Positions 1 through 33,030 of a stretch of 33,030 bases of DNA are shown here, piece after piece. The notes beneath the pieces are model-generated. The model ran no database searches, was not told the origin of the DNA, and saw only the letters and a program-made list of their open reading frames with translations. Position 1 is the stretch's first letter. Every line of letters starts with the position of its first letter. Source of the stretch: an uncultured bacterium (lineage in GTDB: Bacteria; UBP6; UBA1177; JAKLFG01); NCBI GenBank assembly GCA_937871295.1, contig CALMRE010000255.1:1-33030 (forward strand). Reading direction: 5' to 3'. The position numbers and the translations under genes are program-made.

Positions 1-1
1 C

Positions 2-526
2 GATTCGTCGAACTTCGTGGCGCTCGGCTACGCCGCCGAGAAAAAGGCGTCGTTCGACATGGGACTCATCCGTAACCACTATGTCGGCCGCACTTTCCTG
101 CGTCCCCTACAGGATGCCCGCGACGAAGGGGTCAAGCAGAAATTCAATCCGCTTCCCGGTTTCTTCACCGATAAGCGCGTGGTGCTGGTCGACGATTCGA
201 TCGTCCGCGGCACGACCCTGCGCAAGATCGTCCGGATGATAAAGGGTGCCGGCGCGAAAGAGGTCCATGTCCGCATCGGTTCGCCGCGCGTCATCGGATC
301 GTGCTTCTACGGCATCGATACGCCGACCCGGTCGGAACTCATCGCGAACAACAAAACGGTCGAGGAGACGCGCGACTACCTCAACGCCGACTCCCTCCGC
401 TATCTGGAGATATCCGATTTCCAGCACCTGCTGAAAAAACCGGGCGACTTCTGCACCGCCTGTTTCAGCAACGACTATATCTATGTTCCGCCGTCGTTCG
501 TCAAAACGAACGCCCCCGGCTGCTGA
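2..526 (+). CDS. purF: Amidophosphoribosyltransferase, C-terminal part (5' end outside window)
   Basis: This is the C-terminal ~174 residues of glutamine PRPP amidotransferase, the first committed enzyme of purine synthesis, which makes 5-phosphoribosylamine from PRPP and glutamine. The open frame enters from the left edge, so the N-terminal Ntn glutaminase domain is not visible. Seen: the family signature GLIRNHYVGRTF and the PRPP-binding loop VVLVDDSIVRGTT. Three cysteines (GSCFYG, then DFCTAC near the end) sit where Bacillus-type PurF binds its [4Fe-4S] cluster, so this is probably the oxygen-sensitive, iron-sulfur form. The stop at 524-526 lies 7 bases before the mazG start, so the two are probably co-transcribed. 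The in-frame GTG at 17 is an ordinary valine within the conserved sequence, not a start. Confidence 0.95.
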   Translation, partial: DSSNFVALGYAAEKKASFDMGLIRNHYVGRTFLRPLQDARDEGVKQKFNPLPGFFTDKRVVLVDDSIVRGTTLRKIVRMIKGAGAKEVHVRIGSPRVIGSCFYGIDTPTRSELIANNKTVEETRDYLNADSLRYLEISDFQHLLKKPGDFCTACFSNDYIYVPPSFVKTNAPGC

Positions 527-533
527 CATTCCC

Positions 534-1313
534 ATGACCGCACCGCACGGCATCGAACGGCTCAAGGCCATCATGGCCACCCTGCGCGGCCCGAACGGCT
601 GTCCGTGGGACCGCAAGCAGTCGATCCCGTCGCTCAAACCCTACATTATCGAAGAGGCCTACGAAGTGGTCGAGGCGATCGATCAGGGGACCGACGAATT
701 GCAGGACGAACTGGGCGATCTCCTGCTCCAGATCGTCTTCGTGTCGCAGATGGCGCAGGAGCAAGGGCTCTTCGATTTCGACTCGGTCGCCGAACGGATC
801 TCCGATAAACTGGTGCGGCGCCACCCCCATGTTTTCGGCGATACGCAGGTGAAGGATGCCGACGAGGTGGTGCAGAACTGGAACCAGATAAAGAAGGACA
901 AAGAGGCGAAGAAATATCTCCTTGACGGCATTCCCACGGCGATGCCCGCGACGCTCCTCACCCAGCGCTACGCCGACCGCGCCGCGTCGGTCGGGTTCGA
1001 CTGGGGCAAATGGGAGGACACGCTCGCCAAGATAACGGAAGAGACAGCCGAACTGAAAGAGGCGGTCGCTTCGGGCGACGCCGATAAGACCTTCCACGAG
1101 ATGGGCGACCTGCTCGCGGCGGTGGTGAACCTGTCGCGCAAACTCGGCGTCAACCCGGAAGATTCCCTGCGCCACTGCGCCCTGCGCTTCCGCGAGCGGT
1201 TCAATATGGTGGAAGAACTCGATCCCACCACCACCGACGGCAAACACTCACTCGACGATCTTGAGGCGCTCTGGCAGCGCGCAAAGCGGGAACTCAAAAA
1301 AAAGGAGAAGTGA
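534..1313 (+). CDS. mazG: Nucleoside triphosphate pyrophosphohydrolase MazG
   Basis: MazG hydrolyses (d)NTPs to NMPs and pyrophosphate; in the cytoplasm it cleans non-canonical nucleotides and affects ppGpp levels. The 259-residue product is close to the ~263 of E. coli MazG. It has the two-domain layout: an N-terminal domain with GCPWDRKQ (about 22-29), the metal-binding EEAYE (40-44) and DELGDLL, and a second domain with EETAELKEA and HEMGDLLAAVVNL. The ATG at 534 is chosen because the homology begins immediately (GIERLKAIMATLRG); the frame is open further upstream but that part overlaps purF. No strong ribosome binding site precedes it, so coupling to purF is likely. Its stop overlaps the next start by one base (TGATG). 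Confidence 0.95.
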   Translation: MTAPHGIERLKAIMATLRGPNGCPWDRKQSIPSLKPYIIEEAYEVVEAIDQGTDELQDELGDLLLQIVFVSQMAQEQGLFDFDSVAERISDKLVRRHPHVFGDTQVKDADEVVQNWNQIKKDKEAKKYLLDGIPTAMPATLLTQRYADRAASVGFDWGKWEDTLAKITEETAELKEAVASGDADKTFHEMGDLLAAVVNLSRKLGVNPEDSLRHCALRFRERFNMVEELDPTTTDGKHSLDDLEALWQRAKRELKKKEK

Positions 1314-2194
1314 TGGGCATCCGGCTCCGCATGACGGCGGTCGTTTTCCTGCTTCTCGGTCTCTGTTTCAGTTGCAACCGCACCGATACCCAGCAGAAAA
1401 TAGCGGGCTGTGACCGTATCGTTTCCCTTGCCCCGAGCATCACCGAAACGCTCTTTGAACTGGGCCTCGGGCCGCATCTCGTCGGGGTGACCCGCTACTG
1501 TTCATGGCCGCCCGAGGCGACGCAGATAGCAAAGATCGGCGGCTGGTACGACCCGTCGCTCGAAGCGATACTCGGCCTTCGTCCCGACACTGTTTTCCAT
1601 CTTCCCGAACAGAAGGATATCGCCGAAAAGCTACATGCCGCCGGCATAATTACCGTTGCGCTCCCGGCGCAGAAACTCGACGATGTCGCCGCGACGGCGC
1701 GGCTCATCGGGGGGCAGTGCGGCGCCGCAAAAGAGGCCGATGCCTTCGTTGCCCGGATCGACGCGGCGCTCACGCAGGTGGCGGAAAAAAGCGCCGGAAA
1801 GGAACGGCCGAAGGTGCTCGTGGCGGTGGGGCGTGACCGCGACGCGACCGGCATCAAAGGGCTCTTCGTCGCGGGGCAGGGCAGTTTCCATGACGACCTC
1901 ATCACGCGGGCCGGTGGGGTGAACGCCTGCACCGTCAAGATACCGTATCCGCGCATCTCGGCCGAAGGACTGCTCGCGATGAATCCCGACATCATCATCG
2001 AATTCATCTCGGCCGACGAAGCAAAGAACGATCCGACCATCGATGATTGGAAGACCTTCGACTCACTCCCGGCGGTCAAGAACGGCCGGGTCCATCTCGT
2101 CGCGGGCGACCGCTCCTTCATTCCGGGACCGCGCGTCCCGCTCCTCCTCGAAGAGTTGACGCGGCTCCTTTTTCCCGATACGGTGAAACCATGA
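1313..2194 (+). CDS. btuF: BtuF-type substrate-binding lipoprotein of a cobalamin/iron-chelate ABC importer
   Basis: Probable periplasmic binding protein that captures a corrinoid, or alternatively a heme or ferric chelate, and hands it to the permease encoded two genes downstream. 293 residues. The N-terminus is a signal peptide ending CFSC, so Cys21 is a likely lipidation site (the -3 cysteine is not ideal). The mature part has the helical-backbone PBP pattern: RIVSLAPSITETLFELG, YCSWPPEA, GGWYDPSLEAILGLRPD, KIPYPRISAEGLLAMNPD and a C-terminal PGPRVPLLLEEL, which parallel E. coli BtuF segments. AAGGAG at 1302-1307 precedes the ATG at 1313. The end overlaps the ATPase start by four bases (ATGA). 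No cobalamin riboswitch can fit, because mazG abuts it; the symbol is therefore provisional and rests on sequence resemblance. Confidence 0.83.
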   Translation: MGIRLRMTAVVFLLLGLCFSCNRTDTQQKIAGCDRIVSLAPSITETLFELGLGPHLVGVTRYCSWPPEATQIAKIGGWYDPSLEAILGLRPDTVFHLPEQKDIAEKLHAAGIITVALPAQKLDDVAATARLIGGQCGAAKEADAFVARIDAALTQVAEKSAGKERPKVLVAVGRDRDATGIKGLFVAGQGSFHDDLITRAGGVNACTVKIPYPRISAEGLLAMNPDIIIEFISADEAKNDPTIDDWKTFDSLPAVKNGRVHLVAGDRSFIPGPRVPLLLEELTRLLFPDTVKP

Positions 2195-2973
2195 ACGCTT
2201 TTCTGACCGCACAGAACATCAACATAACGCTCGGCGGGGCGCCGATACTGAACGATATCTCGCTTGACCTGCCGGAGCGGGGACTTCTGACGCTCATCGG
2301 GCCGAATGGCGCGGGGAAATCGACGCTTCTCAAATGTCTTGCGGGACTTCTGCCGCCGACAGCGGGAAAGGTGGAGCTGGCGGGGAACTCGATCGGAACG
2401 CTTCCGGGCCGCGAGCGGGCGAAGTTGATCGCCGTGGTGCCGCAGGAGGCGCTCTTCACCGTTCCCTTCACCGTCGCCGAATTCCTTGAACTGGCGCGCT
2501 ATCCCCATCGCGGCAGTTTTTCACCGCTCACCACTGCCGACCGCGCCGCCATCGCGCAGGCGGTCGCGGTGACCGATATCGCGCCGCTCCTGCATCGCAC
2601 CGTGACGACCCTTTCGGGGGGAGAGAAACGGCTGGTACTCATCGCGGCGGCGCTCTGTCAGGAAAGTCCGCTCATGCTTCTCGATGAACCGACCGCGGCG
2701 CTCGATCCGGCTCACCGGACGGCGGTACTGCGACTCATCAAAAAGGTGCACGGCGAACTTGGTCGCACCATTGTTCTGGTGACCCACGAGGTGAATGACA
2801 CCCTCTTCCTCGGCGGGACGGTCATCGGCCTCAAAAAAGGACGCATCACGCTAGCGGCGACCGCGACCGAGAAACTGGAACTCGCGGCGCTCGGCGCGCT
2901 GTTCGATATACCGTTCACCCACTGGCACGATGAAGCGGGGAGGCGACTCGTCGCCCCGGAGGTGACGCCATGA
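2191..2973 (+). CDS. btuD: ABC transporter ATP-binding protein, BtuD/FecE type
   Basis: ATPase subunit powering the importer encoded by the flanking genes; acts on the cytoplasmic face of the inner membrane. 260 residues, normal for this family. Walker A is GPNGAGKST (37-45), followed by a Q-loop (VVPQEALF), the ABC signature TLSGGEKRLVLIAAAL, Walker B with LMLLDEPTAALDP, and the switch histidine in VLVTHEVND. The ATG at 2191 overlaps the btuF stop; a longer open frame starts at 2047 but the added residues are btuF read in another frame. The stop overlaps the permease start (ATGA). Very strong as an ABC ATPase; the cobalamin assignment depends on its neighbours. Confidence 0.9.
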   Translation: MNAFLTAQNINITLGGAPILNDISLDLPERGLLTLIGPNGAGKSTLLKCLAGLLPPTAGKVELAGNSIGTLPGRERAKLIAVVPQEALFTVPFTVAEFLELARYPHRGSFSPLTTADRAAIAQAVAVTDIAPLLHRTVTTLSGGEKRLVLIAAALCQESPLMLLDEPTAALDPAHRTAVLRLIKKVHGELGRTIVLVTHEVNDTLFLGGTVIGLKKGRITLAATATEKLELAALGALFDIPFTHWHDEAGRRLVAPEVTP

Positions 2974-3911
2974 ACCGGACGGTGCGCCTCATCCTCCTTG
3001 CGATTGTCGCTCTCATCATCTGCGGTGTCGCTCCCTTCATCGGGCCGTCGTTTGCCGACGACGAGACGATGCGCCGCGTTCTTTACACCCTCCGCCTGCC
3101 GCGTGCCGGCGCCGCCTTCGCCGCCGGTGCGACGCTCGCCCTGTGCGGCATGGTGTTCCAATCGCTTTTCCGCAACGACCTCGCGAGTCCCTATACCTTG
3201 GGCGTTTCGGGTGGCGCCTCGTTCGGCGCGGCGCTCGCGATTCTCCTCGGTCTTCCGGGCCTCTTCGGCATCCCCGGCGTACCGCTCGCCGCGTTCTGCG
3301 GCGCGCTCGTGTCGGTCGTCATCGTGTGGCGGCTGTCGCTCGTGTCGCACCGCGCCGGGTCGCAAACGATGCTGCTCGCCGGTGTCGCGGTCGGCTTTTT
3401 CTTCTCGGGGCTCACGGTGCTCGTCCAATATCTCGCCGATTATAGCCACAGCTACCGGATACTTCACTGGCTCATGGGCTCGCTCGATTCGGCCGGGAGC
3501 GGAGAGTTGCTGAAACTCGCCCCCTTCGTGCCGGTCGCGTGTCTTGCAGCCCTCTTCCACCGCGAACTCGACCTCATGAGCCTTGGCGAGGAGACGAGCG
3601 CCGCGCGTGGGCTCGACCCGAAGAAAATGTCGCTCATCCTCTTCGCCCTTACCTCGGTCGCCGTCGCCGGGGTGGTCGCCGTGACCGGTCCCATCGGCTT
3701 TGTCGGGCTCATGGCGCCGCACATTGCCCGGATGCTCGTCGGCCCATCGCACCGGCTCCTCGGCCCCGCCACCTTCTTCACCGGCGGCGCGCTCCTTGTT
3801 CTCTGCGATACCTGCGCCCGGATACTCATCGCCCCGGCCGAGATACCGGTCGGCGTCATCACCGCGCTCCTCGGCGGCCCCTTCTTCCTGTGGCTCCTCC
3901 TGCGGAAATAG
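2970..3911 (+). CDS. btuC: ABC transporter permease, BtuC/FecCD family
   Basis: Inner-membrane channel subunit of the BtuFDC-type importer. 313 residues, with many hydrophobic helices spread over the whole length. Family hallmarks are RLPRAGAAFAAGATLALCGMVFQSLFRNDLASPYTLGV split over the first third, and VTGPIGFVGLMAPHIARMLVG in the last third; the latter corresponds to the cytoplasmic coupling loop that contacts the ATPase. It starts inside the btuD stop codon (ATGA) and ends the operon. The order binding protein-ATPase-permease is less common than the usual binding protein-permease-ATPase order, but all three components are complete. No terminator hairpin is visible in the short AT-rich gap after it. 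Confidence 0.9.
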   Translation: MNRTVRLILLAIVALIICGVAPFIGPSFADDETMRRVLYTLRLPRAGAAFAAGATLALCGMVFQSLFRNDLASPYTLGVSGGASFGAALAILLGLPGLFGIPGVPLAAFCGALVSVVIVWRLSLVSHRAGSQTMLLAGVAVGFFFSGLTVLVQYLADYSHSYRILHWLMGSLDSAGSGELLKLAPFVPVACLAALFHRELDLMSLGEETSAARGLDPKKMSLILFALTSVAVAGVVAVTGPIGFVGLMAPHIARMLVGPSHRLLGPATFFTGGALLVLCDTCARILIAPAEIPVGVITALLGGPFFLWLLLRK

Positions 3912-3928
3912 TTCTTCTTTCCTATTAT

Positions 3929-3941
3929 AAGATAAAATCTT
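3929..3941 (+). promoter_or_regulatory. AAGAT/ATCTT inverted repeat overlapping the yajC -35 box
   Basis: A perfect 5-bp inverted repeat with a 3-base AAA centre abuts and overlaps the -35 hexamer of the yajC promoter, in an AT-rich island of otherwise GC-rich DNA. It could be a small operator, or just the AT-rich upstream part of a strong promoter. The arms are short, so chance is a real possibility. Confidence 0.3.
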
Positions 3942-3968
3942 GCCTTATAGCCCTTTCTGGGGTACTAT
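3940..3968 (+). promoter_or_regulatory. Sigma70-type promoter for yajC-secD-secF-recJ
   Basis: -35 TTGCCT (3940-3945), 17-bp spacer, -10 TACTAT (3963-3968). It is the only promoter-like match in the gap between the btuC stop and yajC, and would put the transcript start about 30 bases ahead of the yajC GTG. Confidence 0.7.
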
Positions 3969-4002
3969 CCCCCGCCTATTGGTTTTTTGCAGGGAGAAAA
4001 CG

Positions 4003-4362
4003 GTGAATAGTTCAGTGATTTCAACAATGTCCAATGCCTTGATGACGCAGGCGGCGCAACAGCCGGGCGGCATGATGGCGATCTTCAACATGCTCATCCC
4101 CTTCGTGCTGATCTTCGTCATCTTCTACTTTCTGGTCGTGATGCCGCAGAAAAAGCAACAGAAAAAATTGCAGGAAATGCTCGGCGCCCTGCAGAAAGGC
4201 GATCAGGTGCTCACCAGCGCCGGACTCTACGGCCGTATCGTCGAGGTGAAGACCCATTCGTTCAAACTGGAGATAGCGCCCAAAGTGATCGTGTCGGTCC
4301 AGAAAAGCGCCGTCATCTCGAAGGTGCAGGACGAAGAGGCCGCCGAAACCAAAGAACAATAA
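4003..4362 (+). CDS. yajC: Preprotein translocase accessory subunit YajC
   Basis: YajC is a small single-span inner-membrane protein associated with SecDF and the SecYEG channel. The 119-residue product has a short N-terminal tail, one transmembrane helix around IFNMLIPFVLIFVIFYFLVV, directly followed by MPQKKQQKK, then the conserved soluble part GDQVLTSAGLYGRIVEV. I chose the GTG at 4003, preceded by AGGGAG at 3991-3996; the open frame extends back to 3940, but that stretch contains the promoter and does not look like protein. The C-terminus is glutamate-rich. It lies 29 bases upstream of secD, the standard yajC-secD-secF order. Confidence 0.93.
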   Translation: MNSSVISTMSNALMTQAAQQPGGMMAIFNMLIPFVLIFVIFYFLVVMPQKKQQKKLQEMLGALQKGDQVLTSAGLYGRIVEVKTHSFKLEIAPKVIVSVQKSAVISKVQDEEAAETKEQ

Positions 4363-4391
4363 CAACTGATAGGGACGCAAGGAGACTTCTG

Positions 4392-6110
4392 ATGGAAAAG
4401 AACTGGACGATGAGAGCGTGGTTCATCCTGGCGCTCGTCATCGGGGCTGTCGTACTGCTTCTGCCGTCGTTCATGGATCGCGAGAAATACCCGTGGATCG
4501 GCAAAATAAACGAAGGACTCAACCTCGGACTCGATCTCAAGGGCGGTATCCATTTCGTACTCTCGGTCGATGTCGAAAAGGCGGTGCAGGACCGCGTCGA
4601 TCGTCAGACCGACGAGATCGTCAAGCGTCTCGAAGAGGAAAAGATACCCTTCACCTCGGTCAAGGCCGATCCGGTGGACCCGATCATCCGCATCGTCATT
4701 CAGTCGGAATCGGACGGCGAGAAGTTCCGTGACAAGATAGTCGACTATTTCCAGACCTTCCGCAAAACGGCCCAGACCGGGCTTGAATACGAACTGACGA
4801 TGCGCGAGGACTATATCCAGAACCTCAAGGAGTCGTCGGTCGATCAGGCGATAGAAACGCTCCGTTCCCGTATCGACGCGCTCGGCCTCAAGGAGCCGGT
4901 CATCGTCAAGCAGGGGGCCAATTCGATACTCATCCAGTTGCCCGGCTATAAGGATGTCGAGCGAGCCCGCTCCATCATCGGCCAGACGGCCCAGTTGGAG
5001 TTCAAGATCGTCGCCGAGGACAAGGATCCGCTCGCGGCCTACGCCGAGAACCTGCCGGAAGGCGTCTCTCTTCAGCAGGGGCGCGGCCAGACCTCGGAAG
5101 GCGGCATGGTGAGTTATCTCTATGCGGTAGGGGCCGACAAGGAGACCCTTTTGAACTGGCTCAAGGGCAAGGCGCCCGAGGGGACCGAGTTCCTGCTCGA
5201 GGAGCTGGTCAAAGCCGAGGGGAAGGAGTACATGTCGTGGCTCGTCGAGAGGAAGGCCTACCTCACCGGCGACATGCTGACCGACGCGCGCGTCGATGTC
5301 GACCAGCAGCGCAACCGTCCCTATGTCAGCCTTTCGTTCGACCGCAACGGCGCCCGGATATTCGAAGAGGTCACCGGGAAGTTCATCAAACGTAAGATGG
5401 CAATAGTACTTGATAACCGCGTCAATTCGGCGCCGGTCATCCAGAGCAAGATATCGGGCGGCAATGCGATGATCACCCTCAACTCGATGAGCGACTTCAA
5501 TACGACGCTCGCCGAGGCGAAGGACCTGTCGCTGGTCCTGCGCGCCGGTTCGCTCCCCGCGCCGGTCACCTTCGAAGAGAACCGGACCGTCGGCCCGAGC
5601 CTCGGCGCCGACTCGATCGAAAAAGGCAAACTGTCCATCGCGGCCGGCATACTCGTGGTGGTCATCGCGATGATGATATACTACGGGTTGTCGGGCTTCG
5701 TCGCCGACCTCGCGGTCGTTCTCAACGTGCTGTTCATCATGGCCTTCATGGCCGCCTTCGGGGCGACGCTCACCTTCCCCGGCATCGCCGGCATCGTGCT
5801 GACCATCGGCATGGCGGTCGACGCCAACGTGCTGATCAACGAACGCATCCGCGAGGAACTGCGCAACGGCCATTCCTTCCAGACGGCGTTCGAACTGGGC
5901 TACGAGCGCGCCTTCTCGGCGATATTCGATTCGAACCTTACCACCGCGATAGCCGGGTTCTTCCTGTGGAATTTCGGCAGCGGCACCGTCAAGGGCTTCG
6001 CGATAACCCTGCTCATCGGTATCGCGTCGTCCCTGTTCACCGCCATCTACGTCACGAAGGTGATCTTTCACTTCATGATGAAGATGGGGTTCAAGAAGAT
6101 ATCGGTTTAA
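4392..6110 (+). CDS. secD: Protein translocase subunit SecD
   Basis: SecD, an RND-superfamily membrane protein, uses the proton motive force with SecF to pull exported proteins out of the Sec channel on the periplasmic side. 572 residues. One N-terminal transmembrane helix (about 9-27) is followed by GLDLKGGIHFVL, a large periplasmic P1 domain, and a C-terminal five-helix bundle carrying GIVLTIGMAVDANVLINER, which contains the aspartate used in proton relay, and SNLTTAIAGFFLWNFGSG. AAGGAG at 4379-4384 precedes the ATG. secF follows after 10 bases with its own AAGGAGG site. Length and all blocks are typical; nothing odd was seen. Confidence 0.97.
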   Translation: MEKNWTMRAWFILALVIGAVVLLLPSFMDREKYPWIGKINEGLNLGLDLKGGIHFVLSVDVEKAVQDRVDRQTDEIVKRLEEEKIPFTSVKADPVDPIIRIVIQSESDGEKFRDKIVDYFQTFRKTAQTGLEYELTMREDYIQNLKESSVDQAIETLRSRIDALGLKEPVIVKQGANSILIQLPGYKDVERARSIIGQTAQLEFKIVAEDKDPLAAYAENLPEGVSLQQGRGQTSEGGMVSYLYAVGADKETLLNWLKGKAPEGTEFLLEELVKAEGKEYMSWLVERKAYLTGDMLTDARVDVDQQRNRPYVSLSFDRNGARIFEEVTGKFIKRKMAIVLDNRVNSAPVIQSKISGGNAMITLNSMSDFNTTLAEAKDLSLVLRAGSLPAPVTFEENRTVGPSLGADSIEKGKLSIAAGILVVVIAMMIYYGLSGFVADLAVVLNVLFIMAFMAAFGATLTFPGIAGIVLTIGMAVDANVLINERIREELRNGHSFQTAFELGYERAFSAIFDSNLTTAIAGFFLWNFGSGTVKGFAITLLIGIASSLFTAIYVTKVIFHFMMKMGFKKISV

Positions 6111-6120
6111 GGAGGACGCC

Positions 6121-7248
6121 ATGCAACTGATAAAGCCCGATCTCAACATAAACTTCACCGACAAATTCAAACTGTTCGCGGTCATATCGACCGTCGCGGT
6201 GCTCGCCGGCATCATCCTCACGGCGGTCATCGGCCCCAACTACGGCGTCGACTTCAAGGGGGGCACCGAGATACAGCTCAAGGTCGGCAACATCGATATC
6301 GCCGGTGTCCGCGCCGCGCTTTCGGACTTCGACGGCGTGGAGATCATGCAGTTCGAGGGGCGCGACAATGAGTTCACCATCAAACTCCCCTCCATCGCGC
6401 TGGCCGACGCGGCCGAGGTCGACCGCTACATCGAAGAGGTGAAAGGTCTCTTCCCCGGCGTGACGCTTATCAAAAAACACTTCAACGTCGAAGTGGGCGA
6501 CCGGATCGAACTGTGGTACGACCAGCCGGTCGCACAGGAGAAACTCGCCGAACTCGTGAAAAAACACAAGATCCCGGTGACCGGCCAGATAGACTACAAC
6601 ATGGTCGGCGAGCGGCACATCTATAAGGTGCTCCTCAAGAGTTTCACCAGCACCGTCATCGCGGCGGTCGAACAGAAAAGCGGCACACAGGCCGAGATCC
6701 AGCGCGTCGAACTGGTCGGCCCGAAGGTGGGTAAGAAACTCCGCACCGACACCGGGCTGGCGATCGTCTACACCCTCTTCGCGCTGTTGTTCTACATCGC
6801 CCTGCGGTTCAACTTCCAGTCGGCTCCCGGCGCCATCGTCGCGCTGTTCCATGATACCATGATAGTGCTCGGCGTGCTGGTCGTCTTCCGGGTGACCTTC
6901 GATCTCACCATTGTCGCGGCGCTCCTGACGATGATCGGCTACTCGCTCAACGATACGGTGGTCGTCTATGACCGCATCCGGGAGAATCTCAACAATCCGA
7001 AGAAGGGGGCGACCCTGCTGGAGAAGATAAACACCAGCATCAACGAAACGCTGGCGCGGACCGTCATCACCTCGGCGATGACCTTCATCGTCGTGTTCAC
7101 CCTCCTCATGCTCGGCGGCGACATCATCTGGGGCTTCGCCTTCACGATGTGCGTCGGCATCGTCGTGGGCACCTACTCCTCCATCTTCATCGCCAGTCCC
7201 ATCACGGCTATCATCGATAAACATATGAAGAAAGAGCAGGCAACCTGA
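6121..7248 (+). CDS. secF: Protein translocase subunit SecF
   Basis: Partner of SecD in the SecDF-YajC complex. 375 residues, somewhat longer than the ~320 of E. coli SecF because of a longer periplasmic domain. Visible: an N-terminal transmembrane helix (about 19-38), YGVDFKGGTEIQLKV, the periplasmic domain with a partial internal duplication of hydrophobic/charged strands, then the membrane bundle with TMIGYSLNDTVVVYDRIREN (the conserved NDTVVVYDRIRE block) and TSAMTFIVVFTLLMLGG. The start has a near-perfect TAAGGAGG site 6 bases upstream. recJ begins 4 bases after the stop, so all four genes are probably one transcript. Confidence 0.97.
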   Translation: MQLIKPDLNINFTDKFKLFAVISTVAVLAGIILTAVIGPNYGVDFKGGTEIQLKVGNIDIAGVRAALSDFDGVEIMQFEGRDNEFTIKLPSIALADAAEVDRYIEEVKGLFPGVTLIKKHFNVEVGDRIELWYDQPVAQEKLAELVKKHKIPVTGQIDYNMVGERHIYKVLLKSFTSTVIAAVEQKSGTQAEIQRVELVGPKVGKKLRTDTGLAIVYTLFALLFYIALRFNFQSAPGAIVALFHDTMIVLGVLVVFRVTFDLTIVAALLTMIGYSLNDTVVVYDRIRENLNNPKKGATLLEKINTSINETLARTVITSAMTFIVVFTLLMLGGDIIWGFAFTMCVGIVVGTYSSIFIASPITAIIDKHMKKEQAT

Positions 7249-7252
7249 GCTG

Positions 7253-8974
7253 ATGAAGAAGGAATGGGTATTACTCGATGCGAATGCTGAAAAAGTAAGC
7301 GCCATCACCAGAACGCTCGGCATCTCCGAGATCGTTTCTCAAGTGCTGGTGAACCGCAATATCGACGATGTCGAAGCGGCGAGTCTTTTTCTGCAGGCGA
7401 AACTGAAGAATCTTCCCGATCCGGGTCTCATCAAAGGAGCCAAGAAGGCGGCCAAACTGGTCGTCGAGGCGATAAAGAGCGGCAAACGGATCGTCATCTA
7501 CGGCGACTATGATGTCGACGGCATCACCTCCACCGTGCTCATGTACAAATTCCTGCTCCTCCTCGGCGCGAACGTGAAATACTATATTCCCCACCGGCTC
7601 GAGGACGGCTACGGCCTTAATACCTACACGCTCGAGGAGATCGCCACCGACGGCGGCGAGATCGTCATCACGGTCGACTGCGGCATCACGAGCATCGAAG
7701 AGGTCCGCTACGCCCGCAACCTCGGGCTCGACATCATCATCATCGATCATCATCACATCGGAGAAACGGTCCCCGACGCGGTCGCCGTGATAAATCCCCA
7801 TTTCGAGGACTGCAAGTATCCGTTCAAGGAGATGGCGGCGGTGGGCGTCGCCTTCTCGTTCCTGATGGTCCTCAAAAAGGCGGTCGAAAAGGACGGCTTC
7901 TTCACCGGAACGCTTCCGAATCTCAAGGAATACATGGATTTCGTGGCCCTCGGAACGGTCGCCGACATGGTGCCGCTGGTGGGGACCAACCGTATCTTCG
8001 TAAAGCACGGGCTCCAGCAGATGCAGGTCAACAACCGTCCCGGCCTGCAGGCGCTCGCCCATGTCTGCGGCATCAAGACGCTCGATGAGGTGACCCCGGC
8101 GGTCATCAGTTACAAGATGGCGCCGCGCCTCAATGCCGCCGGCCGCATCGGCAACGCCCTCAAGGGGGTCGACCTGCTGCTGGCGACGAGTTACGAGGTC
8201 GCCATAAAGATGGCCGAGGAACTTAACCTTACCAATGAATACCGTCAGAAACTCGAGGCCGAGATATTCGAACAGGCGGTCCGGATGGTCGAGGAAGGCG
8301 AGGTCCATAAGCGGAGCGCGATAGTGCTTTTCTCGCAGAACTGGCATCCCGGCGTCATCGGCATCGTCGCCTCGCGGCTGGTCGAACGCTACTATAAACC
8401 GACCATCATGATATCGGTCGAAGGAGGCGTCGGTCGCGGTTCGGCCCGTTCGATACAGAAACTGCATGTCTACAATGTGCTGGAACAGCTCAACGACCTG
8501 CTGGTCCAGTACGGCGGCCATAAATTCGCCGCCGGTCTGACGATCAATGAGGCCAATGTTCCCGAATTCTCCAAGCGGTTCGAGGAGATCGTCAGCAAAA
8601 CGCTGACTCACGAGGACTACCGCAATGTCATGGAGATAGATGCGACGCTCGAACTTTCGCGGCTCACCCCGGAACTGGTCGTGGCGCTCTCGTCGCTCGA
8701 ACCGTTCGGCATGAACAACTGGGAACCAAACTTCCTCGCGACGGGGCTGGTCATCAAAAAACAGAACATCATCAACCGCGCCCATCTCCACTGGCGTCTC
8801 CAGTGCGAAGGGGTGGCGCTGCAATTCAACGCCATCGGCTTCGGGCTGGCCAACGAGCGGCAGATACCGACCGTCGGCGACCGCGTCGACATCGTTTACT
8901 TCCCGCGGATAAACGTCTTCAACGGGAATGTGTCGCTCCAGCTCTATATCAAGGATTATCGCGCCGCGCAGTAG
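7253..8974 (+). CDS. recJ: Single-stranded-DNA-specific 5'-3' exonuclease RecJ
   Basis: RecJ degrades single-stranded DNA 5' to 3' in recombinational, mismatch and base-excision repair. 573 residues, matching the ~577 of E. coli RecJ. The DHH phosphoesterase motifs are in order: VIYGDYDVDGITSTV (metal ligands), VDCGITS, IIDHHHIGE (DHH triad), LGTVADMVPLVG, and the DHHA1 motif YGGHKFAAGLTI, with an LNAAGRIGNA block between them. The OB-fold C-terminus (RINVFNGNVSLQLYIKDYR) is present, so the protein is complete. It starts 4 bases after secF without a strong ribosome binding site, so translation is probably coupled. A secDF-recJ arrangement is seen in several bacterial groups. It converges with the next gene, 10 bases apart. 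Confidence 0.97.
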   Translation: MKKEWVLLDANAEKVSAITRTLGISEIVSQVLVNRNIDDVEAASLFLQAKLKNLPDPGLIKGAKKAAKLVVEAIKSGKRIVIYGDYDVDGITSTVLMYKFLLLLGANVKYYIPHRLEDGYGLNTYTLEEIATDGGEIVITVDCGITSIEEVRYARNLGLDIIIIDHHHIGETVPDAVAVINPHFEDCKYPFKEMAAVGVAFSFLMVLKKAVEKDGFFTGTLPNLKEYMDFVALGTVADMVPLVGTNRIFVKHGLQQMQVNNRPGLQALAHVCGIKTLDEVTPAVISYKMAPRLNAAGRIGNALKGVDLLLATSYEVAIKMAEELNLTNEYRQKLEAEIFEQAVRMVEEGEVHKRSAIVLFSQNWHPGVIGIVASRLVERYYKPTIMISVEGGVGRGSARSIQKLHVYNVLEQLNDLLVQYGGHKFAAGLTINEANVPEFSKRFEEIVSKTLTHEDYRNVMEIDATLELSRLTPELVVALSSLEPFGMNNWEPNFLATGLVIKKQNIINRAHLHWRLQCEGVALQFNAIGFGLANERQIPTVGDRVDIVYFPRINVFNGNVSLQLYIKDYRAAQ

Positions 8975-8984
8975 CGGCACAGAG

Positions 8985-10184
8985 TCACTTCAGCAGTTCT
9001 GCGGCTCCGGCCGCGTCAAGAGCGACGGCGATCCCTTTTGAAAGGGCGCCGGCCCGTTTGATGTCGCCGATGAGAATGCCGCCGACGAGCTTTCCGTCGC
9101 GCAGGTATAGTTTCCTGTAGATGTTCGACGTTTCGTCGTCGCTACGCAGTGTGCTGTAGACCGACGGGTCGGGGTCGCGGCCGACATCGCCCACCGAATA
9201 GACCTGCGTTCCAAAGACCTTGAGCATCGCCGGATAATCGTCGGGCTTGAACTGCGCCGTGCCGCCCGCCGCGTTCACGCCGGCGACCGTTCCCTGTTTC
9301 ACCGCCGGCATCCAGAGCTGGACGCCGCGGCCGAATTCGGCGCAGTCGCCGCAGGCGTAGATGCCCGGGACCGAGGTCTCCATATTCTCGTTCACCACGA
9401 TGCCGCGGTTGACCGTGAGCCCGATCGTCTGCGCCAGTTCGATGTTCGCCCGCACGCCGATGGAGAAGATGACCATATCGGCCGGTATATCTTCGCCCGA
9501 CTTGAGCGTTACGGCGGTCGCCCGCTTTTCTCCGGCGATCCGGTCGGTCTGGGCCGACAGATGGAAGAATATCCCCTGTGTCGCGATGATCTTTCCAAAG
9601 AACTGCGATCCTTCGGGATCGAGCTGCATCGGAAGCGCCCGGTCGGCCAGTTCGATGATATGGACCGCCAATTTTTTCTTTAAAAGGGCGTTGGCCGCCT
9701 CCATACCGAGTAGCCCGCCGCCGATGATGACGGCGCTTTTCGCGGCATTGGCGCATTTCGATACCTTGCGGGCATCGTCGAGGGTGCGCACCGCGAAGAC
9801 ATTCTCCTTCTCCAGAACGCCCGCCATCGGGACGAAAGGTTTCGAGCCGACCGCGAGGATGAGCCGATCGTAGGGGAGCCTCGTGCCATCCGACAGAGTG
9901 ACCGTCCGTTTCTCGCGGTCGACCGCCGTTGCCTTGAGGCCGCGCAGGAGTCGTATCTTCTGCTGGGCGAACCACTCCTCCTTCTGCAGGTAGAAATTCG
10001 CCCGCTTCTCGACCGTCTCGTCGCCGATCAGTTCGGTCAGCGACGGCCGGTGATAGGGGAGGTGTTGTTCCTCCGAGATGAGCGTTATTTCGGCATCCGC
10101 CGATACTTTGCGCGCCTCTTGCGCCGCCGTGAGGCCCGCCGCCGATGCCCCGACGATCACTATCTTCAACTTCTGCTCAGCCAT
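8985..10184 (-). CDS. FAD-dependent NAD(P)H oxidoreductase, rubredoxin reductase / NirB N-domain type
   Basis: A pyridine-nucleotide-disulfide oxidoreductase family flavoprotein that passes electrons from NAD(P)H through FAD to an unknown acceptor. 399 residues. Two Rossmann motifs are visible: the FAD-binding IVIVGASAAGLTAA at the N-terminus and the NAD(P)-binding AVIIGGGLLGMEAA in the middle, plus the FAD-contacting GIYACGDCAEF. There is no redox-active CxxxxC disulfide, so it is not a glutathione-reductase-like enzyme; it resembles NADH:rubredoxin reductases and the N-terminal module of assimilatory nitrite reductase. No rubredoxin or nitrite reductase gene is in this window. The ATG at 10184 is preferred over the one at 10196 because GGAGG lies 5 bases upstream of it. 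Confidence 0.88.
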   Translation of the reverse strand: MAEQKLKIVIVGASAAGLTAAQEARKVSADAEITLISEEQHLPYHRPSLTELIGDETVEKRANFYLQKEEWFAQQKIRLLRGLKATAVDREKRTVTLSDGTRLPYDRLILAVGSKPFVPMAGVLEKENVFAVRTLDDARKVSKCANAAKSAVIIGGGLLGMEAANALLKKKLAVHIIELADRALPMQLDPEGSQFFGKIIATQGIFFHLSAQTDRIAGEKRATAVTLKSGEDIPADMVIFSIGVRANIELAQTIGLTVNRGIVVNENMETSVPGIYACGDCAEFGRGVQLWMPAVKQGTVAGVNAAGGTAQFKPDDYPAMLKVFGTQVYSVGDVGRDPDPSVYSTLRSDDETSNIYRKLYLRDGKLVGGILIGDIKRAGALSKGIAVALDAAGAAELLK

Positions 10185-10219
10185 GATCTCCTCCATTAGG
10201 ATTCAGTTTGCATCGGCCG

Positions 10220-10248
10220 AGTGTACCGTTTCTCCAGTCACAGGTCAA
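10220..10248 (-). promoter_or_regulatory. Promoter for the FAD/NAD(P)H oxidoreductase
   Basis: Read on the minus strand: -35 TTGACC (10243-10248), 17-bp spacer, -10 TACACT (10220-10225). It is back to back with the DUF1015 promoter, the two -35 boxes being only 10 bp apart. Confidence 0.72.
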
Positions 10249-10258
10249 TAAAACAATC

Positions 10259-10288
10259 TTGACAACGGGGGTGGCGAAACGCTATAAC
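10259..10288 (+). promoter_or_regulatory. Strong promoter for the DUF1015 gene
   Basis: -35 TTGACA (10259-10264, consensus), 18-bp spacer, -10 TATAAC (10283-10288). It predicts a transcript start near 10295 and a leader of about 40 bases. Confidence 0.8.
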
Positions 10289-10335
10289 AGGGGCGCTTCG
10301 GCAGTTGTTTGAGAACCACCATATGAGGAGTGATC

Positions 10336-11577
10336 ATGGTCACCGTACGCCCGTTCAAAGCGTTCCGTCCCCCCAAGTCGCTGGTCGAGGAGATGGCCGC
10401 GCTTCCCTACGATGTCATCAACACCGACGAGGCCGCCGCGCTCGCCAAGGGTAAGCCGCGCTCGTTCTTCCACATCACGCGGGCCGAGATCGATCTGCCG
10501 CGCGAGATGGACATCCACGACGACAAGGTCTACGCGCAGGGGCGCGCCGCGCTCGACCGCTTTATAAGGGAAGGGGCGCTGGTGCAGGACAAGGAGCCGC
10601 TTTTCTACATCTACGCGCAGAAGATGGGCGATCATGTCCAGACCGGCATCGTCGGCTGCGTATCGGCCGACGAATACAACGCCGATCTTATCAAGAAGCA
10701 CGAACTGACCCGCAAGGACAAAGAGGACGACCGCACCCGCCATGTGGTGACGCAGAATGCGAACGCCGAGCCGGTGTTCCTGACCTACCGCGCCCGCAAG
10801 GAACTCGACGAGATGATCTTCGGCTACACCGGGAAGACCACCCCCGAATACGATTTCATCGCCGATGACGGCATCCGCCACACCCTCTGGGTCGTCCGCG
10901 ACAAGGGGCTCAACGAAAAGATCGCGACGGCCTTCACGGGGATCGACGCGCTCTATGTGGCCGACGGCCATCACCGCAGCGCATCGGCGGCCCGCGCACA
11001 GGTCGAGAAGCGGAAACACGATGCGAACCCGTCGCCGGATAAGGAGTACAACTTCTTCCTCGCCGTCATCTTCCCGCACGACCAGCTCCGCATCATGGAC
11101 TACAACCGGCTCGTGAAGGACCTCAACGGCAACACGAAGGAGCAGTTCCTCGCCAAGGTGGGCGAGAAGTTCACCGTGACGGCCGGGACGCAGGCGGCTC
11201 CGGCGGCGATGCATGCCTTCGGGATGTACCTCGACGGGAAGTGGCATCAGATAACGGCGAAAGAGGGTTCATTCGACGCGAAGGACCCGATCAACTCGCT
11301 CGATGTCGCCATCCTGCAGAATAATCTCCTCGGCCCGATACTCGGCATCAATGACCCGCGCACCGACAAGCGGATCGACTTCGTGGGCGGCATTCGCGGG
11401 CTCAAAGAACTGGAGAAGCGGGTGAATTCGGGGGAGATGAAAGTCGCCTTCTCGATGTACCCGACGACGCTCGATCAGCTCATCAATGTCGCCGATGCCG
11501 GCAAGATCATGCCGCCGAAATCGACCTGGTTCGAACCGAAACTCCGCAGCGGCCTCTTCGTCCACCTGCTGGACTAA
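10336..11577 (+). CDS. DUF1015 family protein
   Basis: A cytoplasmic protein of about 413 residues belonging to the conserved but poorly characterised DUF1015 family. Family traits seen: the opening RPFKAFRP, LPYDVINTDEA, the KKHELTRKDKEDDR block (about 121-133), and VADGHHRSASA (208-218). The DGHHR segment resembles the nucleotide-binding loop of ParB/sulfiredoxin-fold proteins such as the serine kinase SerK; that comparison is mine and untested. The ATG at 10336 is preferred over the GTG at 10330 because GAGGAG lies 5 bases before it. It has its own consensus promoter. No serine-biosynthesis gene is adjacent, so context gives no substrate clue. Its stop codon overlaps the stop of the convergent lipoprotein gene. 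Confidence 0.88.
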   Translation: MVTVRPFKAFRPPKSLVEEMAALPYDVINTDEAAALAKGKPRSFFHITRAEIDLPREMDIHDDKVYAQGRAALDRFIREGALVQDKEPLFYIYAQKMGDHVQTGIVGCVSADEYNADLIKKHELTRKDKEDDRTRHVVTQNANAEPVFLTYRARKELDEMIFGYTGKTTPEYDFIADDGIRHTLWVVRDKGLNEKIATAFTGIDALYVADGHHRSASAARAQVEKRKHDANPSPDKEYNFFLAVIFPHDQLRIMDYNRLVKDLNGNTKEQFLAKVGEKFTVTAGTQAAPAAMHAFGMYLDGKWHQITAKEGSFDAKDPINSLDVAILQNNLLGPILGINDPRTDKRIDFVGGIRGLKELEKRVNSGEMKVAFSMYPTTLDQLINVADAGKIMPPKSTWFEPKLRSGLFVHLLD

Positions 11578-13685
11578 TCGTTCTCGGTGATGAGGTTGTA
11601 TCTGCGGGCGAACCAGTAGCCCGCAAGGAAATCGAGCCCGGTCTCTCCGCCGGTCCCCTGACTCCCGCGCAGTCCTTTATAGATATTGTCCTTCCAGTAG
11701 TAACTGCTCGCCCCGCGTTCATACAGCGGATAAGCGCGCAGACTCTGCGTTCGGTCGGCGGTAGGCGAGGTCCAGTCGTTCTTCCAGAAGAGTTCCGGTA
11801 TCGGCGACATGCAGAAATCGGGGTCCCACAGCCGGTCGACCGCGTAGATACCGCGCTCCATCGGCACCTCCTGCAGACACTCGATCCCCGAATCGGTATC
11901 GCTCGCCATCTGCGGGACGCCGCGCGCCCCGACGATGAGCTGGAACAGTCCCTGCCGCGCCGGCCGCATCGCGTCGCCCTTTTCGTAGAGCGCCGCCGTC
12001 ATGTCGGCCACGCGGGAACCGTCGCCCACCGATTCGTATGCCTCGCGCAGGATGAAGAACTCCCACACGCCCAGATGGTTCCCCGACCAGTCGCTGATGC
12101 CGTATTCGTTGGTCGGCAGACCGCCCTTCGCGATGTATTCGCTCACATAGGTCCAGATCGTTTCGCACTCGTTCTTGTAGATGGCGCGGTTCACCGCCCA
12201 CGCCGGTTTTCCCTCGCTCATCGCGTAGAGAAGAAGCGAGGTCGCGAGCTGGTTCATCCGCAGGTCTTTGGCTATCTCGCAGTTGTCGTGGAGCCGTTTC
12301 AGGTTGTTCATCATCCGGTCGATGAGTCCCGCCGCGCGCGGATCGGCGCTCTCTTTCAGCACCACCCATGCCCAGTAGTGGCCGATGATGAAACCCTTGA
12401 ACATGTCGTTGTTGCCGCCCTCTTTCCAGTCGATGCCGGCGAACGCGCCGGTCCCTTCGTGGAACTCGGGATCGGCGTCGTCGACATGGAGCCGGACGGT
12501 CCGCGCGAAGGTGGTCACATCGGGGACGATCTCGACGCACTGGAGCGTCCCGTCGAGCGACTTGATCATCCGGTCGAGCGACTCCTGCGTCCCGTCGATG
12601 AGGTATTTCCACGCCATCGTCGCGACATGGACGCCGGTCCAGAGCATGCTGTCGCCGTCCTGATCGTACCGCTGGGTCGCTTCATTCCAGTGCGACATCA
12701 TGCCGAGTTCGTTTATCATCTTCTCCTGCACGAGGTCGGAGAAGAAATCGGCCTTTTCGGCGAGCGTGTAACTGAAGGCGCTGCGGCGCATCTCGGCTTC
12801 GGCGAGCGTCCAGTCGTTCACCGGCCGCTGGATGACCCGCACCGTGTCGGGGTTTTCCCGCAGGAAGAGGCGGTCGGTCGGGTCGGTGACCATGTAGTGG
12901 ACCATCTTCTTAAATTCGTCGCGGTCGGTGTAGGGCTGGACCGCCGGGAGTTCGTGGAACGATGCGTAGGTCTGGTTTATCGTCAGCTTTTCGGCGGCCG
13001 AAGGTTCGGGATTGGCCGGGGTCTCGACCCGCTCGTTGCGCCAGATGGGATCATCACCCGACGGTTCTCGCCATAGCCACACCTCGCTGAAACCCCCTTC
13101 GGTCGCCGGTGAGGCGGGTGTGGTGACCAGATAGTAGCCCCCGCAGGCAGTGGTCTTGAGCAGATCGCCCACGATGCCGCTGAAGGAGAATTCGGGGATC
13201 GACCGGTCGAGGCCGTTCACCGTTTTGACAAAACCGCCCGTGTCGAGTTTGAAATAAGCGGTCATCCCGCGGTAGTCGCTCCCGATCATCCCCTCCATCG
13301 CCTGCGCGGCGCGGTAGCCGTTCCACCGGAGATCGTCGTAGAGGATGGTGCGGATGAGTGCGGCGCTGCCCAAGCCGCTTTCGCGGATCTCGCCGGTGCC
13401 GGAGTAAGTGCCGTGCACATCCTCGCCGCTTATCTCGTAGATCCCCGAAAAAGTGGCGGTGCAGGGGATGTCGACATCGGCGACGATGTCGTCGCCGTCG
13501 GCCGGTTCAAGGAAATCATCGGTCTGATCATCGTCCCTTATGTCCTTTTCGTCCTTTATGTCCTTTTCCCCCTCGTCGTCGGTGAGCAGGGTATCACTGT
13601 CCTTGTCGCCGCCGCCGTTCGAACAGGCGACGAACGCAAAGACGATGAAGAGCAGCGTTACGGGAAATATGCGGGAAAGGAACAT
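11574..13685 (-). CDS. Large lipoprotein with acidic tether; unknown function
   Basis: I do not recognise the main domain. The 703-residue product starts with a signal peptide ending FVAC (Cys21 lipidation), then a ~50-residue D/E/K-rich tether (residues 24-75) holding two tandem copies of a six-residue EKDI(K/R)D unit. A beta-rich segment follows (GTYSGTGEIRESGLGSAAL, about 90-150). The C-terminal ~400 residues look mostly alpha-helical, with repeated W/Y/M-rich helices such as MLWTGVHVATMAWKYLIDG and FIIGHYWAWVVLKES. This layout would suit an alpha/alpha-toroid of the glycosidase type, but no catalytic residues can be assigned. GGAGG lies upstream of the ATG. It follows the aminotransferase gene by 22 bases, so is probably co-transcribed with it. 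An outer-membrane or surface location is likely. Confidence 0.8.
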   Translation of the reverse strand: MFLSRIFPVTLLFIVFAFVACSNGGGDKDSDTLLTDDEGEKDIKDEKDIRDDDQTDDFLEPADGDDIVADVDIPCTATFSGIYEISGEDVHGTYSGTGEIRESGLGSAALIRTILYDDLRWNGYRAAQAMEGMIGSDYRGMTAYFKLDTGGFVKTVNGLDRSIPEFSFSGIVGDLLKTTACGGYYLVTTPASPATEGGFSEVWLWREPSGDDPIWRNERVETPANPEPSAAEKLTINQTYASFHELPAVQPYTDRDEFKKMVHYMVTDPTDRLFLRENPDTVRVIQRPVNDWTLAEAEMRRSAFSYTLAEKADFFSDLVQEKMINELGMMSHWNEATQRYDQDGDSMLWTGVHVATMAWKYLIDGTQESLDRMIKSLDGTLQCVEIVPDVTTFARTVRLHVDDADPEFHEGTGAFAGIDWKEGGNNDMFKGFIIGHYWAWVVLKESADPRAAGLIDRMMNNLKRLHDNCEIAKDLRMNQLATSLLLYAMSEGKPAWAVNRAIYKNECETIWTYVSEYIAKGGLPTNEYGISDWSGNHLGVWEFFILREAYESVGDGSRVADMTAALYEKGDAMRPARQGLFQLIVGARGVPQMASDTDSGIECLQEVPMERGIYAVDRLWDPDFCMSPIPELFWKNDWTSPTADRTQSLRAYPLYERGASSYYWKDNIYKGLRGSQGTGGETGLDFLAGYWFARRYNLITEND
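13533..13568 (-). repeat. Two tandem 18-bp units in the lipoprotein tether
   Basis: Units 13551-13568 and 13533-13550 differ at one base and encode EKDIKD and EKDIRD. They use the ATA codon in an otherwise GC-rich gene. A closely related module occurs in the lipoprotein at 23013-24206. Confidence 0.85.
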
Positions 13686-13707
13686 GAGAACCTCCGGAAA
13701 AGAGGTC

Positions 13708-14967
13708 TTAGCCGAGGACCTCGGATATGATGCCCATCGCCCAGTCGATGTCGGCCTTGGTGATCACCAGCGGCGGCGCGAAGCGGATGATCCAGTCGTG
13801 GGTCTCCTTCGCCAGCACGCCGCGATCCTTGAGGGCGGTGGTGTATTTGCGCGCCTTCTCGCCGGCGGCGCTGAGGATATCCTTATCCAGCACCACGCCG
13901 ATGAGCAGGCCTCTGCCGCGGACCTGTTTTATCTTCTTCGACTTCGCCTTGAGTTCATTCAGTTTCGCCATGAAGTAGGCGCCCATCTCGGCCGACCGAT
14001 CAACCAGATTCTCGTCGTCGAGCACCTTGAGCGCCGCCATCGCCACCGCGCAGCCGAGCGGGTTGCCGCCGAAGGTCGAACCGTGCGAGCCGGGGGTGAA
14101 GACGCCCATGATCCCCTTGTTGGCCGCGACCGCCGAAACGGGGAATACGCCGCCGCCCAGCGCCTTGCCCATGATGATGATATCGGGCTCGATATTGTCG
14201 TGCATGAAGCAGAACTTCTTGCCGGTGCGGCCGAAGCCGGTCTGCACCTCGTCGGCGACGAGGAGCACATTGTTCTTCGAGCAGATATCGCGCAGTTTCT
14301 TCATATAGCCTTCGTTCGGGACGAAGACGCCCGCTTCGCCCTGAATGGGTTCCACGAGTACGGCGACGGTGTTCTTGGTGATCGCCTTTTCGACCGCGTC
14401 GGCGTCATTGTAGTCGACATGGACGAAGCCCGGCGTGAAGGGGCCGTAGTTGTTGTAGGCGTCGGGATCGGTCGAGAAGCCGACGATGGTGGTGGTGCGG
14501 CCGTGGAAGTTCTCGCGCATGACGATGATCTCGGCCTTGTCCTTCTCCACCTTCTTTATCTCGTAGCCCCAGCGGCGGGAAAGCTTGATGGCCGTTTCGA
14601 CCGCTTCGGCGCCGGTATTCATCGGCAGGACCATATCCTTGCCGGTGTACTCGCAGAGCCGCTTGGCGAAGAGGGGCCACCTGTCGTTGAAGAAAGCGCG
14701 GCTGGTGAGGGTCAGCACGTCGGCCTGATCCTTGAGCGCCTTGATGATCACCGGGTGACGGTGTCCCTGATTGACCGCCGAATAGGCCGACAGGCAGTCG
14801 AGGTATTTCTTTCCCTCGGGATCCCACACCCACACCCCTTCGGCGCGGCTGATGACCACCTCGAGCGGATGGTAGTTATGCGCACCGTAGTGATGCTCCA
14901 TCTCGATGAGTTCTTTCGAGGTGAGAGTCTTCGGTTCCTTGCAATTCTTGTCGCAACAGCATCCCAT
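13708..14967 (-). CDS. rocD: Ornithine aminotransferase-like class III PLP aminotransferase
   Basis: Probably transfers the delta-amino group of ornithine to 2-oxoglutarate, giving glutamate semialdehyde, which links arginine breakdown with proline. 419 residues. Seen: the class III PLP fold with NTGAEAVETAIKLSR (phosphate loop), NFHGRTTT, the aspartate in VADEVQTGFGRTGK (D239), and the Schiff-base lysine in IMGKALGGG (K268). HHYGAHNYHPLEVV near the N-terminus is typical of ornithine aminotransferases rather than acetylornithine or GABA enzymes. The first ten residues contain CCC and a fourth cysteine, which is unusual for this family. AAGGAG precedes the ATG. The substrate assignment is by resemblance; other omega-aminotransferases are possible. 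Confidence 0.9.
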   Translation of the reverse strand: MGCCCDKNCKEPKTLTSKELIEMEHHYGAHNYHPLEVVISRAEGVWVWDPEGKKYLDCLSAYSAVNQGHRHPVIIKALKDQADVLTLTSRAFFNDRWPLFAKRLCEYTGKDMVLPMNTGAEAVETAIKLSRRWGYEIKKVEKDKAEIIVMRENFHGRTTTIVGFSTDPDAYNNYGPFTPGFVHVDYNDADAVEKAITKNTVAVLVEPIQGEAGVFVPNEGYMKKLRDICSKNNVLLVADEVQTGFGRTGKKFCFMHDNIEPDIIIMGKALGGGVFPVSAVAANKGIMGVFTPGSHGSTFGGNPLGCAVAMAALKVLDDENLVDRSAEMGAYFMAKLNELKAKSKKIKQVRGRGLLIGVVLDKDILSAAGEKARKYTTALKDRGVLAKETHDWIIRFAPPLVITKADIDWAMGIISEVLG

Positions 14968-15015
14968 GGTCGTTCTCCTTACCTATCGGTTTGTGATCGA
15001 ACAAACTACGGCACG

Positions 15016-15043
15016 ATAGTATAAGGTTTATAGGCTAAAGCAA
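15016..15043 (-). promoter_or_regulatory. Probable promoter for the aminotransferase-lipoprotein unit
   Basis: Minus strand: -35 TTGCTT (15038-15043), 16-bp spacer, -10 TACTAT (15016-15021). The surrounding ~60 bases are AT-rich compared with the rest of the window. Confidence 0.55.
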
Positions 15044-15072
15044 GAATTTTACGGGTGGCCGGGGAGAGCGGT

Positions 15073-15423
15073 TCAGCCTTTCTTGACGAGGACCGCGCCG
15101 TAGCCGGGCTTAAGGGTGAGAGCCACGAAATTGCGGCCGTCCACCTCGTCGACGGTATAGGTCTTTTGGGGGGCGCCGCTGACATCCTTGAACTTCATCT
15201 TGACCGGACAGAGATCCTTATCGACCGTGATGCGCGCCGTCACTTCGTGCTTGCCGAAGTTGAACGCGAACACCGTTTCGTCGAATCCGGCGATGTTCGA
15301 AAAGGCGAGGAGGCCGGCATCGGAAAGGACCTGCCAGAAGCCGCCGTCAATGGATACCTCGCGATAGTAGCGAGCGCCCTCCAGTTTGGCGAAATCAGAC
15401 AGAAAATCGATCTTTTTAACCAT
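15073..15423 (-). CDS. Small protein resembling the C-terminal beta domain of alpha-amylases
   Basis: A 116-residue protein with no signal peptide. The pattern GLLAFSNIAGFDETVFAFNFG, then alternating strands and a final VALTLKPGYGAVLVKKG, looks like the all-beta domain at the C-terminus of GH13 glycosidases, here standing alone with no barrel domain. That is a resemblance noticed by eye, not a verified match; no catalytic residues are expected in such a domain. The ATG at 15423 is preferred over the ATG at 15480 because it has GGAGA 7 bases upstream and because the promoter's -10 box covers the upstream ATG. It has its own promoter between itself and the Rrf2 gene, so it is a separate unit. 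Confidence 0.72.
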   Translation of the reverse strand: MVKKIDFLSDFAKLEGARYYREVSIDGGFWQVLSDAGLLAFSNIAGFDETVFAFNFGKHEVTARITVDKDLCPVKMKFKDVSGAPQKTYTVDEVDGRNFVALTLKPGYGAVLVKKG

Positions 15424-15478
15424 GAAACGTTCTCCCACTGATACGATACGGTTATTAAAAAACGCGGAAACGAGGGGC

Positions 15479-15506
15479 ATTGTAGGAAGAAATCGGGAAA
15501 AGTAAA
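15479..15506 (-). promoter_or_regulatory. Promoter for the small beta-domain protein
   Basis: Minus strand: -35 TTTACT (15501-15506), 16-bp spacer, -10 TACAAT (15479-15484). It lies in the gap after the Rrf2 gene stop and would give a leader of about 50 bases. Confidence 0.6.
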
Positions 15507-15520
15507 TACTTTTTGTGTCC

Positions 15521-15946
15521 CTAGCGGGCGCGAGTCTTAAAATTCTTCATGATATCGGTTACTTTGATCTTGCGTAGCGACTGCTCTATCATGGTGCGGA
15601 CATCGGCGGTAAGGAGGCGGAAGCCGCAATGCTTGTCCTCGCAGATGGGGTGGGCGAACAGACACGCGTTGGTCGGCAGCGGTCCTTCGATGACGGTAAG
15701 CAGGTCGTACGCAGAGATATCCTCCGGTTTCTTTGCCAGCGTGAAGCCACCCTTCGCGCCGCGTTTGGAGTCGATGAAGCCCTCTTTTACCAGCGGTTGA
15801 AGCACCTTGGCGAGATAGGTCTCGGAGACCTGCAGGTCTTCGGCCATCCGTTTGACCGATGCGTTCTTCCCGGCGGCGCCGATGTAGGCCAGCGCGTGGA
15901 TCGCGATGTTGACCCGTTCCGAGATGTTGAGCAGTTTCTGGATCAT
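15521..15946 (-). CDS. Rrf2 family transcription regulator with three cluster-type cysteines
   Basis: A 141-residue winged-helix DNA-binding regulator of the Rrf2 family (IscR, NsrR, CymR relatives). The N-terminal half carries the wHTH, including ISERVNIAIHALAYIG, VKRMAEDLQVSETYLAKVLQPLVKEG and the wing SKRGAKGGFTLAK. Cys95, Cys102 and Cys107 (NACLFAHPICEDKHCGF) match the spacing region that binds an Fe-S cluster in IscR and NsrR, so it probably senses iron-sulfur status, NO or oxidative stress. No isc/suf genes are adjacent. It is the last gene of the Hsp20-led unit, 15 bases after the preceding stop, with a GGGGGG-type ribosome binding site. It could autoregulate that operon; no palindromic operator was recognised. 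Confidence 0.92.
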   Translation of the reverse strand: MIQKLLNISERVNIAIHALAYIGAAGKNASVKRMAEDLQVSETYLAKVLQPLVKEGFIDSKRGAKGGFTLAKKPEDISAYDLLTVIEGPLPTNACLFAHPICEDKHCGFRLLTADVRTMIEQSLRKIKVTDIMKNFKTRAR

Positions 15947-15961
15947 GGTGTCCCCCCGATG

Positions 15962-16195
15962 CTAGACCAGAATATCCTCTGGCGGCAGTTGTCCTTTCTT
16001 TTCGACGAGCTGGAGCCGTACCCGGCCAAGCGCGTCCACCAATTCCGACGGCATTTTTTCGCCGTAGAACGCCTCTATCTTCCGTGACGCCTCTTCGTAT
16101 TTCTCGGCAAGCAGTTTCCATTGGAAGTTGCTTTTGCAGAGCATCAGCTTCACATCGATATCATTGAGCGATTTCATGAAGATACGAAACTCCAT
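15962..16195 (-). CDS. Small protein of unknown function (77 residues)
   Basis: I do not recognise this family. It is short, soluble, charged and probably helical, with a coiled-coil-compatible stretch LLAEKYEEASRKIEAFYG in the middle and a single cysteine near residue 20. Support for it being real: it sits in a continuous same-strand unit, starting 7 bases after the stop of the 530-residue gene and ending 15 bases before the Rrf2 start, with AGAAGG just upstream of the ATG at 16195. An alternative ATG is at 16177. It may work with one of its neighbours, but nothing in the sequence shows which. Confidence 0.65.
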   Translation of the reverse strand: MEFRIFMKSLNDIDVKLMLCKSNFQWKLLAEKYEEASRKIEAFYGEKMPSELVDALGRVRLQLVEKKGQLPPEDILV

Positions 16196-16202
16196 CGCCT
16201 TC

Positions 16203-17795
16203 TTACCCCTTCGTCTTCTTCCAGTTGTCGTAGTTCGGTATGTCGAAGGCCGATATGTAGTACTGCGTCAGATATTCGCGGAACCGTTCCTGATCCGACA
16301 GCACCTTGAAACCGTACTTCTTATCGATGTATTTGACCGCTTCCATGTAGATCTTGTCGAAGTTCGAGCGGCCGACCCGCATCTTGGCCTTGTCGATCTC
16401 CATGGAAACGAAGGTGCGATAGGCTTTCATCAGGCCGTCATCGTCAAGTTCGATGTTGGAGCGGCCGGGGATCATCGGTTCGTCGGGCAGTTCCTCGTAC
16501 ACGGGCTGTTTCTTCTCCGGTTCAGGCGCGGAGACGGAGCGTCCTCTGCCGCCGCGACCCTTCGGGGCCGGGTGTTCGGGCTCCTTCGCTTTTCCTTTTC
16601 CCTTTTCGGGCTCTCTTCCCTTTCCTTTATCCCTGCCTTTCTCCGGTTCTTTGGTTTTCTCTTTTTCCTTTTCCTTGCCCCGGGGCGCCGGTCTCGGCTC
16701 GTTCTTCGCTGCTGCCGGGCGCGGCTCGGTCTTGGGGGCGGGTATCGCGGGAGGTTCTTCCTCCTCCCTCTTTTTCTCTTCGACCCGCTTCATCGTCTTT
16801 TCGTCGAAGGGGAGATAGAGGATATAGGTCGACTGATGCTCCGATATCTTCTCGAGCGATACGAGGCCGCGTTTGTCGAGCCGTTCCAGCAGGCGACCGA
16901 ACTCGGCCGCGTCCAGTTCATCGATCCCGATGCTCTTCTTCAGTCCCGCGCCGACGTAGCCGTAGTTCTTCCGGATGCCGTATGAATAGAGGTAGAGTTT
17001 GACATAGAGCGAATATTCGTTGACCGGGAGCGGCTGGATGAGGCGGGCGAGGTCGTAGGGGAGGATGATGTCGTCGCCGCGCACAACCATCTGGACCTTC
17101 TCGATCGGCTCCTCGTTGAGCGGCAGGATGATCTCCTCCTTCTTGGGCGGAAGATGCCTTATTTCGGGACGCGGCTGCGGTACGGGGACCGGAGCGGCGA
17201 CCGGGGCAGGGGCCGGCTTCACCTCGGGTTTGGGGAGCGGCGGCCGCTCGGCCTGTTTGAACTCGGGCTTCGGCTCGGGCCGGTGTTCGGGGCGCGGTTC
17301 CGGTTTGGGCAACGGCTTCTGGTCGGGGTAGGCGGGGCGATCGTTACGGCTGTCGTATTTGTTGCCGCCGTCGTATTTGTTGCCATTGTCGTACTTATCG
17401 TTCTTTTCGTACCGGTCGCCGCGGTTATCGTACTTGTCGTTACGGTCGTTACGGTTGTCGTACTTGTTGCCATTGTCGTACTTGGGGGCGTTGAATTTGT
17501 CGTTGTACTTGTCGGCGTATTTGTCGAAGCGGTTGTCGTACTTGTCGTTGCGGTCGGGTTTGTTGTTCGGGTCGTATCCCTGCCGTTCCTGCGGCGGGTA
17601 GGGTTTCCGTTCGTCGCGCCGCTCCTGCGGTTTGTCGTGGCGTTGTTCCTGCGGCTTGTGGTCGTGGCGCTCCTGCGGTTTATTGCCGGCGGCCGGCTTG
17701 GCGGCGTTCTCTTCCGCTATCTTTTTCAGGTACTGTACGATCTCTTCCTTCGCCTTTTCCTTGATGGCGTCGGTAATGGCTTTCAAAAGTCCCAT
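16203..17795 (-). CDS. Large low-complexity protein with KYDN repeats and a winged-helix-like middle domain
   Basis: Unrecognised 530-residue cytoplasmic protein (no signal peptide). Order of parts: an amphipathic helix at 1-32 (MGLLKAITDAIKEKAKEEIV and on); a Q/E/R/H/P-rich stretch at 38-75; a repeat zone at 81-153 built on KYDN, NKYDN and RNDKYDN; a proline/charged linker at 154-220; a folded domain at about 240-335 whose helix-helix-wing pattern (YDLARLI, YVKLYLYSYGI, FGRLLERLDKRGLVSLEK) looks like a winged helix of the replication-initiator or DnaD kind; a K/E/G/P-rich segment at 338-425; and a folded helical C-terminus at about 450-525. GAGGT precedes the ATG. It is the third gene of the Hsp20-led unit. 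The asparagine/tyrosine/charge composition is typical of proteins that form condensates, which is inference. Confidence 0.8.
   Translation of the reverse strand: MGLLKAITDAIKEKAKEEIVQYLKKIAEENAAKPAAGNKPQERHDHKPQEQRHDKPQERRDERKPYPPQERQGYDPNNKPDRNDKYDNRFDKYADKYNDKFNAPKYDNGNKYDNRNDRNDKYDNRGDRYEKNDKYDNGNKYDGGNKYDSRNDRPAYPDQKPLPKPEPRPEHRPEPKPEFKQAERPPLPKPEVKPAPAPVAAPVPVPQPRPEIRHLPPKKEEIILPLNEEPIEKVQMVVRGDDIILPYDLARLIQPLPVNEYSLYVKLYLYSYGIRKNYGYVGAGLKKSIGIDELDAAEFGRLLERLDKRGLVSLEKISEHQSTYILYLPFDEKTMKRVEEKKREEEEPPAIPAPKTEPRPAAAKNEPRPAPRGKEKEKEKTKEPEKGRDKGKGREPEKGKGKAKEPEHPAPKGRGGRGRSVSAPEPEKKQPVYEELPDEPMIPGRSNIELDDDGLMKAYRTFVSMEIDKAKMRVGRSNFDKIYMEAVKYIDKKYGFKVLSDQERFREYLTQYYISAFDIPNYDNWKKTKG
17337..17555 (-). 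repeat. In-gene imperfect KYDN/NRNDK repeat zone
   Basis: About 73 codons rich in Lys, Tyr, Asp, Asn and Arg, with KYDN recurring seven times at irregular spacing. The DNA is visibly repetitive (TTGTCGTACTT-like words on the plus strand) and is likely to vary in length by slippage. Confidence 0.85.
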
Positions 17796-17838
17796 GGGTC
17801 ACCTCGTATCGATTCGGGTCAGTTGCTCAAGTCACGGC

Positions 17839-18225
17839 TCACGGAAGGTCCTGTTTGGCCGTGAAGGTCTTGCAGGCGACCACTTCGTCGCCCTTGTATT
17901 TGCAGGCGATGAACCAGTAGTGGAACCGTTTCTCGCCCGCGGTGGAGATATACTGATAGGTCTCGTTCTTTTCGTCCTTCTTGAACTCGGCCAGCTCCAC
18001 CTTCTTGATGAGTTCCTGTTCGTTCTTGCGCAGTTCGAACTTGAAGGGGGCCTGCTTGTTCATCTTGAAGGGAGCGTCTATCGTGATGGTGTAGGCGGTG
18101 CCGGAGCCCTTCTTCTCGAAGGTCACCTTCGCCTCGGCAGGCTTCGCGTCGGCGGCCGGTTTCTTCTCTTCGGCGGCGGTCGCGGTCAGGGAAAGGAGCA
18201 GAAGCGGGAGGAGCAGGTATCTCAT
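17839..18225 (-). CDS. Small secreted protein of unknown function
   Basis: A 128-residue exported protein. MRYLLLPLLLLSLTATAAEE is a clear signal peptide with likely cleavage after TAA or TATA. A short Ala/Lys/Pro linker follows, then a ~95-residue beta-rich domain (VTFEKKGSGTAYTITI, APFKFELRKN) ending with a cysteine pair, FIACKYKGDEVVACKTF. That end vaguely recalls the cysteine-bearing end of DsbD N-domain-like immunoglobulin folds, but the spacing differs and I would not name it. The start overlaps the hsp20 stop (ATGA), so the two are translationally coupled, which is odd since one product is cytoplasmic and the other periplasmic. Confidence 0.8.
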   Translation of the reverse strand: MRYLLLPLLLLSLTATAAEEKKPAADAKPAEAKVTFEKKGSGTAYTITIDAPFKMNKQAPFKFELRKNEQELIKKVELAEFKKDEKNETYQYISTAGEKRFHYWFIACKYKGDEVVACKTFTAKQDLP

Positions 18226-18629
18226 GCGGCCTCGCGGTAGGTCACGGTGATCTTCACCACGCCGTGCTTGTAGGAATGTTCGATGCCGGCGATGTTCTCT
18301 TCGCCCTTTTCGAGCGGCACCAGCTTGAGATAGTCGCCGGTGTTCCGTTCCATGTGGAGGTATTTGCGGTTGTGGCGGCTGGGCACTTTCTTGACGCCGC
18401 GGAAGACGAGCATCCCGTCGCGGCGGGAGATGTCGACGCTCTTTTCTTCCAGCGCCGGGGTCTCGATGAAGATGATCTGCCGTTCGCCGTCGAGGTAGGT
18501 GTCGGTGGCGGGCGAGATGACATTGAGTCCTTTCTCGTCCTCCAGATATTCTTCGCTCATACGGGCGACATAGTTGGCGATGACCCGCTCCATGCTGAGC
18601 CGCAGGTCGATGAGTTTCTCTATCTTCAT
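18222..18629 (-). CDS. Hsp20 / alpha-crystallin family small heat-shock protein
   Basis: A 135-residue small heat-shock protein, an ATP-independent holdase that binds unfolding proteins. The alpha-crystallin domain occupies about residues 40-130: SPATDTYLDGERQIIFIETP, then VDISRRDGMLVFRGVK, ERNTGDYLKLVPL and the end motif HSYKHGVVKITV, the counterpart of the AxxxNGVL signature. The C-terminal I-x-I tail motif that many oligomeric Hsp20s use is not obvious. I chose the ATG at 18629, with GGAGG 11 bases upstream and a consensus promoter just ahead; the open frame extends to 18686 but that part covers the promoter. It leads a five-gene unit ending in an Rrf2 regulator. Confidence 0.85.
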   Translation of the reverse strand: MKIEKLIDLRLSMERVIANYVARMSEEYLEDEKGLNVISPATDTYLDGERQIIFIETPALEEKSVDISRRDGMLVFRGVKKVPSRHNRKYLHMERNTGDYLKLVPLEKGEENIAGIEHSYKHGVVKITVTYREAA

Positions 18630-18657
18630 TCGGGACGGAACCTCCACAACGGAGCCG

Positions 18658-18686
18658 ATTATAAGTAGGGAGCGCGCGAAAGTCAA
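18658..18686 (-). promoter_or_regulatory. Strong promoter for the hsp20-led five-gene unit
   Basis: Minus strand: -35 TTGACT (18681-18686), 17-bp spacer, -10 TATAAT (18658-18663), close to consensus. The predicted leader is about 20 bases. The -35 box lies only 11 bases past the wecB stop. No CIRCE or sigma32-like element was seen. Confidence 0.82.
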
Positions 18687-18697
18687 AAGAAATTAGA

Positions 18698-19771
18698 CTA
18701 AAAGGTCTGAATAGAAAGTATATCCACTATCCGTTCGGCGGCGTGGCCGTCGCCGTAGGGGTTCGTTGCTTTCGCGAAGGAGGCGTAGTAGGCGGGGTCG
18801 GTGAGGAGCCGTTTGGCCGCCGCGACGATGTCGGCCTGTTCGGTACCGGCGAGTATGAGCGTCCCGGCGTCGACCCCTTCGCTCCGTTCGGTCTCACGCC
18901 GCATGACGATCACCGGAATGCCAAAGGCGGGCGCCTCCTCCTGAATACCGCCCGAATCGGTGAGGACCAGTTCGGATGAGGTCATCTCAGTGATGAAGGC
19001 GATATAGTCGAGCGGCTCAATGAGGCGGACATTAATGATATTTGAAAGGAGCGCGTTGACGGTGGTGCGGACATTCGGGTTGGGGTGGACCGGGTAGACG
19101 AACTCACGGTCGGGGAAGGTGCGCGCCAGTTCCGCTATCGCGCCGCATATCTGGCGCATCGGCTCGCCGAAATTCTCGCGTCGGTGGGCGGTGATGAGCA
19201 CCTGTTTCTTCTTTTTGGTCTGTATCTTCGCCGCGACGAGTTTCACCGTGTCGATGACGGTGTTGCCGGTGACGAAGATGGCCGCCGGGTTGATCCCTTC
19301 GCGCAGGAGGTTGTCACGGTTGAGCGCCGTCGGGGCGAAGTGGTAGGCGGCGATGCGGGCGGTGAGCGACCGGTTCATCTCTTCGGGGAACGGCGAGTAG
19401 CGGTCGTTGCTGCGCAGTCCCGCCTCGACATGGCCGACCGGTATCTTTTTATAGAAAGCGGCAAGCGACGAGGCGAAGGTGGTGGAGGTGTCGCCGTGGA
19501 CGACGACGATATCGGGCTTGACGCTGTCGAGCGCTGCGTCGAGCCGCGTGAGGATAGAGCTGGTGATATGGGCGATCGACTGGTCGGGCTTCATGATGTC
19601 GAGGTCGGTGTCGGGGTGGACGGCGAAGAAGTCGAACAGCGGCCGGCAGAGGTCGCGGTGCTGTCCGGTGTAGAGAAAATGGGTGTCGACGCCCCGTTTT
19701 TTCAGTTCGCGGATGACCGGCACGATCTTGATGAATTCGGGCCGGGTGCCGACCGAGACGAGGACCTTCAT
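18698..19771 (-). CDS. wecB: UDP-N-acetylglucosamine 2-epimerase (non-hydrolysing)
   Basis: Interconverts UDP-GlcNAc and UDP-ManNAc in the cytoplasm, supplying ManNAc(A) for surface polysaccharides. 357 residues, typical of bacterial WecB/MnaA. Seen in order: VGTRPEFIKIVPVI, the VVVHGDTSTTFASSL block, GHVEAGLRSNDRYSPFPEEMNR, VTGNTVIDTV, ITAHRRENFGEPM and LTDSGGIQEEAPAFGIPV, covering the uridine and phosphate-binding residues of the GT-B-like fold. TAGGAGG lies 6 bases before the ATG. It follows ttcA by 9 bases, an unusual pairing. No other glycan genes are nearby, so which polymer it serves cannot be read from context. Confidence 0.96.
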   Translation of the reverse strand: MKVLVSVGTRPEFIKIVPVIRELKKRGVDTHFLYTGQHRDLCRPLFDFFAVHPDTDLDIMKPDQSIAHITSSILTRLDAALDSVKPDIVVVHGDTSTTFASSLAAFYKKIPVGHVEAGLRSNDRYSPFPEEMNRSLTARIAAYHFAPTALNRDNLLREGINPAAIFVTGNTVIDTVKLVAAKIQTKKKKQVLITAHRRENFGEPMRQICGAIAELARTFPDREFVYPVHPNPNVRTTVNALLSNIINVRLIEPLDYIAFITEMTSSELVLTDSGGIQEEAPAFGIPVIVMRRETERSEGVDAGTLILAGTEQADIVAAAKRLLTDPAYYASFAKATNPYGDGHAAERIVDILSIQTF

Positions 19772-19780
19772 GACGACCTC

Positions 19781-20566
19781 CTACAACATACTTTTGCGGC
19801 TGGGCGGCTTGAGCAGGTACTCGGGCCGCACGGTGAACAGCGACCGGAAGATGCTCTGCCGGACGCGCCGGTGCCGCTTGTGCGCTTCGGCGATGAGCTG
19901 TTTGACATAACTCCGCTCCGATATGCACTGGAAGGGACAACCCGAGGGAAAGGTCTGGAGCTGACGCCGCTTCGCCTCGGCCGCGATCTGCGTCTCGTCG
20001 ATGTAGAGCATCGGCCGGATGACGCGGAATTCGCCGCCGAAGAAGGAGTTATTGGGCTTCATCGTTTCGATGCAGGAGCCGTAGAGGATATTGAGGAACA
20101 GCGTCTGCATGAAGTCGTCGCGGTGGTGGCCGAAGGCGATGACATTCACGCCGATCTCTTTGGCGTACTTGAATATCGCGATGCGGCGGTTGCGCGAACA
20201 GAGGTAGCAGGGTTTCTTCTTCTCCCGTTTGAAGGTCTCCAGTATCGGCTCGTCGACGGTGTGGAACGGGACGCCGAGCGATGCGGCGTAGTCTTTAAGA
20301 TACGACAGCTTCTCGTCGTCGCCCTTGAATCCCATCCGTACGAAGATCGCCGAGAGCTTGAAATCGTTGGTTGTTTCTATTTTCTTGCGGGCAAGGAGCG
20401 CCAAGAGCAGAGAGGAATCCTTGCCGCCCGACAGCCCCACCATCACATGATCGCCGGGCTGGATCATGTCGTAGTCCATGATCGCCGTCTCGACCCGTTT
20501 GTGGAGGTTCAGGAAGGCTTTTCCTTCTAGGTTGGGACGGCTCTTTTTTTCCTGCGGCGTATCCAT
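19781..20566 (-). CDS. ttcA: tRNA 2-thiocytidine biosynthesis protein TtcA-like
   Basis: TtcA thiolates cytidine 32 in certain tRNAs, adenylating the base and transferring sulfur through an Fe-S cluster. 261 residues, shorter than the ~310 of E. coli. The PP-loop SGGKDS is at 46-51; CYLC at 120-123 matches the cluster-binding CxxC, followed by FGHHRDDFMQTLFLNILYG, the family block. A later cysteine pair sits in FPSGCPFQC (210-214). Other TtcA/TtuA-group enzymes modify U54 instead, so the exact target base is less certain than the family. GAGG lies 6 bases upstream of the ATG. It has its own promoter, divergent from the Nudix gene. Confidence 0.88.
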   Translation of the reverse strand: MDTPQEKKSRPNLEGKAFLNLHKRVETAIMDYDMIQPGDHVMVGLSGGKDSSLLLALLARKKIETTNDFKLSAIFVRMGFKGDDEKLSYLKDYAASLGVPFHTVDEPILETFKREKKKPCYLCSRNRRIAIFKYAKEIGVNVIAFGHHRDDFMQTLFLNILYGSCIETMKPNNSFFGGEFRVIRPMLYIDETQIAAEAKRRQLQTFPSGCPFQCISERSYVKQLIAEAHKRHRRVRQSIFRSLFTVRPEYLLKPPSRKSML

Positions 20567-20589
20567 GGATATCCTCGTTCTGCGCCATA

Positions 20590-20618
20590 CTTATACCGGA
20601 GCGGGGAGGATTTGTAAA
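20590..20618 (-). promoter_or_regulatory. Promoter for ttcA-wecB
   Basis: Minus strand: -35 TTTACA (20613-20618), 17-bp spacer, -10 TATAAG (20590-20595), each five of six consensus bases. Confidence 0.75.
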
Positions 20619-20631
20619 GGAGAGATAAAAA

Positions 20632-20660
20632 TTGCAAAAGGTGCGGCGCGGTGCCATACT
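20632..20660 (+). promoter_or_regulatory. Possible promoter for the Nudix gene
   Basis: -35 TTGCAA (20632-20637), 17-bp spacer, -10 CATACT (20655-20660); four of six matches in each box. Its -35 is 13 bp from that of the divergent ttcA promoter. Confidence 0.5.
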
Positions 20661-20679
20661 GCCGCGAACGGAGGAATAA

Positions 20680-21081
20680 ATGTCCAAACCGGTCATACTC
20701 GTTACCGCCGCGGTCATGATGCGACGCGGCAGGATACTCATAGCGCGTCGCTGCGATCACGGTCACATCAACGGCAAATGGGAATTCCCCGGCGGCAAAC
20801 TGGAGCCGGGAGAGACGCCCGAGCAGTGCCTTGCCCGCGAACTGTTCGAAGAGTTCGGCATCCGGGCGACGGTCGGCCCGCTCATCGCCGAGAACTGCCA
20901 CGACTACGGCGAGAAGGCGATACGGCTCTTGGTCTTCCGCATCACGCGGATACGGGGCGACTTCGTGCCGGTGGAACATGACCGCATCGAATGGGTGCGG
21001 CCCGCAGAACTGCTCTCCTATGATCTCGCCCCGGCCGACATACCGGTTGCCCAGATATTATCCGGAAAGAAAAAAGACTAA
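20680..21081 (+). CDS. Nudix hydrolase, MutT-like
   Basis: A 133-residue Nudix pyrophosphohydrolase, probably cleaning oxidised or unwanted nucleoside triphosphates. The Nudix box is complete (GX5EX7REUXEEXGU): G-KLEPG-E, then the REL-FEEFG part, at about residues 39-61. The preceding INGKWEFPGG closely resembles the substrate-site approach of MutT (8-oxo-dGTPase) and the related CTP pyrophosphohydrolase; which of these it is cannot be settled by eye. The ATG at 20680 is preceded by GGAGG. Its TAA stop overlaps the stop of the convergent ankyrin gene. Confidence 0.92.
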   Translation: MSKPVILVTAAVMMRRGRILIARRCDHGHINGKWEFPGGKLEPGETPEQCLARELFEEFGIRATVGPLIAENCHDYGEKAIRLLVFRITRIRGDFVPVEHDRIEWVRPAELLSYDLAPADIPVAQILSGKKKD

Positions 21082-21674
21082 TCTAACGCGCCACCGGCCG
21101 ACAAGAGGTCCATCAACTCTTGGTTCTTGAGTTCGCGCGCTATCTTCATGGCGGTGACGCCGCTTTTCGACTTCAGGTTGACATCGGCCCCCTGTTCAAT
21201 GAGTAGTTCGACCACCTTCGCATGACCGAACTTCACCGCGAACATGAGGGGCGTGACGCCGTTCGCATTCTGGGCGTCGACCGCGGTACCGCTCTCGATG
21301 AGACGATTGACCTCGGCATGGTCGCCGTCGTGCGCCGCCTGAAAAAGTTTTTTCTCGTCGGCCGCCCGATCGAAGATGGCCGCCTTGAGGGCGACCTGCC
21401 CGGAGCGGTCGGAAACTCCCCCCTCATCCTTGACCTTTTCTGTTTTTTTCCGTTCCTCCTCTTCCGCTTTCCTGCGGTCCTCCTCCTCCTTCTGTTTTTT
21501 GATCTCGGCGGCGCGGATGCCGGCCGTTTCGTCCAGCGCGTAGAGTGTCGCGAACAACGCGAGCGTGAGGAATGAGGCGAGCGCGCCGCCGATGCCCCAT
21601 TTCTGTCCCATGAGAGTGACGATGATGAAGAGCGCCAGCGCGCCCCATTTGGTGTAGCGTCCGTATTGCGTCAC
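21078..21674 (-). CDS. Membrane-anchored ankyrin-repeat protein
   Basis: A 198-residue protein starting at a GTG (21674) with GGAGG 8 bases upstream; the open frame continues upstream to 21881 but that part overlaps the divergent radical SAM gene and its promoter. The N-terminus has two hydrophobic segments (WGALALFIIVTLMG and GGALASFLTLALFATLYAL), then a highly charged coiled-coil-like stretch (IKKQKEEEDRRKAEEEERKK), then three ankyrin-like units, the best being NANGVTPLMFAVKFGHAKVVELLIEQGADVN split over 33 residues. The ankyrin part probably faces the cytoplasm and binds a protein partner that cannot be inferred. The last repeat is a short cap. Confidence 0.85.
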   Translation of the reverse strand: MTQYGRYTKWGALALFIIVTLMGQKWGIGGALASFLTLALFATLYALDETAGIRAAEIKKQKEEEDRRKAEEEERKKTEKVKDEGGVSDRSGQVALKAAIFDRAADEKKLFQAAHDGDHAEVNRLIESGTAVDAQNANGVTPLMFAVKFGHAKVVELLIEQGADVNLKSKSGVTAMKIARELKNQELMDLLSAGGALD

Positions 21675-21703
21675 GGTGTTTCCCTCCGCAAAAAAGCAGG
21701 CGA

Positions 21704-21732
21704 AGTGTACGACAGAGCCGCCGCAAAAGCAA
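21704..21732 (-). promoter_or_regulatory. Probable promoter for the membrane ankyrin gene
   Basis: Minus strand: -35 TTGCTT (21727-21732), 17-bp spacer, -10 TACACT (21704-21709). Divergent from the radical SAM promoter, -35 boxes 16 bp apart. Confidence 0.6.
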
Positions 21733-21748
21733 GTCGGCGGGCGAAAAG

Positions 21749-21777
21749 TGGACTTCGGGCCGCGCGTACGGCATAGT
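21749..21777 (+). promoter_or_regulatory. Possible promoter for the radical SAM gene
   Basis: -35 TGGACT (21749-21754), 17-bp spacer, -10 CATAGT (21772-21777). Four of six matches in each box, so only moderate support. Confidence 0.4.
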
Positions 21778-21795
21778 AACGGCGATGGAGGAGAG

Positions 21796-23028
21796 ATGAC
21801 CACCGCCCCCCGATTCATATTCCGCCTGACCGGCGGCAACCGTACCGCCATCCGCGCACTCGTCGCATCGCTGGAGGCCATCGGCGTTCAGCGCGGCCCG
21901 GTGCGGGTGATCCGCGATCTGCACGAACTGGACGACCTTTCGCCCGACGCGGCGCCGCTTTTCCTCTTTTCCTGCATGACCTGCCATTTCGAGAAAAGCC
22001 TTCGCGAGATGCAGTGGCTCCGGGGCCGGTTCCCCGCCGCCCGTTTCATCATCGGCGGGCCGCATCCCTCGGCGCGGCCGCGCGAAGTGCTGGAGCGGGG
22101 CTTCGACCTTGCCGCGGTGGGCGAAGGGGAGGAGACGATCCGCGAGATATGGCTTCGGACGGAGGCGGGAAAACCGCTCGACGATGTCGCGGGGCTCTAC
22201 CGGCTTGCGAAGGGCGAACTCATCGGCACGCCGGCTTCTCCGGTCGATATCGAACGGTTCCCGATGATGGCCCAGCGGTTCAAGCTGCACGGTCCCATCG
22301 AGATAACGCGCGGTTGCGCCAGCGTCTGCCGCTACTGTCAGACCTCGTTCTTCCACGGCGTAAAGGAGCGGTGGCGGAGCCGCGAGGCGATACTGACGGC
22401 GGTCGAAGAACTGGCGGCGATCGATTTCAAATACTACCGGTTCCTCTCGCCCAACGCGCTGGGCTGGCACAATCCGACCAACACCACGCCCGAGCCGCTC
22501 CACGCGCTCCTTGCCGATATCCGGCGGATCGTCGGGCCGCACCGGAAAGTGATCTTCGGCACCTTCCCGGCCGAGATACGGCCCGAATTCGCCACGCGAG
22601 AGAGCATGGCGGTCATCAAAAAGTACTGCGACAACCCCATCATCGTGGTCGGCGGGCAGTCGGGAAGCGACCGGATGCTCGAACACATGCACCGCGGTCA
22701 TACCGTCGCCGATATCCACCGCGCCGTCGACAATACCAAGGCGGCGGGGCTCAATCCCATCGTCGATCTCATATTCGGACTGCCGGGGGAAACGCCCGAC
22801 GATCTCGCCGAGACGGTGACGCTCATGGATCGGCTGCTGGCGGGAGGCGCTCACATCCGGGGACATATCTTCATGCCGCTTCCCGGTACCCCGTGGGAGG
22901 ATGAAGCGCCCGGAAAAGTGCCGGAAGAGCTGGCGCAGCGCTTTAAGCTGATGTCGTCGAAAGGTGCCCTGTCGGGCTGTTGGGAAGAACAACTGGAACA
23001 AGAGGATACCCGATGTTACGCAAATTGA
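21796..23028 (+). CDS. B12-binding-domain radical SAM protein, substrate unknown
   Basis: A 410-residue radical SAM enzyme. The N-terminal ~150 residues follow the cobalamin-binding-domain layout of this class (FIIGGPHPSARP, DLAAVGEGEETI), and the SAM/[4Fe-4S] motif is TRGCASVCRYCQTSFFHG (Cys174, Cys178, Cys181, spacing CxxxCxxC). Later GGQSGSDRMLEHMHRGH and PIVDLIFGLPGETPDD are the usual SAM-barrel motifs. A CMTC pair at 60-63 is an extra feature. It resembles the MJ_1487-type family of B12-binding/radical SAM proteins, whose chemistry is unknown to me; methylation of a poorly reactive carbon is one possibility. The ATG at 21796 has GGAGGAGAG directly upstream. The last 16 bases overlap the next gene. 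Confidence 0.88.
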   Translation: MTTAPRFIFRLTGGNRTAIRALVASLEAIGVQRGPVRVIRDLHELDDLSPDAAPLFLFSCMTCHFEKSLREMQWLRGRFPAARFIIGGPHPSARPREVLERGFDLAAVGEGEETIREIWLRTEAGKPLDDVAGLYRLAKGELIGTPASPVDIERFPMMAQRFKLHGPIEITRGCASVCRYCQTSFFHGVKERWRSREAILTAVEELAAIDFKYYRFLSPNALGWHNPTNTTPEPLHALLADIRRIVGPHRKVIFGTFPAEIRPEFATRESMAVIKKYCDNPIIVVGGQSGSDRMLEHMHRGHTVADIHRAVDNTKAAGLNPIVDLIFGLPGETPDDLAETVTLMDRLLAGGAHIRGHIFMPLPGTPWEDEAPGKVPEELAQRFKLMSSKGALSGCWEEQLEQEDTRCYAN

Positions 23029-24206
23029 CGATGCCTCTGATCGTTGCCGGAACACTGCTGTTCGCGGGCTGTTTCTCGAACGCGAATTATTATGCCGATG
23101 AGGATGTGGTTGACGGGGACAGCATGGCTGAAAAGGACGAAAAGGACATAGAGGACGAAAGGGACGATGTGGTTGACGAATTGTCCGACCTGTCCGAAGG
23201 GTCTGAAGTGTCCGACGAGTTTGTGGATGAGACGGTGGATGATGACAGCATGGTTGAAAAGGACGAAAAGGACATAGAGGACATAAAGGACGACATGGTT
23301 GATGAAGATGCTGTGGTCGATGACATTGTCGCGATTGACGACACCGTGGTGCCCGATGCCGACATCGACGAGCCGGCGGGATCGCTGAAGATCCGCTTCG
23401 TCGCGGCGAACCTCACCAGCGGCAACTATCAGTCCTACGATCCGGGGCACGGCATCCGCCTGATGGCCGGGACCAAAGGCGATATTTTCATGGTGCAGGA
23501 GTTCAATTATGGCAGTAATTCGGCCTCCGATTACCGGGCGATGACCGACGATATCTGCGGCGCCGGATGCGACTATGCCGTCGGCACCGGTTCGATACCC
23601 AACGGCGTGGTGAGCCGCTGGCCCATCACCGGATCGGGTTACTGGGACGACCCGAACATCTCCGACCGCAACCTCGACTGGGCGCGCATCGACATCCCCG
23701 GCTCGAAGGATATTCTGGTGGTCAGCGTCCACCTGCACACCAGTCCCTCAAGCGATCAGGTGATCGCGGCGCAGGTGGTGGCGAAAAAAGTGACCGAGCA
23801 CCGCGCGGCCAATCCGAACTGCTGTTACTATGTCGTCGGCGGCGACTTCAACGGGCCGACCTCTGTTTCCGCCGACGGTTTCGGGGAATATAACGGGCAG
23901 GCGGTATTCTATGTCGCCAACCCCGATCCGGTGGGGGAGGACGGCTCCACCGGGACCAACGCGAGTCGTTCGAGCCAGTACGATTTCGTTCTTCTGGACA
24001 CCGCCCTCCACGCCTATCAGACCGCCGTTCTCGTCGAACCGACCGGGAGCGGTTCGCCGCTTTCCTACCCGAGCGGGCTGGTCTTCGACAGCCGCGATTT
24101 CTCGCAGAGCGAACTCGACAACTATTTTCCCCCGGCGCTGACCGGCGATTCGGGCGCCTCCAACATGCAGCACATGGCGATCCTCAAAGATATCTTGCTC
24201 CCCTGA
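23013..24206 (+). CDS. Lipoprotein with acidic tether and endonuclease/exonuclease/phosphatase-fold domain
   Basis: A 397-residue lipoprotein: signal peptide with lipobox FAGC (Cys20), a ~100-residue D/E/V/K-rich tether (26-122) with a duplicated segment, then an EEP-superfamily domain (125-397). Catalytic-type residues are in place: Asn133 (VAANL), Glu163 (MVQEF), His240 (SVHLH), Asp278/Asn280 (GGDFNG), Asp324 (QYDFVLLD) and His387 (MQHMAIL), where SDH is more usual. It could be an extracellular DNase or a phosphodiesterase on lipid or sugar substrates; sequence alone does not say. The ATG has AGAGG 7 bases upstream, inside the end of the radical SAM gene, so translation is coupled. Confidence 0.87.
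   Translation: MLRKLTMPLIVAGTLLFAGCFSNANYYADEDVVDGDSMAEKDEKDIEDERDDVVDELSDLSEGSEVSDEFVDETVDDDSMVEKDEKDIEDIKDDMVDEDAVVDDIVAIDDTVVPDADIDEPAGSLKIRFVAANLTSGNYQSYDPGHGIRLMAGTKGDIFMVQEFNYGSNSASDYRAMTDDICGAGCDYAVGTGSIPNGVVSRWPITGSGYWDDPNISDRNLDWARIDIPGSKDILVVSVHLHTSPSSDQVIAAQVVAKKVTEHRAANPNCCYYVVGGDFNGPTSVSADGFGEYNGQAVFYVANPDPVGEDGSTGTNASRSSQYDFVLLDTALHAYQTAVLVEPTGSGSPLSYPSGLVFDSRDFSQSELDNYFPPALTGDSGASNMQHMAILKDILLP
23118..23282 (+). repeat. Duplicated 39-bp segment in the acidic tether
   Basis: 23118-23156 and 23244-23282 are direct repeats of 39 bases with one mismatch, encoding DSM(A/V)EKDEKDIED twice, 42 residues apart. The near-identity at DNA level points to a recent duplication. Confidence 0.88.
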
Positions 24207-24217
24207 ATGAAGTTCTT

Positions 24218-24246
24218 TTGACCTTTCGGGAAAAAAGAGGTACAAC
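24218..24246 (+). promoter_or_regulatory. Promoter for the Lcl/DUF1566 gene
   Basis: -35 TTGACC (24218-24223), 17-bp spacer, -10 TACAAC (24241-24246). It starts 11 bases after the preceding stop and predicts a leader of about 35 bases. Confidence 0.65.
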
Positions 24247-24286
24247 ACGGTCCGTTGAGAGGTGTGGATCCATCAGGGAGGAAATC

Positions 24287-25078
24287 ATGCGTGGATTTTT
24301 GATCGTGGTCCTTACGGCGGCCTTTGCCGTGATGCTTTTTGCGGCCGAGGCTCCCAAGACGCCCGCTGCCGAGGCCCCCAAGGCGCCTGCCGCCGAACCG
24401 AAGAAGGCCGAGCCGGTCGCGCCGAAAAAGGTTGCGCCCGCCGAGGCGAAGAAGCCCGAAGCGGCCCCCGCCGCCGCCCAACCCGCGCCGGCCAAGCCGG
24501 TCGAGGAGGCGAAGAAAGAAGAGCCGAAGAAAGAGGAGGTGAAGAAAGAAGAACCCAAGAAGGAAGAGGCGAAAAAGGAAGAGACGCCGCCTGCGGCGAT
24601 CCCCGAGCCGAAGTCCTACGACATAAAGGAAGAGACGGTCACCGATACCGCGACCAACCTCGTGTGGCAGAGAAAACGGACCGACAAAAGCATGACCCAC
24701 AAGGAGGCCGAGGATTACTGCGGTACCCTGACGCTTGGCGGCGCCGATGACTGGCGCCTGCCGACCGTCGCCGAACTGCGGACCCTCATCGTCGGCTGTC
24801 AGAGCGGCACCCCCGCCTGCAAGGTCGACGATGCCTGCACGGCGAGTAAATGCTGGAGTCCCGCCTGCGCCTGTCAGGCGCTTAAAGGTCCCGGCGAGGA
24901 TGGCTTCTACTGGCAGAAGGATGTCTGGCAGGGGGGCGGCAAGTACTTCTGGTCGTCGTCTCTGCGTCCCGGCAAAAAGAGCGAAAAGGCGTGGGATGTC
25001 GGGTTCAATTACGGCAATGTCTATGAATACGACCGCACCCAAAAGGCCGATGTCCGCTGTGTGCGGGCGGCGAAATAG
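24287..25078 (+). CDS. Secreted Lcl/DUF1566-domain protein with Lys/Glu/Pro-rich linker
   Basis: A 263-residue exported protein. The signal peptide MRGFLIVVLTAAFAVMLFAA lacks a lipobox. A long A/P/K then K/E-rich linker (21-110) contains PKKEE/VKKEE repeats. The C-terminal DUF1566 domain (117-263) shows NLVWQRKRTDKSMTHKEAEDYC, DDWRLPTVAELRTLI, YFWSSSLR and the ending DVRCVRAAK. It is a C-type-lectin-like fold found in the collagen-like adhesin Lcl of Legionella and many secreted proteins, so a binding rather than catalytic role is likely. Six of its cysteines cluster in the loop around residues 170-205, suggesting disulfides or a small metal site. AGGGAGG precedes the ATG. Confidence 0.87.
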   Translation: MRGFLIVVLTAAFAVMLFAAEAPKTPAAEAPKAPAAEPKKAEPVAPKKVAPAEAKKPEAAPAAAQPAPAKPVEEAKKEEPKKEEVKKEEPKKEEAKKEETPPAAIPEPKSYDIKEETVTDTATNLVWQRKRTDKSMTHKEAEDYCGTLTLGGADDWRLPTVAELRTLIVGCQSGTPACKVDDACTASKCWSPACACQALKGPGEDGFYWQKDVWQGGGKYFWSSSLRPGKKSEKAWDVGFNYGNVYEYDRTQKADVRCVRAAK

Positions 25079-25137
25079 TCTCTTTTCAACACCCCTTCCT
25101 TTCAGTTGCTTTTTGACCGCCGAAACGGTAGAGTAAG

Positions 25138-25166
25138 GGGGTCAGGCGCACTAGTTGCCTGACCCC
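25138..25166. repeat. Perfect 10-bp-arm palindrome upstream of the MoxR gene
   Basis: GGGGTCAGGC (25138-25147), 9-base loop, GCCTGACCCC (25157-25166). It is a stable hairpin ending 16 bases before the MoxR ATG. No T-tract follows, so it is not a standard terminator. It may be a REP-like palindrome of the kind mobilised by Y1 transposases, or an RNA hairpin or operator controlling the operon. Confidence 0.7.
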
Positions 25167-25182
25167 ATATCTTGGAGGCACC

Positions 25183-26124
25183 ATGGACACTACTGCGGCA
25201 CGCACGGTCTACAAGAAGATCGGCGACAACATCGGCACGGTCATCAAGGGTCAGGACAGGACGATACGGAGCCTGCTCGCCGCCTTCTTCAGCGGCGGCC
25301 ACGTGCTGTTGGAGGACTACCCCGGCACCGGCAAGACGACGCTCGCCAAGACGCTTGCCCGCTCCATCAACACCCAGTTCCGCCGCGTGCAGTTCACCCC
25401 TGACCTGCTCCCCGCCGACATTCTCGGCGTGTCGGTCTACAATCAGCACGACGGGAAGTTCGAGTTCCGCGACGGCCCGATATTCACCAACATTCTGCTG
25501 ACCGACGAGATAAACCGCGCCAGCCCGCGCACCCAGTCGGCCCTGCTCGAGGCGATGGCCGAAGGGCAGGTGAGCGCCGACGGCATCCGGCGGCCGCTCC
25601 CGGAACCGTTCTTCGTCATCGCGACGCAGAACAATGTCGAATCGCGCGGCACCTATCCGCTCCCCGAATCGCAGATGGACCGCTTCATGGTGCGCCTGAC
25701 GCTCGGCTACATCAGCCGTGACGACGAGGTGCGGGTGATGTCGGATCAGGGGGTGGAGCATCCGCTCAAGCAGGTGCGGCCGGTGGTCGAAACGGCCGAG
25801 GTGATCGCGGCGATGCACACCGTCCGTCAGGTCGCCATCAGCGAAGAACTCAAGCATTTCATCGTCGATGTGGTCGCGGCGACCCGCACCGCCGAAGGGG
25901 TGGCGCTCGGGGCGAGTCCCCGCGCCTCGATCGCGCTGATGCGGGGGGCGCAGGCATTGGCGCTCTTCGACGGCAAAGCGTTCGTGACGCCCGACTATAT
26001 TCAGGAGATGGCGCTCCCGGTCCTTTCTCACCGGCTGCTCCTCGACCCGCAGGCCCGGTTCGCGGGCGTTTCGGCCGAAACGGTCGTCGACCGCATCATC
26101 CGCAGTATCCCCGTGCCGGTATGA
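25183..26124 (+). CDS. MoxR-type AAA+ ATPase
   Basis: A 313-residue MoxR-family AAA+ ATPase, a cytoplasmic chaperone-like motor thought to assemble or activate partner membrane and secreted proteins. Seen: Walker A YPGTGKTTLAK (about 46-56), Walker B NILLTDEINRAS, PRTQSALLEAMAEGQV, sensor 1 FFVIATQNNVES, and the MoxR-typical YPLPESQMDRFM. The C-terminal lid has GASPRASIALMRGAQALA. TTGGAGG lies upstream of the ATG. The stop overlaps the start of the DUF58 gene (ATGA). The trio MoxR-DUF58-transglutaminase is a widespread conserved operon whose function is only partly understood. Confidence 0.95.
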   Translation: MDTTAARTVYKKIGDNIGTVIKGQDRTIRSLLAAFFSGGHVLLEDYPGTGKTTLAKTLARSINTQFRRVQFTPDLLPADILGVSVYNQHDGKFEFRDGPIFTNILLTDEINRASPRTQSALLEAMAEGQVSADGIRRPLPEPFFVIATQNNVESRGTYPLPESQMDRFMVRLTLGYISRDDEVRVMSDQGVEHPLKQVRPVVETAEVIAAMHTVRQVAISEELKHFIVDVVAATRTAEGVALGASPRASIALMRGAQALALFDGKAFVTPDYIQEMALPVLSHRLLLDPQARFAGVSAETVVDRIIRSIPVPV

Positions 26125-27464
26125 AAAAGCGTTTCCACCGCTGGTACCACCGCACCTATGCCTTCAACCGCTTCCTCGGGCAGCGGCTCACGCCGCCCGG
26201 CGCCTTTTTCATCGTCCTGTTCTTCATCGCGTTTTTTTTCGGGCTCAATACGCAGAAGTCGATGGTGTTCGAGATACTTTCTCTGCTGACGGCGCTGCTG
26301 CTGGTCTCGCGGCTCATCGAATGGCCGTTCCGTCCGCGGCTCACCGCCGAGCGGCTCTTCCCGCGCTACGGCACCGTCGGGACGCCGGTCCGCTACCGGA
26401 TAACGCTCAAGAACGAGGGGAAACGGCGCGAGACGGGGCTCGTTCTTCTTGAGGAACCCTGCGATCCGCGGCCGAGTTACGACGAGTGGGCGAACACCCC
26501 GGAACAGGGCGAAGAGCGACGGAACTGGTTCGACCGTCGCATGCTCTACTACCGCTGGGAATGGCTCATCGCCAAGCGGCTCGGCGCCACCTTCGAGCCG
26601 GCCGTCGTTCCACCGCTCGCCCCCGGCGAGACGCGTGACATCGATATGTTCCTTACCCCCACCAAACGCGGCATCGTCCGGCTGGAGGGGTGCCGCGTGG
26701 AGCGGGCCGACCTGTTCGGCATCTGGAAGAAGACCGTTCTATTGCCGTGTCCCGGCGCCCTCATCTCTCTGCCGCGTATCTACCGCGTGAACCGACCTGA
26801 GTTCTGCGGTCACCGCCGCTACCATCAGGGGGGCATCGCCGATGCACGCAAGGCGGGCGATTCGGAAGAGTTCATGCAGGTCCGCGAGTATCGCCCCGGC
26901 GATCCGCTCAAGAAGATACATTGGCGTTCGACCGCCCGCACCGGGATGCTCGCGGTCAAGGAATTTCAGGACGAATACTACGCCCGCATCGGCCTCATAC
27001 TCGACACCTTCCGGAAAGAGTCGTTCAGCGAAGAGCTGGAGGAGGCGGTCTCCATCGCCGCCTCCTATCTGGTGGGTGGCGCGGCGGGCGACGAGATCAT
27101 CGAACTGATGTTCGTCGGCGCCGAGGCCTTCTCCTTCTCGGTGGGGCGCGGCACCGGGAGTCCCGACCGGATGCTGGAGATACTCGCCGGGGTGGAGCCG
27201 TGCCGCGACCGGAGCTTCGCCGAACTTACGCGGCTGGTCGGCGAGCGGTTGGAACTTCTGTGCGGTACGGTGGTGATACTGACCGACATCGATGAGAGCC
27301 GTAAAGATCTGCTCGCGCGGCTCGACGCGGCCCATGTGGAGCACCTCACGATCCTCATCACGACCGATCCGGAAAAGGCGCGTCGGCGGCTTGCCGAACT
27401 GGGTGTGGGCTCTGTGCGCATCATAGAGGCGGGGAAGGTGCAGGAGGCGTTGACACTGCTATGA
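26121..27464 (+). CDS. DUF58 domain membrane protein
   Basis: A 447-residue protein with two N-terminal transmembrane helices (about 27-43 and 48-64) and a long soluble region. The DUF58 hallmark EYRPGDPLKKIHWRSTARTG lies near residue 258-277, followed by a von Willebrand A-like Rossmann half (RIGLILDTF, VVILTDIDE). Proteins of this type are presumed partners of the neighbouring MoxR ATPase. There is an insertion around residues 120-150 (ERRNWFDRRMLYYRWEWL), rich in Trp and Arg, that I do not recall as a standard part of the family. It starts within the moxR stop and its stop overlaps the next ATG, so all three proteins are made from one coupled message. Confidence 0.93.
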   Translation: MKKRFHRWYHRTYAFNRFLGQRLTPPGAFFIVLFFIAFFFGLNTQKSMVFEILSLLTALLLVSRLIEWPFRPRLTAERLFPRYGTVGTPVRYRITLKNEGKRRETGLVLLEEPCDPRPSYDEWANTPEQGEERRNWFDRRMLYYRWEWLIAKRLGATFEPAVVPPLAPGETRDIDMFLTPTKRGIVRLEGCRVERADLFGIWKKTVLLPCPGALISLPRIYRVNRPEFCGHRRYHQGGIADARKAGDSEEFMQVREYRPGDPLKKIHWRSTARTGMLAVKEFQDEYYARIGLILDTFRKESFSEELEEAVSIAASYLVGGAAGDEIIELMFVGAEAFSFSVGRGTGSPDRMLEILAGVEPCRDRSFAELTRLVGERLELLCGTVVILTDIDESRKDLLARLDAAHVEHLTILITTDPEKARRRLAELGVGSVRIIEAGKVQEALTLL

Positions 27465-29482
27465 ACCCGACGGTCTACAAAACACCCCCCTTCTATCTGG
27501 GCGCCCTCTTCCTCTTCTGGGGCTTCGGCGTCGGTATGCCGACGCTCGGCGTCATGGCGGCCATCGCCGCCGAAGGGAACTATCTGGTGAAGCGTAAGTG
27601 GGACCTCACCCGCGACGACTTCATCCGGGTGAGCGACATCAGTTCGTTCGTGATGCTCGCCTCGCTCCTGCTCATTTATCTCAACTACGAGCCGTGGCAG
27701 ATCATGCGGCAGTTCGTCATCTGGCTTCCCGTCATTCATCTGCCGCTCCTCCTCACCCAGCTCTATTCGACCAGCGACCGTATCGTCATCGGGACGCGGA
27801 TCGGCGGAAAGAAAAGCGGCCGGGTCCACGCCCACCGCCCCTTCAACATCACGTGGGTCTATGCCGCGCTCCTCATCTTTTCGGCGGCGGCGGGGAACAA
27901 CCGCGAACCGTGGTTCTTCGCCGGCGTCGGGCTGTTCCTCATCTGGGTGGTGCTGATCTACCGCGGGCGGCGCTACTCGATCGCCCTGTTCACCGCGGTG
28001 ACGGCGCTGATACTGGTGTTGTCCCTCGTCACGGCGGTGTTGCTCAACAACGCCTATCTCTACACGCAGGACCGGATCATGGAGTACTACCAGCTCTGGT
28101 TCGCGCGGTTCTACGCCGATCCGTTCAAGACCGACACCGCGCTGGGCGACATCACGACGCTCAAACTCAGTTCGCGCATCGTCCTGCGGGTCCGTCCCGG
28201 CGATGGTCCCGGCGCCCCCTACTATCTGACCGACGGGGTGTTCGACGCCTATTCGTCGACCGCGTGGTACAACCGCGACGGCCGGTCCCGGCCGGTCGAA
28301 CTCGAGACGGGCGACATCTGGCTCCTGCACGAGCCGTCCATCGAAGGGCGGGCCGACCTGTCGGTGGTCGCGTGGCTGCCGAAGAACCGCGGGGTCCTGC
28401 CGTTGCCCGGGGGCACCCACAGCGTTTCCCGTCTCAACGCGGCGGGGCTCAAGGAACTACTGCTCGGCCCGGTGCTCGTGGAGGAAGGTCCCGAACTGCT
28501 CGACTATACGGCCAACTATCGACCGGGTGACGATTTCAGCGCGCCGCCCGGCCCGCGCGACCGGCTGGTGCCGCCCGACGAACTCGAGGCGCTCGATGCG
28601 ACGCTCGCCGAGATCGGCATCGCGGGAATGACGCCACCGCAGATCGCCGCGGCGCTGGAGCGTCATTTCCTGCTCCGCTTCCGCTATTCGCTTGAGGGAC
28701 GCGCCTACGGCTACGGCAAAGGGCGGACGCCGGTGGCGAACTTCCTGACCGAACAGCGGAGCGGTCACTGCGAATACTTCGCGACCGCCACGGTGCTGCT
28801 CCTGCGCCGCGCCGGTATCCCCGCCCGCTACAAGACCGGCTACATGGTCGACGAGTGGAGTTCGCTCGAAGATGCCTATGTGGCGCGTGAACGGCATGGC
28901 CACGCATGGACCACGGCGTGGATCGGCGACAGGTGGGTCGATATCGATACGACCCCTCCCGGCTGGAGTGAGAGCGAGTCGCTGAGCGCGAGTTTTCTCG
29001 AACCGGCGCAGGATCTGTTCGCCTTTCTGCGGGTAAAGTACGAACGGTTCCGGCAGGCGAAGAGCGAACGGCTCAATAATGCCCTCTTCGCCGGTATCAT
29101 TCTCCTGTCGGGGTGGCTCCTCTACCGCATCTATGCGCGGCGGAGACGGCAGAACGCACAGCCGGAAAGCGCGGCCGATGGGCTCCGGTTCGATACGCCG
29201 GGGAAGGATTCGCCGTTCCATGAGGTGGCGGCGCTGCTCGCCACTATCGGCATCGACCGGCTCGGGCACGAGACCTACGGCCGCTGGGCACTGCGCATCG
29301 ACGAGGTGCGGCGCGGACGCGGCGAGTCAGTTGCACCGTTCGTCGACGATGAGTTCAATGATCTGGTGGTGCTCCACGAGCGGTACCGGTTCGATCCGCA
29401 GGGGCTGTCGGCCGCAGAGAAGGAGCGCTTCATCGCGTCAGCGGCGGCATGGCTCGAACGCTATAGACCGAAGCCTAGCTGA
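27461..29482 (+). CDS. TgpA-type membrane transglutaminase-like protein
   Basis: A 673-residue membrane protein with the DUF3488-transglutaminase-DUF4129 layout of Pseudomonas TgpA. The N-terminal ~210 residues hold several transmembrane helices, followed by a periplasmic beta-rich part. The transglutaminase core has the cysteine in SGHCEYFATATVLLLR (Cys437), the histidine in HGHAWTTAW (His481) and the aspartate in WVDIDTTP (Asp496), a complete triad. One more helix (about 547-562, FAGIILLSGWLLYRIYA) leads to a cytoplasmic DUF4129-like tail. It may cross-link or cleave periplasmic proteins or amide bonds; the substrate is unknown. The stop lies inside the convergent pseudouridine synthase gene (8-base overlap). 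Confidence 0.93.
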   Translation: MNPTVYKTPPFYLGALFLFWGFGVGMPTLGVMAAIAAEGNYLVKRKWDLTRDDFIRVSDISSFVMLASLLLIYLNYEPWQIMRQFVIWLPVIHLPLLLTQLYSTSDRIVIGTRIGGKKSGRVHAHRPFNITWVYAALLIFSAAAGNNREPWFFAGVGLFLIWVVLIYRGRRYSIALFTAVTALILVLSLVTAVLLNNAYLYTQDRIMEYYQLWFARFYADPFKTDTALGDITTLKLSSRIVLRVRPGDGPGAPYYLTDGVFDAYSSTAWYNRDGRSRPVELETGDIWLLHEPSIEGRADLSVVAWLPKNRGVLPLPGGTHSVSRLNAAGLKELLLGPVLVEEGPELLDYTANYRPGDDFSAPPGPRDRLVPPDELEALDATLAEIGIAGMTPPQIAAALERHFLLRFRYSLEGRAYGYGKGRTPVANFLTEQRSGHCEYFATATVLLLRRAGIPARYKTGYMVDEWSSLEDAYVARERHGHAWTTAWIGDRWVDIDTTPPGWSESESLSASFLEPAQDLFAFLRVKYERFRQAKSERLNNALFAGIILLSGWLLYRIYARRRRQNAQPESAADGLRFDTPGKDSPFHEVAALLATIGIDRLGHETYGRWALRIDEVRRGRGESVAPFVDDEFNDLVVLHERYRFDPQGLSAAEKERFIASAAAWLERYRPKPS

Positions 29483-30185
29483 ACAGCGGGTTCTGTTTCA
29501 CTATCAGCGCGAGAAGTTCGGAGAATTCGGGGGCGAGTGCGCCGCGCTCCGGCAGGTCAGGGAGGAAGAGGGTCGTCGGCTCCTTGGTGTCGAACGGCGT
29601 ATATTTAAGGATAAGGTGTTCAAGGTAGAATTCGGCCGGGTCGCGCTGTTCGGTGTCGTAGAGCGGATCGCCCGCCAGCGGCAACCCCATCCCGGCGCAC
29701 ATCACCCGTATCTGATGAAAGCGGCCGGTGAGGAGCCGGATGAGGAGATGCCAGCGCTCTGTGCTCTGCGGCACCGGCGCCGCGCCGAGTATCTCCAGCC
29801 GTGACGATTTCCCGCCGGCGTGGACGAGTTTCGACCGACCCTTCACCTCTTTCAGATAGGCCGTGTGCTCCCCGATGAACTCCGCCGGACTTTTTCCCGC
29901 CGGAGCGGCGACGCGGGCGAGGTAGTATTTCTCCCAGCGGCCCGCCTTTATCTGTTCGTTGTGGAAGGCGATGGCACCCTGCGTGAGGCAGACAAGGAGG
30001 ATGCCGCGGGTGATGCGGTCGAGCCGGTGGGGGAGTTTCGGGTCGGCACCGGGGTGGCGCTTCGCGACGAGCGCCTTTGCCGAGACACCGTCAAGGTCGC
30101 CCTTGAATTCGCTCGACAGCCCCGCCGGTTTGAAGAGGGCCAGTTCGTTATTTGTTTCGGTGAGAATGATGAGCGGGTCGGGCAT
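29475..30185 (-). CDS. RluA-family pseudouridine synthase
   Basis: A 236-residue RNA pseudouridine synthase. The catalytic aspartate lies in PHRLDRITRGILLV, the family's HRLDxxTSG motif with Arg in place of the usual Ser. GRFHQIRVMCAGMGLPLAGDPLYD and LEHLILKYTPFD are the other RluA/RluC blocks. It has no N-terminal S4 domain, so it resembles the RluA/TruC subgroup, but the target uridine (23S rRNA or tRNA) cannot be told. The start overlaps the stop of the upstream ankyrin gene (TGATG), so it is the last gene of the unit that runs leftwards from the right edge. Confidence 0.92.
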   Translation of the reverse strand: MPDPLIILTETNNELALFKPAGLSSEFKGDLDGVSAKALVAKRHPGADPKLPHRLDRITRGILLVCLTQGAIAFHNEQIKAGRWEKYYLARVAAPAGKSPAEFIGEHTAYLKEVKGRSKLVHAGGKSSRLEILGAAPVPQSTERWHLLIRLLTGRFHQIRVMCAGMGLPLAGDPLYDTEQRDPAEFYLEHLILKYTPFDTKEPTTLFLPDLPERGALAPEFSELLALIVKQNPLFS

Positions 30186-31309
30186 CAGCGGCTGGCCGCT
30201 TCGGCCTGTTTGAGCATCTTCTCGATATTGGCGAACCCCTTTTCCTTGGCTATCTGCGACGCCATCTTTCCCTCGAACTGCCGCACCGTCGGATCGGCGC
30301 CCAGCCCGAGCAGGCGGTCGACGAGATCGGCGTTGTTCCTGTCGACGGCGTAGAACAGGGCCGTCTTGCCGTAGGAATCGGTCTGGTTGACCTTGAAGGG
30401 TTTCCCCATGAGGAGATTGACCAGCATCGGCCGATCCTCTTCGATGGCCATCATGAGCGCCGTGCGCCCCTCTTTATATTTGAGATTGAAGTCGCCGTCG
30501 CCGCCGCTGCGGAGGATCAGTTCGGCCGCGCCGAGTTCCCCTTTATGGAAGGCGAACATCAGCAGCGTGCTCCCTTTGAAGTATTTCCCGTTCGGGTCCA
30601 CTTTGGCGTCGAGAAGCGCCTTGGTGACCGCGAGGAAGCCCTTTTCGACCGCATAGACGATGATCGGCTTGCCGTCCGACATCTTCATGTCGATGGGCGC
30701 CCCCTTGGCGATGAGCGACTTTACCGCGTTGCCGTCGCCGCGCTGTACCGCGTCCATGAGTTCCACCGGCAGGCGGTCGAATTTGGAGAGCAGGTCGATC
30801 GCCTCCTTACGGCGCGAATCCATGGCGTAGTCGAGCGCGGTCTTATCCTCCTGACTCTTCGCGGTGCGGTTCGCCCCCTTGTCGAGGAGTATCTTCACCA
30901 TCTTCTCGTTGCCCGCCTCGGCGGCGTACATGAGCGGCGTTTTCCCTTTCATGTCGGTCTCGTTGATAAGCGAGCCCTTCTGCAGAAGCACCTCGGCGAG
31001 CGTCTGATTCTTCATGGCGATGGCGTGCATGAAGGCGGTCTTGCCGTCGGGGCCCTGCATGCCGAGGTTGAGTTCCGGCTTCATGAGGAAGAGGCGGATG
31101 ATCCCCATCTGGCCGCCGCTGACCGCGGTGATGAAGAGGGGCCAGCCGTCCTCGTCGACGGCGTTGACATCGGCGCCGGCGTCTATCGCCTCGGCCACGC
31201 CGACCAGTTTGAGATCGGCCACCGCTTCGAACAGTCGGCGCGTGGCGTCGGCGTTGGCGGCCGAGAGCGATGTCGAGAACAACAGGATGGCGATAAGGAT
31301 ACGGATCAT
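30185..31309 (-). CDS. Secreted ankyrin-repeat protein
   Basis: A 374-residue protein with an N-terminal signal peptide (MIRILIAILLFSTSLSAANA), so it is exported. The rest is about ten ankyrin repeats of ~33 residues; clear ones are MKGKTPLMYAAEAGNEKMVKILLDKGANR split around residue 130, EGRTALMMAIEEDRPMLVNLLMG, and SYGKTALFYAVDRNNADLVDRLLGLGADP, with a helical cap at the end. Ankyrin arrays bind proteins; a periplasmic example often guards or inhibits an enzyme, but no partner can be named. A GGAG site precedes the ATG, 25 bases after the stop of the VWA gene. It may be co-transcribed with both neighbours. Confidence 0.92.
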   Translation of the reverse strand: MIRILIAILLFSTSLSAANADATRRLFEAVADLKLVGVAEAIDAGADVNAVDEDGWPLFITAVSGGQMGIIRLFLMKPELNLGMQGPDGKTAFMHAIAMKNQTLAEVLLQKGSLINETDMKGKTPLMYAAEAGNEKMVKILLDKGANRTAKSQEDKTALDYAMDSRRKEAIDLLSKFDRLPVELMDAVQRGDGNAVKSLIAKGAPIDMKMSDGKPIIVYAVEKGFLAVTKALLDAKVDPNGKYFKGSTLLMFAFHKGELGAAELILRSGGDGDFNLKYKEGRTALMMAIEEDRPMLVNLLMGKPFKVNQTDSYGKTALFYAVDRNNADLVDRLLGLGADPTVRQFEGKMASQIAKEKGFANIEKMLKQAEAASR

Positions 31310-31334
31310 GCCGCGCTCCGTAACGGGTTGAAGT

Positions 31335-32990
31335 TCAGGATTCGGGGTTGCTGGGATCCTTGCCGGGGACGATGATGTAGCAGTCGCGCGTGTCGAGTTT
31401 CGTTCCGGCGCCCCACACCTCTATCTGGGCGATGAACAGATGCGCCTCGGTCGAGGTGTTGTCATAGATCATATTGCGGAAGGTGACCTCGAAGGTGACC
31501 TTCTGCCCCGGCTGGACATCGACGAAACTCTCGGGGGTGATGCTTTCAATGAACTGCGTGGTGTCGACGATGCCGTACAGATTGTCGATATGTTTGCGCA
31601 GGGTGGAGACATCGATCTCGATATGCTGGGTGAGTTCGATGACCGCGTCGACAATGGTGTCGGACATGCCGGTGCCGTCGCTGTTTATCTGCTGGTTGAA
31701 GTCGACGCCCAGCCCGTCGACCGATCCGGTCCCCGCCGCGAGCTGATCGTAGAAGGGCATCGCCACCTGTCCGACGCTCGAATCGAGTCCGATGAACTTG
31801 GCGTTGATATCGTTCATCGCCTCGACGACCTGCGCGATGGAGCGCGGTTCGTCGTCGGCGATGGTGGCGCCGTATTTGTCGATGGATAGCCAGTTGCCGA
31901 AGTCGGTGGTGAAGGCCTCATCGGTCATCATGATGATGATCGGGAGCGCGCCGGGGCGGAAGCAGGCGCCGCCGAACCGGCCGGCGGGGCAGACCGTCGT
32001 GTCGATATCGACGATGATCTCGTAGCCGCCCTGCGCCGCGCCGCAGCCGTTGGTGGCGTGGCAGATACGCTGATAGGTGCCTGCGCCGCTCGCGGTCTGG
32101 TAGAGCGCCTCGGTGATGTATTCATAGGTGCCCGGGGTGACGGCGATGGCGTTCACCGCCGTCTGCACCGCGCCCGCGTCGTCGGTGATATTCTGCGCCG
32201 GAAGATAGACATTGGCCGCCTTGTCGGTCGCGAGGGTCTGGTTCATGTCGATGGGGCCGAATTTGGTCAGGCCGAAGGCGGCGTCCGATATCGCGGCGCT
32301 GACCTGCGTGATGATGATATCGTTGATGGAGGCCTTGAGATTGGCGTGTTCGCCGCTCATCGAATTGGAGAGATCGACCATGATCGCGATATCGGCGGTG
32401 CGGATGTCGGTCGAGAACTCGAGGTTGCGCACCTCGGCGGGATCTTCGTAAGGAAGTTGCAGATAGAAGAAGTCTGCCGGTATCGTCGAGAGAGGATCGG
32501 TCGGATCGTAGCCGAGGACATATTCGGTATTGTCGTCCACCGTGTCGCCGTCGGTGTCCACCAGCGTCGGATCACTGCCGATCTCCAACTCCTTCGTATC
32601 CGAAAGGCCGTCGCCGTCGGAATCGCCGTCGAGGAAGTTCGGCAGACCGTCGCTGTCGGTGTCGGCCGGAGCGGCGTCGGGACCTTTCTCTTCGCCGTCG
32701 AGGATGCCGTCGTCGTCGGAATCGTCGTCGAGATAATTGGGGATGCCGTCCTTGTCGAAATCGTTCAGCAGGGGATCCAACTGGTGTTCGTAGAGATCGT
32801 CCAGGCCGTCGCCGTCGCTGTCGCTGTCGAGGAGATCGGGGGTGCCGTCCTCATCGCTGTCGACCGGGTCGGTCGGGTCGATGCCCGCTTCGACCGCATC
32901 GGGGATATTGTCGCCGTCGGCGTCGAGGTCGCGGTAGTCGACGGTGCCGTCCTTGTCGGTGTCGATCGGATCGGGCGTAGCGTCCGCACC
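31335..32990 (-). CDS. TSP3-repeat / von Willebrand A protein, C-terminal part after an in-frame stop
   Basis: The open frame runs from just after a TAA (32991-32993) to the stop at 31335, 551 codons plus stop. The first ~165 codons are calcium-binding thrombospondin type 3 repeats with DxDxDG units (DKDGIPNYLDDDSDDDG, DSDGLPNFLDGDSDGDG). A von Willebrand A domain follows with the metal-site motif DLSNS near 32361-32375 and IIIMMTDEAF later; a conserved-cysteine insert (CHATNGCG, CPAGRFGGACF) sits inside it. The C-terminus is a beta-sandwich-like segment (PGQKVTFEVTFRN). No good start codon or ribosome binding site exists after the TAA (the first candidate is a TTG at 32780), and the same frame continues upstream as TSP3 sequence. 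So this is probably one extracellular protein broken by a nonsense mutation or a sequence error. Confidence 0.75.
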   Translation of the reverse strand, partial: GADATPDPIDTDKDGTVDYRDLDADGDNIPDAVEAGIDPTDPVDSDEDGTPDLLDSDSDGDGLDDLYEHQLDPLLNDFDKDGIPNYLDDDSDDDGILDGEEKGPDAAPADTDSDGLPNFLDGDSDGDGLSDTKELEIGSDPTLVDTDGDTVDDNTEYVLGYDPTDPLSTIPADFFYLQLPYEDPAEVRNLEFSTDIRTADIAIMVDLSNSMSGEHANLKASINDIIITQVSAAISDAAFGLTKFGPIDMNQTLATDKAANVYLPAQNITDDAGAVQTAVNAIAVTPGTYEYITEALYQTASGAGTYQRICHATNGCGAAQGGYEIIVDIDTTVCPAGRFGGACFRPGALPIIIMMTDEAFTTDFGNWLSIDKYGATIADDEPRSIAQVVEAMNDINAKFIGLDSSVGQVAMPFYDQLAAGTGSVDGLGVDFNQQINSDGTGMSDTIVDAVIELTQHIEIDVSTLRKHIDNLYGIVDTTQFIESITPESFVDVQPGQKVTFEVTFRNMIYDNTSTEAHLFIAQIEVWGAGTKLDTRDCYIIVPGKDPSNPES

Positions 32991-33029
32991 TTAGAGGAGG
33001 TGGGGTACGCCGTCGCCGTCGCAGGCGGT
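32450..33029 (-). repeat. TSP3 calcium-binding repeat array
   Basis: Roughly a dozen acidic DxDxDG-type units of 12-20 codons, extending past the right edge. The DNA is rich in GACGGCGAC-like words and is prone to slippage or misassembly. Confidence 0.8.
32991..33029 (-). pseudogene. Upstream TSP3 part of the same gene, ending at TAA and running off the right edge
   Basis: In the same frame as the downstream fragment, codons read ACDGDGVPHLL then TAA. This is TSP3-like (GDGVPDLL would be expected) and continues beyond the window. The PH in place of PD and the stop two codons on suggest local decay or a low-quality base. Confidence 0.55.
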
Positions 33030-33030
33030 G

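Follow-up and report, generated by a model that had tools for sequence, protein, structure and literature searches.

SEC128, P530 and P77: a conserved single-copy gene trio of one uncultured bacterial order

Five consecutive genes on one strand of an uncultured bacterial genome (3.4 Mb, 99% complete) raise the question of whether they make up one system or whether only some of them belong together, and of what those members might do. The genes lie in a window of 33,030 nucleotides, by which we mean the whole stretch of DNA that was analyzed. A preliminary description had proposed a five-gene unit with spacings of -4, 43, 7 and 15 bases; strand, order and all four spacings were reproduced, and the features are the following.

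18658 to 18686, minus strand: sigma-70-type promoter, TTGACT-17-TATAAT, with a consensus score of 11/12.
18222 to 18629, minus strand: HSP20, an alpha-crystallin-domain protein of 135 residues; an optional member.
17839 to 18225, minus strand: SEC128, an exported Ig-like domain with the invariant Cys pair C108/C118; core member.
16203 to 17795, minus strand: P530, with an amphipathic N-terminal helix, a disordered linker, a winged helix, a further linker and a near-invariant C-terminal domain; core member.
16203 to 16445, minus strand: the C-terminal 80 residues of P530, its ultra-conserved part.
15962 to 16195, minus strand: P77, a small protein, helical by inspection, always immediately downstream of P530; core member.
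15521 to 15946, minus strand: Rrf2, a regulator of the Rrf2 family with three conserved Cys; accessory, found in family f1 only.
15479 to 15506, minus strand: separate promoter of the next gene, TTTACT-16-TACAAT, which marks the operon end.

The five genes of the window are a real operon. The promoter in front of them, described beforehand as near-consensus, proved to be the best among three promoter-like sites in 8 kb, and its score was reached by none of 300 shuffles of the upstream 100 bases. HSP20 starts at the ATG at 18629, which is the start site of all orthologs, and not at the TTG at 18686. No promoter-like site was found on the minus strand inside the five-gene block, and the operon end was placed after Rrf2 because the next downstream gene has its own promoter, which has counterparts in L034 and L036 at the equivalent position and reads TTGACA...TACAAT in a related genus. 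Across the order, the operon promoter was kept in 19 of 21 loci (TTGACT/A, a spacer of 16-18, and a -10 element of the TATAAT or TAAAAT type), at 23-38 bases upstream of the first gene, be it HSP20 or SEC128; in most genomes of genus g4, the same promoter directly precedes SEC128. As far as the sequence tells, this conserved near-consensus promoter fits steady expression over dedicated stress control.

In the wider surroundings, a 116-residue protein without a family match (window 15073-15423, minus strand) is encoded in the interval from Rrf2 to a class-III aminotransferase gene; it has its own promoter and is conserved at this position in two other f1 genomes, L034 and L036. The aminotransferase gene is adjoined across the same genus by the gene of a 703-residue protein (window 11574-13685, minus strand), for which no Pfam match was obtained at E up to 1e-5 and which is 80% identical in L034. 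Two separate ankyrin-repeat proteins are encoded within 10 kb (window 21078-21881 and 30185-31309, both minus strand).

The recurrence of the block was followed by profile searches in 386 genomes for the C-terminal domain of P530 and in 290 each for P77 and SEC128, the order being sampled with 25 genomes, which cover part of its known species. P530 homologs are present in the genus, family and order of the window; the P530 C-terminal domain and P77 occur in one copy each, adjacent to one another, in 22 of the 25 order genomes, and SEC128 was detected by profile search in 22 of 25. Outside the order, no credible match to P530, P77 or SEC128 appeared (386, 290 and 290 genomes searched, respectively). 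Wherever the contig permits, the genes follow the order SEC128-P530-P77 with short gaps. In three families they were never seen apart, even where their outer neighbors change; the genes beyond the block also vary between genomes. The trio is a conserved single-copy unit of one uncultured bacterial order. HSP20 lies directly before it in families f1 and f3 and in the f2 genera g6 and g8 (nine loci), and is absent next to it in genus g4; Rrf2 is found in the operon only in f1. The preliminary description had named P530 homologs that occur without these neighbors as the sign against a five-gene system, and such homologs were found, without Rrf2 outside f1 and without Hsp20 in g4. The proposed recurrence of the block therefore holds for SEC128, P530 and P77 and fails for Hsp20 and Rrf2 as constant members; a five-gene system was rejected because Rrf2 is restricted to f1 and Hsp20 is an optional accessory member.

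Two of the three order genomes without P530 and P77 are incomplete (G003, 65%; G021, 72%), and G003 retains HSP20-SEC128 at a contig end. The third, G018, nominally 92% complete, a value to be used with caution, is without the operon and equally without ribosomal protein S2 and the tRNA-Val/Asp pair. For these reasons the absences of the trio look like assembly gaps, and its loss in G018 was rejected. Matches to P530 in G018 were attributed to chance (one of E 9e-4 in the linker; one of E 0.10 covering 19 residues of an interrupted reading frame), as was a match of G142 to the P530 C-terminal profile (E 0.004, 44 residues), where the full-length profile finds nothing. The tRNA-Val(TAC)/tRNA-Asp(GTC) pair, under its own TTGAC-type promoter, directly follows P77 in 17 of 17 f2 loci (L037, L039-L054) and is located elsewhere in f1 and f3 genomes. 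Since the P530 C-terminal domain was unmatched in plasmids, phages and viral contigs, we see no sign of a mobile element at this locus; the PADLOC defence models gave no match for the core proteins. The trio is apparently inherited vertically.

Both flanking proteins are of the families to which they had been assigned. For Hsp20, PF00011 was matched at 2.6e-5 (24.7 bits against a cut-off of 20.8), and the window genome carries two further Hsp20 genes elsewhere that score better than the operon copy. In the g4 genomes G005, G008, G013 and G019, Pfam Hsp20 gave no match, in a search that also missed the divergent Hsp20 of the window, and relatives of these four carry two or three Hsp20; a genus-wide loss in g4 is possible, the pattern being suggestive only. 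The Rrf2 assignment was borne out by PF02082 (2.6e-29) and TIGR00738 (93.5 bits against a cut-off of 73.3), and its three cysteines (C95, C102 and C107) were kept in 4 of 4 orthologs, the Fe-S cluster itself being putative. No conserved operator for Rrf2 was found near the operon promoter: the candidate near 18640-18700 was rejected, the sole inverted repeat there, AGACCTTTTAGTCT, overlapping the epimerase gene upstream at its 3' end and not being conserved in g2. Both proteins would serve as accessories, Hsp20 in protein quality control and Rrf2 in redox or Fe-S control.

The question thus narrows to the trio. P530 orthologs share an N-terminal helix (MGLxKxIxxAVK), a linker, the winged helix, another linker and the C-terminal domain. 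Between the window and the other families, the C-terminal 80 residues are 74-79% identical, against 68-71% for ribosomal protein S2 and 51-57% for P77 in the same comparison, by which measure the P530 C-terminal domain is better conserved than S2. P77 matched no known family, Pfam searches on the core proteins returned weak and inconsistent matches, all below every cut-off, and nothing informative on them came from PHROGs, NCBIfam, PADLOC or sequence searches of the PDB. Because the three genes lie side by side, single-copy and order-wide, belong to no known family and include a part more conserved than a ribosomal protein, the trio probably does an undescribed housekeeping job. A relative-less domain more conserved than S2, with two obligate partners that are themselves family-less, points to a core function missed by current annotation. 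Tentatively, and well short of conviction, we favor a constitutive, order-specific housekeeping operon in which P530 and P77 would form a membrane adaptor on an invariant machine, with SEC128 on the periplasmic side.

The winged helix that had been suspected in P530 was confirmed by the AlphaFold2 model of the compact ortholog L051:8454-9461, with a pLDDT of about 95; in the same model the C-terminal domain reached about 50-70, and no fold match was found for this low-confidence part. The closest PDB fold to the winged helix is the RepA-type N-terminal domain 4pql (Foldseek probability 0.98, E 0.03), the other top matches being the RepA-type N-terminal domains 4pt7 and 5kbj. Among viral structures, replisome organizers and replication initiators rank with the nearest folds; taken singly, no match named here is significant. 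These matches would speak for a replication or chromosome-organization factor of the DnaD, lambda O or RepA kind, whose winged helix would sit on DNA and whose C-terminal domain would engage a helicase or its loader, P77 being a helper. So would the identical arrangement of winged helix, linker and helical C-terminus and the single-copy, highly conserved state of P530. We nevertheless consider such a factor rather unlikely, as no PDB match has an E below 0.001, the best BFVD matches have an rmsd near 20 over disordered parts, and the exported partner SEC128 is left unexplained. Moreover, at E up to 0.001 the order genomes contained no match to PF06970 (RepA_N) or PF07261 (DnaB_2); the former also gave nothing on P530, and the latter did detect the controls from B. 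subtilis and L. lactis.

A further point against a replication factor is the P530 helix at the recognition position, which is acidic in f2 (net -2 to -5) and near neutral in f1 and f3. The segment preceding it is a basic patch (GLKKS/TLKRR), which leaves DNA binding by P530 possible. The acidic helix in f2 argues for a docking role, and in the housekeeping adaptor that we favor, the replication-initiator-type winged helix would serve mainly for docking and less for reading DNA sequence. The N-terminal helix of P530 is amphipathic, with an inconsistent 18-residue lipid-binding score (0.40 in the window, 1.18 in L051), and would contact the inner membrane, and the C-terminal domain with its obligate partner P77 would bind the invariant machine, which may be the chromosome/replisome or the transcription machinery. 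Among these, replication is the leading specific idea for the P530-P77 machine, on the basis of weak fold similarity.

SEC128 (128 residues) consists of a signal peptide and a single domain, modeled as an Ig-like sandwich with a pLDDT of 83.6 overall and over 90 past the signal peptide. In line with the earlier claim of an exported protein with a cysteine pair, the two cysteines are invariant among orthologs and located on facing strands in the model. In the housekeeping adaptor, SEC128 would work from the periplasmic side at the same envelope site as P530, via its Ig-like domain and a disulfide-forming Cys pair; operon membership alone is no proof of a physical link between the exported SEC128 and the cytosolic P530. 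A redox-capable exported domain that shares an operon with a cytosolic winged-helix protein could also belong to an envelope-stress regulator, in which a membrane-tethered, DNA-binding P530 would sense the periplasm via SEC128 with Hsp20 as the stress effector, and many copies of the locus carry Hsp20. However, there is no transmembrane link, the promoter is near-consensus and not stress-type, Hsp20 does not adjoin the trio in g4 and the recognition helix is acidic, which makes such a regulator quite improbable in our judgment.

We likewise give little credence to the absence of any joint mechanism, that is, to unrelated housekeeping genes standing in an old cluster under one strong promoter. 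The export of SEC128 beside a P530 and a P77 that look cytosolic would agree with it, as would outer members that come and go and variable genes beyond the block, but the strict co-occurrence of the trio, unseparated in three families despite changing outer neighbors, speaks against it.

The KYDN low-complexity repeat reported for P530 is real, with 63.7% D/N/K/Y/R over 135 residues of the N-terminal segment, and is confined to the genus of the window, g1; elsewhere the linker is an R/D/N/Q-rich segment in the sister genus g2 and an E/K/P-rich one of 36-66 residues in f2, so that the conserved part of this showy low-complexity protein is not its low-complexity part. The preliminary description had proposed a stress- or redox-controlled condensate that the disordered P530 would form, with Hsp20 as its buffer and Rrf2 as its regulator. 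The 64% D/N/K/Y/R segment in g1 and the operon shared with Hsp20 and Rrf2 in f1 would speak for it, but with a genus-specific repeat, only short E/K/P linkers in the f2 orthologs, a dispensable Hsp20 and an f1-only Rrf2, this was rejected as the ancestral core function and is very improbable.

For the housekeeping adaptor itself, a bolder form can be conceived, namely an order-specific complex straddling the inner membrane, in which P530-P77 would tether a replisome- or nucleoid-like machine opposite SEC128. We hold this form to be doubtful; if true, the lineage would handle a basic process in a way of its own, using families described nowhere else. The trio offers a small, testable three-gene target.

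Set against known systems, neither any of the three core families nor the set as a whole could be assigned to something already described. This holds in a narrow sense, and deeper searching might yet turn up a known fold or a distant relative. Among the accessory proteins, the window HSP20 shares the alpha-crystallin domain of small heat-shock proteins and, unlike typical Hsp20, is divergent, with its own conserved N-terminal segment and without the C-terminal IxI extension (no IxI/V motif was found, 8 of 8 aligned orthologs ending right after the last strand). The operon Rrf2 shares the full-length Rrf2 domain and three conserved cysteines with IscR, NsrR, CymR and RirA, whereas it falls below every cut-off of the NCBIfam equivalogs (IscR, CymR, NsrR, RirA and others) and has the Cys spacing C-x6-C-x4-C. 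For SEC128, the top fold matches include nDsbD structures, at a weak E of about 0.06 that is not significant alone. In the published topology of nDsbD, C103 and C109 lie on opposite strands of a hairpin (PMC7347389), and SEC128 is predicted to be similar as an exported Ig-like sandwich with a Cys pair on facing strands. It differs in its spacing (C-x9-C against C-x5-C) and, unlike DsbD, is without a transmembrane or thioredoxin domain and without a Pfam match. The best structural matches of P530 are the RepA_N plasmid initiators, DnaD and the phage replisome organizers, with which it seems to have in common the order of winged helix, flexible linker and helical C-terminal domain; unlike RepA_N and DnaD proteins, it is without a PF06970 or PF07261 match, has a near-invariant C-terminal domain without detectable relatives, carries an extra N-terminal amphipathic helix and is encoded in a chromosomal operon together with an exported protein.
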